Origin: an uncultured Draconibacterium sp.
Lineage (GTDB): Bacteria > Bacteroidota > Bacteroidia > Bacteroidales > Prolixibacteraceae
Direction: 5' to 3'
Length of the DNA: 64,000 nt
Assembly: GCF_963675585.1 (NCBI RefSeq)
Contig: NZ_OY776411.1
Span: forward strand, 811,001-875,000
Part shown: piece after piece, positions 1-64,000 of the stretch
Layout: each line of letters begins with the position of its first letter
Position numbering within the stretch: the first letter of the stretch is position 1
Translations under genes and position numbers: made by a program
The notes under the pieces: generated by a model
Databases searched by the model: none
What the model was told of the DNA's origin: nothing
What the model saw: the letters and a program-made list of their open reading frames with translations, nothing else

Positions 1-618
1 TTTTATGCGAATCATATAGTCGTAATAATACCCGTATTTCATTTCAGGTTCTATTTTTTTGTTAAAGTCATCAAAATAAGGGCAGTAAATATTATAATAA
101 CCACTGGTAAGTTTATCTTGATAATTTATCCGCCAGGTGTAAGAATAGTACCAGTAATAATTTTTTCCCTCCCTGTCGTTTATCTTTACTTCAACTAAAT
201 GTCTTTTGTACTCGTCAGGTTGAGGTGTTTTTTGAATAAATTCAATTTTAACTCCTTCCGGAACGGTAGTAGTTGCCTTGGCTCTCGGGAAATTCTTTTT
301 ATAGATGTCAACCTTGTATGTTTTTCCTGGCTTGGGTTTATATTGTATGCTATACTTTCCGTTGCCTGTATCAGTCAGTAGTCCAATTATTGAGTCATCC
401 TCACTGAGTTTAATTTCTGCATCTTTAATTGCGTTAAAGTCACCCGGCCCACCTATTTCCTGCGATTGTGTAAGTGAAGCATGTATGATAGAATCCGGAT
501 TTAGGATACAATTAAAGGTAAGTTTCGATTCATGGTCGAAATCGAGCGTTACTTCTTTTTCGCACGAAGCGAATAAAATGATAAAAAGAAAAAATATAAA
601 ACTTATTTTTCCGGTCAT
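1..618 (-). CDS. DUF4249 domain lipoprotein, 3' end outside window
   Basis: An open frame of 206 codons starts at an ATG at 618 and runs off the left edge without a stop. The N-terminus is a lipoprotein signal peptide (hydrophobic run, then a lipobox FASC near residue 19). The body resembles the DUF4249 proteins at 7613-8590 and 13457-14374: an early segment 'LTFNCILNPDS', a middle 'KPKPGKTYKVDIYK', and Ig-like beta-rich sequence. DUF4249 proteins are outer-membrane lipoproteins usually encoded next to a TonB-dependent receptor. By analogy with the two complete pairs here, the receptor gene should follow just beyond the left edge (inference). It is separated from the upstream lipoprotein gene by a perfect hairpin at 646-675. 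The function of the family is not known. Confidence 0.8.
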   Translation of the reverse strand, partial: MTGKISFIFFLFIILFASCEKEVTLDFDHESKLTFNCILNPDSIIHASLTQSQEIGGPGDFNAIKDAEIKLSEDDSIIGLLTDTGNGKYSIQYKPKPGKTYKVDIYKKNFPRAKATTTVPEGVKIEFIQKTPQPDEYKRHLVEVKINDREGKNYYWYYSYTWRINYQDKLTSGYYNIYCPYFDDFNKKIEPEMKYGYYYDYMIRIK

Positions 619-645
619 ATAAATTACTTGAATATTGGTTGATTG

Positions 646-675
646 AGGAGCATTGGAGAGAACTCCAATGCTCCT
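646..675 (-). terminator. perfect 13-bp hairpin between lipoprotein and DUF4249 genes
   Basis: AGGAGCATTGGAG at 646-658 pairs perfectly with CTCCAATGCTCCT at 663-675 around a 4-base loop. It lies in the 63-bp gap between the stop of the lipoprotein gene (682) and the start of the DUF4249 gene (618). On the minus strand it is not followed by a T-run, so it may act as an RNA-stabilising or partial-termination hairpin rather than a strong intrinsic terminator. Confidence 0.5.
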
Positions 676-681
676 TTTATT

Positions 682-1695
682 TTAGTAGTGATCAACAGTA
701 TACCACACTCCTAATCCCTGAGAATATGTTTCTGATGAGAAATCAACTGGGGGACGATAGCTCCATAGTGTTGTAGCGCCAATTAGGTGGTCGGCTGCAC
801 ATTCTCTTGTGGAGTAGTAAACCTCTGGTGTGTAATCTGCAACGTTGTAATAGAGATTTTGCGAAGGAAAACTACCAACTTTTACATAGATGTTTCTTAC
901 CCCATAAACTGTTTTGTATCTTTTCCATCCAAATGTACCTTTCTTTTCTCCTTTTTGATGAAACAGTAGCTTCCAGCCCGAATTAATATTTGAGCCTTCG
1001 CTGTAATAATAGTTGTCCCAAATAAGTTCATTTCGAAGGCGACGAGTTCTGCTATCATTGTATGACCAGATATCAACAACTCCATAGTCTTTATCTAAAT
1101 TATCATCGGGAAAATCATCCAAATATATTCTATTTTCATCTGAACTCTTCAGCCTTGGAGCATATACAACCATTTCGTTATTGCTAAACTTATTTAGGTT
1201 TTTTAGCTTTTCCTGGTCACCATCCAAAATAATAATGTGGTCATTTTTAGTGTATTTGATCAAACTTTCACCAATTTTAAAGACACCATCTTCATTTAGA
1301 ACAGGCACAAAATACACGGTATTAAATGCATAATCGATTGACCAATCCTCTGGTTCTGATCCCTTAAAAGTCAACTTGTTTTGGTACCTAGACTTAAAAT
1401 CAAGTATTTCTTCTTTCGTGTCAAGATTGTCGTAAATCTGATTCAAGCGTTCAAATTCTGCTCTGGCTGATTTAATGCCCAAATCACGTTCCCAGTTTTC
1501 TTTTTCCTCGGTTGTCATTCGCAATAGGATGTTTACTACGCTGTCCACTGCTTCAATTTCTTTAAACACCAGATACCCATTCTCCGAATACACATCCGGT
1601 TTAACAGCTTCTTGCTGTTGTACATCGATACTTTGATCGATTAGTTCATCACTTTTTTGGCAAGCATTAAAAATGCTTAATACTACTACTGCCAT
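682..1695 (-). CDS. secreted lipoprotein (DUF4848-like), signal peptide interrupted by a stop
   Basis: 337 codons from an ATG at 1695. The native start is more likely the ATG at 1719, because the frame reads M-K-stop-L-V-W-F-A-M-A-V-V-V and leads into a lipobox (FNAC). Codon 3 is TAA (1711-1713). Without that stop the protein would have a textbook lipoprotein signal peptide; starting at 1695 leaves a short hydrophobic stretch with no basic N-region. The mature part has 'ENGYLVFKEIEAVDS' followed by an acidic helix with 'EEKENWERDLG', which recalls Bacteroidales DUF4848 lipoproteins (from memory, moderate confidence). The C-terminal third is rich in Tyr and Trp. The gene is preceded by the ~347-bp leader shared with the lipoprotein gene at 9603-10629. 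Whether it is still expressed is uncertain. Confidence 0.65.
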   Translation of the reverse strand: MAVVVLSIFNACQKSDELIDQSIDVQQQEAVKPDVYSENGYLVFKEIEAVDSVVNILLRMTTEEKENWERDLGIKSARAEFERLNQIYDNLDTKEEILDFKSRYQNKLTFKGSEPEDWSIDYAFNTVYFVPVLNEDGVFKIGESLIKYTKNDHIIILDGDQEKLKNLNKFSNNEMVVYAPRLKSSDENRIYLDDFPDDNLDKDYGVVDIWSYNDSRTRRLRNELIWDNYYYSEGSNINSGWKLLFHQKGEKKGTFGWKRYKTVYGVRNIYVKVGSFPSQNLYYNVADYTPEVYYSTRECAADHLIGATTLWSYRPPVDFSSETYSQGLGVWYTVDHY

Positions 1696-1722
1696 AGCAA
1701 ACCATACTAATTATTTCATTTC

Positions 1723-2069
1723 TTTGTAAAGTTTTGTGGAGCAGGGAGCGCTAACTCCCCCTCCGGTTAATAAACATCAGTTGTAACCCGGTTCTTTTAA
1801 AGGGCTGGGTTACTTTTTGCCCTTGTTTTTATATTGTCTTGTTTCAATATAGTAGCAATTCAAATGCATATTATTTGATTCTCATGCTTTTACAAATACT
1901 ATTTTGTCCACTTAAAACACCTCTGTGTTTTGAACATCCCTTTTAATATACTGTCCCTCTTTTTTTTGAAAACTGTGCCGATGAACTGGGGTTCAAGCGA
2001 TTTTCTGCGAGCAAATATAGGTTTATTAAAATAAACAGGTGCAAATAATATGTTAAAAAATGGGGGGGT
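1723..2069 (-). repeat. conserved long leader/promoter repeat, copy 1
   Basis: About 347 bp nearly identical to 10631-10979; both copies sit directly upstream of lipoprotein genes on the minus strand. Visible parts in transcript order: promoter-like elements at 2045-2012; a hairpin AAAACAC-loop-GTGTTTT overlapping a tiny ORF (MFKTQRCFKWTK); a hairpin GTAACCC...GGGTTAC (1783-1813); and a hairpin GGGAG...CTCCC (1744-1759) about 25 bases before the start codon. The copies differ by scattered substitutions and end in a G-tract. This reads as a duplicated promoter plus structured 5' UTR of about 285 nt. Confidence 0.85.
2012..2045 (-). promoter_or_regulatory. putative Bacteroidota promoter in leader copy 1
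   Basis: On the minus strand TTTG (2045-2042) is followed after 22 bp by TATATTTG (2019-2012), matching the Bacteroidota -33 TTTG and -7 TAnnTTTG elements with spacing about one base longer than usual. The same arrangement is kept in copy 2. Confidence 0.5.
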
Positions 2070-2083
2070 CTTTTTGTCAATTA

Positions 2084-2434
2084 TCACAAGCGATAAAGTA
2101 CTCCAATATTCAAACTTAAAAACTCTGATTTGTTTTTAAAGTCGACAATGGAATAAGAGCCAGAAATATCAAATTTTAGATTTTCAGACCACTTTGGATT
2201 GTATAATATCCCAGCTATGGGAGCAAATCCAAATGCATTTTCTTTTTTGGAAGTTGTTCCCGTATATTGTTCTTTAAAAAAAGAAGGTATTTCCGTTTTC
2301 GAGTGATATATTCCGGCTTTAACTCCCAGATAAGGATTAAAATTACCAGCACCAAATTTATGCTTGAATGCCGCCGTTTCAGACATGATCTTAAAATTGA
2401 ATTGCATGGTTTCGAAAAACAAAAATTCGTATCC
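2084..2434 (-). pseudogene. outer-membrane beta-barrel protein, 3' fragment (IS21-disrupted)
   Basis: Encodes the C-terminal ~115 residues (beginning YEFLFFETMQF, ending IGVLYRL) of a small beta-barrel protein. The 5' part lies beyond the insertion sequence at 5096-5286. Joining the two flanks through a single TATCC gives an uninterrupted frame, ...NMDVSVGY followed by EFLFFETMQF, for a protein of about 178 residues with a signal peptide. Alternating hydrophobic strands and the terminal aromatic/Leu pattern fit an OmpA/porin-like eight-stranded barrel. The gene was the last in the minus-strand group DsbA-like, DUF4249, TonB receptor, barrel. Confidence 0.85.
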
Positions 2435-2439
2435 TAGAT

Positions 2440-2667
2440 ATTCCGGAACAAGCTGACCCCCTTCCAAGGCAGGAAAAATAGGCGTATTTTTTCATGACAT
2501 TCCGGCGGATGCTGACCCCTTTCCGGGAAGAAAGAGGTTAAATTTTGCCCTGATTTGCAAAAAACCGGAGCATACTGACCCCCTGCCTCGGCTTTTTGCC
2601 AACAGAACCGGAGCATGTTGACCCCTTGGGACAGTTTCCGGGCAGAAAAACGGAGCATGCTGACCCC
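2440..2667 (+). repeat. five subterminal IS21 transposase-binding repeats, left end
   Basis: Five copies of a ~20-bp motif of form CCGGAnCATnCTGACCCC at 2440-2460, 2499-2519, 2564-2582, 2607-2625 and 2649-2667, all in the same orientation. Multiple end repeats are typical of IS21 elements and are taken to be IstA binding sites. Confidence 0.8.
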
Positions 2668-2718
2668 TCAGATTTTAGGTTTTGGTTAATTGGTGGTTTT
2701 AACTGCTAAAAAATAGAT

Positions 2719-4302
2719 ATGGCCGGAAAACCTAAAAGAATGAGTCAGGTAAAACAAATATTACAACTGTACAAGCAAGGCTATAAAATAAAGCCTATTG
2801 CGAAGAATTTAAGCATCAGCAAAAACACCGTAAAAAGTTATCTTGAAAAATACCGAAGTTCAAAACTAAGCCTTGATACCTTGCTGAAAATGGAAGACCA
2901 TGATTTGGAAAAAGTCTTTCATCCTGGCAACCCGGCTTATAAGGACGACCGGTTTGACATCCTCACAGATAACCTTGACTACTACACCAAAGAGCTGAAA
3001 CGAGAAGGTGTTACCCGTAAGTTATTGTGGGAAGAATACCGGATGTCCTATCCAGCCGGTTATAGTTTAAGCCAGTTTAGTTTCCATTTATCACAGCACC
3101 TGCTGACCAAAAGGCCATCGTTGGTGTTAAAACACGAGCCGGGGGAAAAACTGTTTGTTGACTTTGCGGGCAAAAAGCTATCGTACATCGACCGCGAAAC
3201 CGGGGAAATAATCGAATGCCAGGTTTTTGTAGCCTGCTTGCCGTACTCCGACTATGGCTTTTGCGTGGCTGTCCCAAGCCAGTCGACCGATGATTTTATA
3301 CATGCCCTTACGCTATGTTTAGAAAGCCTGGGCGGGGCACCCAAAGCTTTGGTGCCGGACAACCTAAAAGCCGCTGTAACAAAAGCCAACCGGTACGAGC
3401 CCACAATAAACCGGGCACTGGAAGATTTTGCCAACCACTATAATATGGCAGTAGTCCCTGCCCGTGCGCGAAAACCGCAGGACAAGGCTTTGGTCGAGAA
3501 CCAGGTGAAACTAATTTACAACCGGGTTTACGCACGAATACGCAACCAGCAATTTTTTTCGCTCGGAGACCTGAATGCTGCCATAACAGAACATACGGCA
3601 AAGCATAACCAAACCCGCATGCAGAAACGGGATTACTGCCGACAGGAACACTTCCTGTCAAATGAAAAACACCTGCTGCAACCCCTGCCCGAAACGGCCT
3701 TTGAAATAAAGTACTACAAAGAATACAAACTGGCACAGAATAACCATATTTACCTGGGACAGGACAAGCATTATTACAGTGCCCCATACCAGCATATCGG
3801 CAAAAAACTTAAAGTCGTTTACACAAGGTCTGTTGTCCGCATTTTTTCCGGTAACGACATGGTTGCCGTCCATAAACGGAGCTTTGTAAAAGGTGGTTAT
3901 ACTACCGACAAAAACCACCTGTGCTCCACCCATCAGCATTACCTGAACCGGAGCCCTGAATACTACCGGAACAAGGCATCTAAACTCTCCGGGGCCCTGG
4001 CCCGCCTGGTTGAGTTGATGTTTACACAAAACCGATACCCGGAACACCTGTACCGTGGGTGCGACGGCTTGTTTAGCCTCTGGCGCAACACTCCCGCGGA
4101 AACCTTTGACAAAGCCTGCCAGATAGCCATCGAACACCAAAACTACAGCTATAGGTTTGTACAAAACATCATAAAAAATAAAATGACAGAAACCGAAGAA
4201 GAAAAACCCGGCAAAGCCCTGCCGGAACACAACAACATAAGGGGCAAAGAATATTACAACAATCAATTACCATTTAAAATTTTAGTAAATGAACAACATT
4301 GA
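2719..4302 (+). CDS. istA: IS21-family transposase IstA
   Basis: 527 residues. An N-terminal helix-turn-helix (residues ~10-45, 'IKPIAKNLSISKNTVKSYL') is followed by an RNase H-fold integrase core: first Asp in 'LFVDFAGKK', second in 'LVPDNLKAAV', Glu in 'QDKALVENQVKLIYNR'. This is the DDE arrangement of IstA, which cuts and joins the element ends. Length and order match full-length members, so it appears intact. The 3' end overlaps istB by 14 bp, the usual translational coupling in this family. Confidence 0.96.
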   Translation: MAGKPKRMSQVKQILQLYKQGYKIKPIAKNLSISKNTVKSYLEKYRSSKLSLDTLLKMEDHDLEKVFHPGNPAYKDDRFDILTDNLDYYTKELKREGVTRKLLWEEYRMSYPAGYSLSQFSFHLSQHLLTKRPSLVLKHEPGEKLFVDFAGKKLSYIDRETGEIIECQVFVACLPYSDYGFCVAVPSQSTDDFIHALTLCLESLGGAPKALVPDNLKAAVTKANRYEPTINRALEDFANHYNMAVVPARARKPQDKALVENQVKLIYNRVYARIRNQQFFSLGDLNAAITEHTAKHNQTRMQKRDYCRQEHFLSNEKHLLQPLPETAFEIKYYKEYKLAQNNHIYLGQDKHYYSAPYQHIGKKLKVVYTRSVVRIFSGNDMVAVHKRSFVKGGYTTDKNHLCSTHQHYLNRSPEYYRNKASKLSGALARLVELMFTQNRYPEHLYRGCDGLFSLWRNTPAETFDKACQIAIEHQNYSYRFVQNIIKNKMTETEEEKPGKALPEHNNIRGKEYYNNQLPFKILVNEQH

Positions 4303-5008
4303 GAACCAATTAGCAGAGCTGCGCTTACATGGAATTAAAAGCAGCTGGAAAGCGTTGACCGAAACAAAACGCATGAGTGAACTAACATTACCCGAAGGCC
4401 TTGAAATACTGCTGCAGGCAGAGATACAGGACCGGGAAAACCGTCGCTTCGACAGGCTCCGGAAAGCGGCAATGTTCCGCTACCAGGCTTCTGTCGAAGA
4501 ATTGAATTATGACGCCTCAAGGGGGCTTGATAAAGGCCTGGTATCGACCCTTGCAACAGGAAGTTATATTGCAAAAGGCGAATCAGTTCTAATAACCGGT
4601 GCCACCGGGTGCGGTAAAAGTTTTGTCAGTTCGGCACTGGGGCACCACGCCTGTGCACAAGGATATAAAGTAATGTATTTTAATGTCCAGAAACTTTTAC
4701 AACGCACTAAAATGGCACGCCTGGAAGGAACAATACACCAGCTTTTGCAGAAAATATCAAAAACTAATTTGCTGATACTTGATGATTTTGGGCTAACGCA
4801 CCTGGAAAAACAACATCAACTTGATTTAATGGAAATTATTGAAGACAGGCATGCCAGGTCAGCAACAATAATTGTAAGCCAACTGCCTGTAGCAAGCTGG
4901 TTTGACGTGATTGGCGAAGCAACAATTGCCGATGCAATTTTAGACCGTTTGGTACATACGTCATACCGGATTGAATTGAAAGGAGAAAGTTTAAGAAGAA
5001 AAATGTAA
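4289..5008 (+). CDS. istB: IS21-family helper ATPase IstB
   Basis: 239 residues, AAA+ ATPase of the IstB/DnaC type. Walker A GATGCGKS at ~residues 104-111 and Walker B 'LLILDDFG' at ~160 are present, followed by a sensor-like segment 'ATIIVSQLPV'. IstB assembles on DNA and stimulates the IstA transposase and target choice. It ends 36 bp before the right-end repeats. Confidence 0.96.
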   Translation: MNNIENQLAELRLHGIKSSWKALTETKRMSELTLPEGLEILLQAEIQDRENRRFDRLRKAAMFRYQASVEELNYDASRGLDKGLVSTLATGSYIAKGESVLITGATGCGKSFVSSALGHHACAQGYKVMYFNVQKLLQRTKMARLEGTIHQLLQKISKTNLLILDDFGLTHLEKQHQLDLMEIIEDRHARSATIIVSQLPVASWFDVIGEATIADAILDRLVHTSYRIELKGESLRRKM

Positions 5009-5048
5009 TTTTGTCATATATCGGTCATTCCGAAACCTAAAATAACAG

Positions 5049-5090
5049 GGGGTCAATATCACCGGAATGAGGGGTCAACATCACCGGAAT
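5049..5090 (-). repeat. two subterminal IS21 repeats, right end
   Basis: GGGGTCAATATCACCGGAAT (5049-5068) and GGGGTCAACATCACCGGAAT (5071-5090) are inverted relative to the five left-end repeats and mark the right end of the element. Confidence 0.8.
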
Positions 5091-5095
5091 ATCAA

Positions 5096-5286
5096 TATCC
5101 TACTGAAACATCCATATTTCTATTTAATGAATATCCCAAATTAAATTTTGGTCCTATTCCATAATTTACTTGCGAATTAAAATTGCCAACTGGGATTACT
5201 GTTGTTGCTTCGGCGTCCACATAAAATTGTGCCACGGTAAGTTTTCCAAGAAAAAGGAGAACTGCTATGGTTAGAGTTTTTTTCAT
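5096..5286 (-). pseudogene. outer-membrane beta-barrel protein, 5' fragment (IS21-disrupted)
   Basis: Starts at an ATG at 5286 with a Sec signal peptide (MKKTLTIAVLLFLGKLTVAQ, cleavage after AQ) and runs about 63 residues ('FYVDAEATTVIPVGNF...NMDVSVGY') before meeting the insertion sequence. The remaining ~115 residues are at 2084-2434. The start is 11 bp after the stop of the TonB-dependent receptor gene, so it was probably co-transcribed with it. Confidence 0.85.
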
Positions 5287-5297
5287 GATTTTTTAGT

Positions 5298-7616
5298 TTA
5301 AAATTTGAAACTGTATGCGAATGAAGGGAAGAATGGGAATAAGCTTTTCTGGTAGAGATATGTGTTCCCTGCAGTTCCGGTTACTCCGGAACTACTCACT
5401 GTATTTATTGTTTCTCTTTCGAAATAGTAGTAGTAAGGATTTTTTCGATTATAAACATTAAAAACACTGAAAGTCCATGAGCTTTCTCCCCAAGACGTTT
5501 TGTAGCTGTAATTAACTGCTAAATCTAACCTGTGGAAATCGCGCATTTTAAATGAATTTATTTTATTGTAGGCATAAACTTCGCCAGTTCCAGTATCATA
5601 TCTTTCGGTAGGTAAAGTGGTAGGATAGCCCGAACCGTAACTCCAGTTACCTGAAATTGTAATATGCTCATTTAGTTTATGTATTACTGCAATACTAATG
5701 TCCAGCAGGCGGTCGTATTTGAATGAAAACGTTTCTCCATTATTCAATTCTGTGAATTTTCTATTTGCGTTTGAAACAGTTCCTCCAATCCAACCCGTTG
5801 TTTTTCCGGTTAACTTCTGAATAAATAATTCTACACCTTTCGATATCCCATCACCATCTGTTTCAATTGTTTTTGTCCATTCATCCAAATGACCAATTAA
5901 TGACTCTCCTGGTCTAAATGCAACAAGATTGTTCATCTCCTTATGGTATCCTTCAATGCTTACCTGATATTGTTCATTCTTAAAAGATTTATTTAAACCC
6001 AAAGAATGTTGAATTGAATTTTGAGGTTTCACGTTTTCGGTGGAAGGCATCCAATAATCGGTTGGCATGCCTACGCCCGAGTAGGATAACAAATGAACAT
6101 ACTGATTCATTTCTGAATAGGAATATTTTAATGAAAGATTATTTGTAATAATTAGATTAAAAAGTAGTCGGGGCTCGAACGAAAGATAATTTTGATTATT
6201 AATTTGATAGGTTGAAAACCGACCACCTAAATTTGCTCCAAAATGTTTTGTTTTAATATCATTTTCGATATAAAATGCGGTTTCAATGGCATTCTCTTCT
6301 GAGTTGTAAAAAGAGTTACCTTCATCATTATTATTTATCAAAACGAAATATTTTTCGGTATTGGGAATAAAAGTATGAAAGATAACAGAAGAACCGAACC
6401 GAATATTCCAGGAAGGATTAATTACCCAATTAAAATCCGACGCAATACTAATGTCCTTAATTTTAGATTCAACTTTACTTTCGATGACAGTTGACATTGA
6501 GTCTGCTGTCGAGCTATAATTAAAATTATTATTGTTCTTGTAGTTAGAGATGCCCAAGACATTACGACAGAATATGTTTTCAGAGAAAATATGGTTCCAT
6601 TTTAATGATAAAACAGTATTTCCCCAGTTGGTTTCTCGTTTATCTTTTTGTTTATAATCATCGTAGTATATTTTATTCTTTACTCCAACTTTATCATTAC
6701 CTAAATAAGTACTGAAAGATAATTTGTCTTTGGCTGAGAAAGAATAATCTATTTTAGCATTTAAATCATAAAATCCATAATCGAGGTCGGCACCAAAAAT
6801 CTTAAAAACAGGGAGCATATTCTTTCTAATCGAAACCAAAAAAGAAGCTTTTTCTTTTCTTATTGGGCCTTCAAGTAGAAGCTTTGAAGATAGTAACCCA
6901 ATAGCACCTTGACCTGAAAATTCTTTCTTATTCCCATTTTTCATTTTTATGTCAAGAACTGATGATAGTCGGCTTCCATATCGGGCAGGAAAACCTCCTT
7001 TGATTAGTTTTGTATCGCTTAATGCATCAGTATTAAATATTGATATAAAACCACCGAAATGCGCAACATAATACAACGGAATACCATCTAATAGTATTAG
7101 GTTCTGGTCAGGGCTACCTCCCCTTACGTATAGATTAGACTGACCTTCTCCTCCTGATTGTACTCCTGGGGTTAATTGCAGAATCTTTATAATATCTGTT
7201 TCTCCAAAGAAATTGGGCAAACTTTCAATCTGTTTGGTCTGTAATTTAACTACTCCAGTTTGGTTTTCTCTGATTTCGTTTCGATATTGATTCTTTAGGA
7301 TTTTCACTTCTCCTAGATCCACACCCGGATGAAGATGAATTGTAACAGATTTTTTTGCACTAAATGTTATTTCCTTTGTTTGATATCCAACAAAGGATAT
7401 GATCATGTAAGTAGAATTTTGTTTTGGTATTGTAATACTGTAAAAACCATATTCATTCGTAGTTGTTCCAAAATTTCCATTTGCACTAATAATAGTAGCT
7501 CCCAGTAAGGGCTCCAGGGTAATTTCATCAAGGATGTATCCCCTAAAAGTAATTTTCTCTTGCGCAAACAACAGTGCCGGAATCATAAAGAGTAGTGGTA
7601 GCAGGTAATTTTTCAT
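5298..7616 (-). CDS. TonB-dependent receptor with CarboxypepD_reg domain (copy a)
   Basis: 772 residues, outer membrane. A Sec signal peptide (1-19) is followed by a CarboxypepD_reg-like Ig domain (~22-105), a plug domain (~120-235, with 'LYVRGGSPDQNLILLDG' and 'GGFPARYGSRLSSVLDI'), and a 22-strand barrel region ending in a terminal Phe ('SFAYSFKF'). It lacks the extra features of SusC. It overlaps the upstream DUF4249 gene by 4 bp (ATGA). The receptor at 11105-13456 is a diverged paralogue with the same domain order and very similar plug motifs. The substrate is unknown, and even the direction of transport (uptake or export) is not shown by the sequence. Confidence 0.93.
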   Translation of the reverse strand: MKNYLLPLLFMIPALLFAQEKITFRGYILDEITLEPLLGATIISANGNFGTTTNEYGFYSITIPKQNSTYMIISFVGYQTKEITFSAKKSVTIHLHPGVDLGEVKILKNQYRNEIRENQTGVVKLQTKQIESLPNFFGETDIIKILQLTPGVQSGGEGQSNLYVRGGSPDQNLILLDGIPLYYVAHFGGFISIFNTDALSDTKLIKGGFPARYGSRLSSVLDIKMKNGNKKEFSGQGAIGLLSSKLLLEGPIRKEKASFLVSIRKNMLPVFKIFGADLDYGFYDLNAKIDYSFSAKDKLSFSTYLGNDKVGVKNKIYYDDYKQKDKRETNWGNTVLSLKWNHIFSENIFCRNVLGISNYKNNNNFNYSSTADSMSTVIESKVESKIKDISIASDFNWVINPSWNIRFGSSVIFHTFIPNTEKYFVLINNNDEGNSFYNSEENAIETAFYIENDIKTKHFGANLGGRFSTYQINNQNYLSFEPRLLFNLIITNNLSLKYSYSEMNQYVHLLSYSGVGMPTDYWMPSTENVKPQNSIQHSLGLNKSFKNEQYQVSIEGYHKEMNNLVAFRPGESLIGHLDEWTKTIETDGDGISKGVELFIQKLTGKTTGWIGGTVSNANRKFTELNNGETFSFKYDRLLDISIAVIHKLNEHITISGNWSYGSGYPTTLPTERYDTGTGEVYAYNKINSFKMRDFHRLDLAVNYSYKTSWGESSWTFSVFNVYNRKNPYYYYFERETINTVSSSGVTGTAGNTYLYQKSLFPFFPSFAYSFKF

Positions 7617-8590
7617 TTAATGTAAACTGTTGCTGTGTCAATTAATTCTGTTCTTACGACATTGTGATAACCGGCTAGTATTCCATATCCATTTTCAACG
7701 TTCGTGTAAGCATTCACGGGTTCTCCAATTCCGTAGAATAAATCTCCTTCGCGACTATTTTGGTGCAGGAGTACAGAAGTGAAGTGTTTATAATATTCTT
7801 GGGTAACCGAGCGAAGATAGATATCAATTATGTGCCTTGATATCCATCTTTTATATGGATCTTCCGATTGCGGAGGTTCGTAATACACTACTATAGTCTT
7901 TTTACTTCCATTAATTTTGGCGTCGCAGAATAATAAACGCCTGGGATTTTCTTTGTCAAGAGATAGGTCAGAGGGGTAGTATGGCTCCTCTGTAATAATT
8001 TGTTCCGATGTCCATAATTTATATGCTCCTTCGTTAGCTTCTCCTATTCTTGAAACAATGATTTCATAATAATTTTCCTCATCTTTTGGATCAATAAAAG
8101 ATATAGCAATTGAGGAATAAGCTGACATCTCATTGTTTAAACCAGCAAGCGGGCTGGTTATTACGGTGTCAATTTCAACTTTATTGGGAATTGAATTGGA
8201 AGCTTTGATGGGCAGAAAACCTTCTTTTGAAACTTGAATTGAATAATCTTGTCCAACTTCAGGAAAATAAAAGAATGGAAGAGTATAACCTTTGTGGTCT
8301 GTATTAAAGGTTAATGTGTCAATTAGAATTCCATTCTGAAACCATAAAACCAAAGCATCTGTAATTTGTGTTGATTTTGTTGTGTCTAAAATCGGATAAT
8401 TTGGAAATAGTTGAACTCTGAAGTTGCTGCTGTAAGGTGGAGTAAACGGTGTAATTAATGCATTTAATACCAGTTTAGGTTCAGGGTCGGGCAGTTCAAT
8501 TTCAAGTTTAGTATTACACGAATAGAATACACCAACACACCAATATAGAATTGCCAGTTTTATTAAAGATGGGGGTTTAATACATTTCAT
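7613..8590 (-). CDS. DUF4249 domain lipoprotein (copy a)
   Basis: 325 residues. The N-terminus has a transmembrane-like signal and a lipobox around 'FYSC'. The mature start 'NTKLEIELPDPEPKLVLNALI' is typical of DUF4249. A repeated Ig-like beta-sandwich pattern follows, with 'EVGQDYSIQVSKEGF', then 'YYEIIVSR', and a C-terminal 'PVNAYTNVENGYGILAGYH' motif. Position and 4-bp overlap indicate co-translation with the following TonB-dependent receptor, so it is probably the surface or periplasmic partner of that receptor. It overlaps the upstream thioredoxin-fold gene by 14 bp. Confidence 0.88.
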   Translation of the reverse strand: MKCIKPPSLIKLAILYWCVGVFYSCNTKLEIELPDPEPKLVLNALITPFTPPYSSNFRVQLFPNYPILDTTKSTQITDALVLWFQNGILIDTLTFNTDHKGYTLPFFYFPEVGQDYSIQVSKEGFLPIKASNSIPNKVEIDTVITSPLAGLNNEMSAYSSIAISFIDPKDEENYYEIIVSRIGEANEGAYKLWTSEQIITEEPYYPSDLSLDKENPRRLLFCDAKINGSKKTIVVYYEPPQSEDPYKRWISRHIIDIYLRSVTQEYYKHFTSVLLHQNSREGDLFYGIGEPVNAYTNVENGYGILAGYHNVVRTELIDTATVYIK

Positions 8591-9524
8591 TTCTTAAAAT
8601 ATCTTCTAATTGGTAAATGGCAAATTCATCATCTAAAATCAAATCGTTTATTACAAAGGTTGGAGTAGAAAATATCTTATTCCTTAAAAGGTATTGTTTT
8701 GTTTTCAATAATTCCTTTAGGGTAATACTGGATTTCATATCTTCTTTAAATTGGAATAAATCTGCATCTATATTCTCTATAAATTCGAATAGAGTTTCAT
8801 CTGGAACGTTAGGACTGACTTGAAATAAGAAAGAATGAAATTCGTTTATGTTCATCTGTTTTGATAGTGCATTTACTGCGAGTGCTTTGTTTGAAATATA
8901 GTCACTGAAAAAAACAAAACGAAAATTAACATCATTTGAATATGCTTTTATAAGTTCTTCTACTTTCGGTTCGAGTATTCTGCAATTTGGGCAATCATAA
9001 TCGGATATTAGGTATACAATATTGGCATTGGGAGGAGACATATTAATATACTTTATTTCATCGATTTTTACATGATTAGGGTATTGTGATTTTAAAAATA
9101 TTTTTAAATCACTTTGATCAATTAATGAATCAGCATATACGTTTTGCCTTTCTTTTATCTTTTGTGCCCCTAGATAGCTCATAACATTTGTTTTGTTGAC
9201 ACTATCTTTGTGCAGATTATGTGAAAGAAGGTAGTTATCATAATCTGATAACGAAACTTTTTGTGCTTTATTTCTAATTTCCAATTGAACTAGCTGTTCT
9301 TGAGTCAAATTACGTTTCAAAGACTCCTGTTCCAGTATTTTTGTACGAATAATTGTTTTTAGTACTTCTTTCCTAGTATTATATATCTTGGAAGATGCAA
9401 TAGAATCTACATCACTGTACAAAATCATACTTCCATTTAAACTTGCAATCTCATGTTGATACATATTTTGCTTACAGCTAAGAAGCAAAATGATCAATAC
9501 CAATTCTGCCAATAAAAACTTCAT
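8577..9524 (-). CDS. lipoprotein with SurA-like N-domain and DsbA-like thioredoxin fold
   Basis: 315 residues with a lipobox (LLSC at ~14-17). Residues ~25-130 are helical and resemble the N-terminal domain of SurA-type chaperones. Residues ~165-310 form a DsbA/DsbG-like thioredoxin fold with active site CPNC ('SDYDCPNCRILEP') and cis-Pro loop 'STPTFVIND'. The likely role is periplasmic disulfide exchange. It lies between a Cys-rich lipoprotein gene (9603-10629) and the DUF4249/TonB pair, and overlaps the latter by 14 bp, so a role in folding the Cys-rich neighbour is a reasonable inference. Confidence 0.8.
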   Translation of the reverse strand: MKFLLAELVLIILLLSCKQNMYQHEIASLNGSMILYSDVDSIASSKIYNTRKEVLKTIIRTKILEQESLKRNLTQEQLVQLEIRNKAQKVSLSDYDNYLLSHNLHKDSVNKTNVMSYLGAQKIKERQNVYADSLIDQSDLKIFLKSQYPNHVKIDEIKYINMSPPNANIVYLISDYDCPNCRILEPKVEELIKAYSNDVNFRFVFFSDYISNKALAVNALSKQMNINEFHSFLFQVSPNVPDETLFEFIENIDADLFQFKEDMKSSITLKELLKTKQYLLRNKIFSTPTFVINDLILDDEFAIYQLEDILRNEMY

Positions 9525-9541
9525 TTTAGTATTAATTTAAA

Positions 9542-9589
9542 GGTTGTGCAAAGTTTGATAGTGATTTTCTATCTCATTTTGCACAATCC
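9542..9589 (-). terminator. hairpin between Cys-rich lipoprotein and DsbA-like genes
   Basis: GGTTGTGCAAA (9542-9552) pairs with TTTGCACAATCC (9578-9589), with an inner stem GATAG/CTATC (9557-9561/9569-9573). It lies in the gap between the lipoprotein frame (ends 9603) and the next start (9524). It holds the same position as the hairpin at 646-675 in the other module. There is no T-run on the minus strand. Confidence 0.45.
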
Positions 9590-9602
9590 TTAGTGTTTAT
9601 AA

Positions 9603-10629
9603 CTACAATAGTTTATCTGTTTTCACAAACCATTTGTTGTTATAAATAAATCCTTCACATGTTGACGGAATATCTATTACATAACAATGGGCACCATCAA
9701 ATGAGCTACCTGGATATGGACATTGGTTACCGTTTATCGGAGTATAATAAAATGCACCTTGAGCATCAGGGTACATAAAAGCAGTTGTTCCAGTTGGTGC
9801 CGTTCCAACGTGACAGTTCGCTTTATCATAAGATCCAATAGTGCATGTACGACCTCTATAATCATCTTTATTGTATGCAACAATATAGTTTGCTGCGTTA
9901 GTTCTATTATCAAGGTATACCCCAGCACCAATTTTGTAATATGGATTTCCTGTAGTAGTATAATTTAAACAACATGCATAGTGATTGCTTCCTGCTTCTC
10001 CATCACGCAGATCTTGCCACAAGATATCCCAACCTGCTAACCAAGAATTTGTTTTTTCAAGGTATACATATATATCATATTCATCTCCTGAATTATCATC
10101 CCAGTATCCTTTGTGCACAACTCCAATGAAGTCTCCCGTTGTTTTGTATGCTGCAAATTCTCCAAACTGAAAGCTATCCCCACTTTTTAGGTTGTTATCA
10201 AGTTTTTCTACATCTAAATAGAAAGTATTAATATTGGAATGAATATTTTTCTGTGATTAGTTCGATGTTGACCTTATGGTCAATAATTTCCTGCGGTATT
10301 GGGAGTTGTTGTTTAGCACTTTTAGTTGTAATATTTCGAGTCGCTTTATTCTCCCAATTGTTGATATTCTCATCCGTCTCACATATGAGTGTCAACTTAT
10401 GAGTTTCCAAATAATTTTCAATATCACCTGAGTAGTTTGCATGGATAAGAAAGAATAGGGAATTTTGTTTTGTTTCATCATAAACAACAATTTCTTTTCT
10501 AAATTGTCCGTACTCATCTTTAAAAGCAGAAATGTCTTCAACTTCAATTGTCGCAGAATCGTCTTTTTGACAACTGTTTAATACAATAAATAACAGTGCC
10601 ATCATCGTAAATGTAATTCTTTTTACCAT
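9603..10629 (-). pseudogene. Cys-rich secreted lipoprotein with frameshift
   Basis: The 5' part (10629-10228, 133 codons) has a lipoprotein signal peptide (lipobox LNSC, then QKDDS) and ends at a TAA soon after 'ELITEKYSFQY'. The 3' part (171 codons to 9603, from a GTG at 10118) is open from about 10258 in another frame but has no ATG between 10258 and 10118. A shift in the A-run GAAAAAT near 10245 joins 'ELITEK' to 'NIHSNINTFYLDVEKLDNN' and gives one protein of about 341 residues. The C-terminal part is rich in Tyr, Asn and Cys (seven Cys, one CC pair), suggesting disulfides. No family recognised. It is headed by leader copy 2. It could be a true pseudogene, a sequencing error, or less likely two coupled genes. 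Confidence 0.7.
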
Positions 10630-10630
10630 T

Positions 10631-10979
10631 TTTGTAAAGTTTTGTGGAGCAGGGAGCTGTAACTCCCCCTCCGGTTAATAAACATCAGTTGTAACCCGGT
10701 TCTTTTAAAGGGCTGGGTTACTTTTTGCCCTTGTTTTTATTTTGTATTGTTTCATTGTAGCAGCAATTCAAATGCATATTATTTGATTCTCATGCTTTTA
10801 CAAACACTATTTTGTCCACTTAAAACACCTCTGTGTTTTGAACATCCCTTTTAATATACTGTCCCTCTTTTTTTTTGAAAACTGTGCCGATGAACTGGGG
10901 TTCAAGCGATTTTCTGCGAGCAAATATAGGTTTATTAAAATAAACAGGTGCAAATAATATGTTAAAAAATGGGGGGGGT
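10631..10979 (-). repeat. conserved long leader/promoter repeat, copy 2
   Basis: About 349 bp nearly identical to 1723-2069, lying immediately upstream of the lipoprotein start at 10629. It keeps the GTAACCC...GGGTTAC hairpin, the GGGAG...CTCCC hairpin (with a changed loop), the 12-residue mini-ORF and the promoter elements. The two copies are in direct orientation about 8.9 kb apart. Confidence 0.85.
10921..10954 (-). promoter_or_regulatory. putative Bacteroidota promoter in leader copy 2
   Basis: TTTG (10954-10951) and TATATTTG (10928-10921) on the minus strand, same spacing as in copy 1. It would start a transcript with a ~290-nt leader before the lipoprotein ATG at 10629. Confidence 0.5.
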
Positions 10980-11104
10980 GTTATTTGTACAAAATATAAA
11001 CAGAAAGTTTAAACTTTCGTTTGGGCTTGTTCTTATCTAACATTGCTTTTGACAGTAATTGCCCGGCGCATAAAGCGCATATCCTTAATTTATATCCTCA
11101 TTGA
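10980..11104. other. gap between leader copy 2 and TonB receptor b
   Basis: About 125 bp of AT-rich sequence with a short inverted repeat GGCGCATAAAGCGC near 11070. No gene seen. It is the 3' flank of the receptor gene ending at 11105. Confidence 0.5.
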
Positions 11105-13456
11105 TCACCAATTATACGTAAACGAAACAGATGGAATTATCGGAAAAATGGAATATTGAAAAAGATTTCTATTCCCGTTTTTTGTTTTAAAGTAGTAGTA
11201 ATATGGATTCTTTCGGTTGTATAAATTGTAAAAACCAAGATAAATATTTCGCTCACTTTTTTCCAGTTGTTTTTTGAAATTAAATCCAATATCGAGTCGA
11301 TGGTAACTTGCCGTCTTAAAATTATTTACTCCACCATAATAATGTCCTTCGCGAAATGTTGTTCCAAAATAATTTTCGTTGTACGGATTAAAATCAATGA
11401 CGGGGAATGACTGCGTGGCTAAAGTGATATGGTTACCCGATGCAAATACCCAGTTTGCTGAAAAGGATATGTCTTCAGATAATTCGGCAGAATAAACCAG
11501 GTTTATTTCGTGTAATCTTCCATATTTAAACGGAAATGTGTTTCCTGAATTCAATATTTCAAACACTCTTGTATCTTTCGATAAGGTATAGCCAATCCAG
11601 CCTGTATGTTTTCCGCTTGTTTTTTCAGCAAGCAATTCAATTCCTTTCGAATAACCTTGCCCTTGTTGTTCAATTGCATCTTCCCATTTTAGAGTGTTAA
11701 AAACATTAAGACCGGGTTTGTAATAAATGAGATTGGTCATTTTTTTGTAGTAGGCTTCAGCCGAAAGCCGAACTACTTTTATCTTTTTTGCATAGCCTAA
11801 AGTAATTTGTTCCGATCTTTCAGGTGGAATATTACTTGATGAAGGAATCCATAAATCAACCGGAAATCCGCCGGAGTTATTGGATAGAAGATGAATAAAC
11901 TGGTGGTTTATGGAATAGGAAGCTTTAAGCGTTGAGTTGCGTGGTAAGGAATAATTTAGAGCAATTCTTGGGTCGAAACTGATATTGTCTGTTCCTTTCC
12001 AGTAAATGGTAAAAAACCCTGATGAGATATTTAAACGATCGTTTATTTTCCATTCCCCTTCGGCATAGGCCTTTAGTTCTAATGTGTTTAACTGGTTCGA
12101 ATACAGTGTATCACTTATCTGCACACTGTTTTGTTCGTTTGACTGAATCGCCGAGGGAGTAAATTTATGAATAGTCGATTCAATGCCTGTTCTAAAATCG
12201 AAGTTGCCAAATGACTTGCTTCCTTCGGAATAAAATATTAAATCACCAATTTTCGAACAAAATGATCCTTTTGAAGTATAGCTTGCATTATCAGCATGAA
12301 TAACTTCTTTGCCCGCATATATTCTATAAAATTTGCTAAATTTTATTCCCGAAGTGCTTACCCAATTCCCCGACGAAAAATGAATCCATTTAATTGCACC
12401 TGCCAGATTTCCCCATTTGTTTCGTAACGAATTGTAATAACTGATGTTGTCTTTTTCTTTAAAAAATAGTTTATCCATTCCGGAATAAATCATGAGACTG
12501 TATTTGTTCTCCGGATTTTTCGAGTAGGTGAGTTTCGATGTAATATCGTAAAATGTATAGCTACTAACTTCTTTGCCGTTTGACGACATTGCTGTAAGTG
12601 GCCGGAGAAACAGATCGATATTACAACGACGGACAGATATCATACCTGAAAGTTTATCCTCGATAATTGGTCCTTCAACAAAATATTTTGAAGCCAAAGT
12701 ACCAAATGTGAATTCTTTTTTTGTCTGTTTAATATTCCCGTCTTTTAACCTGATATCTAACACCGAGGAAAGCCGTCCACCATAGCGGGGGGGAAAGTAG
12801 CCTTTGTAAAAAGTAGCTTTTTTTATGGTACTTATGTCGAATACTGATAAGAAGCCACCAATATGATTCACATAGTAGAGTGGCACATTGTCCAGTAAGG
12901 TAAGGTTTTGGTCGGGAGTGCCACCACGTACATAAAAAACAGAAGAACCTTCGTCTCCCATTTTTACTCCGGGCATTAACTGAAAGCTCTTTAATAAATC
13001 GGGTTCACCAAGTATGTTTGGTAGTTTTTTTATAAGTTGAATAGGAACATCAACAGCTCCTCCGGGCCTGTTTCTCTGCGAGCTTTCAACTACAGTAATT
13101 TCATCGATGGCAATACCGGGTGTAAGCAAAATAACCAATAAAGAATCGCTTGCCCGAGGGGGAACAATAATCTGGTATTTTTTATACCCAATGTAGGAAA
13201 CCTGAACCATTATATTTTCGCTTCCCGATGTGGGGATACAGAAATATCCATTGTTATCAGTTGAAGTACCGCTTTGGAAGGATGGCAGATAAACGGAAGC
13301 CCCAATTAATGGCTCCCGGCTAATTTCATCCAATACAATCCCACAAATTTGTTGGGCATGTATATTTTCTGCCAAAAAAAAAGTGCAACTCAAAATGAAA
13401 TAAAAAAGGCTATTCCACTTTTTACTATTTTCTCTGTTTGGAAGGATTAAATTCAT
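11105..13456 (-). CDS. TonB-dependent receptor with CarboxypepD_reg domain (copy b)
   Basis: 783 residues, outer membrane. A signal peptide (~1-35, ending IHAQ) is followed by a CarboxypepD_reg domain (~36-120, 'GIVLDEISREPLIGASVYLP'), a plug (~140-250, 'VFYVRGGTPDQNLTLLDN', 'GYFPPRYGGRLSSVLDI'), and a barrel ending in 'PSVSFTYNW' with a terminal aromatic. It is paralogous to 5298-7616. Its ATG directly follows the stop of the DUF4249 gene (TAA-ATG, no spacing), implying coupled translation. Substrate unknown. Confidence 0.93.
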   Translation of the reverse strand: MNLILPNRENSKKWNSLFYFILSCTFFLAENIHAQQICGIVLDEISREPLIGASVYLPSFQSGTSTDNNGYFCIPTSGSENIMVQVSYIGYKKYQIIVPPRASDSLLVILLTPGIAIDEITVVESSQRNRPGGAVDVPIQLIKKLPNILGEPDLLKSFQLMPGVKMGDEGSSVFYVRGGTPDQNLTLLDNVPLYYVNHIGGFLSVFDISTIKKATFYKGYFPPRYGGRLSSVLDIRLKDGNIKQTKKEFTFGTLASKYFVEGPIIEDKLSGMISVRRCNIDLFLRPLTAMSSNGKEVSSYTFYDITSKLTYSKNPENKYSLMIYSGMDKLFFKEKDNISYYNSLRNKWGNLAGAIKWIHFSSGNWVSTSGIKFSKFYRIYAGKEVIHADNASYTSKGSFCSKIGDLIFYSEGSKSFGNFDFRTGIESTIHKFTPSAIQSNEQNSVQISDTLYSNQLNTLELKAYAEGEWKINDRLNISSGFFTIYWKGTDNISFDPRIALNYSLPRNSTLKASYSINHQFIHLLSNNSGGFPVDLWIPSSSNIPPERSEQITLGYAKKIKVVRLSAEAYYKKMTNLIYYKPGLNVFNTLKWEDAIEQQGQGYSKGIELLAEKTSGKHTGWIGYTLSKDTRVFEILNSGNTFPFKYGRLHEINLVYSAELSEDISFSANWVFASGNHITLATQSFPVIDFNPYNENYFGTTFREGHYYGGVNNFKTASYHRLDIGFNFKKQLEKSERNIYLGFYNLYNRKNPYYYYFKTKNGNRNLFQYSIFPIIPSVSFTYNW

Positions 13457-14374
13457 TTAGTCTTTTCTTGAACAAGTTTTTATATCCTGTGTAAAGCCAG
13501 CAAAAATTCCCAATGCATTGTTTACATTTGAATAGAGTTCCACGGGATCGCCTTTAAATAAATTGTACACATCATCTCGTTCCGTATTTTGGTTGTATAA
13601 ATGGGCGTTTATACTGTTTCTGTATTCATAATAATTTCTACTAACATTTTTTAGTACCACAATCGGGTCGTCATAACTCGAAACATTAATATTCACAGTC
13701 AGCGTTTTTCCTTCAAACAGTTCATCAGTAAATAAAAGCGATCCCGGCGAAACGGGGTCGTTTTCATTGTCTAAAGTAATAACCGGACTTTTTACATTGA
13801 AGGTGTTTTGAATACTGCTATCTCTGTTCAAAATAATTATTTCGTAGTAGTTTTTAATGTCAGGCTTGTCGCGAAAGGATAATGATATTTGGCCAAACTT
13901 ACTACCATATAAATCTTCGTACACTGGGAACACATAGTTTGCTGATAAAATATAAACAGGCAATGGAGTTGTGTCGCTGGCGTTTATTGATATACTTTGA
14001 TTGTTGCTAACCAATACTGCATACTTTGTAGCAGGCTTAGGCTTAATCGGTATTGAGTATCTTCCTGCATCAGATTTATTCCCAGACCAAATTACACTAT
14101 CATTTTCGTATAAAACTATATTCAGATTGTTTACAGCCAGTATAGAATCTTCAAGAATAGGAGTTGTTTTAAAGGCATAAAACTCAATTCTGTTATCAGG
14201 ACAAAAGAGGCAGCCTATTACATATTTTTGCTCTTCAATGGGCCAATCAAGATCAACTTCTTCGGTACAAGAAATGAAAGCCCAAAAAAATAAATATAGG
14301 CTACATAAATAAATAATAAGCATGGTTCTTTTTGTAAAAACAGTATGTTTGAACAGCATTGGTAAGGATTTCAT
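13457..14374 (-). CDS. DUF4249 domain lipoprotein (copy b)
   Basis: 305 residues. The N-terminal hydrophobic segment leads to a lipobox near 'FISC', then 'TEEVDLDWPIEEQKYVIGCL', the usual DUF4249 start. Ig-like repeats, 'KPKPATKYAVLVSNN' and the C-terminal 'PVELYSNVNNALGIFAGF' follow; the last is the counterpart of the C-terminal motif in copy a. First gene of the two-gene unit with receptor b, transcribed away from ricT. A downstream in-frame ATG at codon 18 ('MLIIYLC') is an alternative start that would give a more compact signal peptide. Confidence 0.87.
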   Translation of the reverse strand: MKSLPMLFKHTVFTKRTMLIIYLCSLYLFFWAFISCTEEVDLDWPIEEQKYVIGCLFCPDNRIEFYAFKTTPILEDSILAVNNLNIVLYENDSVIWSGNKSDAGRYSIPIKPKPATKYAVLVSNNQSISINASDTTPLPVYILSANYVFPVYEDLYGSKFGQISLSFRDKPDIKNYYEIIILNRDSSIQNTFNVKSPVITLDNENDPVSPGSLLFTDELFEGKTLTVNINVSSYDDPIVVLKNVSRNYYEYRNSINAHLYNQNTERDDVYNLFKGDPVELYSNVNNALGIFAGFTQDIKTCSRKD

Positions 14375-14660
14375 TTATTTGGGTTTTATTTACAACAACA
14401 GTAGTTGTATTTTATGTTCACTAACTTTAAATCCGTTATGATATTGTACGTGTTTTGTTTTTTTGCTTAATGAATAATATTACATGGAGTTCTTCTTTCA
14501 GCATGCTTCATCGAAAATAACTTTAAAGCACGAGGAAATATTCATTCTTTTTTAGATTCAATTTAAAAATCAATCCATTAACTATCATTTTGGCATTAAT
14601 CATTACTTTTGTGTGCTAAATGTTTATCTTACGAAACGAAGATAAATGGCTAGATAAACT
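14375..14660. other. divergent intergenic region DUF4249b / ricT
   Basis: AT-rich, 286 bp. It must hold the promoters for the divergent DUF4249b and ricT genes. A TAnnTTTG match (TACTTTTG at 14604-14611, plus strand) is about 50 bp upstream of ricT, but no well-spaced -33 TTTG is seen. Confidence 0.4.
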
Positions 14661-15953
14661 ATGCAGGAAGTGGATACAACAGATAGAGGAATATGTAAAA
14701 CAGCATCGGGGTGCTGTGCCAAGTTGCATGTTACCGATTGGCTAAACGATATAAAAACAGCAATACCGGGCGACGATATTGTGGAAGTTCGTTTTAAAAA
14801 TACACGCAAAGATTACTACCGAAACGTTAACAATTTAAACCTGAATGTAGGCGATTTAATTGCCGTTGAAGGCAGTCCGGGTCACGATATTGGAATTGTT
14901 TCGGTGAAAGGCGAGCTGGTGTTTGAACAAATGAAACGCCACAAAGTAACTTTAAACAACGGCGAATACCGCAAAGTGTACCGAAAAGCCAAATCGGTTG
15001 ATATTGATAAGTGGAAAGAAGCCATTTCGCTGGAGCACGAAACCATGATCAAGTCGAGGCAAATTGTAAACGACCTCGGTTTAGATATGAAAATTGGAGA
15101 CGTGGAATACCAGGGCGACCGCACAAAAGCCATTTTTTATTACATTGCTGATGGCCGTGTTGATTTTCGCCAGCTGATAAAAGTACTGGCCGAAACCTTC
15201 CGCATTCGTATTGAAATGAAGCAGATTGGAGCACGTCAGGAAGCCGGCCGCATTGGCGGAATTGGCCCCTGCGGACGCGAACTTTGCTGTTCTACCTGGA
15301 TGAATAATTTTGTTTCGGTATCAACAAATGCAGCACGTTACCAGGAAATTTCGCTAAATCCGCAAAAACTGGCCGGACAGTGTGGTAAACTAAAATGTTG
15401 TTTAAATTTTGAAGTAGATACCTATGTTGATGCGCAACGGGATTTTCCATCGAACAATATACCCTTACATTCCGAAAATTTAACCTATCATTTTTTTAAG
15501 GCCGATATTCTGGGTGGCATATACTGGTATGCACCACAAGGCAACGGACCATCTAATTTGGTGTCGGTTCCGGTGGAAAGGGTAAAAGAAGTTCAGCGAA
15601 TGAACCGCAATGGTAAAAAACCTGAAAAGCTGGTAACCGAAAGCTACGAAACAGCTGCGAAAAAGGCTGAATCTTTCCAGAATGTAGTAGGACAAGACGA
15701 CCTGCATCGTTTTGATCGTCCGAAAAAACAAACGCGGAAAAAAAGCCGGAATACCCGAAGAAATCCAAACCGTAACCCAAACCAACCACAGGGCGAGAAT
15801 CAGAATAAACCACAGGGACAACGCAGAATAAAAGTGGTGAAACAGGGGCAAAAAGAAAACCAGGATACTCGTCAGGTGCAAAACAATGCACAGGGTAAAA
15901 ACGAAAAAGACGGACGCCGTCAGAATACAAATCGTAAACCAAGGAGAAGATAA
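14661..15953 (+). CDS. ricT: PSP1 domain protein (RicT/YaaT-like)
   Basis: 430 residues, cytoplasmic. The PSP1/RicT core covers about residues 10-290. Conserved Cys pairs are visible in 'ASGCCAKLHV', 'CGRELCCSTWM' and 'QCGKLKCCLNFE'; in the Bacillus RicAFT complex such Cys ligate Fe-S clusters. The last ~80 residues are a low-complexity Asn/Gln/Arg/Lys tail, likely nucleic-acid binding or disordered. Zero-spacing coupling to gldH downstream: the stop TAA is followed at once by the gldH ATG, and the AGGAGA before it lies within ricT. The PSP1-gldH order is common in Bacteroidota. The precise role in this phylum is not established. Confidence 0.85.
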   Translation: MQEVDTTDRGICKTASGCCAKLHVTDWLNDIKTAIPGDDIVEVRFKNTRKDYYRNVNNLNLNVGDLIAVEGSPGHDIGIVSVKGELVFEQMKRHKVTLNNGEYRKVYRKAKSVDIDKWKEAISLEHETMIKSRQIVNDLGLDMKIGDVEYQGDRTKAIFYYIADGRVDFRQLIKVLAETFRIRIEMKQIGARQEAGRIGGIGPCGRELCCSTWMNNFVSVSTNAARYQEISLNPQKLAGQCGKLKCCLNFEVDTYVDAQRDFPSNNIPLHSENLTYHFFKADILGGIYWYAPQGNGPSNLVSVPVERVKEVQRMNRNGKKPEKLVTESYETAAKKAESFQNVVGQDDLHRFDRPKKQTRKKSRNTRRNPNRNPNQPQGENQNKPQGQRRIKVVKQGQKENQDTRQVQNNAQGKNEKDGRRQNTNRKPRRR

Positions 15954-16424
15954 ATGAAAACGGTTTTTCAGTTAATGCTGGTGGGCTTACTTTTTACAGC
16001 ACTTTCGGCATGCGATACACATCGGGTTTTCGACGAGTACAAAGCCATTCCAAAAAACGGATGGAATAAAGATTCGGTGCTTGTATTCGACATTCCGGTT
16101 ACCGATACCATTCAAAGTCATAATTTATACATCAACATCCGAAACGATATTAATTACAGCTACCGAAATCTTTGGGTATTTGTAAAAATAGAACAACCCG
16201 GCGGAATTGCCATTCGCGATACATTTGAGCTGGCTGTGGCCGACGCTGCAGGAAAATGGCTGGGTGAAGGTTTTGGCGGCTTAAAAACACGCGAAGTTAT
16301 TTACCGGCGAAATGTTTTCTTTCCGCGTTCGGGCGATTATAAAATTTATCTTCAGCAGGGAATGCGCGAAAATCTTCTCGAAGGAATTAGCGATGTTGGA
16401 ATTCGTTTGGAAAACGTGAAGTAG
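15954..16424 (+). CDS. gldH: gliding motility lipoprotein GldH
   Basis: 156 residues with a lipoprotein signal (lipobox ALSAC at ~16-20, then DTHRVFDEY). The body 'IPKNGWNKDSVLVFDIPVTD' and 'NIRNDINYSYRNLWVF' matches GldH, an outer-membrane lipoprotein needed for gliding and type IX secretion in flavobacteria. It is widely kept in Bacteroidota that do not glide. It is coupled to ricT. Confidence 0.88.
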   Translation: MKTVFQLMLVGLLFTALSACDTHRVFDEYKAIPKNGWNKDSVLVFDIPVTDTIQSHNLYINIRNDINYSYRNLWVFVKIEQPGGIAIRDTFELAVADAAGKWLGEGFGGLKTREVIYRRNVFFPRSGDYKIYLQQGMRENLLEGISDVGIRLENVK

Positions 16425-16490
16425 TAACTTTTAATATTTTATTCTAGCTGTCCGTTTTGACGGGTCAGGTTCAAATCAGAGCATATAAAG

Positions 16491-17231
16491 GTGGGAAAGG
16501 GAAAGCTTAAAAAATTTGACGAAATGAAGAACTTCGAACATGTTGTTCAGGTTCCGTATCATTTAATTGAAAACAATAACTTTTATTTAAGAGGAAAGTG
16601 GGCAAAGGATTTTTTCAAAAACGAAAATCCGATTGTTCTTGAATTGGGTTGTGGCAAAGGAGAATACACCGTTGAACTGGCTGCCATGAATCCGCACATC
16701 AACTACATTGGAGTTGATATTAAAGGTGCCCGGCTGTGGAAAGGCGCCAAACAAGCCAGGGAGAGAGAGTTAAAAAATGTGGGATTTTTGCGCACCAACA
16801 TCGAACTGATTGAACAGTTTTTTGCAAAAGATGAAGTGCAGGAAATCTGGTTGACTTTCCCCGATCCGCAAATGAAAAAAGCCAGTAAACGATTAACGTC
16901 GACCTGGTTTTTAAACCGCTACCGAAAATTTCTCAATCCGGATGGAATCATTCACCTGAAATGCGACAGCAATTTTCAGTACACCTACACACGCACCATG
17001 GTGGAACTAAACCAATTTGAAGTATTGGCCGAAACCGATAATTTATACGAGTGGGAGCACCTGAACGATGTGTTACGCATTAAAACCTATTACGAAAAAC
17101 AATGGCTCGACCGTGGAATTACCAGCAAATACCTGGCTTTTGTTCCGCACAATGGCGAATACATTGAGCCCGTTGTTGAAATTGAACGCGATGAGTACCG
17201 CAGTTTTGGCCGATCAGCCAGAGATCTGTAG
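16491..17231 (+). CDS. trmB: tRNA (guanine-N7)-methyltransferase
   Basis: 246 residues, makes m7G46 in tRNA. SAM-binding motif 'LELGCGKGEYTVELA' at ~50-64, 'GVDIKGARLWKGAKQA', and the TrmB signature 'WLTFPDPQMKKASKRL' are present. The start is GTG at 16491, chosen because the resulting N-terminus MGKGKLKKF matches the conserved start of Bacteroidota TrmB; the next in-frame ATG is 11 codons in. Confidence 0.94.
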   Translation: MGKGKLKKFDEMKNFEHVVQVPYHLIENNNFYLRGKWAKDFFKNENPIVLELGCGKGEYTVELAAMNPHINYIGVDIKGARLWKGAKQARERELKNVGFLRTNIELIEQFFAKDEVQEIWLTFPDPQMKKASKRLTSTWFLNRYRKFLNPDGIIHLKCDSNFQYTYTRTMVELNQFEVLAETDNLYEWEHLNDVLRIKTYYEKQWLDRGITSKYLAFVPHNGEYIEPVVEIERDEYRSFGRSARDL

Positions 17232-17318
17232 AAGCTGGAATAGTAGAATATTAGAATAATAATCCAGCAATCAAAAAATCCAATAATCTGAATATCCGGT
17301 AATCTGACAATCAAAAAA

Positions 17319-17645
17319 ATGTCCGACTTTTTTAAACAAGTGTACGAAGTAGTAAAACTCATTCCTCCGGGACGGGTAACTTCGTATGGAGCCATTGCAA
17401 AATACCTTGGATCTCCCGGCGCATCGCGCATGGTGGGTTGGGCCATGAATGCCTGCCACTCGCACAACGACTTTGTTCCGGCACACCGCGTTGTTAACCG
17501 GAACGGCTTACTCACCGGCAAACACCATTTCGATAATCCAAATGCAATGCAGGAATTACTCGAAGCCGAAGGATTAAAACTCAATAAGGATCAAATCGTT
17601 GATTTTAAGGAAAAATTCTGGGATCCGGAGATCGAGCTCCAATGA
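17319..17645 (+). CDS. alkyltransferase-like protein (ATL, MGMT family without active Cys)
   Basis: 108 residues matching the DNA-binding domain of O6-alkylguanine-DNA alkyltransferase: 'IPPGRVTSYGAIAKYLG', 'RMVGWAMNACH'. The catalytic PCHR motif is replaced by PAHR ('VPAHRVVNRNGLLTG'), so it cannot accept an alkyl group. ATL proteins bind alkylated guanines and hand them to nucleotide excision repair. Independent ATG after a short gap from trmB. Confidence 0.9.
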   Translation: MSDFFKQVYEVVKLIPPGRVTSYGAIAKYLGSPGASRMVGWAMNACHSHNDFVPAHRVVNRNGLLTGKHHFDNPNAMQELLEAEGLKLNKDQIVDFKEKFWDPEIELQ

Positions 17646-17774
17646 GATCTGTAATAAACATTTGTTTAATTAAAATTCGTCAAAACAATTCACCCCTCCA
17701 AGTGTTTTTATAAATGCAATTATTACTTTTGCACACAAATTAATTAGAAGTAAACAGACAATAATCAATTGAAT

Positions 17775-18890
17775 ATGGCTGAAAGTCAAAGAAAATTAAT
17801 TGTTCCGAAGGATGTTACCGATGCTTTGCGCACCGTTAAATATCCCGGAAGTGACGAGGATGTGGTTAGATTGGAAATGCCACAGGAAATTCGTATTGCC
17901 GGCCAACGAATCAGTTTTTCGCTGGTGTTTCAGAAAAGCAACGATCCAAACATTGAGCCATTGGTTCTGGCTTGCGAAGAGGCAATAAAAAAATATGTGG
18001 GTGCCGAAGTGGAAATTGAAGATAACATTGCTGTTAAATTCATTCACGACATGGAACGCCCGGTATTACCGAATGTAAAAAACATTATTGCAATTGCTTC
18101 GGGTAAAGGTGGTGTGGGAAAATCTACAGTATCGGTAAACCTGGCAGTGGCACTGGCCAATTCCGGAGCTAAAGTTGGTTTGCTCGACGCCGATATTTTC
18201 GGGCCATCCATTCCTAAAATGTTTGGAGCAGAAGGCGACCGTCCGGCAGGAATAAAAATTAACGACCGCGAAATGATAAATCCCCTTGAAAAATACGGGG
18301 TTAAATTTTTGTCGGTTGGATTTTTTGTTGACACCGACAGTGCCATCATCTGGCGTGGGCCAATGGCATCGAATGCATTAAAGCAATTAATTTCGGAAGG
18401 CAACTGGGGCGAACTGGATTACCTGCTCATCGATCTTCCTCCGGGTACCAGCGACATTCATTTAACCATGGTTCAGTCGGTGCCGGTAACCGGAGCCGTT
18501 ATTGTAACTACTCCTCAGCATGTTGCTTTGGCCGATGTGGTGCGCGGAGCAAGTATGTTCCAAAGCAAATCGATTGATGTTCCGGTTTTGGGAATTGTTG
18601 AAAACATGGCCTGGTTTACACCTGCCGAACTTCCGGAAAATAAATACTATATTTTTGGAAAAGACGGAGGTAAAAATCTGGCTGACAAACTGGGCTTGCC
18701 TTTGTTGGGTCAAATTCCAATTGTTCAGAGTATTCGCGAAGGTGGCGACAGCGGCAATCCTATTGCCAACGAAAGCGAAACAGCCACCGGAGTTTCGTTT
18801 GCCGAAGTAGCAACGGCAGTAAAACACCGCGTGCATCTTCGGAATATTCAAATGGCTCCCACCAAAAAAGTAAAAATAAGCAGAAAATAA
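17775..18890 (+). CDS. mrp: Mrp/NBP35-family Fe-S cluster carrier ATPase
   Basis: 371 residues from ATG 17775 (MAESQRKL; a TTG two codons earlier is less likely). An N-terminal MIP18/DUF59-like domain (~5-80) is followed by a ParA-type P-loop (IASGKGGVGKST, ~105-116), 'LLDADIFGPSIPKMFG' and 'LLIDLPPGTSDIH'. It delivers Fe-S clusters. The CxxC that binds the cluster in many ApbC proteins is not seen; the segment after 'ENMAWF' reads TPAELPENKYY. A terminator hairpin follows at 18910-18952. A TACTTTTG -7-like element lies at 17724-17731. Confidence 0.93.
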   Translation: MAESQRKLIVPKDVTDALRTVKYPGSDEDVVRLEMPQEIRIAGQRISFSLVFQKSNDPNIEPLVLACEEAIKKYVGAEVEIEDNIAVKFIHDMERPVLPNVKNIIAIASGKGGVGKSTVSVNLAVALANSGAKVGLLDADIFGPSIPKMFGAEGDRPAGIKINDREMINPLEKYGVKFLSVGFFVDTDSAIIWRGPMASNALKQLISEGNWGELDYLLIDLPPGTSDIHLTMVQSVPVTGAVIVTTPQHVALADVVRGASMFQSKSIDVPVLGIVENMAWFTPAELPENKYYIFGKDGGKNLADKLGLPLLGQIPIVQSIREGGDSGNPIANESETATGVSFAEVATAVKHRVHLRNIQMAPTKKVKISRK

Positions 18891-18909
18891 ATACTCTGTC
18901 ATTTCGAAC

Positions 18910-18952
18910 AAAGCGAGAAATCTGACGCATTCGAACAGGTTTCTCGCTTTTT
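18910..18952 (+). terminator. intrinsic terminator after mrp
   Basis: AAAGCGAGAAA (18910-18920) pairs with TTTCTCGCTTT (18940-18950), followed by further T. The sequence is part of the 'gtcatttcga...gagaaatct' type of dispersed palindrome; a related one is at 26345-26388. Confidence 0.75.
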
Positions 18953-19140
18953 CAGAAATCACATTCCCCGGCCTTTGTTTCTGTTTGAAACAACAAGAAT
19001 AAAACCTTCCCCAAAATTAATCTCAATCCACGTACATTTTTTCTTATTTTTGCAGCTTTTATAAAAGGAACAAATTCATTGTAAACAAACAATATTCTTT
19101 TGAATATTGAGTTTAAACATTGAGCTAATAAAATACCTGA

Positions 19141-22100
19141 TTGAAGAGAGTACTTTTACATACCATATTTTTCATTTTACTGGTTTCGATTTTTGCCGGT
19201 TGTTCCACTGAAAAAAACACACGAGCGTCAAGAACATTTCACAATGTTACGTCGAAATACAATGTGTATTTTAACGCCAACGAAAGTGTGAAAGAAGGTG
19301 TATTAACCATTGATGAACGGATTGAAGATGATTTTACACGTTTGTTGCCCATTTACAAAGAAAGCGACCCGTCAACCGTTCGTATGGTAAAATCGGACAT
19401 GGAATATGCAGTTGTAAAATGCTCGAAACTTGTCGAAATTCATTCGATAACCAAAAAGCCGAAACGGAAGAAAAAACGTACCCGAAAATACCAGGAGTTT
19501 GCCAGTCAGGAAGAGTTTAACAACTGGATTGACGACAGCTACCTTTTAATGGGGAAAGCCTATTACTACCAGCAAAACTACTTTGCTGCCATTGATAATT
19601 TCTCGTATGTGGTGCGGAAATACCCCGATGAGGAAACGGCCGACGAAGCACAGCTTTGGATGATCAAGGCCTTCACCGCAATGGAAAGGTTTATTGAAGC
19701 CAACGAAGTTATTCAGGCCATTCAGGCTTACGAAGATTATCCTAAAAAACTGGAACGCGATTTGGCAGTTGCAACTGCTGATTATTACGTAAAACAAAAA
19801 GAATACGCCGATGCCATTCGGATGCTGGATATTGCCATTAAAAAAACCTTTTGGAAAAAAGACAAGGCACGTTTGCAATACATTGTGGCTCAGCTGTACC
19901 AGGAATTGGGACAAAATGCAGAGGCATCGAAAGCATTTAAAGCAGTTATTCGAATGAATCCGGGGTACAAAATGGCCTTTAATGCACGTATTAATTCGGC
20001 AGGTGTGTTCTCGGGAGAAGGAAATATTGAAGAGCTGAAAAAGGAGCTGAACAAAATGCTTCGCGACAAAAAAAATACCGATTTCCGCGATCAGATTTAT
20101 TATGCTTTGGGTAATGTGTATTTCCGCGAAGGCAACCGCAGTGTGGCTGAGGACAATTACAAACAATCGGTGGCTTCCAGTTTCAAAAATCAGTTTCAAC
20201 GTGCCCTTTCTGCAATAACACTGGCCGATTTATATTACGAAGATTTAAATTACCGTGGCGCTCAATCGTATTACGACAGTGCCATGATTATTATTGATAA
20301 TACCTATCCGAACTACGAAAGTGTATCGGACCGCTACGGCAGTCTTACCAGTTTGGTTGACAACTTATTAATTGTTGAACATCAGGACAGCTTGCAGAAA
20401 ATTGCGCAAATGCCTGAAAAGGAACGGGAAGATTTGATTGCCAACATGATGAAAGAAGAGCAGGAAAGACAACGAAATATGGAAAATGTGGCAACACAAA
20501 GTGCCACAGGTCAGGGCTATTATCGCTCGAACCGTTACCGAATGGGAATGGGAAGCAGTGGTGGTGCCGGCTGGTATTTCTACAATCCGCAAACTGTTAC
20601 TTACGGAAAAGTTACGTTCCAGCAACAATGGGGTAGGCGCCAGCTGGAAGACGACTGGAGGCGTTCGAACAAAAACTCCGTTTCGATGGATGAATTTGAC
20701 GAGCTGGCTGAAAATTTACCACCGGAAGAACAGCGCGAAGAAGATCCCTTAAAAAAAGAGTTTTATACGCAGGATTTACCACTTACCGATTCGTTGATGG
20801 CTGCATCGCACGAAAAAATACGCGACGCCTTGTACAACGCAGGTAAAATATTTAAATCGGAGTTTGAAGATTATCCCCGTTCGAACGAACAATTTGAAGA
20901 TCTGAATAAACGATATCCGGAAAATATGTATCTGTTGTCGGCTTATTTTGATTTGTACGATTCGTATGAATTGCTGGGCGACAAAGAAAAATCGGATTAC
21001 TACAGAAACCTTATTATTTCGCTCTATCCGCAAAGTAAATTTGCGCAATACCTGCAAAATCCAAATTTCTTTATTGAAATGGAAGCGCGTTTGGATAGTC
21101 TGAACCGCATGTACCAGGAGGCTTTCAGAAACTATAAATCGGGCAGGTATGGCAATGTGTTAACCTTAACCACTAACATGAAGCAAATGCAACCGGATAG
21201 TTTGATGGTGCCAAAAATCGATTTTATGGAAATGATTGCCAACGGGGTACTAACCGATGTCCATAATTTTGAAGCACTGTTGAAAGAATACCTTCAAAAA
21301 TATCCGAAAAAAGAACCATCGCCACTGGCAAATGAAATATTAACGCTTATTCAGGACAGTACTTTGGCCGATTACGAGAAACTGGTGGCAATGGGCTACA
21401 TAAACGAAGAAATTCAGAACGAAGAATTGCTGCCTGAAAACTTTTTGGCCGACGACGAGTTTGGCGGTAAGTTTAGTTACGAAGAAGATTTGCTTCACTA
21501 TTTTGTAATTGCCTATCCGCGCGAAGATGAGGCAAAAATCGATATTAACCGCCTGAAGTTTGACATTGCAAACTACAACATCGATCATTATACAAAAGTA
21601 GATTACGATATTGAAACCGAATATTTCGACGAGAACCTGGCCTTTGTTTTGGTACGGGTAATGTCGAACAAGGAAAATGCCCTGATTTACCACGGATCTA
21701 TTATTCGCCGTGCCGAAGTATTTAAAACCTTGCGCGATGTGGATTACATGAATTTTGTGATTTCGTCGGCCAATTACCGCGCCATCAAAGAAGAAAAATC
21801 AACGGCAGATTACCTTAAGTTTTTTGTTAAAAACTACAGCCGGTATATTCGTTCGAACTTTAGCGATGATGGCCTGGATATTTCTCCGGAAGAGTTGATG
21901 GCGCGTGCCGAAGCGGAAGACAACGCCTTAAAAGAAAAAGGTCGTTTTGTGTCGGTAACTACCGGTGCTGCCAGCTTGTTCTCTACCCAAATTGATACGC
22001 TTCAGAATTTTGTAATTGCCGTAAAAGACAAAGGAATGTCGATGCGTCAGATCCTTCGCGATTTCTCCGATTTCAACCGAAAAGAATTCAGAGCCTGGAG

Positions 22101-22818
22101 TTTGGCATTGCAGCTTAAACAAACCGACGAATACCAGTTGCTGGTAGTAAACGGAATTCCAAGCTTAAACGAATCGATGTCGTATTTCAGAAAAGTAGTT
22201 ACTACACGTAGTTTATTTGCTCCGCTGGGGCAGGCTACTTACCGAAACTTCCTGATTACAAATGAGAACTTAGACGCGCTGATCAGCGAAAACAAAGTGG
22301 ATGATTACATCAACTTCTTCCGAAACAACTACATAAACCGCACAACTACAACTTCTTCCGGAACAACAAGTACTGCAGCCAGTACAAGCACAAGTACAAC
22401 AGCAGCTCAGCTACAACCGGAAGTTACTGCCGACGAAGTTGCCGGTAGTCCGTACAACGTGGATATTGAAGGTGCACATTTTGTGGTATTTGTAATTCCT
22501 TCCGAAGGCATAAACAAGGCTGCATTTGTGAGTGGAATTGAAAATTACAACACGCAGAATTTTGGTAATTCGGGATTCTCCATTGAAGAACAAAAGCTGG
22601 ATGCCATTCGCGAACTGGTAATTGTAAAAGGCATGCCCGACAAAGAAACGGCGCGGAATTACTTTAGCAATGTGGTGCGTACCCGAACATTGTTTGCTCC
22701 ATTAAACAATGCACAGTATCGAAACTTTTTAATTACCACAACCAACTTCGATATTTTCTTACAAGAGAAAAACATTACCGAATACATGGACTTTTATAAA
22801 GCTGTTTATTTGAAATAG
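19141..22818 (+). CDS. porW: type IX secretion TPR lipoprotein PorW/SprE
   Basis: 1225 residues. Start codon TTG at 19141 (MKRVLLHTIFF), giving a lipoprotein signal with lipobox FAGC near residue 20, then 'RTFHNVTSKYNVYFNANESVKEG', which is typical of SprE/PorW. Long arrays of TPR-like helices fill residues ~100-750. The C-terminal part has three related ~100-residue modules, two of which share 'RSLFAPL/RTLFAPL...YRNFLIT' and end 'DYINFF/EYMDFY'. A Ser/Thr-rich linker lies at ~1065-1085. PorW/SprE links the T9SS outer-membrane translocon to the PorLM motor. The next gene is the T9SS regulator porX. Confidence 0.9.
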   Translation: MKRVLLHTIFFILLVSIFAGCSTEKNTRASRTFHNVTSKYNVYFNANESVKEGVLTIDERIEDDFTRLLPIYKESDPSTVRMVKSDMEYAVVKCSKLVEIHSITKKPKRKKKRTRKYQEFASQEEFNNWIDDSYLLMGKAYYYQQNYFAAIDNFSYVVRKYPDEETADEAQLWMIKAFTAMERFIEANEVIQAIQAYEDYPKKLERDLAVATADYYVKQKEYADAIRMLDIAIKKTFWKKDKARLQYIVAQLYQELGQNAEASKAFKAVIRMNPGYKMAFNARINSAGVFSGEGNIEELKKELNKMLRDKKNTDFRDQIYYALGNVYFREGNRSVAEDNYKQSVASSFKNQFQRALSAITLADLYYEDLNYRGAQSYYDSAMIIIDNTYPNYESVSDRYGSLTSLVDNLLIVEHQDSLQKIAQMPEKEREDLIANMMKEEQERQRNMENVATQSATGQGYYRSNRYRMGMGSSGGAGWYFYNPQTVTYGKVTFQQQWGRRQLEDDWRRSNKNSVSMDEFDELAENLPPEEQREEDPLKKEFYTQDLPLTDSLMAASHEKIRDALYNAGKIFKSEFEDYPRSNEQFEDLNKRYPENMYLLSAYFDLYDSYELLGDKEKSDYYRNLIISLYPQSKFAQYLQNPNFFIEMEARLDSLNRMYQEAFRNYKSGRYGNVLTLTTNMKQMQPDSLMVPKIDFMEMIANGVLTDVHNFEALLKEYLQKYPKKEPSPLANEILTLIQDSTLADYEKLVAMGYINEEIQNEELLPENFLADDEFGGKFSYEEDLLHYFVIAYPREDEAKIDINRLKFDIANYNIDHYTKVDYDIETEYFDENLAFVLVRVMSNKENALIYHGSIIRRAEVFKTLRDVDYMNFVISSANYRAIKEEKSTADYLKFFVKNYSRYIRSNFSDDGLDISPEELMARAEAEDNALKEKGRFVSVTTGAASLFSTQIDTLQNFVIAVKDKGMSMRQILRDFSDFNRKEFRAWSLALQLKQTDEYQLLVVNGIPSLNESMSYFRKVVTTRSLFAPLGQATYRNFLITNENLDALISENKVDDYINFFRNNYINRTTTTSSGTTSTAASTSTSTTAAQLQPEVTADEVAGSPYNVDIEGAHFVVFVIPSEGINKAAFVSGIENYNTQNFGNSGFSIEEQKLDAIRELVIVKGMPDKETARNYFSNVVRTRTLFAPLNNAQYRNFLITTTNFDIFLQEKNITEYMDFYKAVYLK

Positions 22819-22861
22819 CCTGAAAGCCGGAAGCCGGAAGTTTGAAGCACGAAGAAAGTGA

Positions 22862-23262
22862 TCAGTCGCAGTCGCAGTGTTCAGATGTTATATCGAACGA
22901 AGGGAAAGATCTGTAACAATGGGAAGAAAAGTCATTGGTCAGTTGTCATTGGGAAGAACAGTTATTATAAGTATTCAGTCACAGTCGCAGTGTTCAGATG
23001 TTATATCGAACGAAGGAAAGATCTGTAACTGAGAAGAAAAGTCATTGGTCAGTTGTCATTGGGAAGAACAGTTATTACAAGTAATCAGTCGCAGTCGCAG
23101 TGTTCAGATGTTATATCGAACGAATGGAGAGATCTGTAACAATGAGAAGAAAAGTCATTGGTCAGTTGTCATTGGGAAGAACTCTGTAATGACTAATGAC
23201 CAACAACCAATGACTAATAACCAATGACTAATGACCAATAACCAATGACTAATGACTAATGA
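22862..23262. repeat. tandem ~112-bp repeats and AATGACT low-complexity run
   Basis: Three tandem copies (tgttcagatg words at 22878, 22991 and 23101; period 110-113 bp) each contain 'cagtcgcagtgttcag', 'atatcgaacga', 'agatctgtaac' and 'gtcattggtcagttgtcatt'. They run into a degenerate heptamer tract of AATGACT/AATGACC units (23184-23262). Apparent reading frames inside are repeat artefacts. The same words appear inverted at 27490-27775. Confidence 0.85.
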
Positions 23263-23434
23263 CTTGCAGCTATTTTATCTTGCTCCCAAAAAGTATTCAT
23301 TTATATTCTGTAAATTTTGAAACACTGAACTGTTGTGGTTAAAGTTTGTTAAGGGCATACTACAACGGCACTTTTTTTGTTTCTATCTTTGAATAGCATG
23401 ACAACAAACAAAAACAACTGGAAAAATTAGAAAG

Positions 23435-24991
23435 ATGACAAAACCACGAATACTTTGGACAGACGACGAAATAGATTTATTACGCGCTCACATTATTTTT
23501 TTACAAGAAAAGGGTTACGAAGTTGAAACCGCCAACAATGGTTCTGACGCAGTGGACAAGGTGGCCGAAAGTTATTACGACATTATATTTTTAGACGAGA
23601 ACATGCCCGGAATGACAGGCCTCGAAACGTTGACAAAAATAAAAGCGGTTTCGCCCAATGTGCCGGTAGTAATGATCACAAAAAGCGAAGAAGAAAACAT
23701 TATGGATGAGGCAGTTGGCGCCAAAATTGCCGACTACCTGATTAAACCTGTAAATCCGAAACAAATACTGCTAACCCTAAAAAAGAACATCGATCAGAAA
23801 CGGCTGGTGACTGAGCAAACCACATCGAAATACCAAATGCAGTTTGCACAAATTGGCATGCAAATAAACGATCGTTTGACTTTTGACGAGTGGAAAGACA
23901 TTTATAAAAAACTGGTATACTGGGAATTGGAACTGAGTGAATCGGAGGATTCTGCCATGGACGAAATTCTTACCATGCAGAAGAACGATGCCAACAATGC
24001 CTTTTTCCGCTTTGTAAAAAACAATTACGAGGCCTGGTTTGCCGGCGATTTTGAAGACCGTCCCCTAATGTCGCCCGATATTTTTAAACACCGCATTTTC
24101 CCACACCTCGATGCCGGTAAAAAAACATTTGTACTGGTAATCGACAATTTGCGTTACGACCAGTGGAGAACCTTGAGCCCGGTTTTTAACGAATATTTCC
24201 GTACACAAAGCGAAGAATTGTATTGTGGTATTTTACCTGCTGCCACCATGTATGCACGTAATTCCATGTTCTCGGGCTTAATGCCATCCGAAATTGAACG
24301 ATTGTATCCCGATCTGTGGGAAGACGACGACAACGAAGGCCATAAAAACCAGCACGAAGAAGCTTTGTTAAGAAAACAAATGGGTCGTTTTGGGCGAAAA
24401 GAAAGTGTGTATTTCGAAAAAGCAACAGGAATAAAAAAAGAGCGATGGGTAACCGACAACCTGAAAAATATTCTGGAAAATAATTTATCGGTGATGGTGG
24501 TAAACTTTGTGGATATGATTTCGCATGCCCGCACCGAAATGGATATGATACGCGAATTGGCCAACAATGAAAAAGCCTATCGATCGCTGACTCTAAGTTG
24601 GTTTAAAAACTCTTCGTTGCTGGAATTATTAAAAGGCCTGGCAGATAACAACATCCGGGTGGTGGTTACCACCGACCATGGCGCCATTCGTGTCGATAAT
24701 CCGGTTAAAATTATTGGCGACCGCGAAACCAACACCAATTTACGTTACAAGTTGGGTAAAAACCTCAATTACAAATCGAAACATGTATATGAGGTACGCG
24801 ACCCGCGACGCATCTTTTTGCCATCACGAAATGTAAGTACCAGTTATGTTTTTGCATCGGGAAACGATTTTTTTGCCTATCCGAACAATTACAACTACTA
24901 TGCAAATTACTACAAGGATACTTTTCAGCATGGTGGTATTTCCATGGAAGAACTGATCATTCCGGTGGTTACGCTTGAACCTAAAAAGTAG
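23435..24991 (+). CDS. porX: PorX, T9SS response regulator with PglZ phosphodiesterase domain
   Basis: 518 residues. The receiver domain (~4-120) has acidic pair DD at 10-11, phospho-acceptor D54 ('FLDENMPGM') and the conserved Lys in 'YLIKPVNP'. A helical linker follows, then a PglZ/alkaline-phosphatase-superfamily domain (~205-515) with 'LVIDNLRYDQW', 'ATMYARNSMFSG', 'TTDHGAIRV' and 'FQHGGISMEEL'. In Porphyromonas PorX acts with PorY and the sigma factor SigP to control type IX secretion genes. Adjacent to porW here. The PglZ domain also occurs in BREX, but this is not BREX. Confidence 0.93.
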   Translation: MTKPRILWTDDEIDLLRAHIIFLQEKGYEVETANNGSDAVDKVAESYYDIIFLDENMPGMTGLETLTKIKAVSPNVPVVMITKSEEENIMDEAVGAKIADYLIKPVNPKQILLTLKKNIDQKRLVTEQTTSKYQMQFAQIGMQINDRLTFDEWKDIYKKLVYWELELSESEDSAMDEILTMQKNDANNAFFRFVKNNYEAWFAGDFEDRPLMSPDIFKHRIFPHLDAGKKTFVLVIDNLRYDQWRTLSPVFNEYFRTQSEELYCGILPAATMYARNSMFSGLMPSEIERLYPDLWEDDDNEGHKNQHEEALLRKQMGRFGRKESVYFEKATGIKKERWVTDNLKNILENNLSVMVVNFVDMISHARTEMDMIRELANNEKAYRSLTLSWFKNSSLLELLKGLADNNIRVVVTTDHGAIRVDNPVKIIGDRETNTNLRYKLGKNLNYKSKHVYEVRDPRRIFLPSRNVSTSYVFASGNDFFAYPNNYNYYANYYKDTFQHGGISMEELIIPVVTLEPKK

Positions 24992-24993
24992 CG

Positions 24994-25044
24994 CGTCCTC
25001 CTTTTTGAAAAGGAGGTGGCCGACGGAGGAAGCCGGAGGATTAG
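24994..25044. repeat. dispersed palindromic repeat (CCTCCTTTTT...AAAAGGAGG)
   Basis: Contains CCTCCTTTTTGAAAAGGAGG and then 'gaggaagccggaggattag'. It is the same family as the tandem copies at 37831-38310. Confidence 0.7.
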
Positions 25045-25138
25045 TTTTGTCTAAGTAAAAACCGAATCAATACCCAAAAGCTTGAGGAATTAAGAAAATC
25101 GGGATATATTCGGGACTTAATTTAACCGAGCGGAAAGT

Positions 25139-26311
25139 ATGCAATCATTTATCTCGCCTGAAAATCATCTTGTACTCTTTGCAATTATTACCGGTGCTGC
25201 TGCCTTTGGAATTTATTCGGAACACAAAAAGTGGTTTGGAAAAGTATCGGGCATTCTGGTAACCATGATTTCCATGTCGGTTTTATCGATGACCGGAGTT
25301 GTTCCGGTGGCATCAAAGCCGGAGATAAATGTGGAGGTGTACAATCTGGTTTTCGACTATTTTATACCACTTGCCATTCCTCTAATGTTGTTTAGCTCGA
25401 ACCTGGTAAAAATTATTAAAGAAAGCGGCAAACTGTTACTGGCTTACATTATTGGCGCAATTGGCATCGTGCTGGGCAGTTTTCTGGCGTTTTATTTAAT
25501 TGATTTGGGAGCTGACTCGGGCAATACAGCAGGAGTAATTACCGCCACATTAATTGGCGGAAGTGTAAATTTTGTTGCCACAGCCGAGATCTTAAATTTT
25601 AGCACAAATCCTTTGTTTACGGCTACGGTTGCCATCGACAATTTTGCTGCAAATTTATATGTTCTGCTTTTGTTCCTGGTTCCATCCATTGCACTTTTAA
25701 AGCGGTTTTTTAGTCCGTCAAACGATACAAACCACGAAGCTGAAGACCCTGATACAAAAACCGAAAATAAAAAAGGAATTACGCTCGAACGAATTGCCGT
25801 ATCGCTGTTTATTGCCGTTTTAATAGCCGGAACAGGCACCGTTTTGGCGCCCTTTGTACAAAAGCTGGTACACACCGAGTTAAACATGAGTATTTTGCTC
25901 ATTACAATTCTTGCTGTTTTGGCGGCAAACCTGTTTCCAAAACCTTTAAAAGCACTCGAGCAAAGTGCATTTTCACTGGGTCTTTGGCTGATGTATATTT
26001 TTTTGGCGACCATTGGTGCTGCTTCAAACATGCAGGATATTTTGCGCGTTGGTATGCCGGTGCTTGCTTTTTACCTCACCATAATGTTTTTCCACCTGGT
26101 ATTTATGCTTGCGCTTGCCAAATTGTTTAAACTCGATGTGTACGAAGTCATTATTTCGTCGGCAGCCAATATTATGGGCCCTTCGGTGGCAGCACCTATG
26201 GCAGCATCGTTGGGACAGAAAAAAATGATTACACCTGCCATACTTGTGGGAATTCTGGGTTATATCATCGGAACTTTTATTGGTGTTAGTATCGCCCTTC
26301 TACTGAGCTAA
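25139..26311 (+). CDS. DUF819 family integral membrane protein
   Basis: 390 residues, about ten to eleven hydrophobic segments with DUF819 features: 'ITGAAAFGIYSEHKKW', 'VYNLVFDYFIPLAIPLMLF', 'LIGGSVNFVATAEIL', and a C-terminal 'ISSAANIMGPSVAAPMAASLG' motif. The two Gly/Asn-rich repeats suggest an inverted-repeat transporter fold. Substrate unknown; members are annotated YjcL-like or as putative permeases. Independent gene. Confidence 0.88.
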   Translation: MQSFISPENHLVLFAIITGAAAFGIYSEHKKWFGKVSGILVTMISMSVLSMTGVVPVASKPEINVEVYNLVFDYFIPLAIPLMLFSSNLVKIIKESGKLLLAYIIGAIGIVLGSFLAFYLIDLGADSGNTAGVITATLIGGSVNFVATAEILNFSTNPLFTATVAIDNFAANLYVLLLFLVPSIALLKRFFSPSNDTNHEAEDPDTKTENKKGITLERIAVSLFIAVLIAGTGTVLAPFVQKLVHTELNMSILLITILAVLAANLFPKPLKALEQSAFSLGLWLMYIFLATIGAASNMQDILRVGMPVLAFYLTIMFFHLVFMLALAKLFKLDVYEVIISSAANIMGPSVAAPMAASLGQKKMITPAILVGILGYIIGTFIGVSIALLLS

Positions 26312-26628
26312 AAATTTTCTTCAAAGCAAAGGCCGCCGATACCTTGTCATTTCGATCCGTCGTTTGACGAAGAGAAATCTGTTCGATGTATATCAGACTC
26401 TAATGTATTGTTTTATGATTTGCTTTTCTGGGAACTGGAAAAAGCAAATGGACTTTTTGGGTAAGTCCTTCTACAATTGTTGAATAAATGTATTTGCTAC
26501 TTTTAAGAACAAATCAAATCACATTAAATAAAACTATTTGCAACAAATGTTGTTTATCTCCATAGAAATAGAAAACAATCCGGGTAACAATTTAACCGGA
26601 GAAAACGGTTCACTAAAAATAGAATACA
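26312..26628. other. intergenic region with REP-like palindrome
   Basis: 317 bp. Holds a dispersed palindrome-like unit at 26345-26388 ('tgtcatttcgatcc...gaagagaaatctg', with CGTCGTTTGACG inside), similar in wording to the terminator after mrp. The last ~100 bp are AT-rich and should hold the promoter of the DUF302 gene. No gene seen. Confidence 0.5.
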
Positions 26629-27021
26629 ATGAGTTATTATTTAAGCCAGGAGGTAAACGGAAAAAGTTTCGACGAAGTAATTGAGTTGGTAACAGCCGAA
26701 TTAAAAGCGGAAGGATTTGGAGTACTTACTGAAATTGATATTTCGAACACATTTAAAAACAAACTGGACGTTGATTTTAAGAAGTACAAAATTCTGGGCG
26801 CCTGCAATCCGAAATTAGCACACAAAGCACTCAGCACAGAAGATAAGGTTGGAGTGTTTCTGCCATGTAATGTTGTGGTTGAAGAAAATGACAACGGAAA
26901 TATCGAAGTTTCGGCAGTTGATCCGGTTGCATCCATGTTGGCCGTTGAAAATGAAGCGCTGGGAGTTGTTATTTCGGAGGTGAAGGAAAAACTCGAACGC
27001 GTGATCAGCAAAGTAAAATAA
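26629..27021 (+). CDS. DUF302 domain protein
   Basis: 130 residues covering a complete DUF302 fold: 'SFDEVIELVTAELKAEGFGVLTEIDI', 'YKILGACNPKLAHKAL', 'VGVFLPCNVVVEE', 'VDPVASM'. No signal peptide. The biochemical role is unsettled. It sits before a DoxX gene (60 bp apart), a pairing compatible with a small redox or stress unit (inference). Confidence 0.9.
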   Translation: MSYYLSQEVNGKSFDEVIELVTAELKAEGFGVLTEIDISNTFKNKLDVDFKKYKILGACNPKLAHKALSTEDKVGVFLPCNVVVEENDNGNIEVSAVDPVASMLAVENEALGVVISEVKEKLERVISKVK

Positions 27022-27081
27022 GCTGCTTTTGTGTCCCCTGAGAATTAAATATTACCCGTAATTACATTTAAAACTTAGTAG

Positions 27082-27489
27082 ATGAAAAAAATATTTCAAA
27101 CAAAAATTTATTCAAACAATGCAAGCATCGGACTACTATTGTTGCGTGTAAGTGCAGGTGGTTTTATGCTAACACACGGATATCCCAAATTACAACGTTT
27201 GCTTGCCGGCGAATTTCAATTTGGCGATCCACTGGGTCTGGGCCCTGAAGTGTCGCTGGTTTTGGCGGTTTTTGCCGAAGTTGTATGTTCCATATTGCTT
27301 GTGCTTGGTTTGGGAACCCGGCTGGCCACCATTCCATTAATTGTAACCATGGCCGTAGCAGCGTTTATTGCACATGGCGCCGATCCTTTTGGAAGAAAAG
27401 AACTGGCGCTAATGTATTTGGTTAGTTATGTTGTTTTGCTGCTAAACGGAGCTGGAAAATTTTCGATGGATAAGATAATTGGAAAATAA
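27082..27489 (+). CDS. DoxX family membrane protein
   Basis: 135 residues with four hydrophobic helices. DoxX features: 'GLLLLRVSAGGFMLTHGYPKL', 'VFAEVVCSILLVLGLGTR', 'GRKELALMYLVSYVVLLL'. DoxX-type proteins are inner-membrane subunits linked to quinone/redox functions; the specific role here is unknown. Confidence 0.9.
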   Translation: MKKIFQTKIYSNNASIGLLLLRVSAGGFMLTHGYPKLQRLLAGEFQFGDPLGLGPEVSLVLAVFAEVVCSILLVLGLGTRLATIPLIVTMAVAAFIAHGADPFGRKELALMYLVSYVVLLLNGAGKFSMDKIIGK

Positions 27490-27775
27490 GCAGCAAGCCA
27501 CAAGCTGCAAGCGACAAGCCTCATCCAGTTGACAAATGACCGATGACAATTGTCTTTCTTCCAGCCTCCAACTTTCTTCACTTCACTGAACACTGTGACT
27601 GAGACTTTCTTTTACTAGCTACAAGCCTCAAGCTACAAGCTGCAAGCCGCATCCAATAGACAAATGACCGATGACCATTGTCTTTCTTCCAACTTTCTTC
27701 ACTGAACACTGTGACTGTGACTGTGACTGATTACTTTCTTCCAACTTCGGGCTTCCAACTTTCTTTTGTCTATAT
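27490..27775. repeat. two tandem ~130-bp low-complexity repeats
   Basis: Two copies of 'caagctgcaagc..caagcc', 'gacaaatgaccgatgac.attgtctttcttcc' and 'cactgaacactgtgactg', then 'gtgactgtgactgattac'. Read on the opposite strand the words match the porW-porX repeat (ctgaacactg/cagtgttcag, ggttgtc.., cttccggcttcc). No gene. Confidence 0.75.
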
Positions 27776-27817
27776 TTGCCCACGGAAATTTATCCGCACT
27801 TTATAGAAAAAATAAAC

Positions 27818-28960
27818 ATGTCATTTACGAACCTGGGATTATCGCCGGCCTTACTAAAGGTATTGTCCGAACAGAACTACTCGAAAGCCTATCCAATTCA
27901 GAAATCAGCAATTCCTGCCATTTTAAAGGGGAACGACGTACTGGGTATTGCAGCAACCGGTTCGGGAAAAACAGCCGGTTTTGTTCTGCCTTTGCTCATG
28001 AACATGCAAAACAGGCTGGTTACAAAAAACCGGCACATCACTGTTTTGACAGTAGTACCCACCCGCGAACTGGCAGTTCAGGTAAACGAAGTATTTCAAA
28101 CCTTTGTTTCGGGGCTTGCAAAACCAGTTAAATCGATGGCGGTGTATGGCGGTGTTTCCATCAATCCGCAAATGATTGGCTTGCAGGGAGTAAATGTACT
28201 GGTAGCAACACCCGGCCGGCTTTTGGAGCTGGTTGAATCAAAGGCCGTACATTTAAGCGATGTACAAATACTGGTGCTCGATGAAGCCGACAAAATGCTG
28301 AATCTTGGTTTTAAGGATGAGATGAACCGGATATTTGCGCTGCTGCCGCAAAAACGTCAGAACCTGTTGTTTTCGGCCACCCTAAGCGACGATTTAAACA
28401 GCATTACACAGGTATTGTTAAACAAGCCAGTGGTCATTAAAATTACTCCCGAAACAAATATCCTCAGCCAAATCGACCAGGTGGCTTATTTTGTGCAAGA
28501 GGAAAGAAAAGGTCCCCTGTTGCGTTATTTGATTAAAACCAAAAAGTGGAAGCAGGTATTGGTTTTTACCTCGTCGGGATTTAAAGCCGATGCTGTTGCC
28601 GATAAATTAATTAAAAACGGAATCGATGCCGAGGCCATTCACGGCAAAAAAAGCCAGTGGGTGCGAACCGAAGCCTTACGCCAGTTTAAGGCAGGCGACA
28701 TTCAGGTGCTGGTCACCACCGATTTATTAGCGCGTGGTATCGATATCGAATTTTTACCCTGTGTAATTAACTACGAATTGCCGCGCTCTCCAAAAGATTA
28801 TATTCACCGCATTGGGCGAACCGGGCGTGCCGAAGCACCGGGTGAAGCCATTTCTCTGATTGCTCCCGACGACGAACATCATTTTAAAATCATCCAAAAA
28901 AAGATGGGCAGAATGGTGGACCGAATCGAAACCGATGACATAGATCTAAGAGGATTTTAA
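27818..28960 (+). CDS. DEAD-box RNA helicase (RhlE-like)
   Basis: 380 residues from ATG 27818 (MSFTNLGLSPALL), preferred to an upstream TTG that would add non-conserved sequence. All helicase motifs are visible: Q motif 'YSKAYPIQ', I 'ATGSGKT', Ia 'PTRELAVQ', Ib 'ATPGRLLEL', II 'LDEADKML', III 'FSATL', IV-V 'VLVFTSSG' and 'VTTDLLARGIDIE', VI 'HRIGRTGRA'. The short C-terminus lacks the long basic tail of many RhlE proteins. Acts in RNA remodelling or ribosome assembly. Confidence 0.93.
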   Translation: MSFTNLGLSPALLKVLSEQNYSKAYPIQKSAIPAILKGNDVLGIAATGSGKTAGFVLPLLMNMQNRLVTKNRHITVLTVVPTRELAVQVNEVFQTFVSGLAKPVKSMAVYGGVSINPQMIGLQGVNVLVATPGRLLELVESKAVHLSDVQILVLDEADKMLNLGFKDEMNRIFALLPQKRQNLLFSATLSDDLNSITQVLLNKPVVIKITPETNILSQIDQVAYFVQEERKGPLLRYLIKTKKWKQVLVFTSSGFKADAVADKLIKNGIDAEAIHGKKSQWVRTEALRQFKAGDIQVLVTTDLLARGIDIEFLPCVINYELPRSPKDYIHRIGRTGRAEAPGEAISLIAPDDEHHFKIIQKKMGRMVDRIETDDIDLRGF

Positions 28961-29260
28961 GCTCAAACAACTTGCTGAATTCCTCCGGAATAACTCACAC
29001 CATCTTTCACAAATTGGTCCCTGCATCCATTGTTATACAACTAAAACAAGCTCTTCAAGCTCTTTTCGTAAGGCAAAGCGGCCACTGTTTTTGCAACTTG
29101 TTTATCTTTCAATTTAGACTATTTTCAAATTGAAAACAGGACCGAAAGAATGAGAAAAATCTATATTTTATTCATGGAGTTTATCTTACATTTACCGTAA
29201 AAAAAGAAAGCCTGAATTAGTTAAACAGCATTCCTGTCTCCAACTGCAAATTTAAATCCT
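28961..29260. other. intergenic region, nothing recognised
   Basis: 300 bp between the helicase and a secreted-protein gene. No palindrome, RNA gene or convincing promoter was seen. Confidence 0.4.
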
Positions 29261-30232
29261 ATGAAATATTATTATGTTTTGTCAACCTTTGTGGTACTAC
29301 TGATCTTTGGACTGAAAAGTTCTGCGCAGGATCGTATTATTTTGAACAGCGGCGACACATTAACATGTATCATCAGCAAGGAAAGCAAAAGTTACATTCA
29401 CTTTTATCAGTACTTTAACGGCGTTTCGTCGAAAGGGAAAGTAGAAAAAGCCAAGGTTCGTGAGTGGACATACAAAACCGCGGCCAATCCCCTGGAAGTT
29501 GAAAACCTGAAAACGGTTAATGCAGAAGAAACGAATACTGAACCAGAGCAAGTGCAGGTACAGGAGAAAACGAAACCAACTCCGGATTATGGTAAAATAC
29601 GGGCTTCATTAAGTGGAGGATCGGGCTATTTGCTGGGCAAAACTTCCGAAGCCGAAAAAAACCTGCAGGCAATGGGCATCAGCAATTCTCTTTCAGAAGA
29701 ATATTACAAAAACTTTAAATGGGGGGCACAAGTTAAGGCCTCGCTTTATTTTTATCTGACAAAAGACTACTGGCTGGGTGCCATGTACAATGGTTTTTAT
29801 TCCAATGCCGAAATTACCAGTTCAATGCAAATGGACGAAACAAACATGTACTACGGCGCACTTGGCGAACGTTATTTTGTCAATTTTGCCGGCCTTTCGC
29901 TCTATTCTTCTTCACGAGTAGGTAAGGCGCAAAAGCTCCTTGTCAATTCGTCGTACTCCATTGGCCCGGCTTTTTATCGCGATGAAGCACAAATGTACAA
30001 CGAACAGGTTCTTATCCAGGGAACCACTCTCGGATCGAACCTCACCCTGGGACTTGAGTATTTTATACAACCAAAACTGAGCATCAGTTTCGACACAGGG
30101 CTTTTTCTGGGAAAAGTGAGTAAGATAAGCCTTAAAACCAGCGAAGGCAGCAATGAAGTAGAACTGGACAAGGAAAACTATGAAAACCTGAGTCGTTTGG
30201 ATCTGTCGTTTGGTATTGTGTACTATTGGTAA
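29261..30232 (+). CDS. secreted outer-membrane beta-barrel-like protein
   Basis: 323 residues with a Sec signal peptide (MKYYYVLSTFVVLLIFGLKS, cleavage near SSAQ). Residues ~23-75 form the small beta domain often found at the N-terminus of such proteins ('DRIILNSGDTLTCIISKES'), then an acidic linker (~85-105). From ~110 on, alternating amphipathic strands end in 'DLSFGIVYYW' with a terminal aromatic, fitting an outer-membrane barrel. Function unknown. It ends 17 bp before the next lipoprotein ATG, so the two are likely co-transcribed. Confidence 0.75.
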   Translation: MKYYYVLSTFVVLLIFGLKSSAQDRIILNSGDTLTCIISKESKSYIHFYQYFNGVSSKGKVEKAKVREWTYKTAANPLEVENLKTVNAEETNTEPEQVQVQEKTKPTPDYGKIRASLSGGSGYLLGKTSEAEKNLQAMGISNSLSEEYYKNFKWGAQVKASLYFYLTKDYWLGAMYNGFYSNAEITSSMQMDETNMYYGALGERYFVNFAGLSLYSSSRVGKAQKLLVNSSYSIGPAFYRDEAQMYNEQVLIQGTTLGSNLTLGLEYFIQPKLSISFDTGLFLGKVSKISLKTSEGSNEVELDKENYENLSRLDLSFGIVYYW

Positions 30233-30249
30233 ATCCACCTTCAAAAAAA

Positions 30250-32016
30250 ATGAAAATGAAAATAAATTCATATCGCAGCACCTCAAGTCATATTTCCGGA
30301 AACAAGAAACAGTTCATTTCCGGGATACTGTTCACCTTTGTACTTCTGTTTTTTGGAGGCTGTAATTTTGATTTTCCGGAAGCAAACCAGGATCCTGTAT
30401 TTTCGATCGATACCGAACTTCATTTTGATACCGGTGTTCAGGGAGGAGTACTGAATTTAGGTTTGGACGGAATGGGTGACGAGCCTTACCAGATTGTTGT
30501 GTATCCGCAATGGATCGACATAAAAACCTTTGAAGGAAGGCTGCAAAATGGCTATTGCTCTGTTCCTTTCGACTTTATAAATGTGGAGAATTTTCTTTTT
30601 GAAGGCAGGGCCGAAGGGTATGTGTACATAAAACTCGGATCGGCGGGCATATTTCAGGTGAGTGTTAGCTACGGAATTAGCAAAATTGAACAGCCACCGG
30701 TTGAAGGCGAGGTTCCGCTTTACTGCAACACGGCACAAATCGATTTTGGAACCGAAGAAACGCGTCATCTGGCGTTTACAAACAAAGGCGAGGTGGACAA
30801 AACCTGGTACATCGACAACATTCCGGGCTGGCTTTCCATATCAAAAACATCAGGTGCGTTAATGGCCGGAGAAACAGATATACTAACACTTACCGTAAAT
30901 CGTGATGGACTTGCTCCGGGCGACTACAGTCAGATCATTAATCTGGAATCGACCAGACCACAACTCTCGCATGGCATTTTAATTACCATGCAGGTAACCG
31001 AAACAGCTCCACCGGTAAGCTCCTCGGTTTTAAAATGGTTCGATGGCGAACTGAAAGATGCCTTTTTCAACAAAACAAACAATCATTTGTACCTGCTTAC
31101 AAAATCGCCGAACCAAATGTTGATACTGGCGCCGGGAACTGAGTCGCTGCAGACTTATCCGCTCGAAAGGATTCCAAATTGTATGGATCTTACTGCCGAT
31201 GGAAAAACAATCGCCATTGGATACAATCAGGCCTATGTTGATTTGATTAATGCCGAAACACTGGAGCGGATTCAAATGTACGAAACTGACTGTGTTCCTT
31301 TTGATTTGGTATTTGGCGAAAACGGCTGGTGTTACCTTGCTCCTGAGACCGATCAATGGGTACATTTTTACAGCCTCAATCTTGAAACAGGTGTCACCTA
31401 CAAGTCAAGCTCATCGGTGGCCATTTACGAAAAATCGGTTTTGGTAAAAATGCCCGATAAACCATTGGTGTATATTACCCGTCCGCAACTGTCGCCAACG
31501 GGTTTGCTTATTGCCAATATTGAAAATGGCATTGCCAACGATACCCTTCCGTACTGGCACGAAACGATTGGCAGCAGGTTCTGGTTTTCGAAAGACGGCA
31601 GCAAAATACTGGGCGGAACCAAAGAAATTTTTCAGACTCCGGATTATACAACCAACTCAACCCACGGGGAAGATCTTACAAAGTTTGGAACGATCGATAT
31701 TCCGGGATACAATATCCAAAGTCTCGATTACAACGAAACCCGCGAATGTTTTTATGTGGTTGGTTCGGATTATATGTGGACGGCAGAAAATGCCGAAACC
31801 ATTTACCAGGTAGATGCGGTAAGTTACTCGGCAGTTAAATCGTTTAAGGTGAATACCTATCCGGGAACTTTAAATAACCGGTCTTATCCTAAAATGGATG
31901 TACATTTTGTGTTTACCAACCGGGAAGGCACCGAGCTGTTTGCCATTAAAAATGTGGCACGCGACCTGGAAATGAACAAGTGGGCAGTTGAAATATTTAG
32001 CCTTTCGGAAGAATAA
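30250..32016 (+). CDS. BACON-domain lipoprotein with C-terminal beta-propeller
   Basis: 588 residues from ATG 30250 (the upstream TTG overlaps the previous gene). Lipobox FGGC at ~residues 37-40, then 'NFDFPEANQDP'. Residues ~160-255 form a BACON-like Ig domain ('NKGEVDKTWYIDNIPGWLSISKTSGAL', 'LTVNRDGLAPGDYSQII'). Residues ~265-585 contain WD/YVTN-like blades ('LTADGKTIAIGYNQAYVDLI', 'FSKDGSKILGG'). BACON domains in Bacteroidota bind glycans or mucin, or act as spacers on surface proteins. Predicted surface or periplasmic lipoprotein; ligand unknown. Confidence 0.8.
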   Translation: MKMKINSYRSTSSHISGNKKQFISGILFTFVLLFFGGCNFDFPEANQDPVFSIDTELHFDTGVQGGVLNLGLDGMGDEPYQIVVYPQWIDIKTFEGRLQNGYCSVPFDFINVENFLFEGRAEGYVYIKLGSAGIFQVSVSYGISKIEQPPVEGEVPLYCNTAQIDFGTEETRHLAFTNKGEVDKTWYIDNIPGWLSISKTSGALMAGETDILTLTVNRDGLAPGDYSQIINLESTRPQLSHGILITMQVTETAPPVSSSVLKWFDGELKDAFFNKTNNHLYLLTKSPNQMLILAPGTESLQTYPLERIPNCMDLTADGKTIAIGYNQAYVDLINAETLERIQMYETDCVPFDLVFGENGWCYLAPETDQWVHFYSLNLETGVTYKSSSSVAIYEKSVLVKMPDKPLVYITRPQLSPTGLLIANIENGIANDTLPYWHETIGSRFWFSKDGSKILGGTKEIFQTPDYTTNSTHGEDLTKFGTIDIPGYNIQSLDYNETRECFYVVGSDYMWTAENAETIYQVDAVSYSAVKSFKVNTYPGTLNNRSYPKMDVHFVFTNREGTELFAIKNVARDLEMNKWAVEIFSLSEE

Positions 32017-32235
32017 GGAAGCTAGCGACCGAAGCAAAACTGTTTCAATTAGATAGCATCTCACCTACCCCTTGTTTGTAACGAGGGGTGTATTGCTTTT
32101 TCGTTTGCAACGAGCGATAACCAACCTTTTGTTTACATGCTCTTTTGTATTACTCCAAAAAAACAGACCCTGAAACAATCGGATTGTGAATTAGGTTCTT
32201 TTTCATACGAGTTGGTCAAAAGGCTCAATTTTTTT
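32017..32235. other. intergenic region before sigZ
   Basis: Contains a weak hairpin ACCCCT...AGGGGT near 32069-32090 that could end the preceding transcript. Otherwise AT-rich with no gene. Confidence 0.4.
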
Positions 32236-32261
32236 GCAACCTTTTTTAATAACTTCGTCTA
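32236..32261 (+). promoter_or_regulatory. putative ECF-type promoter of sigZ
   Basis: GCAACC (32236-32241) and CGTCTA (32256-32261), 14 bp apart and ~20 bp before the start codon, resemble the AACC / CGTC elements used by ECF sigma factors and autoregulated ECF genes in Bacteroidota. Autoregulation of sigZ is an inference. Confidence 0.5.
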
Positions 32262-32282
32262 TATTGTACAGAACATTTGACA

Positions 32283-32852
32283 ATGGAAAAAAAAGAACAA
32301 ATTCACATAGAATCCATCTGGAACGAATATTACGATCAGCTGCTGCATTTTATACGCAACAGCATTCCGGATAAGGCAACAGCTGAAGATATTCTTCAGA
32401 ACGTTTTTATAAAGATTCTGACCAACATCGATTCGTTAAAAGACAGTACAAAAATGAAAAGCTGGTTGTTTCAGATCACCCGAAATGCCATCGCCGATCA
32501 TTACCGGCAATCAAAGAAATCTGAAAATTTTTCCGTATTACCGGCCGAAACAGATGATGAAATTACCGAAGATGTGATGGAAGAGGTGGAGAGCTGGGTT
32601 GCTCCCTTCATCAATGATCTTCCCGAAAAATACAAGGAAGCACTCCTTCTGTCAGAGCTAAAAGGCATGTCGCAAAAAGAGCTGGCGGTGCAACAAGGTA
32701 TTTCCTACCCCGCAGCAAAAGCCAGGGTGCACCGCGGGCGGCTACTGCTCAAACAAAGGTTAAGCGAGTGCTGCAGCTTTCATACCGACAAATACGGGAC
32801 GATTATGAATTACAAATCGAATCGGAATTACTGCAAGTCGTGCAATAGTTAG
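32283..32852 (+). CDS. sigZ: ECF RNA polymerase sigma factor SigZ
   Basis: 189 residues from ATG 32283. Sigma region 2 (~10-75, 'DQLLHFIRNSI', 'EDILQNVFIKIL', 'MKSWLFQITRNAIADHYRQ') and region 4 (~115-165, 'LPEKYKEALLLSELKGMSQKELAVQQGISYPAAKARVHRGR') are complete. The C-terminus adds a Cys-rich tail (CC, then C and CKSC) characteristic of SigZ, which could bind a metal or arsenic. Followed by arsM, suggesting regulation by arsenic or thiol stress (inference). Confidence 0.9.
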   Translation: MEKKEQIHIESIWNEYYDQLLHFIRNSIPDKATAEDILQNVFIKILTNIDSLKDSTKMKSWLFQITRNAIADHYRQSKKSENFSVLPAETDDEITEDVMEEVESWVAPFINDLPEKYKEALLLSELKGMSQKELAVQQGISYPAAKARVHRGRLLLKQRLSECCSFHTDKYGTIMNYKSNRNYCKSCNS

Positions 32853-33066
32853 TGCGGCTTTAAGAGCTTATCCTTTCGATCCTATTTTTACCCCATCGCT
32901 GAAGGGTAAAAAAAATTGGTTATTGGGTAATCCAATAATTCCGATAACCTCATCTCCGTTAAGGAAGAGACCCTGAAACAAGTTCAGGATGACGAAACAA
33001 GAGTTTTGTTTGCATCCTTTTTTTCTTTTTCCGTCTACCAAGTGTAAACAATTAAAATTTATTTCG

Positions 33067-33879
33067 ATGGAAAAAAAGTACGATGAAATCAGAGAGGCAG
33101 TGCGCGAAAACTACAGCAAAGTGGTGGAAAATTATGTAAGCTCTGCCGGTTGCGGATGTGGCGATGGCAGCAATAACACCTGTTGCTCACCGGCTGAGCC
33201 GGGCTCTTTTTACAAAATATCATCCGATTTGGGTTACTCCGAAACAGAACTGTTAAAAGTACCTGAAGGTTCAAACCTGGGACTGGGTTGTGGAAATCCG
33301 CAGGCCATTGCAGCCATTCAAAAACACGAAACGGTGCTGGACCTAGGCAGCGGAGCCGGATTTGACGTGTTTCTTGCCGCCAATCAGCTCGAAAATACAG
33401 GAAAAGTGATTGGTGTAGATATGACCCCGACCATGATTTCAAAAGCAAGAGAAAATGCCCGCAACGGGAACTATACAAATGTTGAATTCCGGCTGGGTGA
33501 GATCGAAAATTTACCCCTTGCAGACAATTGTGTTGATGTGGTGATATCGAACTGCGTGGTTAACCTTTCGCCCGAAAAACAAAAGGTATTTAACGAGGTG
33601 TTCCGGGTATTAAAATCCGGTGGACGAATTGCCATTTCCGATGTGGTTGCCACCACCGTTTTACCTCAAAAGGTGTTAGAGGATATGGCCATGTATTCGA
33701 GTTGTATTTCGGGAGCTTCCACCATCCGGGAACTGGAAACCATACTTTCACAGGTGGGTTTTGAAAACATCAGAATTCAACCAAAAAACGAAAGCAAAGC
33801 GTTTATCCGCGATTGGGCGCCCGAAATTCCCATCTCAGAATTTATCGTTTCTGTAACGATTGAAGCTGTTAAACCTTAG
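33067..33879 (+). CDS. arsM: arsenite S-adenosylmethyltransferase
   Basis: 270 residues from ATG 33067. N-terminal Cys cluster 'AGCGCGDGSNNTCC'; SAM motif 'VLDLGSGAGFDVFLAA' at ~95; 'IGVDMTPTMISKARENA'. The two catalytic As(III)-binding Cys are present in 'ISNCVVNLSP' and 'YSSCISGAS'. The enzyme methylates arsenite to volatile or less toxic methyl arsenicals. It lies next to sigZ, a recurrent pairing in Bacteroidota (from memory). Confidence 0.95.
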   Translation: MEKKYDEIREAVRENYSKVVENYVSSAGCGCGDGSNNTCCSPAEPGSFYKISSDLGYSETELLKVPEGSNLGLGCGNPQAIAAIQKHETVLDLGSGAGFDVFLAANQLENTGKVIGVDMTPTMISKARENARNGNYTNVEFRLGEIENLPLADNCVDVVISNCVVNLSPEKQKVFNEVFRVLKSGGRIAISDVVATTVLPQKVLEDMAMYSSCISGASTIRELETILSQVGFENIRIQPKNESKAFIRDWAPEIPISEFIVSVTIEAVKP

Positions 33880-33979
33880 TGAACTGTTCCATATCCGACA
33901 GATTTGGCTGGAAATGAGTATTGGCCAGATTACGAATGGGTGCGACTTCATTTTAATAAAATAAATTAATAATGTTGAC

Positions 33980-34042
33980 CCCTCCAAACCTCCCCTAAAG
34001 GGGCGGCTAAAAGTCCCCTTTAGGGGATTTAAGGATTTGGGT
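33980..34042. repeat. dispersed CCCCTAAAGGGG palindrome pair
   Basis: CCCCTAAAGGGG (33992-34003) and CCCCTTTAGGGG (34015-34026) flank 'cggctaaaagt'. A palindromic intergenic unit common in Bacteroidota; it could act as a terminator for arsM. Confidence 0.6.
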
Positions 34043-34172
34043 AAGTACAAAATATAAGTTGTAAAAAATCTGAAAATGCATTTTGATACAACCTTCGCCT
34101 TTTCCTGAAACACCAATCTTCAATTCTGCACAAATTATTTAAATTTGCCACCCTAAACCTAATTTTACCAAA

Positions 34173-34985
34173 ATGAAATCTAAGAACTTTCTCATTCTTT
34201 TTTTATTCGTTTTACCGGCACTGACCGGCTTTGCTCAGGAAACGGAACACTACCCGGCTAACTATGCAAGTGCACCTCGCTTTAAAGCATTATTGTATTA
34301 CACCACCCGGGCCGAGCAGGCGCATGTGGATTTTGCGGAACAAACCGTCCGTTTTTTTCAAAGACTAAGCTGGGGCGAAGGATACATTCTTGATACATGC
34401 AGCGACTTTAGTTCTTATACTTTTGAAAAACTAAAGGAGTACGACATTCTGATTATGCCCAATGCCATGCCTTCGGATGCTGTCGGGCGTAAGGCTTTGG
34501 AGCAATACATGGAAAATGGTGGCGGTTGGCTGGGCTTTCATGCTTCGGCATACAACGACAAATCGACCAACTGGCCCTGGCTGGTCAGCTTTTTGGGTGG
34601 CGGTGTTTTTTACTGCAACAACTGGCCGCCTCAGCCTGTGCTTGTGCAGCTTGACAACAATACACATGCACTTACCAAAAATCTGCCTGCCGAATTTGTG
34701 GTACCGGCAAGCGAATGGTACCAGTGGAATCCCAGTCCGCGAAAAAACAGCGATGTGGAAGTTTTGCTTTCCATATCGCCGCGGAACTACCCGCTGGGAA
34801 TAAAAGATGTGGTAAGCTCGGGCGACTGGCCCATTGTGTGGACCAACAAAAAGTACCGGATGATTTACCTGAACATGGGACATGGCGACGAAGAATACAC
34901 CGATGCCGCACAAAATCTATTGTTTATCAATGCATTTCGCTGGGTGCTGACCCAAAGTCCCAAGGGCGATCCGTTTAAAAAGTAA
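34173..34985 (+). CDS. secreted ThuA-like protein
   Basis: 270 residues with a Sec signal peptide (ending GFAQ at ~22). A ThuA/class-I glutamine amidotransferase-like fold follows: 'FKALLYYTTRAEQAHVDFAEQTVRFF', 'LKEYDILIMPNAMPSDA', 'ENGGGWLGFHASAYN', 'PIVWTNKKYRMIYLNMGHGDEEY'. ThuA domains occur in sugar (trehalose, rare glycoside) metabolism; the enzyme activity is not firmly established. Confidence 0.87.
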   Translation: MKSKNFLILFLFVLPALTGFAQETEHYPANYASAPRFKALLYYTTRAEQAHVDFAEQTVRFFQRLSWGEGYILDTCSDFSSYTFEKLKEYDILIMPNAMPSDAVGRKALEQYMENGGGWLGFHASAYNDKSTNWPWLVSFLGGGVFYCNNWPPQPVLVQLDNNTHALTKNLPAEFVVPASEWYQWNPSPRKNSDVEVLLSISPRNYPLGIKDVVSSGDWPIVWTNKKYRMIYLNMGHGDEEYTDAAQNLLFINAFRWVLTQSPKGDPFKK

Positions 34986-35450
34986 ATGATTTTGCCCGGC
35001 CTTTTACTTTGTCATCTACCGAAAATTATCCAAAGACGAAGATACTGCCAACATTGACGAGATGGTGAATTGATTAAAACCACCACCTCGACCTTTTATT
35101 CGTACCTCACAAATGCCCACTCCTCCTGTGAGGAGGAGAAATTTGGCCAGTGGTTTCTGTTGTGGGAATGAGAATTTATTGGCCTCGGAAAGTTTCCCCT
35201 CCAAAAATCAAATCTTCCTTCTGCTTTCCCCTTTTAGGGGGAAATGTCAGGGTAAGGCATTTTAGCGGGGCTGACAAAGGGGGTGAGGGGTGTCAGCGTA
35301 ATAGTTAGTGCTTCGGAGAGAATAGTAGATATACGCTGACGGGGTGGTGAAATATTTTAATCCACCACCACCTTTTATTCGTTTCTCACAAAAGTACGTT
35401 CTGCCCAAAGTAGAAAGACTCGCACGATTCTATTGCCAACTCAAATTTTG
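34986..35450. repeat. single copy of the ACCACCTCGACC repeat element
   Basis: The stretch 35080-35375 matches the tandem units at 46463-47795: 'ccaccacctcgacctttta', a CTCCTCC...GGAGGAG hairpin, 'cccctttta.gggggaaatgtc', 'gacaaagggggtgaggggtgtcagcg' and the closing 'acgctgacggggtggtg'. It is followed by a second partial start (35360 on). Frames within it are not genes. Confidence 0.8.
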
Positions 35451-36221
35451 CTATTGCTCAAAATTTAGCGACCAATTGGGCAAGAACCATCCTTTCTGGT
35501 TTTCAATTTTTCGTACATGTACCGAAAAATTATTCCACAACTCCTGAAATTTCTCCGAATATTTGGCCTGAAGTTTCGTTTCCTGTTCCAGCATGGCCAT
35601 TTCGCTTTCTGCGCGTGACATGAGGATCCAGCAGGGTGTGTCGTAACCCATCCAAACGGTATAAACATCCCAGTCGGAAGTTTCTTCAACACTGTCGTAA
35701 AAGGCTTTGTATTTTTGAGCCGCTTCGGTGGCCTCTTTTTCATGACCCGGTTTCAGATACATAAAAGTCCACTCGCAATAGGTATTGTTTGCTGTTTGGC
35801 CCATCATTCCGTCGGGGTGGTACGAAAGATCTTTCGACCAGTGGATCACCATTTGCCGGGCAGTTGACAGGTCTTTAAACTTTTCATTGGCATCGTAGCC
35901 GGCTTCCTTCATTTTGCCGGTTAATTCGCCTGCTTTTTTAAACAGCTGATCGATGCCTGCAAAATTTTCAATCGGTAATACCCAGTAATACGAGCCTGAA
36001 TTGGTGGCGTAAGTGAAAATCGGAACGTCGAACTCAAATTTTTTCCAGTAGTCGACTGCTTCCTGCTGTACTTTAATAAATGTCTGGTTATCGGCAGGTT
36101 GAACAAACTCTTCGATCACATAATAAGTGGTCGGCATAACAGGAGCCTCCTGGGCCTGCGAAATAAAAGAACTCATTCCTGTAAAAAGGAAGATCAATAA
36201 AATTAATGCTGAACTTTTCAT
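35451..36221 (-). CDS. secreted protein of unknown function
   Basis: 256 residues with a Sec signal peptide (ending SQAQ at ~24). Two similar halves, each with a strand-helix pattern ('TTYYVIEEFVQPADNQTFIKVQQEAVDYWKKF', 'YCEWTFMYLKPGHEKEATEAAQKYKAFYDS'), suggest a duplicated ferredoxin-like/dimeric alpha-beta barrel. Many aromatic residues and a Trp-rich C-terminus. Periplasmic or extracellular; no function can be named. Confidence 0.75.
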   Translation of the reverse strand: MKSSALILLIFLFTGMSSFISQAQEAPVMPTTYYVIEEFVQPADNQTFIKVQQEAVDYWKKFEFDVPIFTYATNSGSYYWVLPIENFAGIDQLFKKAGELTGKMKEAGYDANEKFKDLSTARQMVIHWSKDLSYHPDGMMGQTANNTYCEWTFMYLKPGHEKEATEAAQKYKAFYDSVEETSDWDVYTVWMGYDTPCWILMSRAESEMAMLEQETKLQAKYSEKFQELWNNFSVHVRKIENQKGWFLPNWSLNFEQ

Positions 36222-36713
36222 TTTGGTTAAATTTTAGAATTACTCTTCTTTACGGATTTATTCCAATTTGGTTTGTCCGAGGCCATCCAGCCGTTCCGCC
36301 ATCCCAAAACAAAAGCCCCAATCCAACAACAAAAAACGCACAACTCACCCATTCTTTTACCCCCTCATTCCTCACTAACCCATTCACTAATTCCCTCACT
36401 AACTCACTTCCCCAATCTCTCACTTCCTAATTCCCTCATTCACTCACTAACCCATTCCCTCACTCACCCATTCCCTCATTCACCCACTAACCCATTCACT
36501 TATTCACTAACTAACTCACTCCCCCATTCCCTCACTCCAAACCCTGAACCCTAAATCCGTCAGTAGACGGACGCAGCTCTGATCACTGATCACTGACTAC
36601 TGAACACCCCCCGTTTGTCGTTCGTTAACAGCCTGTTGTCGAAATTTTTTTCAGTGAAACAGGAATTCCTTACTTTTAACAAAAGCAAAAACTACAGAAC
36701 AAAAACTACTGCC
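36222..36713. repeat. CACTCACTAACCCATTCC low-complexity tract
   Basis: From about 36340 to 36545 the plus strand is a degenerate tandem array of units such as CACTCACTAACCCATTC and CCCTCATTCAC, almost free of G. Three frames are open through part of it only because of this composition. The rest is AT-rich leader of the acyltransferase gene. 'ctgatcactgatcactgactactgaacac' near 36580 echoes the 27-kb repeat. Confidence 0.7.
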
Positions 36714-37823
36714 ATGTCACAATCAAGATTATTTTACATCGACAACCTCCGCATTTTTCTCATCAGTCTGGTTATATTGTTGCACCTCAACATCACCTAT
36801 GGAGCGCCCGGCGACTGGTACTACAACGAATCGGAAGCCGGAATGCCGGCCATCATACTACAGGCCATGTTTAACATTACCAACCAGTCGTTTTTTATGG
36901 GGATGTTTTTTTTTATATCGGCGTATTTTACGGCTGCCTCGGTACAACGAAAACCAAGAGGTACATTTTTAAAAGACCGGCTTATCCGTTTGGGAATACC
37001 GCTGGTGGTTTTTTATTTTGTATTAAATCCGCTCACCAATTTTATTCACTATTATTACATCAAACACGAAGCAGTTACTTTCGCCGGTTTCCTCACCAAT
37101 CCTCGTGCCTGGGGATTTGGACCCATGTGGTTTGTCGAAACGCTGCTGATCTTCACCCTTCTGTATCTTCTTGCCCGTAAGTTAAATCTGAACCTCCGCA
37201 TCCCTTTCCCCGGAACAAAAGTGATTCTTATAGCGGCTGTACTTACCGGCCTGGCGCAGTATATCATTCGCATTTGGTTGCCGGTGGGCTGGAGTCTGCC
37301 CCATACCAATTTACAGTTCCCGTTTTTTATGCAGTACATATTTATGCTGATTTTTGGTGTTGTGGCTTACAACAACAAGTGGCTCGATGCCATTAGCTAC
37401 AAAAGTGCGAAACAGTGGTTTCTTTTTGCCCAGTTAATGATCCTGATTGTACTGCCTGTAATGCTTTATGTTGGCGGAAAGGAAAAGGGCATTGAAGCTT
37501 TTGTTGGCGGAGGAAGCTGGCAGAGTTTTGCCTGGGCCATTTGGGAACAGGTGGTTGGTTTTGCTATGATGATCGGGTTGTTTGGCATTGCCAAAAAGTA
37601 CTGGAACAAACAAGGCGGACTGGCCCGGCAACTTTCCGGAAGTGCGTATGGCGTTTACATCATTCATCCTCCCGTAATTGTTGGTATGGCTGCTGTTTTT
37701 GTGGGCTGGCAGGATATAAACCAGCTGCTGAAATTTGTTGTACTTGCCCCGGTCGCTTTGGTGCTTTGCTTTGCACTGGCCTGGCTCATCCGGCAAATCC
37801 CGGGAGCCAATAGGGTGCTGTAG
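36714..37823 (+). CDS. acyltransferase-3 family membrane protein
   Basis: 369 residues from ATG 36714 (MSQSRLFYIDNLRIFLI). About ten transmembrane segments. Acyltransferase-3 motif 'FYIDNLRIFLISLVILLHL' with the conserved His in helix 1, 'RLIRLGIPLVVFYF', and 'GFGPMWFVETLLIF'. Such enzymes O-acetylate or acylate cell-surface carbohydrates; the substrate is unknown. Confidence 0.88.
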   Translation: MSQSRLFYIDNLRIFLISLVILLHLNITYGAPGDWYYNESEAGMPAIILQAMFNITNQSFFMGMFFFISAYFTAASVQRKPRGTFLKDRLIRLGIPLVVFYFVLNPLTNFIHYYYIKHEAVTFAGFLTNPRAWGFGPMWFVETLLIFTLLYLLARKLNLNLRIPFPGTKVILIAAVLTGLAQYIIRIWLPVGWSLPHTNLQFPFFMQYIFMLIFGVVAYNNKWLDAISYKSAKQWFLFAQLMILIVLPVMLYVGGKEKGIEAFVGGGSWQSFAWAIWEQVVGFAMMIGLFGIAKKYWNKQGGLARQLSGSAYGVYIIHPPVIVGMAAVFVGWQDINQLLKFVVLAPVALVLCFALAWLIRQIPGANRVL

Positions 37824-38310
37824 TTTGTTTGTCCTCCTTTTTGTAAAAGGAGGTGGTTGACGCAGGAGACCGGAAGATTAGTCACCTATGTTTGTTATTT
37901 ACTCATCAATCCCCCTTTAATTCCCCCTTCGCCAAGGGGGACATATCCAGTGCAGAAGTGTAAACTTGTCCTCCTTGGTGAATCTTAGATTTAAGTTTAC
38001 TACATTTAGTTAGTTGGTTTGAGGTGAGATTGTTGGTTCGTCCTCCTTTTTGCAAAAGGAGGTGCTTGACACAGGAGACCGGAGGATTAGTTTCCTATGT
38101 AATTTGTTATTTACCCATCAATCCCCCTTTAATTCCCCCTTCGCCAAGGGGGACATATCCAGTGCAGAAGTGTAAACTTGTCCTCCTTGGTGAATCTTAG
38201 ATTTAAGTTTACTACATTTAGTTAGTTGGTTTGAGGTGAGATTGTTGGTTCGTCCTCCTTTTTGCAAAAGGAGGTGGTTGACGCAGGAGACCGGAGGATT
38301 AGTTTCCTGC
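37824..38310. repeat. tandem ~210-bp repeats, two and a half copies
   Basis: Units start with gtcctcc at 37831, 38040 and 38252 (periods 209 and 212 bp). Each carries CCTCCTTTTTGcAAAAGGAGG, 'gacgcaggagaccggaggattag', 'cccctttaattcccccttcgccaagggggacatatcc' and 'aagtgtaaacttgtcc'. They mark the left flank of the restriction-modification island. Confidence 0.85.
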
Positions 38311-38428
38311 CGGCCGGGCTTGTTAAACTCATGCCGGGCCTTTATAAACACAGCAAGCATTGCAATTTGTTTTTTGCTTGCCTACCAGCTGCAGGTGTAG
38401 TAACTTAACAGCTCCCAATTTTTGTAAA

Positions 38429-38845
38429 ATGACCGACGTTCACGACAAAGCAACCCGCTCGTATAACATGAGCCGCATAAAAGGCAAAAACACTAAGCCC
38501 GAATTGTTGGTGCGAAAGTTTTTGTTTGCCAACGGTTTTCGTTACCGCCTGAATGTAAAAACCCTCCCCGGAAAACCAGACATTGTTTTACCAAAATACA
38601 AAACAGTGATTTTTGTAAACGGCTGTTTTTGGCACGGACATAAAGGATGTAAATACTTTGTTTTGCCTAAAACAAAAACGGAATGGTGGCTGAATAAAAT
38701 CAAAGAAACCCAAAAACGCGACCGCGAAAAAGAGATTGAGTTGAATGTGTTGGGCTGGAAAGTTATCACCATTTGGGAATGCGAACTAAAACCAAAGAAG
38801 CAAAAAGAGACTCTTGAACTTTTGCTAAATTCAATTAAACAATAA
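38429..38845 (+). CDS. vsr: very short patch repair endonuclease
   Basis: 138 residues from ATG 38429. Vsr signature: 'RSYNMSRIKGKNTKPELLVRKFL', 'LPGKPDIVLPKYKTVIFVNGCFWHGH', 'TEWWLNKI', and C-terminal 'WKVITIWECEL'. It nicks at T:G mismatches left by deamination of 5-methylcytosine, fitting the nearby C5-methyltransferase. First gene of the island, ending just before the C-boxes. Confidence 0.95.
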   Translation: MTDVHDKATRSYNMSRIKGKNTKPELLVRKFLFANGFRYRLNVKTLPGKPDIVLPKYKTVIFVNGCFWHGHKGCKYFVLPKTKTEWWLNKIKETQKRDREKEIELNVLGWKVITIWECELKPKKQKETLELLLNSIKQ

Positions 38846-38858
38846 ATTTTCAATATGT

Positions 38859-38884
38859 GACTTATATCCCGTTGACTTATAGTC
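38859..38884 (+). promoter_or_regulatory. C-box operators of the restriction-modification controller
   Basis: GACTTATATCC (38859-38869) and GACTTATAGTC (38874-38884, then CGTG) match the GACTNNNAGTC C-boxes bound by R-M controller proteins. They begin 15 bp apart and end 23 bp before the controller ATG, the standard layout for delayed, autoregulated restriction gene expression. Confidence 0.8.
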
Positions 38885-38907
38885 CGTGAAAGGATACTTT
38901 TATCCGC

Positions 38908-39135
38908 ATGGATGTTAAGTTACGAATTGGTCAGAGAATCAGGGAACTGAGACTACAAAAGTCAATATCTCAGGAGCAATTAGCGCTAAAAGCCGAGATT
39001 GACAGAACATATATGACCAGCGTTGAAAATGGACGACGCAATATCTCCATCCAAAACATTGAGAAAATAATTTATGCATTAGATACAACCTTTGAAGAAT
39101 TTTTTAAAGGATTTGACTTTAAGCAAACTTTATGA
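38908..39135 (+). CDS. XRE-family restriction-modification controller (C protein)
   Basis: 75 residues, a single helix-turn-helix domain: 'GQRIRELRLQKSISQEQLALKAEIDRTYMTSVENGRRNISIQNIEKIIYALDTTFEEFF'. Size, sequence and the two C-boxes just upstream mark it as a C protein that activates, then represses, its own operon. It overlaps the methyltransferase start by 4 bp (ATGA), so C protein and methylase are coupled. Confidence 0.92.
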   Translation: MDVKLRIGQRIRELRLQKSISQEQLALKAEIDRTYMTSVENGRRNISIQNIEKIIYALDTTFEEFFKGFDFKQTL

Positions 39136-40358
39136 ATTTTATAGACCTTTTTGCAGGCGCTGGTGGATTGTCCGAAGGATTTATTCGCGCAGATTTTACT
39201 CCCATTGCACACGTTGAAATGGATGAGGCTGCCTGTAATACTCTTTTAACCAGAACTGCATATCATCATCTTAAGGAAACCCAAAATTTTGATAAGTATA
39301 TTGCTTATTTAAAGGGCAAAATTACCCGTGAGGAATTATATAATTTATTACCTGAAGAAAAACGAAATTCGGTAATAAATCTGGCAGTGGGCGATGAAAA
39401 TAATGCCGATATTTTTAGTAGAATTGACCATCACTTAGGAAATGAAACTGTTGATTTAATTATTGGAGGCCCTCCCTGTCAGGCCTATTCTGTTGTAGGG
39501 CGCGCTCCTTTAAAACATAAAGAAGATGATGAGCGAACGCGTTTATATATTCAGTACGGAAGGTTTTTGAAGAGGTATCAGCCAAAAATATTTGTATTTG
39601 AGAATGTTCCGGGAATCTTAACAGCAGCAAAGGGACAATACTACGAAAACCTGAAAAAATATTACCGGCGTTTAGGCTATGTAGTTGAAGCCAGATTATT
39701 AAATGCATATGATTATGGTGTAGTACAGCACCGCAAAAGGGTAATTATAATTGGGTGGCGTAAGGAGTTGAATTTTAGTTATCCGGAAATTGAAAAAGTA
39801 GATCAGAAATATTTCAGTGACACTGTATTTTCTGATTTACCAAAAGTAAAAGCTGGAGAAACAAGGCGTTGCCAAAAGTATATCAATAATACAAACGAAT
39901 ATCTTGAAAGAGCCTCCATACGTAACGGACTTGACTTTGTAACACAGCACGTAACAAGACCTCATAACGACAAAGACCTGAATATTTACAGACTGGCAAT
40001 TGAAAAGCTGGAAAAAGGTGAACGTTTAAAAAACGGGCAGATACCTGAAAAAGAAAGAACACAAAAGAACATTAAAGATTTTATCGACAGGTTTAAAGTG
40101 GTAGCAAATGAGCCGCATACTATGATTGCACATATTGCAAAAGACGGACACCATTTTATTCACCCTGATAAAAAACAATTGCGTTCTATTTCCGTGCGGG
40201 AAGCGGCACGTATACAATCCTTTCCTGATGATTTTTATTTTGAAGGTAAAGACAGAAAACAATTCAGGACTGAGGCTTTTCGACAAATTGGAAATGCAGT
40301 ACCGCCTTTAATGGCAGAAAAGATAGCGATAGAAATTCAAAATTTAATTAATGCATAG
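39132..40358 (+). CDS. DNA (cytosine-5)-methyltransferase
   Basis: 408 residues with the C5-MTase motifs in order: I 'FIDLFAGAGGLSEGF', IV 'GGPPCQAYSVVGR' (catalytic Cys), VI 'VFENVPG', VIII 'VVQHRKRVIIIG', and X 'RQIGNAVPPLMAEKIA'. The target recognition region is ~residues 250-320. Recognition sequence cannot be read from the protein. It overlaps the next gene by 8 bp. Confidence 0.95.
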   Translation: MNFIDLFAGAGGLSEGFIRADFTPIAHVEMDEAACNTLLTRTAYHHLKETQNFDKYIAYLKGKITREELYNLLPEEKRNSVINLAVGDENNADIFSRIDHHLGNETVDLIIGGPPCQAYSVVGRAPLKHKEDDERTRLYIQYGRFLKRYQPKIFVFENVPGILTAAKGQYYENLKKYYRRLGYVVEARLLNAYDYGVVQHRKRVIIIGWRKELNFSYPEIEKVDQKYFSDTVFSDLPKVKAGETRRCQKYINNTNEYLERASIRNGLDFVTQHVTRPHNDKDLNIYRLAIEKLEKGERLKNGQIPEKERTQKNIKDFIDRFKVVANEPHTMIAHIAKDGHHFIHPDKKQLRSISVREAARIQSFPDDFYFEGKDRKQFRTEAFRQIGNAVPPLMAEKIAIEIQNLINA

Positions 40359-42705
40359 AACCATATCTCCAATAAAACAACACTCTTTCACCCCCGGCGC
40401 GATGTCAATTATCCAAATGGGAGAAGAGTTAATTGGACATCCAAGCACTGCAATCAATGAATTGGTAAAAAATGGATATGATGCAGACGCAGATTATTGC
40501 AAAGTATACCTCTATCATTCTGAAAATGTAAATAATTCATTTGCATTTGTATTTGATGATGGTTCCGGGATGAATGATAAAACACTGTTTGGCGATTGGT
40601 TAAAACCGTCCGTCAGTTCAAAAAGAACAGAATACAGAAAAAGCAAAAAATATGAAAGGACTTATTTAGGGAGCAAAGGCATTGGGCGGCTAGCGGCTAT
40701 GGCTCTTGGTAAAGTTATTACTGTAGTTACGAAACAAAAAACTGAAACTTCATACAACTGGATAACAATAGATAGAGAGCTTTTCAGAGAGGACAATCTA
40801 TTATCTGAAATTAAGTTTCCTGGGGCCAGTGTGGAAAATGTAATTAACCTCTTCACCAAAGATGAATATTCAAAGGCAAGAAGCGTAGCAATCAACGATA
40901 CGCTCGCCGAAACTTTGGTGACTGCAAAATGTGAGGCATTTACAAGCGGAACTCTAATTATTATAGAGAAACTGGACGATTCAGTATTAAAAATACTTAA
41001 GGATGATCACCAGCAAATAGAAACACCGGAAGATGGAGAGACTATTTATGCGACAACAACCTTCTTTAAGTCGCTTTCAACCTTAATAACTCCCCTTGAA
41101 CTGAACGACAATATCCTGCGAGAGTTAAAGAGTAGAAAAATACTTTCAAAAGACTTAAGCTTTAAAAAAAGTAAAAATCCCTTCTCAATCAAATATGGAA
41201 CGAATCTCCTCCCCGGGCAAGATGAATTAGAATGGCTTGATGTTTACTCAGTTCCTATACATTCAATATACGACTATCGTGCATTTGGTAAGGTGACTTT
41301 TAACGGAGAAGTTTTCGGTAAGCTTTCATACAATAGAATAAAAGGAGATGTATTCGAAGAAAAATTCGAAATAGCAGAGTTAAAAATAGAAAAAGAACTA
41401 GAACAGGGAAGGTTATTCAACCCTGTTGATACTAAGAACAACAAAAAGACTTTTGAACCCGGAGAATTCTATTTCGATATCAGGGTCTACGATATGGGAG
41501 AAAGCGATAATGTAGAAAAATTAGCGCATGAAGCAAAATATAAAAGCATTACAAGTTTTCGTAAAGACTTCAAAGAATTTCAAGGTCTGAGAGTTTCAAA
41601 AAACGGTTTTGGGGTGAAGCCATATGGCGAAGAAGTAGAAGATTGGATTGGACTTTCAAAAGCCAGAGTTCAGAATCCAGGACAAAATGTAAATACAAAT
41701 CAAATTCTCGGGTACATTTATTTTATTTCTCCAGAAAATGACGAATTAGAGGAGAAAACCAACAGGGAAGGATTTTTGGAAAATAAAGCTTTCATTCAAG
41801 TGAAGGAAGTACTTGGTAGCATATTTAGTGTGCTAGGAAAAAGACGGTACAATTACCGTTTGACTCACGGACTAGGTAGACCGGTTACCAGTAAACATAA
41901 AAGACCTGACTTCGAAGAATATCTTGATAGCCTTAAAGCTTTAAATGCTAGTCAAAAAGTAATCTCCTCCACCGAGAAATTCATGAAGGATGTTTCCACA
42001 TCTATGGATAATATGGAGGAATCACTAACATTCTCTGAGAGGCTCGCGGCCTTAGGTAGTGGAATTGAATTACTGTATCACGAGCTCGCTCAACCCCTTT
42101 CTGGATTACGAACTGCTAAATCATCATTTGAACTAAAAAAGAAAAAAGTAGATCCATCTGTTCTTGATAATTTTGTTGCTGATATAAATACATTGCATCA
42201 TTCGACTGAAATTATATACGAACTAAGGCAGTCTCTTCAACCTGCCATCGGAAGAACCCGGAAGAAAAAATTCAAGGTGCTGAATACCTTTCTTAAGGTC
42301 TGCAACCTATACAAATCAGACACAGAAGAGCATAATATCAAAATAATAGCTGATGACAGACTGGAAAATTATGAAATTACTGATATCGAATATGCTTTTT
42401 GGATTTCCTTTCTAAATATTATAAATAACGCTGTTTATTGGATTAAACAATCAGGTAATCCTGGAGAAATAAGGATACATCTTGAAAAAGAAGCTATTGT
42501 TGTAAGTAACAGTGGCCCTTTGATCAACAACAAATACATCGATTTTATATTCGATTACGGTGTCACAACCCGCCAAGAAAAAAATGCAACCGGTCTTGGA
42601 CTATCATTTACACGAAGCATATTAACTAAAAATAACTGGGACATTAGCGCCGAAAACAGAAGCTACGGTCCAGCATTTATCTTAATACGAACCAAAGATG
42701 AGTAA
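40351..42705 (+). CDS. large protein with two GHKL ATPase modules (MORC/Hsp90-like + histidine kinase-like)
   Basis: 784 residues, soluble. The N-terminal GHKL ATPase has the N-box 'INELVKNGYDADADYC' (~29-44), G1 'VFDDGSGMND' (~69) and G2 'YLGSKGIGRLAAMALG' (~107), as in MutL/MORC/Hsp90-type proteins. Residues ~200-540 are a transducer-like region. The C-terminal part (~565-784) has a DHp-like helix 'LAALGSGIELLYHELAQPLSGLRT' with a possible phospho-acceptor His, then a second GHKL domain with N-box 'FLNIINNAVYWIKQSG' and G2 'TGLGLSFTRSIL'. It overlaps both neighbours by 8 bp and is followed by a receiver-domain protein. GHKL ATPases are known from some R-M operons; role here unknown. Confidence 0.85.
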   Translation: MHRTISPIKQHSFTPGAMSIIQMGEELIGHPSTAINELVKNGYDADADYCKVYLYHSENVNNSFAFVFDDGSGMNDKTLFGDWLKPSVSSKRTEYRKSKKYERTYLGSKGIGRLAAMALGKVITVVTKQKTETSYNWITIDRELFREDNLLSEIKFPGASVENVINLFTKDEYSKARSVAINDTLAETLVTAKCEAFTSGTLIIIEKLDDSVLKILKDDHQQIETPEDGETIYATTTFFKSLSTLITPLELNDNILRELKSRKILSKDLSFKKSKNPFSIKYGTNLLPGQDELEWLDVYSVPIHSIYDYRAFGKVTFNGEVFGKLSYNRIKGDVFEEKFEIAELKIEKELEQGRLFNPVDTKNNKKTFEPGEFYFDIRVYDMGESDNVEKLAHEAKYKSITSFRKDFKEFQGLRVSKNGFGVKPYGEEVEDWIGLSKARVQNPGQNVNTNQILGYIYFISPENDELEEKTNREGFLENKAFIQVKEVLGSIFSVLGKRRYNYRLTHGLGRPVTSKHKRPDFEEYLDSLKALNASQKVISSTEKFMKDVSTSMDNMEESLTFSERLAALGSGIELLYHELAQPLSGLRTAKSSFELKKKKVDPSVLDNFVADINTLHHSTEIIYELRQSLQPAIGRTRKKKFKVLNTFLKVCNLYKSDTEEHNIKIIADDRLENYEITDIEYAFWISFLNIINNAVYWIKQSGNPGEIRIHLEKEAIVVSNSGPLINNKYIDFIFDYGVTTRQEKNATGLGLSFTRSILTKNNWDISAENRSYGPAFILIRTKDE

Positions 42706-43825
42706 CGGAATAATAGTGCATCTGGATGATGATGCAAAAAAAATTTTGGGACCTTCCAAAGAATATTTTGATCAAACTCATATAGATATGGAATTGATCC
42801 AATGCCAGAATGAGAAAGAATTTCTGGACATTGTATCTGAACGCATGTCAGATGTTAGAGTTTTAATATTTGATTTATTAAGCTCTGATACAGACAGGGA
42901 GCTATTAAAACCAGAAGAAGCACATTTCTTAACTCACATTAAAGACAGTTTCGCCAAATATAATGTCCCAATCTTTATCTACAGTGGGTATATAATGGAG
43001 GAAATTATCTCTCAATTCAAAGAATATGGAAATGTATATATTGTTGACAAGGCACAACATGGATTCGATTACATAACCAATAAAATTGAGTTATTTCTGG
43101 AATCAGGATTTCTCGAGGTTTTTAGTCCCGATGGAATTATTGATAAAATTAAGGCCGACTTACATCGAACTTTTATTAGCCAGTTCAAATCAAACAAAGA
43201 GCTTGAATCAACAATTCAGCTGATTATTGATAACTCTGATGGGCAACATAAAGATAGAACGAAAACTGTTTTTACGCGAATCGCAATCAGAACTTTACTT
43301 CACGAAATGATATCTCCTTCTTTTGATGGAGAAAATCCATCTGAGAAGAAGCTGGCATTGACAGAACACTACATAAGAAGAATCAATAATGAAATAGTGG
43401 TTTTCACTGGGGATATCTTTGTTAGCAATACTAATCCGAAAGATGTAATGATAATATTAACACCTCGATGTAATATTATGCGAACTACAGAGTATCTAGT
43501 ATGTCCAATTGATTTGAATGATTTCCCAAAGAAAACTGTGGGTGGCGATGCTAAAAAGAAAATAGGACTCGCAGCGCAAGGTGACCCAAAATATTCAGGA
43601 TACAATAGACACCTCCCGCCATCGCCCATTTTTAGTGGTGGTCAGATATTAATTGCGAAATATAAAATTATCAAGAAAGCTGAAATCGATAACTATCACC
43701 GGGAAGTCTCACTTAGCGACGAACTTACCAACGAAATTCTTGGCAAGTTCGGTGCATATTTCTTCAGAACTGGTATAACACCATGGGATCAGAGTGAGAT
43801 GATTGCACATTTGCAACAAAACTAA
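42698..43825 (+). CDS. receiver-domain protein of the restriction-modification operon
   Basis: 375 residues. The N-terminal ~125 look like a CheY-type receiver: acidic start 'IVHLDDDAKKIL', Asp in 'VLIFDLLSSD', Ser in 'VPIFIYSGYI', Lys in 'YIVDKAQHG'. The C-terminal ~250 residues are of unknown fold, with 'LLHEMISPSFDGENPSE', 'VMIILTPRCNIMRTTEYLVCPIDL' and 'RHLPPSPIFSGGQ'. The layout suggests it pairs with the histidine-kinase-like part of the preceding protein. It overlaps that gene by 8 bp and precedes the HNH gene by 5 bp. Confidence 0.75.
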   Translation: MSNGIIVHLDDDAKKILGPSKEYFDQTHIDMELIQCQNEKEFLDIVSERMSDVRVLIFDLLSSDTDRELLKPEEAHFLTHIKDSFAKYNVPIFIYSGYIMEEIISQFKEYGNVYIVDKAQHGFDYITNKIELFLESGFLEVFSPDGIIDKIKADLHRTFISQFKSNKELESTIQLIIDNSDGQHKDRTKTVFTRIAIRTLLHEMISPSFDGENPSEKKLALTEHYIRRINNEIVVFTGDIFVSNTNPKDVMIILTPRCNIMRTTEYLVCPIDLNDFPKKTVGGDAKKKIGLAAQGDPKYSGYNRHLPPSPIFSGGQILIAKYKIIKKAEIDNYHREVSLSDELTNEILGKFGAYFFRTGITPWDQSEMIAHLQQN

Positions 43826-43830
43826 CTAGC

Positions 43831-44598
43831 ATGCCCCACAGCCCTAACTGGACAAGAGAAGAACACATTGTTGCATTTAATTTATACTGCAAGATCCCGT
43901 TTACCAAAATAAACGAAAACTATCCGCCTGTAATTGAATTAGCAAAAATAATCGGTCGATCAAAAGGTTCAGTATCCAGAAAGTTGGCTAATTTTGCCCG
44001 CCTTGATCCGGCATTACGAGCCAGAAATGTTTCAGGCTTAACCCATGGTGCGAAGGGTGAAGAAATTGTGTGGAATGAATTTCACGGCAACTGGGATGAA
44101 CTGGCCTACGAAAGCGAACTGATTTTGGCAAAATACAAAGGCATTTCGGTTGAATCAACCGTAGATTTATCCGATTTGGTTGAAATTAAAGAAGGAAAAG
44201 AACGCGAATCAGTTGTAAAAACAAGAGTTAATCAGAATTTTTTCAGAGATACTATTCTGGCCTCCTACAATCAAACCTGTTGCATTACAGGTATTCAGAT
44301 TCCCCGGCTTTTAATTGCCAGTCACATTATCCCGTGGGCCAAAAACAAAAAAGAAAGAATGAATCCTCAAAACGGACTTTGCTTAAATGCTCTTCATGAC
44401 AAAGCTTATGACAAAGGATTAATTACTGTTACCCCGGATTATAAAATAAAAATATCCGCGGAACTAAAAGCGAGCCTGAATAAAGAAACGGATAAGTTCT
44501 TTCTGCCCTATGAAAACAACCTCATTTTATTACCAAACCGGTTCGCTCCGGATAAAGAGTTTCTCGAATATCATTCCCGTAACATATTTATTTTTTGA
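43831..44598 (+). CDS. HNH endonuclease, probable restriction enzyme
   Basis: 255 residues. The N-terminal ~60 residues look like a Myb/SANT-type DNA-binding helix set ('NWTREEHIVAFNLYCKIPF', 'IIGRSKGSVSRKLANFARLDP'). The C-terminal HNH domain (~145-205) shows 'CCITGIQIPRLLIASHIIPW', 'NPQNGLCLNALHDKAYDKGLI', the SHI/NP.NGL/D.AYD.G pattern of HNH restriction enzymes. Last gene of the overlapping operon with the C protein and methyltransferase, hence the likely cleavage subunit. Confidence 0.88.
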   Translation: MPHSPNWTREEHIVAFNLYCKIPFTKINENYPPVIELAKIIGRSKGSVSRKLANFARLDPALRARNVSGLTHGAKGEEIVWNEFHGNWDELAYESELILAKYKGISVESTVDLSDLVEIKEGKERESVVKTRVNQNFFRDTILASYNQTCCITGIQIPRLLIASHIIPWAKNKKERMNPQNGLCLNALHDKAYDKGLITVTPDYKIKISAELKASLNKETDKFFLPYENNLILLPNRFAPDKEFLEYHSRNIFIF

Positions 44599-44671
44599 CC
44601 TTCGGTTGTATATTCAAATGAGTGTTAAAAATATTTTTCGTATTAAATAATATCACTTTAATAAAAATCAT

Positions 44672-44929
44672 ATGAATACAATTGACGACCTGGCAGAAAA
44701 AGCCATCAAAAAAATAAAAGAATCCATTACCGATGAAGTTTTTCTGATTATTCAGAATGATAAGCAGTTAATGCATGAGTATTTAAGACTTGTTCAAGAA
44801 AAGGGGCTAAACGTGGTAAATATGCGAATTGGCAAAGGTGTAAAAAGTGCCTTCAGCTTGACCAATGATGATTACCGAAACGATGATCCCAAAAGTACAT
44901 TGATTCAAAGTCATCAAATTTTAAAATAA
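44672..44929 (+). CDS. small conserved protein of unknown function
   Basis: 85 residues, helical and charged: 'IDDLAEKAIKKIKESITDEVFLIIQNDKQLMHEYLRLVQEKGLNVVNMRIGKGVKSAF', with a polar C-terminus. Similar small proteins occur in Bacteroidota accessory regions (from memory). Separated from the HNH gene by ~70 bp of AT-rich sequence. No function assigned. Confidence 0.7.
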   Translation: MNTIDDLAEKAIKKIKESITDEVFLIIQNDKQLMHEYLRLVQEKGLNVVNMRIGKGVKSAFSLTNDDYRNDDPKSTLIQSHQILK

Positions 44930-45040
44930 TTTAGAGCAAAAGATCCCAACACTCCCGCCCAATTAAATCATATGGATATCTTCAGCTAAAAGCTAAGAAA
45001 GTGCGCCGTACAATCGTGCAGCAACCCCGGTAGCAGCGGC

Positions 45041-45078
45041 AAAAAAAAAATCCTTAGCAAATAAATGATAAGGATTTT
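45041..45078 (-). terminator. intrinsic terminator for the minus-strand gene at 45461-46192
   Basis: On the minus strand AAAATCCTTA and TAAGGATTTT form a 9-10 bp stem (45078-45069 with 45056-45047), followed by a run of about ten T (45050-45041). It places the mirrored CCTGT/ACAGG array inside the 3' untranslated region of the minus-strand gene. Confidence 0.7.
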
Positions 45079-45245
45079 ACCTGCCCGGCAGGTGGAAGCC
45101 AAGTCGGGCAAGCGGGAGCAAAAGTAGCTTTTAATTTGACTTCGCGTGCAGCTTGTTTGCAAAATCACTGTTTTTAGAGTTTTGGTGCTACAAGATTATA
45201 CCATCTGTTGGCTACTTTTTTGCCGAAAAGTACTGTATTTGCTGG

Positions 45246-45443
45246 CCCTGCGGAATTTTTACCCCTCCCTGTAGCTTATTTCGTGTCCCTGTACGATTTT
45301 TTATCGCCCTGTTGCATTTTTTTTAAATCCTGTAAGGTATTTAGCCGTCCTGTTTAACAGGGAAGCCCCAAAATGGAACAGGGAGGGGTAAAAACAAACA
45401 GGGCGCCCCGTTTACTTACAGGGCGCCCAAAAACACAACAGGA
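45246..45443. repeat. mirrored array of CCTGT / ACAGG sites at 20-21 bp spacing
   Basis: Plus-strand hexamers CCCTGC at 45246 and CCCTGT at 45267, 45287 and 45307, then TCCTGT at 45328 and 45348. Then inverted ACAGGG at 45357, 45378, 45398 and 45418, and ACAGGA at 45438. Spacing is 20-21 bp throughout. Five pairs are symmetric about 45355 (coordinate sums 90710 or 90711). Spacers are mostly A/T-tract rich. Within it TTTTTACCCCTCCCTGT (45256-45272) and ACAGGGAGGGGTAAAAA (45378-45394) are inverted copies. No known element recognised. Confidence 0.85.
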
Positions 45444-45460
45444 CCTTGTTATTCTGCAAC

Positions 45461-46192
45461 TTAGCTGTCGCTATCGTCCTTTTTCCGGTTTTGTTTTCGC
45501 CAGTATTCACTTGAATACCCTTTTAAGCGGTTTGGATTTTTGCGGAATACATATTTACCTGCCAGGCGAATTTCGTCCACCAGCACTTTCATGTGGGTGT
45601 AAGCCTTGTCGCGAATTATTTTTGATTCGTTGGGGTCGGCTTTGTCGCCGTTGGCTTCGGCCAGCAAGTCGGCCAGATCGTCGGCGCTAGTGGCGGCCAG
45701 TTCAATCTGATCGATATCAAATCCAATGTCTGTCAGCAGATCGGGATTTTCACGGCCCAATACCGCAATGTCGTTCAGGTCCTGTATCATATCGGCATGC
45801 CCGCTGCCTTCGGCAATGGCGCTCACCCGGCCCAACAGTGCATCGTCGTTGCGATACGCAAAGCGCATGGAGGCCAGCAGGTCGTCTCGTAAATCGTAAG
45901 CAAGAGGTGATTGTTTAGCCCATTCTTTTTGGGCTTCCTGTTGCGAACGGTAATCTTTGTTCCAAATCGACTGTGCCTCGCGGCAGGCTCCGGCACGAAC
46001 AGGCAGATCTTCAATTTGATCTTCTGAAATACCTACTACTTCTAACTCTGCCACATCGTCTAAACTCCAGTGATGCAGGTTTTCGGCTTCCTGTAAAGCA
46101 ATGTTAACAGGCATTGTAGGTTCATTTGTTTCCTCATCGGGAATAGCCTCAATAGTGGCTAATTTGGCATTGTAATCGTCAATGTTTGCCAT
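45461..46192 (-). CDS. acidic cytoplasmic protein of unknown function
   Basis: 243 residues from ATG 46192 (MANIDDYNAKLATIEAI), preferred to an upstream start that would read through the leader hairpin. Acidic and mostly helical, with no signal peptide or membrane segment; 'LPVRAGACREAQSIWNKDYRSQQEAQKEW', 'AYDLRDDLLASMRFAYR', 'RVSAIAEGSGHADMIQDLNDIAVLG', and a basic C-terminus 'YVFRKNPNRLKGYSSEYWRKQNRKK' followed by an acidic tail. Similar proteins are known to me only as hypothetical proteins of Bacteroidota. Its 3' region carries the mirrored array. Confidence 0.75.
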   Translation of the reverse strand: MANIDDYNAKLATIEAIPDEETNEPTMPVNIALQEAENLHHWSLDDVAELEVVGISEDQIEDLPVRAGACREAQSIWNKDYRSQQEAQKEWAKQSPLAYDLRDDLLASMRFAYRNDDALLGRVSAIAEGSGHADMIQDLNDIAVLGRENPDLLTDIGFDIDQIELAATSADDLADLLAEANGDKADPNESKIIRDKAYTHMKVLVDEIRLAGKYVFRKNPNRLKGYSSEYWRKQNRKKDDSDS

Positions 46193-46240
46193 TTTTTTTA
46201 ATTTTAAAATGTTAATAATAAAAAGTGTTATTGACTTTAG

Positions 46241-46280
46241 GGTCACCTGTAAGCTTTCCACGGCACAGGTGGCCTTTTTT
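46241..46280 (+). terminator. hairpin plus T6, upstream of the minus-strand gene
   Basis: GGTCACCTGT (46241-46250) pairs with ACAGGTGGCC (46265-46274, one mismatch), followed by six T on the plus strand. It is terminator-like on the plus strand although no plus-strand gene precedes it, and on the minus strand it lies in the 5' leader of the gene starting at 46192. Its arms hold the same CCTGT/ACAGG core as the array. Confidence 0.5.
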
Positions 46281-46462
46281 ATCGCCGGCCTGGTATATGC
46301 CGGTGCACACACCACCGCAATGGTATGTGAACAGATCGGAGTTAAAATGTAAAACGATTTAGACGAAAAGATTCGCGGGTTAATCGTGTATTGGTTTTTA
46401 ACTGTTATGCAAATTATGGGAAATAGTGATTTGAGTCAAGTTGTTATAAAACATAATACAAT

Positions 46463-47795
46463 GAACCACCTCGACCTTTTATTCGTACCTCATAAAAGCC
46501 CACTCCTCCTTCGAGGAGGAGAAACGTTCTAATGTGCCGTCGCATCTTGTAAGAAAAAATGTTAGCAGTTAGGAAATTTCCCCTCCAAAAAATTACTTCT
46601 TCCTTCTGTTTTCCCCTTTTAGGGGGAAATGTCGGGGTAAGGCATTTAGCGGGGCCGACAAAGGGGGTGAGGGGTGTCAGCGTTAGGGATTAGGTTACGG
46701 AGAAAATAGAATTATTACGCTGACGGGGTGGTGAACTATTATACCCCACCACCTCGACCTTTTATTCGTGCCTCACAAAAGCCCATTCCTCCTGAACCCC
46801 CTTCGGCACCGGCCTTGCATAGTCCTTACCCTGCTGCCGCATTCCCCCTTCAGGGGAAATTAATAGGAATTCTTATTTCTTGAGGAGAAACGTTCTAATG
46901 TGCCGTCGCATCTTGTAAGAAAAAATGTTAGCAGTTAGGAAATTTCCCCTCCTGGCAGGAGGGGTGTCAGCGTTAGGGATTAAGCTACGGAGAAAATAGA
47001 AGGAAGACGCTGACGGAGTGGTAAACTATTATACCCCACCACCTCGACCTTTTGTTCGTACCTCACAAGAGCCCACTCCTCCTTAGAGGAGGAGAAATGT
47101 TCGTAGGTTAAGATAAATATGAATTCCGGATAATGTATGCAGCACAAATTTTTCCCCTCCTGCCAGGAGGGGGGTCAGTGTTAGAAATTAAGCTACGGAG
47201 AAAATAGAAGGAAGACGCTGACGGGGTGGTGAACTATTTAAACCACCACCTCGACCTTTTGTTCGTACCTCACAAAAGCCCACTCCTCCTTCGAGGAGGA
47301 GAAATGTTCGTAGGTTAAGATAAATATGAATTCCGGACAATGTATGCAGCAAAAATATTTCCCCTCCCAAACATTACATCTTCCTTTTGTTTTCCCCTTT
47401 TAGGGGGAAATGTCAGGGTAAGGCATTTAGCGGGGCCGACAAAGGGGGTGAGGGGTGTCAGCGTTATAGTTTGTGCTTCGAAGAAAATAGTAGATTTACG
47501 CTGACGGGGTGGTGAACTATTTAACCCACCACCTCGACCTTTAATTCGTACCTCATTAAAGCCCACTCCTCCTTTGAGGAGGAGAAACATTCTAATGTGC
47601 AGTCGCATCTTGCAAGAAACAATGTTAGAAGTTAGGAAATTTCCCCTCCAAAAAATTACTTCTTCCTTTTGTTTTCCCCTTTTAGGGGGAAATGTCAGAG
47701 TAAGGCATTTAGCGGGGCCGACAAAGGGGATGAGGGGTGTCAGCGTTAGGGATTAGGCTACGGAGAAAATAGAAGGAAGACGCTGACGGGGTGGT
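46463..47795. repeat. five tandem ACCACCTCGACC repeat units (~200-290 bp)
   Basis: Units begin at about 46463, 46745, 47037, 47245 and 47527, each with 'ccacctcgacctttt.ttcgtacctca'. They share a CTCCTCC...GGAGGAG hairpin, 'cccctttta.ggggaaatgtc', 'gacaaagggggtgaggggtgtcagcg' and 'acgctgacggggtggtgaacta', which pairs with the next unit's 'accccaccac'. Units 2 and 3 lack the middle part. Frames inside are not genes. A single copy lies at 35080-35375 and a partial one at 48212-48300. Confidence 0.9.
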
Positions 47796-47831
47796 GTTGT
47801 TAGTTAAAGCAAAACCACTTAATTTTAACAA

Positions 47832-48197
47832 ATGAAACTCCATAACAGCAAATACTTCAAACCAATTCGTAAACACCTTCGAAATCATTCAACAGCTGCA
47901 GAAGCCACCTTATGGAAGATGCTAAAGAAGAGCCAGGTGGGAGGATATAAATTCAGACGTCAGCACTCCATCGACAAATTTATAGTTGACTTTTTTTGTT
48001 ACGAATTGATGCTTGCCATAGAATTGGATGGAGAACCTCATGCTGATTTTAATAGTATTGCAAGAGATGAAAACAGGGATAAAAAATTAGCCGAATTTGG
48101 GGTCACAGTTCTTAGGTATGAAAACCGTTGGGTGTATGAATATCCGGATGTGATAAAAGAGGATATATTGGATTTTGGAGCAAATAAGGGCAGATGA
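47832..48197 (+). CDS. DUF559 (Vsr-like) endonuclease-domain protein
   Basis: 121 residues covering a full DUF559 domain: 'SKYFKPIRKHLRNHSTAAEATLWKMLK', 'GGYKFRRQHSIDKFIVDFFCYELMLAIELDGEPH', 'RDKKLAEFGVTVLRYENRWV'. The PD-(D/E)xK-type core (Asp in 'FIVDFF', E-x-D in 'IELDGE') suggests a DNA nickase or nuclease. The gene lies between repeat unit 5 and a partial sixth unit, so repeat and gene may form one element. Confidence 0.9.
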   Translation: MKLHNSKYFKPIRKHLRNHSTAAEATLWKMLKKSQVGGYKFRRQHSIDKFIVDFFCYELMLAIELDGEPHADFNSIARDENRDKKLAEFGVTVLRYENRWVYEYPDVIKEDILDFGANKGR

Positions 48198-48211
48198 TTC
48201 TTTTATGAAGA

Positions 48212-48300
48212 AACCACCTCGACCTGTGCTTCGTACCTATGCACAGCCCACTCCTCCTTAAAGGAGGAGAAACGTTCAAAAGTTATTTCTCCTTACCCTG
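48212..48300. repeat. partial ACCACCTCGACC repeat after DUF559 gene
   Basis: 'aaccacctcgacc...ttcgtaccta', the CTCCTCC...GGAGGAG hairpin and 'gaaacgttc' of the tandem units, then loss of similarity near 48300. Confidence 0.8.
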
Positions 48301-48330
48301 CTGCCGCAGACAATAAAAGGTAAGCACATG

Positions 48331-48364
48331 AAAAAGCCCCTGTACAATACAGAGGCTTTTTTTG
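48331..48364. terminator. bidirectional terminator
   Basis: AAAAAGCCCCTGTA / TACAGAGGCTTTTTTT forms a strong stem with an A-run on one side and a T-run on the other, between the convergent DUF559 gene and the minus-strand operon ending at 48422. Confidence 0.85.
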
Positions 48365-48421
48365 TTTAAACAAACTTACCGGTAAAAATTCTAAAACCGG
48401 AATCTATACTATCTACATTAT

Positions 48422-48667
48422 CTATTTTTTCTTCTTTTTCAGGAAAAAGAATGCAGCAGCAAGAACCACAACAACCACCACAATAATAATAATTGCGGTT
48501 GTGTTTGAACCACCCGCTTGCTGGCTTACATCTGCCAATAAATCTTCATCCATGTACGAACTGTCCTGAGCTCCCAGGTTTTCAATGTACGTTCCTTCTT
48601 CCTGCGCCATCAACAATGTGGGCAAACTCATGATAAACAATCCTATTAATGCAATTACTCTTTTCAT
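48422..48667 (-). CDS. small secreted protein with C-terminal membrane anchor
   Basis: 81 residues from ATG 48667 (MKRVIALIGLF; a TTG three codons upstream is less likely). Sec signal peptide to about LLMAQ (residue 22), a short acidic mature part of ~32 residues (EEGTYIENLGAQDSS), then 'AGGSNTT' and a hydrophobic run rich in Ile/Val (~57-76) ending in five Lys. The mature segment should face the periplasm. Last gene of the minus-strand operon, 13 bp after the GT-C gene. Confidence 0.75.
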   Translation of the reverse strand: MKRVIALIGLFIMSLPTLLMAQEEGTYIENLGAQDSSYMDEDLLADVSQQAGGSNTTAIIIIVVVVVVLAAAFFFLKKKKK

Positions 48668-48688
48668 CCTGTTCAATTTTAATTCTAT

Positions 48689-50629
48689 TTATTTATTTAA
48701 TTTCTCTTTTACTTGTTCTAAAAGCGGCGCTGCATTTCGGTAACGGGGATTCACTTTAATCAGCTCGTTTAAAGCCACCAATGCTTCTTCGTAGTTTTGC
48801 TGATTGTAGAACTTCTGTGCTTCGAGCAAATAAAACGGCTCGTACATCGGATGTATTGCCCTCCCCTTGTTTAACAGGGCATCAAATTCAGCATATTTTT
48901 TCTCCGCTAATTTTACGTTTGCCAAATTTACATACAACCATACATTATTTGGGTCGGTTTGTAACTCGTTCTTAAGAATTTTTTCACCTTCGGCCCAGTT
49001 CCATTTTTTAATTTGCGCTATTCCGGCCAAATCGTTTTTGTTTTCGCGCTTTATTAACACCGCCAAAGGATTGCCTTTGTGGTAAAACGTTTTTATGATT
49101 TTTGACGATTGCCAGGTGTTGTTTTTTAACTGCCAGGGATGAATGTAATTTACCCCAAACAGGCCGTAGTCCCAGTCGGCCGAGCTGCGTTCGAGGTAGC
49201 GTGTGTACACAAACCCGATGTTTGGTATCTTTTCGAAATAATTGGGCATCTGCGTATTCATGGCCACCAGTGCGGTATCGTTGCCAATTTCGTTGATCAG
49301 ATAGTTGGATGCTTCTTTTATGCCGTGAAAGTAATAATCGTATTCGTAATTGCTCCAGGCCTTTTTGTTTCCTCCCGAAATGGCATTAAAATACACATAA
49401 TCGACCGGGAAAGTGCTTGCCTGGTGTTTTAAAGGTGCCAGCATTAAAACCAGAACCAAAACCGTGGCCGAAATGCGAAGGACCTTTTTCTCCTTTAGTT
49501 TTAAAATGCCGTAAAAACCCATTGAGGCCAAAACCACAAACACCGGAATTACAAAAAGCATTTGCCGGAGTCCGCTGTACAAATTTGCTCCAATTGCGAT
49601 TACATACACAATGGGAAACAACAAAGTAAAAATGAGGAACAACTCAAAAAAGAGTTGTTCGCTCATCGGTTTAGAAAATTTATAGGTTAAAAAGGCCACA
49701 AAATAGATGAACCCGGGAATTAAAAATTCCGGGGTTGTTATTGCTATCCATTTAAGCAGATAATCCCATGGTAAGTGAGAACTCCAGATAACATTGCCTC
49801 CAAAAATTTGCTTGATGCTTACTTTGTAGTGCTCCATCAGCGACAGGCTTTCGATGGGGTGATGCACCACGTCCTGCAAGGCAAAGGGCCAAAATAACAA
49901 GGCGGCAAAATAGCCCACTATTGCTATTAAAAATCCCTGGCCCAATAACCTTACAAAACAAAGTTTAGTTGAAATGATATATTTAAGTAAAAAAGGCTTT
50001 ACAATCAGGAGGACCAGTACGCCCAGTCCTAAATAGGCAAACAAAATCAGTCCGCCAATACGTACCGAATTTGTAAACGCTATGGCCACACCCAAATACA
50101 AAACGGTGGTCCATTTGCTGTCCGGAAACTCTTTTAAAAACTTCAGTATAAAATATATGCCTGCCACATAACCGGTGGCAAAAGGGATGTCTTTTAAGTT
50201 GCCAAAAGCCTGCCCAAACAGGCGCGGCGTTAATAACAACGACAACACAACAATGGCCGAAACCCAATAATTTCCGGTGAGCAGCTTAGCAATCATTGCA
50301 CTAAAAACCAGCAACAAAAAGAAAAAGAATGCGCCGGTAAAATGCCGGGTTAAAAATTCATTTTCGATGACAAACACACGATTCACCAGGGCTGTAAAAT
50401 TATCGACCGACTGGCCGTAATACTGAAGATTGTCGGGTGAATGCAGACACGCATCGTCGGCTCCGCCGGTAAAATACCAGTTCACCACCTTTTTTGCGTG
50501 CGGATAATGCAACATCTCGTCGACATTCACTGCGGCTTTTGGCGCCAGAAATGCGAGTACCATTGCAGCCAGTAGCAGGCTTGCAACAAACACATTCCGA
50601 TCAGTTACTATGTCGATTTTGTTACTCAT
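48689..50629 (-). CDS. GT-C type membrane glycosyltransferase-like protein with TPR tail
   Basis: 646 residues, about eleven to twelve transmembrane segments (~10-405). The first periplasmic loop carries 'AAVNVDEMLHYPHAKKVVNWY', with the acidic residues typical of GT39/PMT-like (GT-C) enzymes; 'FGNLKDIPFATGYVAGIYF' follows. A soluble part (~410-550) and a TPR-like tail (~555-640, 'AEGEKILKNELQTDPNNVWLYVNLANVKLAEKKY') end the protein. It probably transfers a sugar from a lipid-linked donor such as the product of the adjacent GT2, with which it overlaps by 8 bp. Confidence 0.82.
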   Translation of the reverse strand: MSNKIDIVTDRNVFVASLLLAAMVLAFLAPKAAVNVDEMLHYPHAKKVVNWYFTGGADDACLHSPDNLQYYGQSVDNFTALVNRVFVIENEFLTRHFTGAFFFFLLLVFSAMIAKLLTGNYWVSAIVVLSLLLTPRLFGQAFGNLKDIPFATGYVAGIYFILKFLKEFPDSKWTTVLYLGVAIAFTNSVRIGGLILFAYLGLGVLVLLIVKPFLLKYIISTKLCFVRLLGQGFLIAIVGYFAALLFWPFALQDVVHHPIESLSLMEHYKVSIKQIFGGNVIWSSHLPWDYLLKWIAITTPEFLIPGFIYFVAFLTYKFSKPMSEQLFFELFLIFTLLFPIVYVIAIGANLYSGLRQMLFVIPVFVVLASMGFYGILKLKEKKVLRISATVLVLVLMLAPLKHQASTFPVDYVYFNAISGGNKKAWSNYEYDYYFHGIKEASNYLINEIGNDTALVAMNTQMPNYFEKIPNIGFVYTRYLERSSADWDYGLFGVNYIHPWQLKNNTWQSSKIIKTFYHKGNPLAVLIKRENKNDLAGIAQIKKWNWAEGEKILKNELQTDPNNVWLYVNLANVKLAEKKYAEFDALLNKGRAIHPMYEPFYLLEAQKFYNQQNYEEALVALNELIKVNPRYRNAAPLLEQVKEKLNK

Positions 50630-51536
50630 AAATTTCTTTTACCAAATACACAGGGCGCTTTTGCACCTCTTTGTAAATGCGATAAATGTATTCGCCGATT
50701 ATGCCTAAAAAGGTAAGCTGAACCGAACCAAAAAAACTGATGGCCAAAAAGGTGGACGACCAGCCAAAGGGGGCCAGGCCGGTAAACTTTGAAACCAAAG
50801 TATAGACAATTGCCACCAAAAAAACCACTACCCCGATCAGCCCCAGGTACAAACACAATTTTATGGGCCATTTCGAAAACGAATAAATGGCATCGGCCGC
50901 GAGGGCAAACAACTTTTTACTGCTCATTTTTGCGTCTCCCTCCAAACGGTCGGGGCGCTCGTACACAATAAAATCGTTTTTAAAGCCAATAAAATTCCTG
51001 ATTCCGGGAAAGTAACGGTTCTGCTCCGAAAACCGAAGTACGGCTTGCACTGCCTTTTTGCTGAGTATTCCGAAATTACCGGTTTGTTCCACCTGGTTTC
51101 CTTCCGAAATGCCTTTAAATATTTTATGAAAAACGTTGATGTAAAAACGTTTGCTGAATTTCTCGTTTCGCTCGCTGCGAATGGCCGAAACCACATCCAC
51201 CTTACTTTCCTGCATTTTGGCGTACAACTGCGGAACCATTTCCGGCGGATCCTGAAAATCGCCATCCATAATCACCACATAGTCGCCTTTTGCGTATTCC
51301 AGTCCTGCCGTTAAAGCGGCCTGTATTCCAAAATTCCGCGACAGCGAAAGCACTTTCACCGACTCGTTTTCCTGCTTAAACTGCAAAATACGGTCGAGTG
51401 TATCGTCGGTACTTCCGTCGTCAACACACACTATTTCGAAAGCCTCGCCAATGGAGCGCAGGTTGCGGCTAAGCTCGCTCAGCAGGCGGCTTATCAGCTT
51501 GCTTTCGTTAAAAAGTGGTATAACTACGGAAATCAT
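50622..51536 (-). CDS. GT2 polyprenyl-phosphate glycosyltransferase (GtrB/ArnC-like)
   Basis: 304 residues. GT-A domain (~1-220) with 'ISVVIPLFNES', 'EIVCVDDGSTDDT', the DxD-type 'VVIMDGDFQDPPEMV', and 'GNFGILSKKAVQAVL', then two transmembrane helices (~230-255 and ~265-290). This is the layout of enzymes that move a sugar onto undecaprenyl phosphate. The downstream GT-C protein is the natural user of that donor. Confidence 0.92.
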   Translation of the reverse strand: MISVVIPLFNESKLISRLLSELSRNLRSIGEAFEIVCVDDGSTDDTLDRILQFKQENESVKVLSLSRNFGIQAALTAGLEYAKGDYVVIMDGDFQDPPEMVPQLYAKMQESKVDVVSAIRSERNEKFSKRFYINVFHKIFKGISEGNQVEQTGNFGILSKKAVQAVLRFSEQNRYFPGIRNFIGFKNDFIVYERPDRLEGDAKMSSKKLFALAADAIYSFSKWPIKLCLYLGLIGVVVFLVAIVYTLVSKFTGLAPFGWSSTFLAISFFGSVQLTFLGIIGEYIYRIYKEVQKRPVYLVKEIYE

Positions 51537-51539
51537 TTT

Positions 51540-52880
51540 TTATGCTTTATGTTGTGTTCCGGGAACAGGAATCGGGAATTCCATATCAACAGGTCCCATT
51601 TCGTATGTATCCGGTCCTAATTTTTCTGTTGAAGTCATCATTTCGTCCCAGGTTACTTTTTGCCCGGTGTAGGCCGATGTTCTTCCCATAATGGCTGTAA
51701 GTGTTGATACAGCAGTGCGTTCGGCTTCCACAACCGGAGTATTGGTACGGATTGCAGTTACCAGGTGAATGTGTTCCTGTACATAAGGCGACACTTTTAC
51801 AACCCCGGTTGAACGTCCGTCATTGTTTTTCGGATATTCGTAGGTCCATTTTACCGAACCATCGGGATTAAATATGGTGTTTTTACAGTTGGTGTAGCCT
51901 TCGGTTCCCATAATTAACTCGCCCAGCTGGTTGGCACATCCATCAATCTGACGCGAGAAACTGTGCGACGAAACACCGTTGCCGTAATCAAAGTCAACAC
52001 TAAAAAAATCGTACTGATCACCTGTTAAGCGGCGTGCACGTCCACCAAAACCAATGGCTTCCTCGGGGTGTTTTCCCATAAACCAGTTTACAACGTCGAT
52101 GTTGTGCACGTGGGTATCCAGAATAAAATCGCCGCCCAACCAACAGAAGCTGTTCCAGTTGCGTAACATGTATTCCATGTCGCTCCAGCCTTCTTCGCGG
52201 GTACGGAACCACACATGCGATTGCATCCAAAAGGCTTTTGCCGATGTTAATTCGCCGATGGCACCCGAGGCCACTTGTTTGTAGGTTTCCACATAATCGC
52301 GCTGGTGACGACGCTGCGTTCCGGTAATTACGGTCAGTCCTAAATTCTCTGCTTTTTTTGCAGTGGCTATAATCTGACGTGCTCCAACCGGGTCAACACA
52401 CACCGGTTTTTCCAGGAAAACGTGTTTTTTGGCTTGCACGGCTGCATCAAAATGCATGGGTCGGAAATGTGGTGGAGTAGCCAGGATCACAATATCCAGG
52501 TCGACTTCCAAAAGGCTTTTATAAGCATCGAAACCCCAAAAACAGTTTTTTTCAGGAACCTCAACACGTTGTTTTAATAATTTATCTCTGCTGTCCCAAA
52601 CTTTATCTTCAAACACATCGGCCAGGGCAACCAGGTGCAAATCTTTTCCTGCAGCTAAAAAATTCAGGGCAGCACCGGTTCCGCGGTTTCCGCAACCCAC
52701 CAAACCGGCACGTAATGTTTTGCCGTCAGGTGCCGAATCCAGCAAAGGAGGAAATTCGTAATCAACTGCCTTTGAACTTTTGCTGCACGAACTCAAAGCA
52801 CTCATACCAACTACGCCGGCAGCGCCAATAAGTGCTGTTTTTTCAAGAAAATTCCTGCGTGATAGTTGATTCTTATTCAT
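51540..52880 (-). CDS. Gfo/Idh/MocA family oxidoreductase with Tat signal
   Basis: 446 residues. Tat signal 'LSRRNFLEKTALIGAAGVVGMSAL' with a following Cys (SSC) that may be lipidated. Rossmann fold 'RAGLVGCGNRGTGAALNFL' (~57), 'EKPVCVDP' dinucleotide-site motif, 'GGDFILDTHVHNIDVVNWFMG' with the His pair typical of the family. Periplasmic sugar dehydrogenase or glycoside-processing enzyme; substrate unknown. It starts 18 bp after the cytochrome-SUMF1 gene and ends 3 bp before the GT2 gene. Confidence 0.92.
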   Translation of the reverse strand: MNKNQLSRRNFLEKTALIGAAGVVGMSALSSCSKSSKAVDYEFPPLLDSAPDGKTLRAGLVGCGNRGTGAALNFLAAGKDLHLVALADVFEDKVWDSRDKLLKQRVEVPEKNCFWGFDAYKSLLEVDLDIVILATPPHFRPMHFDAAVQAKKHVFLEKPVCVDPVGARQIIATAKKAENLGLTVITGTQRRHQRDYVETYKQVASGAIGELTSAKAFWMQSHVWFRTREEGWSDMEYMLRNWNSFCWLGGDFILDTHVHNIDVVNWFMGKHPEEAIGFGGRARRLTGDQYDFFSVDFDYGNGVSSHSFSRQIDGCANQLGELIMGTEGYTNCKNTIFNPDGSVKWTYEYPKNNDGRSTGVVKVSPYVQEHIHLVTAIRTNTPVVEAERTAVSTLTAIMGRTSAYTGQKVTWDEMMTSTEKLGPDTYEMGPVDMEFPIPVPGTQHKA

Positions 52881-52898
52881 AGTATTTTGTTTTAATTT

Positions 52899-54410
52899 TT
52901 ACTGATTAATTGTTTCTGCATCGTACTCGCAAACCACCCTGAATCCAACACTTTTGGAATCGGAATACCACCAGATACTTTTCGGAATCTGTGGATCGGT
53001 AACCAACCATGCGTCGGTTCTGGTAAAATCGCGACGTGCCACACGCAAATCTTTTGGCGAGTTCCGAAACGAACCTCCACGCACCACGTGTTCCATTCCG
53101 CTTCTTGGTCCGCGCGGATTTTTAACTACACCGCCCGGGTATTTCCGGTACACTTTCGGATCGTAAAAATCCAGACAGAATTCGGCAACGTTACCCAGCA
53201 TATTTTTTAATCCAAATGGATTGGCCTCCACCATACCAGGTTCCTGCGTACGGTTTGGACTGTTGATTTGCGAAACAACATATTTGTTGATCACTTCCTG
53301 GTTCGAGCCAAAAAGCTTTTTCAGGAAACCATCGGCTTCGTAATCTTTTGGCGAACCTTCAAAAAAGTATGCGGTGTTTGTTCCGCCACGTGCTGCATAT
53401 TCCCACTCTGCTTCGGTGGGTAAACGGTACTTGCGGCCGGTTTCCTGTGTTAACCAGCGGCAGTAGGTTTCCGCTGCATGATGGCTCATTGTAATGGCAG
53501 GACGTGTTCCTTTTCCCCAGCCCTGATCGGGTGCTCCCCACGGTGGTGTGGCTCCCGAAACACCGTCGATTTCCTCATCAATTTCCACAGCTTCTTTTCG
53601 TCCCTGAGAACCGGTAGCTGTGAAAAAGGCTAAATATTCGTCCCAGGATACTTCAATTTCACCCATCCAGAAATTGTCCACCAATACCTCCCGAACCGGA
53701 CCTTCGTCCGTTCCACGGAAAGGCTCATTGGCAGGACTGCCCATTTTAAACTGGCCACCCGGAATGGCGATCATTTTAAACGATACGGCTGTACCCGGCA
53801 ACTTCTCTTCAAATGTTTTAAACTGAGTTACTTTTGTAAGTTCTTTGTAAATTTCTTTTGGACCGCTGGCTTCATCGGCAGCAATTAAATTAACTTCTCC
53901 CCTGTCGTGGCCAACGTTGTGATGACATTGCAAACACGAGCTTTTTTCCGGATTGCGCACATATTTCAGGTGTTGCTGGCATCCTTGCTCGTTTAAAGTA
54001 GACGGGAACAAATTGGTATGGCATTTCAAACAACCATCTTCGTAAACAAAACGTTTTGCAGCTTCAGTCGATCGTTTGGCAGCCCAATCGATTTCATCCG
54101 CATCCTTGGTCATGTATACATATAAATCATGAAATCCGTGATAGGCCTTCCGTGTTAAAAATCGGGCAGTTTGTTCTTTAGGCGGCAAATGGCAATCGAC
54201 ACATTTTACAGAAACTCCACTTGGAGTGTTGTTATGAACTGACAATTTCCAGGTAGTTTCTGCATGTGGATGTACATGACATGAATTACAGGATTCGTTG
54301 CTTGAAGTATATTGAATTGTTTTTTTAGATAAGAGCAAAAAGAGAATAACACTTAATCCCCCCGCAATAAACAACAAATAGTGTTTTCGTTTAATTGTTT
54401 TATCAGTCAT
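52899..54410 (-). CDS. tetraheme NapC/NrfH-like cytochrome fused to SUMF1 domain
   Basis: 503 residues. N-terminal membrane anchor (~11-28), then four CxxCH heme motifs: C41NSCH, C70VDCH, C127LKCH and C159LQCH, as in NapC/NrfH tetraheme cytochromes. The C-terminal SUMF1/formylglycine-generating-enzyme fold (~210-497) shows 'IPGGQFKMGSPANEP', 'YRLPTEAEWEYAARGG', 'GNVAEFCLDFY', 'VVRGGSFRNSPKDLRVARR', 'VGFRVV'. The Cys pair of true FGE is missing: the segment after GGSF has no Cys. Membrane-anchored, periplasmic. First gene of the operon. Confidence 0.9.
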   Translation of the reverse strand: MTDKTIKRKHYLLFIAGGLSVILFLLLSKKTIQYTSSNESCNSCHVHPHAETTWKLSVHNNTPSGVSVKCVDCHLPPKEQTARFLTRKAYHGFHDLYVYMTKDADEIDWAAKRSTEAAKRFVYEDGCLKCHTNLFPSTLNEQGCQQHLKYVRNPEKSSCLQCHHNVGHDRGEVNLIAADEASGPKEIYKELTKVTQFKTFEEKLPGTAVSFKMIAIPGGQFKMGSPANEPFRGTDEGPVREVLVDNFWMGEIEVSWDEYLAFFTATGSQGRKEAVEIDEEIDGVSGATPPWGAPDQGWGKGTRPAITMSHHAAETYCRWLTQETGRKYRLPTEAEWEYAARGGTNTAYFFEGSPKDYEADGFLKKLFGSNQEVINKYVVSQINSPNRTQEPGMVEANPFGLKNMLGNVAEFCLDFYDPKVYRKYPGGVVKNPRGPRSGMEHVVRGGSFRNSPKDLRVARRDFTRTDAWLVTDPQIPKSIWWYSDSKSVGFRVVCEYDAETINQ

Positions 54411-54656
54411 TCCAAAAGTTAATTAAAGCCCCAAATCTACGCGTGCGTAATTAGCTATACCTTAACACAGTACAGCATGAGTCATTAACCCTGTCTTAAT
54501 TTCATCTTAATTTTTTACCTAACTATTTGAATTAAAACTTGTTTCGCTCAAATAAAATATTTAAAAAATAATTTTTATTAAACTCAAAATTGATATATTT
54601 GGGCTGAAAATAATGCTGAATTAAGGTTTTAACCACACTTAATTTGTAACAAAAGA
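54411..54656. other. divergent intergenic region, cytochrome operon / regulator
   Basis: 246 bp, AT-rich, between divergent starts at 54410 and 54657. No clear operator seen. The likely site of control by the neighbouring regulator (inference). Confidence 0.4.
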
Positions 54657-57170
54657 GTGAATAAAAGAATAAAATATATTGGCTTCCTGCTTGGAATTTT
54701 CTTACTGATCTCCATGCTGAATTCGAAGGCTGAAGATTTTTCTGACAACACTTTTTTGATTGCAAAAGTATCGTCGTACGAATACGGCAGCAATCGCCTC
54801 TGGAACTTTTTAAAAGACAACAACTGGACAGGAATTGAACTTGACATTGACAGTGTAAACAACGATGCGATATTAAAAAACAGTTCCTATTCCTTCTCTT
54901 CCATTCTGGAAAAAATTGGCACTTTGGTTGACGAAGACGAAGCAAAAATAATCCCGGTGTTTATAAACTACTCGGGAAACATTCATGTACTCGATTCCAT
55001 TATTAACCAATCCGAAATCTCTTCCCGCATTTTCTATTTGCCACAGGGAGAACAATGGCCATCGCAGGAATACCTTGTACAGGCCAACCGCCGAATCATA
55101 TTTTTTGTGGAAGGCAATGTCCAAAACGAAAGCCGGATATTGCATCATCTGAACGAATATGCGCTACAAATAAGTGCCAGTCGCTTAACACCGAATTCGG
55201 CCTTTTTAAGCCGCGAATCGAACATCAACCGCGAACTGTTTAAGATCAACAATTTTCACCAGTTACCCACCGGTGTCGATCCGAACCTGGTAAACTCCAA
55301 TATGTTTCCCGAATACATCAACTTCCTGTTGGATAGCTGGACCAAGTTTGGTAAAAAGCCTAACTTTATTTCGGTTGGCAACAAAATTTACAACTTCGAC
55401 TTTATTGTTAGTCAGCTCAATTCTTTTCCCGCCATTAAAGGATTGGTGCGCACCGTTGGCAAAAACCTGGAAAGGGTGTACTGGAAAAATCCGGATATTT
55501 TAATCACCGGCGGAAAATTCAGTTTCCCGATCAGGGGTGGCGAAGAAGCCATTTTATCGCCTTTTGCCCCGGGCTACAGCATGACACCGGCTCAACTGAT
55601 TATTACCAACGAAATGGTAATGCCCGATAATTATTCCATACTGGCACACCCACTGGATCTGAGCCAGGAAATTAAAGCCATTTTCCATTTTGATCAAAGT
55701 CTGACGAATAGTGCTGATCCTGAAAGGACATACGAAGGCAGAGGATATTCCTTTAGCCAGGACATTGACCGGGGAACCGTTTTAAAACTACCTGAAAATG
55801 CAAATGTTAATTTGGGGGATCCCAATTCGTACGGCCTGCCAAACAGTAGTTTTACCGTAAGTTGTTTTGTAAAGTTTACCGATATTTTAGAATTTGGCGA
55901 CAATGCGATTTTAGGAAATGACGAAGCCGGATACCGCAGAGGAATGCACCTGGTTTTACGATCGGGACATCCGTACTTTGGCTTGTGGGCAAACGATTTT
56001 ATGTCGGATGAATTGCTTGAGAACAATGTTTGGTACCACCTGGTGTGGCGCTATATTATTGAAACAGGCGAACAGGCCATATTTGTAAACGGCAGATTTA
56101 TTGGCAGCTCCGATGGCCATCCGCCCTATTCCGGAAGCAGCGACATTCACATTGGAAGTGCCCTCTCGGCCGGTGCAAGTTTGCGTGGATACATGGATAA
56201 TTTGCACATTTGGAACCGCCCTCTGGGAAACGAGGAAATTACAAGGCTTTCGTCGGATGAAGAAATACAATTAAACGAAAAACCCGGCAACCAGGATTTC
56301 TTTTCATCCAATGCAAAACAAATCGCAATCATTAGCTTTTCGTTGCTGATTGTAGTGATCATTGCATTTTTGTTGTTGCGCCGAAAGAAAACAAAACGAA
56401 CACAGGATACTGCTGAGGTACTTGTGAAACCCATTAAAAACCAGATTCAGTTTTTTGGCGAGTTTAAAGCAGTTAACGCAGAAAATGAAGATGTTTCGGA
56501 TTGTTTTACACCCAAGGTAAAAGAGCTGCTCATTTTTACAGTTATTCATTCGTTAAAGAACAGTTCGGGAGCTCCCATAAACGATATAAACGACACGCTA
56601 TGGCACGGAATTGATGCCAAAAAAGTAGCAAACAACAGGGCTGTAACACTGAATAAACTGCGTAAAATTCTGGTTCAGTTCGATTCCATTGAAATACTTT
56701 CGAATAGCGGCCACCTGCAGCTAAACTGGAAAGAACCGTTTTTCTGCGACTACATAGAAACTTTTAAATTGTGCCAAAATCCGGAAGAACTGACCCGGCC
56801 ACAACTGGAGACCTTTTTCGAACTTGTGAAAGGCGGGCGTTTGTTAAAAGGACTAACCTGGGATTGGCTGGACGAAATCAGGGGATTTACCGGAAACCAG
56901 GTAATTGACAACTTATTGATGTTGGCTTCGATGTACAAAAAGGAACACAAAATGAAAGAAGTTGAAAAGGTGGCAAGGCGTATTTTAGATTACGACGATT
57001 TAAACGAAGAAGCCATTTATCTTCAAACCTGGGCATTGCAAGAAGCCAACAATTCCAATCTGGCTAAATTCAATTTTAACTCCTTCTGCTCGAAATACGA
57101 AAAAAACCTTGGCGAACCCTATAAATTAAACTTTAAAGAATTCACCAGGTTTTATTCTGAACGGCTGTAG
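54657..57170 (+). CDS. transmembrane regulator: PLC-like TIM barrel, LamG, winged-helix/BTAD-like domain
   Basis: 837 residues, start GTG 54657 (MNKRIKYIGF). Signal peptide/anchor (~7-25). Residues ~28-310 resemble a PI-PLC-like phosphodiesterase barrel ('GIELDIDSVNND', 'IIFFVEGNV', 'FLDSWTKFGKKPN'), probably without full catalysis. A LamG/concanavalin-like domain covers ~335-545 ('IFHFDQSLTNS', 'FTVSCFVKF', 'VWYHLVWRYI', 'GYMDNLHIWNRPLG'). Transmembrane helix ~559-579, then basic 'RRKKTKR'. The cytoplasmic OmpR/SARP-like winged helix (~600-705, 'FTPKVKELLIFTVIHSLK', 'NNRAVTLNKLRKIL') and helical BTAD-like tail follow. A one-component membrane sensor with DNA-binding output; divergent to the cytochrome-SUMF1 operon. 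Confidence 0.75.
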   Translation: MNKRIKYIGFLLGIFLLISMLNSKAEDFSDNTFLIAKVSSYEYGSNRLWNFLKDNNWTGIELDIDSVNNDAILKNSSYSFSSILEKIGTLVDEDEAKIIPVFINYSGNIHVLDSIINQSEISSRIFYLPQGEQWPSQEYLVQANRRIIFFVEGNVQNESRILHHLNEYALQISASRLTPNSAFLSRESNINRELFKINNFHQLPTGVDPNLVNSNMFPEYINFLLDSWTKFGKKPNFISVGNKIYNFDFIVSQLNSFPAIKGLVRTVGKNLERVYWKNPDILITGGKFSFPIRGGEEAILSPFAPGYSMTPAQLIITNEMVMPDNYSILAHPLDLSQEIKAIFHFDQSLTNSADPERTYEGRGYSFSQDIDRGTVLKLPENANVNLGDPNSYGLPNSSFTVSCFVKFTDILEFGDNAILGNDEAGYRRGMHLVLRSGHPYFGLWANDFMSDELLENNVWYHLVWRYIIETGEQAIFVNGRFIGSSDGHPPYSGSSDIHIGSALSAGASLRGYMDNLHIWNRPLGNEEITRLSSDEEIQLNEKPGNQDFFSSNAKQIAIISFSLLIVVIIAFLLLRRKKTKRTQDTAEVLVKPIKNQIQFFGEFKAVNAENEDVSDCFTPKVKELLIFTVIHSLKNSSGAPINDINDTLWHGIDAKKVANNRAVTLNKLRKILVQFDSIEILSNSGHLQLNWKEPFFCDYIETFKLCQNPEELTRPQLETFFELVKGGRLLKGLTWDWLDEIRGFTGNQVIDNLLMLASMYKKEHKMKEVEKVARRILDYDDLNEEAIYLQTWALQEANNSNLAKFNFNSFCSKYEKNLGEPYKLNFKEFTRFYSERL

Positions 57171-57238
57171 ATAGCCCCCTCCCAAATACAAGTATGAAAA
57201 TGTATTGCTGAGTTCGCCATTCAGGCGGAACTACCCTT

Positions 57239-58615
57239 TTAAATGTGTTTTAGCTTCACCGAAAAATGCCTCATTATTGGTGCTTCGCTTAAAATTTTGT
57301 ATCCGTGTTTTATACTTTCTCTCCTGTCGAAAATATTTTTTAAAGCCACTGCCACCACATCCATGTGGTTGTTGGTATAGGTACGCCGCGGTATGGCCAG
57401 CCGCAGCATTTCCAGCTTTGGATAGCGGTTTTCCTTTGTCTCCGGATCGCGATCGGCCAGCAAAGTTCCCACTTCAACGCCGCGCACTCCGGCCTCCAGA
57501 TACAGCTCAATGGCCAAAGTTTGTGCAATGTATTCTTCCTTTGGAACATGGCTTAAAAAACGTTTGGCATCAATAAATACAGCATGTCCGCCAATGGGTT
57601 TCTGAACCGGTATTCCCCATTCTATTAATCTGTTTCCCAAATAGGCCACCTGCTGAATCCGGTTTTCCAGGTAATGCTCATTTGTAACCTCGTCCAGTCC
57701 CACCGAAAGTGCGTTCATATCGCGTCCTGCCATTCCGCCATAGGTATTAAAGCCTTCGTACATGATGTTAAAAACCGAAGCCTCTTTGTAAATGGTTTCG
57801 TCTTTCATGGCCATAAATCCGCCAATGTTTACAATGCCATCCTTTTTACTACTCATGGTCATGGCATCGGCATACGAAAACATTTCGCTTACAATTTCTT
57901 TTACACTGCTGTTTCGGTATTCATCTTCGCGCTCTTTTATAAACCATGCATTTTCAGCAAAACGAGCCGAATCGAAAACCACTTTAACGCCGTACTTCCT
58001 CGATAAAGCAGACACATCGCGCAGGTTTTGCATCGAAACAGGCTGCCCTCCGGAAGTATTACAGGTAAGTGTAACAATCACCATTGGAATCTGCTCGCGG
58101 CTGTATGCCGAGTAAACACTTTCCAACTTTAACAAATCGATGTTCCCTTTAAACGGATGCAAAGAATCGGTATCAAAGGCCTCATCAATGGTACAATCAA
58201 CGGCTTTTGCATTTCTGAATTCAATGTGCCCTTTTGTGGTATCGAAGTGACTGTTACCGGGCACAATGTCACCCTCCTTCACCAAAACCGAAAACAATAC
58301 ATTTTCTGCTGCCCGTCCCTGGTGTGTTGGCAAAAAATAATCGAAACCAAAGATGGTTTTAATGGCGTTTTTTAAGTTGTAATACGACGACGAACCGGCA
58401 TAACTTTCATCGCCGGTCATAAGTGCAGCCCACTGTTTGTCGCTCATTGCACCGGTTCCGCTGTCGGTTAACAAATCAATATAAACCTGCTCGCTTCGTA
58501 AATTAAACAAATTGTAATTTGCTTGTTTTATCCATTCTTCGCGCTGTTCGCGCGTGCTTCGGTAAATGGGTTCAACCATTTTTATTTTATACGATTCTGC
58601 AAATGGTAATTCCAT
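57239..58615 (-). CDS. tnaA: tryptophanase
   Basis: 458 residues, PLP-dependent beta-eliminating lyase. Family signatures: 'YIDLLTDSGTGAMSDKQWAA', 'PTHQGRAAENVLF', 'HFDTTKGHIEFRNA', 'FDSARFAENAWFIK', PLP-Lys region 'MSSKKDGIVNIGG', and C-terminal 'RLAIPRRTYTNNHMD'. The DSARFAENA segment and overall pattern favour tryptophanase (indole, pyruvate and ammonia from Trp) over tyrosine phenol-lyase, though the 'GGMAGRDM' motif is shared with the latter. Convergent with the regulator gene. Confidence 0.88.
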   Translation of the reverse strand: MELPFAESYKIKMVEPIYRSTREQREEWIKQANYNLFNLRSEQVYIDLLTDSGTGAMSDKQWAALMTGDESYAGSSSYYNLKNAIKTIFGFDYFLPTHQGRAAENVLFSVLVKEGDIVPGNSHFDTTKGHIEFRNAKAVDCTIDEAFDTDSLHPFKGNIDLLKLESVYSAYSREQIPMVIVTLTCNTSGGQPVSMQNLRDVSALSRKYGVKVVFDSARFAENAWFIKEREDEYRNSSVKEIVSEMFSYADAMTMSSKKDGIVNIGGFMAMKDETIYKEASVFNIMYEGFNTYGGMAGRDMNALSVGLDEVTNEHYLENRIQQVAYLGNRLIEWGIPVQKPIGGHAVFIDAKRFLSHVPKEEYIAQTLAIELYLEAGVRGVEVGTLLADRDPETKENRYPKLEMLRLAIPRRTYTNNHMDVVAVALKNIFDRRESIKHGYKILSEAPIMRHFSVKLKHI

Positions 58616-58952
58616 AGTATTTCTTTTATGCTGAAAAATTACTCAAGCGGTTTGCTCCGGAGTAAATTTTTCAATTCTAGTTGATAAAAAAATGAATTGG
58701 CCGAAATCGATACTTCAGCCCCAAGAATTACACGATAGAATAAGCGTCCCTGTTTTTGATATTCAGGAAACTTCGGTTGTGGAGGTAAATTGCAAGAAAA
58801 AACTTAATCATCGCTTTTGCTTTAAAACACCAGTTCAAAGTTAATTAGGTTAAAATTAACTATTAGTGGATAAATGTCAGTTTTAGTACTTTTTAAAATT
58901 TGATTGGAGAAATGACTTACCTTTGCACGCAAATTAAAAGGGAGATAAAAAA
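58616..58952. other. divergent intergenic region tnaA / HAD gene
   Basis: 337 bp, AT-rich. A TAnnTTTG match TACCTTTG at 58918-58925 lies ~28 bp before the HAD gene start. No RNA gene, repeat or tna-type leader peptide recognised. Confidence 0.4.
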
Positions 58953-59720
58953 ATGGAGAAGCTGGCATTCGACGCGGTAATATTTGATATGGATGGAGTA
59001 ATTACAAAAACAGCCATCACACATGCTGCGGCGTGGAAAAAAATGTTTGACGAGTTTTTACAAAAGCGTGCCGAAGATTTGGGAGAAACATTTGTAGAAT
59101 TTACCCAGGCAGATTACCTGTTGTATGTAGACGGAAAACCACGATACAAAGGCGTTGCCTCCTTTTTGGAATCACGGAATATTTCGATTGAATTTGGAGC
59201 TACTACAGATGAACCGGGACAGGAAACGGTTTGTGGATTAGGAAACCGGAAAAACGAAGCATTCAACGAAGTAATTGAACGCGACGGTGTTGAAGTGTAC
59301 GAATCGACAGCGCAAATGCTAAAAGACCTGACTGCCGCTGGAATTAAACTCGGTGTTGCATCGTCGAGTAAAAACTGTGCACCTGTTTTGGAGGCAGTGA
59401 ATCTGCTGCAGACGTTTGGTGCGCGGGTTGACGGAGTTGTTTCGGCCGAACTGGGACTAAGCGGAAAACCGGAGCCGGATATTTTTACCACTGCCTGCCA
59501 AATGCTGGGTAGTACACCTGCCAAATCGATAGTTGTGGAAGATGCCGTTTCGGGTGTTCAGGCCGGAGCCAAAGGAAATTTTGGATTAACGCTTGGAATT
59601 GCCCGCGAAAACAATGAAAAAGAACTGGCTGAAAACGGTGCTGACTTTGTAGTTACCGACCTGGAGGAAGTTGGCGGAATTAATGGTTTAAATAAACTTT
59701 TTGTTAGCAACAATAGCTAG
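58953..59720 (+). CDS. HAD-family hydrolase, beta-phosphoglucomutase-like
   Basis: 255 residues. HAD motifs: I 'VIFDMDGVITKT' (nucleophile Asp with D-x-D), II 'GVASSSKN', III 'GLSGKPEPDIF', IV 'VVEDAVSGVQAG'. The cap contains 'YLLYVDGKPRYKGVASFLESRNI', typical of the beta-phosphoglucomutase-type hydrolases that often accompany disaccharide phosphorylases. No such partner gene lies in the window. Confidence 0.9.
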   Translation: MEKLAFDAVIFDMDGVITKTAITHAAAWKKMFDEFLQKRAEDLGETFVEFTQADYLLYVDGKPRYKGVASFLESRNISIEFGATTDEPGQETVCGLGNRKNEAFNEVIERDGVEVYESTAQMLKDLTAAGIKLGVASSSKNCAPVLEAVNLLQTFGARVDGVVSAELGLSGKPEPDIFTTACQMLGSTPAKSIVVEDAVSGVQAGAKGNFGLTLGIARENNEKELAENGADFVVTDLEEVGGINGLNKLFVSNNS

Positions 59721-59725
59721 TATAG

Positions 59726-59764
59726 ATTAGTGATACACTCACTTTGAGTGAGCGTATCACTAAT
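59726..59764. repeat. REP palindrome 1 (after HAD gene and folK end)
   Basis: ATTAGTGATAC-a-CTCACT-TTG-AGTGAG-c-GTATCACTAAT: a 39-bp palindrome with one internal mismatch, between convergent stops at 59720 and 59771. It may double as a bidirectional terminator. Same core as the REPs at 60134, 60548 and 60793. Confidence 0.9.
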
Positions 59765-59770
59765 ATCTTC

Positions 59771-60775
59771 CTATTCATCGCTAAGCTCTTGCACACTGTT
59801 TCGTAAAAAATCGCGGGTGTAGTAATCTTCATCCACAATTTCACCGTTCCAAACTGCAATATCCAGATCAATACAGCGTGGTCCGAACTTTGGTGTTTTT
59901 CTGTTGCGCCCCATTTGGTCTTCGATCGATTTTAACAGTACAGTAAGCTCTTCAATAGTAAGTTCCGTTCGAATTTTAACGGCACCATTTGTAAAATCGG
60001 CCTGATTTTTAATACCAATTGGTTTTGTTTTTACCATGGAAGAAACCCGCACAACCTCCACTTTGGTTTTTAAAATTTCAAACATTTGGGCAATGTTTGT
60101 TTCCGCATTGATGTTTGAACCAATTCCGATAATAACAAAATTGATAGTCTCACTCTGAGTGAGGCTATCAATTTTGTTTGCATCAGGATTGAGTAATCCT
60201 TCTGCTAAAATCATTTTGTAGTCGATTAATTTGCCATTCCTGAGTCCTTTATAATCCCTGCATGAAGAATATTCCCAGTTCTCAGCATTCTTTACTAAAC
60301 CTGAATAAACAGGATTTTCATGAACATATTTCACACATGTTGCCAGATAACCGTTTCCTTCCAGGTTATTTATTTGTGTTCCAAAAGCGGTGTTCCAATA
60401 GGCCGGAGAAATCTCAATTTCATCAATTAAAAGTTTGGCTTTTGTATGTGTCTGGAAAAGAGAACCTGTACTATTCTCCTGCTTTTGAATTGCCCGGGTA
60501 TAAGATCGCAAAAGAATTCCGATGGACTGATTAATCGTTCTTAGCCTAGTGATACTCTCACTTTGAGTGAGAGTGTCACTGTTCTCGCGGTGTACAAAAA
60601 CCACCCAATGAAAGTGGTTTGGCATAAGACACCACGCGATAACAGACACAAAAGGAGAAAGGTGTTTTTTCATCTTCTCGAGAAAAAACATATAGTTTTC
60701 GTCTTTGAAAAATATCTTCTGAGAATTATTTCCCCGGTTGTAGATATGATAGAAATTTCCGGCCTGTAAATCCAT
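59771..60775 (-). CDS. folK: fusion of REP-associated tyrosine transposase (RAYT) and HPPK (FolK)
   Basis: 334 residues, one open frame. Residues 1-~200 are a complete RAYT/Y1 transposase: 'GNFYHIYNRGNNSQKIFF', HUH-type 'MPNHFHWVV' (H54, H56), probable catalytic Tyr in 'LLRSYTRAIQKQE' (Y92), 'GSLFQTHTKAKLL', 'YVHENPVYSGLV', 'NWEYSSCRDY'. Residues 213-334 are 6-hydroxymethyl-7,8-dihydropterin pyrophosphokinase: 'FVIIGIGSNINAETN', 'IEDQMGRNRKTPKFGPRCIDLDIAVWNG' (HPPK signature GPRCIDLDI). The junction (DSLTQSETI, 203-211) is encoded by a REP palindrome. No stop and no ATG separates the halves, so HPPK depends on the fusion unless a rare start is used. It follows folB by 45 bp. Confidence 0.9.
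   Translation of the reverse strand: MDLQAGNFYHIYNRGNNSQKIFFKDENYMFFLEKMKKHLSPFVSVIAWCLMPNHFHWVVFVHRENSDTLTQSESITRLRTINQSIGILLRSYTRAIQKQENSTGSLFQTHTKAKLLIDEIEISPAYWNTAFGTQINNLEGNGYLATCVKYVHENPVYSGLVKNAENWEYSSCRDYKGLRNGKLIDYKMILAEGLLNPDANKIDSLTQSETINFVIIGIGSNINAETNIAQMFEILKTKVEVVRVSSMVKTKPIGIKNQADFTNGAVKIRTELTIEELTVLLKSIEDQMGRNRKTPKFGPRCIDLDIAVWNGEIVDEDYYTRDFLRNSVQELSDE
60134..60178. repeat. REP palindrome 2 at RAYT-HPPK junction
   Basis: AACAAAATTGATAG-t-CTCACT-CTG-AGTGAG-g-CTATCAATTTTGTT: 45 bp, 14-bp perfect outer arms. It encodes residues around DSLTQSETI at the fusion junction. The core equals the other REPs but the outer arms differ. Confidence 0.92.
60548..60580. repeat. REP palindrome 3 inside RAYT coding sequence
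   Basis: AGTGATACT-CTCACT-TTG-AGTGAG-AGTGTCACT, 33 bp, one arm mismatch. In frame it encodes part of 'SDTLTQSESIT' (about residues 66-76) between the HUH motif and the catalytic-Tyr helix. Confidence 0.9.
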
Positions 60776-60792
60776 CTGGTTAAAAGTTTATA

Positions 60793-60825
60793 AGTGATAC
60801 GCTCACTTTAAGTGAGGGTATCACT
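60793..60825. repeat. REP palindrome 4 at folB stop / upstream of RAYT
   Basis: AGTGATAC-g-CTCACT-TTA-AGTGAG-g-GTATCACT. The folB stop codon (TGA, 60823-60821) lies in its right arm, and the RAYT start is 17 bp beyond its left arm. Confidence 0.9.
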
Positions 60826-61180
60826 CATTTTTACTGGCCTCCATCTCAAGCGAAACCGATTCGGCAAAACGTAAAGCATGAGGTTTATCTACCTCTACTT
60901 TTGCCCATTTTACCTGTTCATCTTCCATGATTAAATCGAGGATATTTTTTGTAAGTACCTCCAGTAATTTAAACCGTCCTTCCTGAACCAGTGCTATAAT
61001 TTGTTTTGTAATCCGCTTGTAATCAAAAATATCAAGTGGCTCATCGGCTTCCAGGGCCTTATTCGGAATACTTGTTTCAATTTCAAGATTAATAATTACA
61101 TCTTGTTTATTGACCAACTCTTCCGGGTTAAAACCAATGTATGTTCTGATCAGTAAATTTTTTACGCGTATTCGTGCCAT
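60821..61180 (-). CDS. folB: dihydroneopterin aldolase
   Basis: 119 residues, DHNA/FolB family: 'VKNLLIRTYIGFNPEELVNKQDVIINLEI' (catalytic Glu/Tyr region), 'DYKRITKQIIALVQ', 'FKLLEVLTKNILDLI', and 'AKVEVDKPHALRFAESVSLEM' with the catalytic Lys. It converts 7,8-dihydroneopterin to 6-hydroxymethyldihydropterin, the substrate of HPPK encoded next. The last codons fall in a REP palindrome. FolX-type epimerase activity is a minor alternative. Confidence 0.9.
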   Translation of the reverse strand: MARIRVKNLLIRTYIGFNPEELVNKQDVIINLEIETSIPNKALEADEPLDIFDYKRITKQIIALVQEGRFKLLEVLTKNILDLIMEDEQVKWAKVEVDKPHALRFAESVSLEMEASKNE

Positions 61181-61183
61181 AAT

Positions 61184-61912
61184 TTATACGTTTATTCCTA
61201 AGTTTTCACCACCATCGGCAAACAAGAGTTGCCCGGTTAAATATTCGTTGTTTAAAATATAATCGATGCTTTTCAGAATTGGATCCAATCCGCCGGGACG
61301 CTTCATCGGAATGCCTTTTGCGAGATCCTGCAGGTAGTTTTCATCTTCGTGTTCAGGAGCCAGAGTAACACCGGGCGCAATGGCATTTACCCGAATTTCA
61401 GGAGCAAATTCCAAGGCCGCCATTTGGGTTAAATCCCAAAGTCCTTTTTTTGAAAGAGAATAAGCTGCAAAATTCGATTTATTGGATGAAATCCGGGTGT
61501 CAACCAGATTTATTATGTTTCCCGATTTACACAAGTTCGCAAAATCGCGCATTAAAAAAAAGGGAGCTTTCAGGTTTACATCCAGCTGACTGTTAAATAA
61601 ATCAAGCGATGTAGCATTTATATATGCTTTGTTGAAAACCGATGCATTGTTCACCAGCAAATCAAAAGGTCCGAAATCGGCTACTAATTTCGGGATCAGC
61701 TCCAGCACTTCATCTATATTCGACAAATCGGCTTTCACCATGTGAAAATGCTGTTCGGGGAATTTTGTAGAAAGCTCAGCAAGCAACAATTCTGCAGCTG
61801 TGGCCGATGTATTGTAGTGTACAAAAATGTTCCAGCCGCCCTTTGCCAGGTGTTCGGCAATGGCTTTTCCAATTCGTTTTGATGAGCCGCTTACAAGTGC
61901 TGTATGTTCCAT
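61184..61912 (-). CDS. short-chain dehydrogenase, pteridine reductase/FolM-like
   Basis: 242 residues, SDR fold. Cofactor motif 'ALVSGSSKRIGKAIAEHL' has the SxxKRxG form of pteridine reductases (NADPH preference); 'LVNNASVF', 'YSLSKKGLWDLTQMAALEFAP', 'VNAIAPGV', 'DGGENLGINV'. The position 3 bp before folB in a pterin operon supports dihydropteridine/dihydrofolate reductase activity like FolM or PTR1. Confidence 0.85.
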   Translation of the reverse strand: MEHTALVSGSSKRIGKAIAEHLAKGGWNIFVHYNTSATAAELLLAELSTKFPEQHFHMVKADLSNIDEVLELIPKLVADFGPFDLLVNNASVFNKAYINATSLDLFNSQLDVNLKAPFFLMRDFANLCKSGNIINLVDTRISSNKSNFAAYSLSKKGLWDLTQMAALEFAPEIRVNAIAPGVTLAPEHEDENYLQDLAKGIPMKRPGGLDPILKSIDYILNNEYLTGQLLFADGGENLGINV

Positions 61913-61969
61913 TCTGAAAAGTTAGCTAATATTTTGCATTTATAACGCGCGTACTTCACAGAAGTTCAT

Positions 61970-61999
61970 AAAAAAAGGCCTGGTAAACCAGACCTTTTG
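61970..61999 (-). terminator. intrinsic terminator after ribE
   Basis: On the minus strand AAAGGTCTGGT and ACCAGGCCTTT form a stem (one mismatch) followed by a run of T, 19 bp after the ribE stop. Confidence 0.85.
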
Positions 62000-62017
62000 A
62001 ATATTGTTTTTTGAATT

Positions 62018-62629
62018 CTATCGATTGAATGAATTCAGTTTACTCAAATATTTTCCGATAATATCGAACTCGAGGTTGATTACCGAACCTTCTTTAAAAG
62101 TATGGAAATTGGTTACTTCCTGGGTAAAAGGAATAATGGCTACCTGAAACGAATTGTCTTTTGAGTTGACAACTGTAAGACTAACTCCGTTAACGGTTAC
62201 TGAACCTTTTTCAACCGTCATGTATCCTTTTTGTGCAGCTTCCAGATCAAAATCGTACTCAAAAGTATAGTACCAGCTACCATCGGCTTCCTCCACTTTT
62301 GTGCAGGTGGCGGTTTGGTCAACATGGCCTTGCACAATGTGTCCGTCCAAACGACCGTTCATCATCATACTACGCTCAAGATTTACTTTCGAACCCACTT
62401 CGAGCAAGCCTAAATTCGATTTAATAAGTGTTTCCTTAATTGCGGTAACCTTGTATAATTTTTCGGCTTTGTCCACCCAAACCACAGTTAAACACACGCC
62501 ATTGTGCGATAAACTCTGGTCAACCTTTAATTCGTCGGCAAACGAACAAGTTAAAGTAAAATGTACATTCTCCTGATCTTTTTCAACAGCTACAACTGTT
62601 CCGTATTCTTCAACTATTCCTGAAAACAT
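62018..62629 (-). CDS. ribE: riboflavin synthase alpha chain
   Basis: 203 residues with the two lumazine-binding repeats: 'MFSGIVEEYGTV', 'SHNGVCLTVV', 'KVNLERSM', then 'GHIVQGHVDQTATC', 'VTVNGVSLTVV', 'NLEFDIIGKYL'. It dismutates two 6,7-dimethyl-8-ribityllumazine to riboflavin. Has its own terminator. No FMN riboswitch seen upstream. Confidence 0.95.
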   Translation of the reverse strand: MFSGIVEEYGTVVAVEKDQENVHFTLTCSFADELKVDQSLSHNGVCLTVVWVDKAEKLYKVTAIKETLIKSNLGLLEVGSKVNLERSMMMNGRLDGHIVQGHVDQTATCTKVEEADGSWYYTFEYDFDLEAAQKGYMTVEKGSVTVNGVSLTVVNSKDNSFQVAIIPFTQEVTNFHTFKEGSVINLEFDIIGKYLSKLNSFNR

Positions 62630-62734
62630 AATTAGAGCCCCCTATATCCCCCAAAGGGGGACTTTTTGTTATTTATACTTTAAAAATTATCTCTTTCGAA
62701 AATGCCACCTCAACATTCCTCCCCTTCGGGAAGG
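62630..62734. other. short intergenic region with G/C palindromes
   Basis: Contains CCCCCAAAGGGGG (62650-62662) and a CTCCCC...GGGGAG type unit near 62715-62748 overlapping the cysS stop region. Belongs to the dispersed palindrome class seen elsewhere in the window. Confidence 0.5.
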
Positions 62735-64000
62735 TTAGGAGGGGCTTTTAATACTCCAATCTACACCCTCTTTGGTATCTTTTAACTCAATTCCAATGGT
62801 GTTTAATTCGTCGCGTATTTTATCGGCTGTTCCCCAATCTTTGTTTGCTTTTGCATCTTTCCGAAGCTGAATCAGCAACTCAACTGCACCGGCCAAAACT
62901 TCATTTTCTCCCGAGTCAGCTGCGTCTTCCACTTTCAAACCCAAAATATCAAAAACCATGGTTGAATAGAAGGACTTTAATTCGTCCAGATCGGTGGCAG
63001 AAATTTTTTCAGTACCGGCTTTTACCGAGTTTATCATTTTTACACCATCAAAAAGGTGCGCAATTGCAATCGGACTGTTTAAATCATCGTTTAAAGCTTC
63101 AAAACATTTCTGTTTTAACGATTCAATTTCAACCGTTGAAGTCTCCGTTGCCGTCAACTCATTTAAGGTTTTTATGGCTGTCATTAAACGCTCAAGTCCT
63201 TTTTCTGAAGCTTGCAGTGCTTCGTTCGAAAAGTTAATGGTACTGCGGTAATGTGCCTGTAAAATAAAAAACCGGATGGTCATTGGCGAATAGGCCTGTT
63301 CCAGAATTTCATGCGAACCTGTAAACAATTCATCCAAAGTAATGAAGTTACCCAGCGAACGCGCCATTTTCTGCCCATTGATGGTTATCATGTTGTTGTG
63401 CATCCAGTACTGAACGCTTTCGTCGCCACGACTGGCCGTATTTTGCGCAATCTCACATTCGTGATGCGGGAAAGTCAAGTCCATTCCTCCCCCATGAATG
63501 TCAAATTTTTCGCCCAAATACTTCGTGCTCATCGCCGAACACTCCAAATGCCAGCCCGGAAATCCATCACTCCATTTTGATGGCCAACGCATAATGTGTT
63601 CGGGCGCCGCTTTTTTCCAGAGGGCAAAATCAAAGGAATTTTTCTTCTCGCTTTGCCCGTCTAACTGGCGGGTATTGGTTTTTATATCATCCAGGTTTCT
63701 ACCCGAAAGTTTACCGTAATTGTAATCCTTGTTGTAACGTTCAACATCGAAATAAACAGAACCGTTGGCTTCGTAAGCGTATCCATTTTTAAGAATGGAG
63801 TCGATTACTTCCATTTGCTCGATAATATGACCCGATGCACGCGGTTCGATACTTGGGCGGATAATGTTTAAGTCATCCATGTTCCGATGAAAGGTATTCA
63901 TGTATTTCTGAACGACTTCCATTGGTTCCAGCTGCTCCAGTCGCGCCTTTTTTGTAATCCGATCTTCGCCTGCACCTTCCACTTCGTCTTCGAGATGCCC
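62735..64000 (-). CDS. cysS: cysteinyl-tRNA synthetase, 5' end outside window
   Basis: 422 codons remain; the frame is open through the right edge (64000), where '[15 protein letters not shown]' corresponds to the region just after the HIGH-type active site start. Visible: '[24 protein letters not shown]', '[10 protein letters not shown]', '[18 protein letters not shown]', '[16 protein letters not shown]', '[16 protein letters not shown]' (KMSKS-type motif as KMARS), and the DALR-type C-terminal domain. The N-terminal ~65-75 residues lie beyond the window. Confidence 0.95.

Follow-up and report, generated by a model that had tools for sequence, protein, structure and literature searches.

A REP-associated tyrosine transposase fused in frame to a second folK gene in Draconibacterium and its relatives

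In the 64,000-nucleotide stretch of an uncultured Draconibacterium sp. genome analysed here (hereafter the window), a REP-associated tyrosine transposase (RAYT) and an HPPK (FolK-type) domain share one open reading frame. This fused frame is real, it has been retained repeatedly among relatives, and it was created by a REP-flanked RAYT at a folK start codon. We propose that the RAYT would have inserted at the start-stop overlap (ATGA) of folB and folK in a paralogous pterin cluster, with its right REP abutting folK codon 2. In-frame read-through of that REP would leave the RAYT without its own stop and folK without its own start, and the ribosome would then make a single RAYT-REP-HPPK chain from the RAYT start. 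We give this reading, in which HPPK is most likely made from the RAYT start as one protein, a probability of about two in three.

The fused frame and its REP junctions

The RAYT-HPPK frame occupies positions 59771..60775 on the (-) strand and encodes 334 residues followed by a stop. A first-pass annotation of the window had described a single open frame of 334 codons and this was confirmed: no stop separates the two domains and the native HPPK start is absent. The RAYT domain (residues 1-196; 60188..60775, (-) strand) matched the REP_Tyr_transpos model NF047646 over residues 5-170 with an E-value of 2.6e-12 and 46.8 bits, for a curated cut-off of 80. The same model matched all eight fused proteins that were compared (E <= 0.001), and the Y1_Tnp model matched six of the eight with a best E-value of 0.0041. 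These RAYT scores lie below the curated cut-offs, which we count against our reading. The HFH motif and the tyrosine noticed at first pass were both found conserved, H54 and H56 of the NHFH motif and Y92 being invariant in the eight aligned fusions; by analogy with the Y1 family, Y92 would be the catalytic nucleophile.

The HPPK domain (residues 212-334; 59774..60142, (-) strand) was recognised in a profile search by PF01288 (84.9 bits, cut-off 25.7, residues 215-331) and by TIGR01498 folK (87.2 bits, cut-off 54.1), as well as by comparison with HPPK chains of the PDB. Its C-terminus is short. The TIGR01498 alignment ends at position 104 of 128. PDB chains of 158-162 residues are aligned as far as residues 111-115, beyond which the window protein has 15 more residues, and the domain is thus about 30 residues shorter than these chains; both comparisons show that the full-length C-terminal region is absent. 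Unfused relatives of this HPPK are mostly ORFs of similar length. The earlier description of the domain as complete goes too far. R290, R292, R300, D303 and D305 are invariant in the eight aligned fusions. Pyrophosphokinase activity of HPPK within the fusion is predicted.

The fused gene is preceded, on the same strand, by a FolB/FolX-like gene (60821..61180, (-) strand; PF02152, 90.4 bits), a FolM-like short-chain (pteridine) reductase gene identified by profile matches (61184..61912, (-) strand) and a riboflavin synthase gene. The best-scoring NCBIfam model for the FolB-like protein was NF008418, dihydroneopterin triphosphate 2'-epimerase, with 147.7 bits for a cut-off of 152. The whole cluster (59771-62629, (-) strand), composed of ribE, the FolM-like and FolX-like genes and the short HPPK paralogue, is retained in relatives. 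The genome was checked for another folK, and a full-length one was found: in the window's own assembly (6.03 Mb, 4 contigs) a second HPPK lies at C1:60081-60467, in an ORF of 173 aa, and scores 120.1 bits compared to 86.3 for the window copy. A second folB lies at C4:3485985-3486320. The window set is thus a paralogous pterin cluster. The locus had been described as the folK slot of the folate operon; folK does follow folB- and FolM-like genes, but it is a paralogue and the FolB protein scores best as FolX-type. The idea that the fusion holds the single, essential folK of the cell is refuted by these second copies, which leaves the proposed link between the transposase and an essential function unproven. 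Since this HPPK is a second copy, any benefit that it brings would concern a pterin side pathway rather than the cell's sole folate route.

Four REP-like palindromes are found at the locus. The left one (60793..60825) lies between the FolB/FolX-like gene and the RAYT and contains the stop codon of that gene; another is in frame within the RAYT, in the loop that follows NHFH (60548..60580); a third, with extended arms (60134..60178), has a core (60143-60169) which constitutes the in-frame linker between RAYT and HPPK; and the last lies directly 3' of the HPPK stop (59726..59764). Palindromes therefore flank the window RAYT on both sides, and RAYTs flanked by inverted REPs have been described (PMC2817692). 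The window REP occurs at 22 places in its own assembly with at most two mismatches, and a reversed control sequence at none. Among the 11 palindromes inspected elsewhere in this assembly, ten lie outside ORFs of at least 100 aa; the eleventh, L009, overlaps with ORFs of both strands. The GTAG of REP feet, looked for on either strand, adjoined 1 of the 15 palindromes inspected in this assembly; GTAG is described as the tag of one large REP superfamily, not of all REPs (PMC3733652). Copies of the window-type REP with at most one mismatch numbered 12 in the window's assembly, 15, 6 and 11 in three other genomes with an occupied site (G061, G069 and G037) and 0 in a fourth (G132). Twelve genomes with an unoccupied site had between 0 and 21 copies, the maximum in G041. 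These REPs are thus not tied to the RAYT of this site, which we count against our reading, and may be served by other RAYTs in those genomes.

The junctions were compared with unoccupied sites. An ATGA overlap joins folB and folK in 71 of the 100 unoccupied family loci; the other 29 have near overlaps or short gaps and are counted against our reading. In the window, AAAAATGA is the end of the flank that precedes the left REP, and ATTTTGTT is the start of the flank that follows the linker REP. Joined without the insert, AAAAATGA directly followed by ATTTTGTTATT, the flanks give ATGAATTTTGTTATT, that is a native-like MNFVI start with an ATGA overlap. This plain fit of the left junction was seen only in the window and has drifted at the other occupied loci, another point that weighs against us. 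In five fusions (L024, L027, L033, L042 and L046) folK codon 2 directly follows the linker and the initial ATG has become ATC or ATA. The earlier proposals that a RAYT with its REPs had inserted between folB and folK and had removed the native folK start are both borne out by these comparisons. At the other end of the linker, most other RAYTs compared have a GKLIN..EFGL-like tail and a stop no more than about 15 codons away from it, while RAYTs of this site read GKLID and their frame continues into the REP.

A palindrome forms the linker in eight of the nine fusions known at this site, none being found in the L046 linker, and six of the eight full-length fusions also carry an in-frame palindrome within the RAYT, where none was found in L048 and L067; these absences weigh against our reading. 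Measured from LID to IGSN, the nine linkers are 34, 27, 27, 27, 36, 32, 56, 54 and 32 codons long, which implies several changes in length, with the frame kept in all. The REP type varies between species but tends to match within a locus (mean similarity of 0.79 for 24 within-locus pairs compared to 0.70 for 252 between-locus pairs, permutation p 0.005, with hand-chosen segments and with the mis-centred left REP of L033, at 5/13 pairs, counted nonetheless).

Occurrence and history of the occupied site

The HPPK part matched 130 of 140 family genomes at E <= 0.001, canonical copies included, and the paralogue itself (HPPK2) was found in 110 of the 140, giving a set of 110 loci (E <= 7e-30) that were fetched with their flanks. 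To find RAYTs, the window RAYT was used as tblastn query (E 1e-4 or 1e-3) on the upstream flank, about 1.5-2 kb long unless cut short by the contig end. In ten of the 110 loci a RAYT separates folB from folK or, at a contig end, immediately precedes folK; two of them (L046 and L087) are cut by contig ends, L046 inside the RAYT. One open frame runs through both domains at nine of these ten loci. The exception, L087 (G056), whose RAYT ends at its own stop and is separated by a spacer of 140 nt from an HPPK gene with its ATGAAT start intact, is counted against our reading. Eight of the nine fusions belong to one genus (g1) and one to another (g22), the latter in an isolate genome, that of Tangfeifania diversioriginum DSM 27063 (G132). 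A RAYT of G058, in g1, shows full identity to one of Draconibacterium sp. CSMAG_289. The survey of relatives called for by the first-pass annotation thus yielded the same fused architecture in eight other genomes, and a sequencing slip that hides a break between the domains is ruled out by this recurrence: with the open frame present in the assemblies of nine species, one of them a named isolate, the chance that it is an artefact of assembly or sequencing is negligible.

In 393 genomes of the order, the paralogue was detected in 11 at E <= 1e-20; six of these lie outside the family, and no RAYT match was found in the stretch inspected in these six. Two genomes of another family (G381 and G177) have long HPPK frames, which were considered as fusions and rejected: these frames have C-terminal extensions and no RAYT. 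An extension of about 150 residues at the C-terminus is seen in HPPK2 relatives of another family (L297 and L298). Long RAYT frames in G072, G084, G086 and G054 were likewise discarded as host fusions: inspected by eye, they correspond to N-terminal read-in or loop repeats, with no host domain visible. The RAYTs L252 (G072) and L253 (G084) carry several REP-like repeats in frame, in a loop or an N-terminal extension.

The ten RAYTs of the site form one clade relative to 23 other RAYTs (support 96/88, 97% of bootstrap trees), in a tree where the coverage of the columns is 48% for L046 and 26% for L087. The eight full-length ones are again recovered as one clade (100/100) when the tree is widened to 57 rows. 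Four RAYTs are absent from both trees: L158 and L162 for their in-frame stops, L019 because it is the gene already represented by L021, and L023 for its weak match. The wider tree also omits L020, L022, L046 and L087 and includes 25 of the 78 other named loci. Their hosts are scattered. On a tree of FolM, FolB and HPPK that covers 54 of 113 loci and nine of the ten occupied ones (L067 fell outside the selection, and L046 and L087 fill 25% of the columns), occupation of the site requires 8 changes for 9 rows, where shuffled labels give a mean of 8.5. We count this scatter against our reading; together with the single RAYT clade, it indicates that the site was gained or lost repeatedly.

Two histories, each compatible with either mode of HPPK synthesis discussed below, could have produced this pattern. 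Repeated insertion by one RAYT lineage, or transfer of occupied sites, as opposed to one old insertion followed by losses, has in our estimate slightly less than an even chance. Besides the scattered hosts, it is favoured by the locus L033 (G037), whose identity to L027 is 66% in the RAYT compared to 96% in FolB, 91% in FolM and 80% in HPPK. L033 still has the linker REP and HPPK of its sister loci, which suggests that a more distant RAYT module has replaced the original one behind the linker; the position of the L033 RAYT in the trees is poorly supported. Against it stand the linker REP DNA, identical in L027, L033 and L042 though near relatives are unoccupied, and signs that loss does occur. 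L054 (G108) has a C-terminal RAYT remnant, recognised by eye and not by tblastn, and a REP before an HPPK with another start, as expected for a decayed fusion, and L034 and L059 have REP-like scars before HPPK. Empty, fused, decayed and scarred states of the site thus all exist.

Translation of the fused frame

Selection on the fusion was estimated from dN/dS ratios (Nei-Gojobori estimates, with dS saturated or infinite in several pairs). These were 0.12 for RAYT and 0.11 for HPPK in the pair L048/L067, and 0.10 for both in L027/L042; the highest usable values were 0.26 for RAYT (L033/L042) and 0.23 for HPPK (L046/L056). Both domains are under purifying selection. The linker gave 0.28-0.41 (L048/L067, L027/L042, L027/L033 and L033/L042; 20-47 codons), a weaker constraint than on the domains. 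These values bear on the view that the fusion is neutral debris, HPPK2 being dispensable and its fusion tolerated as a complete folK exists elsewhere. The second full-length folK and second folB of the window's assembly speak for it, but we hold it to be improbable: it fits poorly with the purifying selection on both domains, with the invariance of the RAYT HUH and tyrosine residues and of the five HPPK arginines and aspartates in all eight diverged fusions, and with the presence of HPPK2 in most genomes of the family.

A more serious alternative is separate translation: HPPK would start within the frame, in the tail of the RAYT or in the REP, and the fused frame would be a by-product of REPs free of stops in that frame. 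It had been stated that there is no ATG for HPPK alone. This is correct near the HPPK start, but an in-frame ATG, the sole ATG, GTG or TTG within 60 codons before IGSN, lies 29 codons upstream in the tail of the window RAYT, and a separately made HPPK would be conceivable in this species too. Five of the nine fusions have an in-frame start at most 16 codons from IGSN (ATG in L052, L048 and L067, GTG in L056 and L042; in T. diversioriginum an ATG 8 codons before IGSN), so that separate initiation would be possible there, and the three loci that retain REP remnants and no RAYT (L034, L054 and L059) have ATGs near the HPPK domain. In the remaining fusions (L024, L027, L033 and L046), however, the nearest ATG, GTG or TTG stands 21-32 codons before IGSN, and the constancy of the frame across linkers of varying length argues against independent initiation, even though the linker is less constrained than the domains. 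On balance we regard separate translation as unlikely, with a chance that is far from negligible, and a single RAYT-REP-HPPK polypeptide of about 38 kDa as the most likely product predicted from these sequences.

Synthesis as one fusion would also help the RAYT to persist, since its inexact loss would remove the HPPK start. The first-pass annotation had gone further and held that the RAYT was kept because HPPK is now made as a fusion. The nine open frames out of ten and the purifying selection agree with this proposal, whereas its appeal to an essential function does not survive the finding of the second folK.

A second RAYT lineage and known systems

A fusion-alignment search found 80 named loci. 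In four of them the frame continues past the RAYT for over 100 residues. Two are RAYT-HPPK fusions (L172 and L173) and two are RAYT-helicase fusions (L192 and L193), each in a Flavobacteriaceae MAG. The L192 frame (2501-5581, (+) strand) encodes PIF1, HRDC and HTH_40 domains, and the L193 frame runs from 2471 to 3889 on the (+) strand. A third RAYT-helicase frame, L268 (G1146), belongs to the family f173, which was surveyed in a different collection from that of L192 and L193; among the 90 helicase matches listed in 397 genomes of this family, a frame of fused length occurs only in G1146 (1029, the others being 805-870). In L192 and L268 the REP found within the RAYT also makes up the linker, with displacement of the native helicase start, while in L193 an ATG directly before NPELELAL is still in frame. 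In L200, the nearest unfused RAYT, the frame closes after EYIDYTLKC, a short way ahead of a REP of this type, where L192 has EYVDYKN and reads straight into the REP. In the 57-row tree, L200 and the helicase-fused RAYTs form a group (97/87) that is distant from the RAYTs of the folK site, so that the folK and helicase captures belong to two RAYT lineages. In our reading, a similar takeover of a start by read-through happened to a PIF1-like helicase gene in this other lineage.

From these two captures in two lineages we tentatively draw a broader proposal, which we think has a lesser chance of being right than wrong. RAYTs and REPs of Bacteroidota would recurrently capture host genes by entering at a start codon, which their in-frame REP replaces, so that the host protein exists only as a C-terminal extension of the transposase and guards it against loss; the REP would then be constrained both as DNA substrate and as linker. 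RAYTs persist as solitary and mostly immobile genes, which calls for an explanation. A RAYT frame that carries a host enzyme offers a concrete and testable reason for retention, because loss of the RAYT would cost the enzyme unless excision were exact. By serving as coding linker, a REP would also let a mobile element give rise to a protein fusion, and several steps of this path coexist among the genomes compared: the empty site, the fusion, the remnant and the scar. Neither a RAYT-HPPK nor a RAYT-helicase fusion was found in the literature searched, which comprised few subscription papers.

Among known systems, the window RAYT is a putative member of TnpA_REP subclass 2.4, described as abundant in Bacteroidetes and as having REPs inserted within tnpA_REP genes (PMC6006769, Quentin et al. 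2018): assigned by resemblance, it is likewise an HUH-Tyr protein with REPs, one of them inside its gene. It differs by its fusion to a host gene, for which that description of the subclass has no counterpart; in the same study, long proteins were deemed gene fusions or annotation errors and discarded. The HPPK part resembles known HPPK (FolK) by its IGSN motif, its PRxxDLDI region and its conserved arginine and aspartate residues, and is unlike it in its truncated C-terminus, its fusion to a transposase and the presence of a full-length folK in the same genome. REPs within ORFs and the palindromic elements of Rickettsia are known precedents (PMC3733652) for a palindrome in frame within a coding gene, as seen in the window; compared with what is described there, the palindrome here is itself the junction between a RAYT and a host enzyme.
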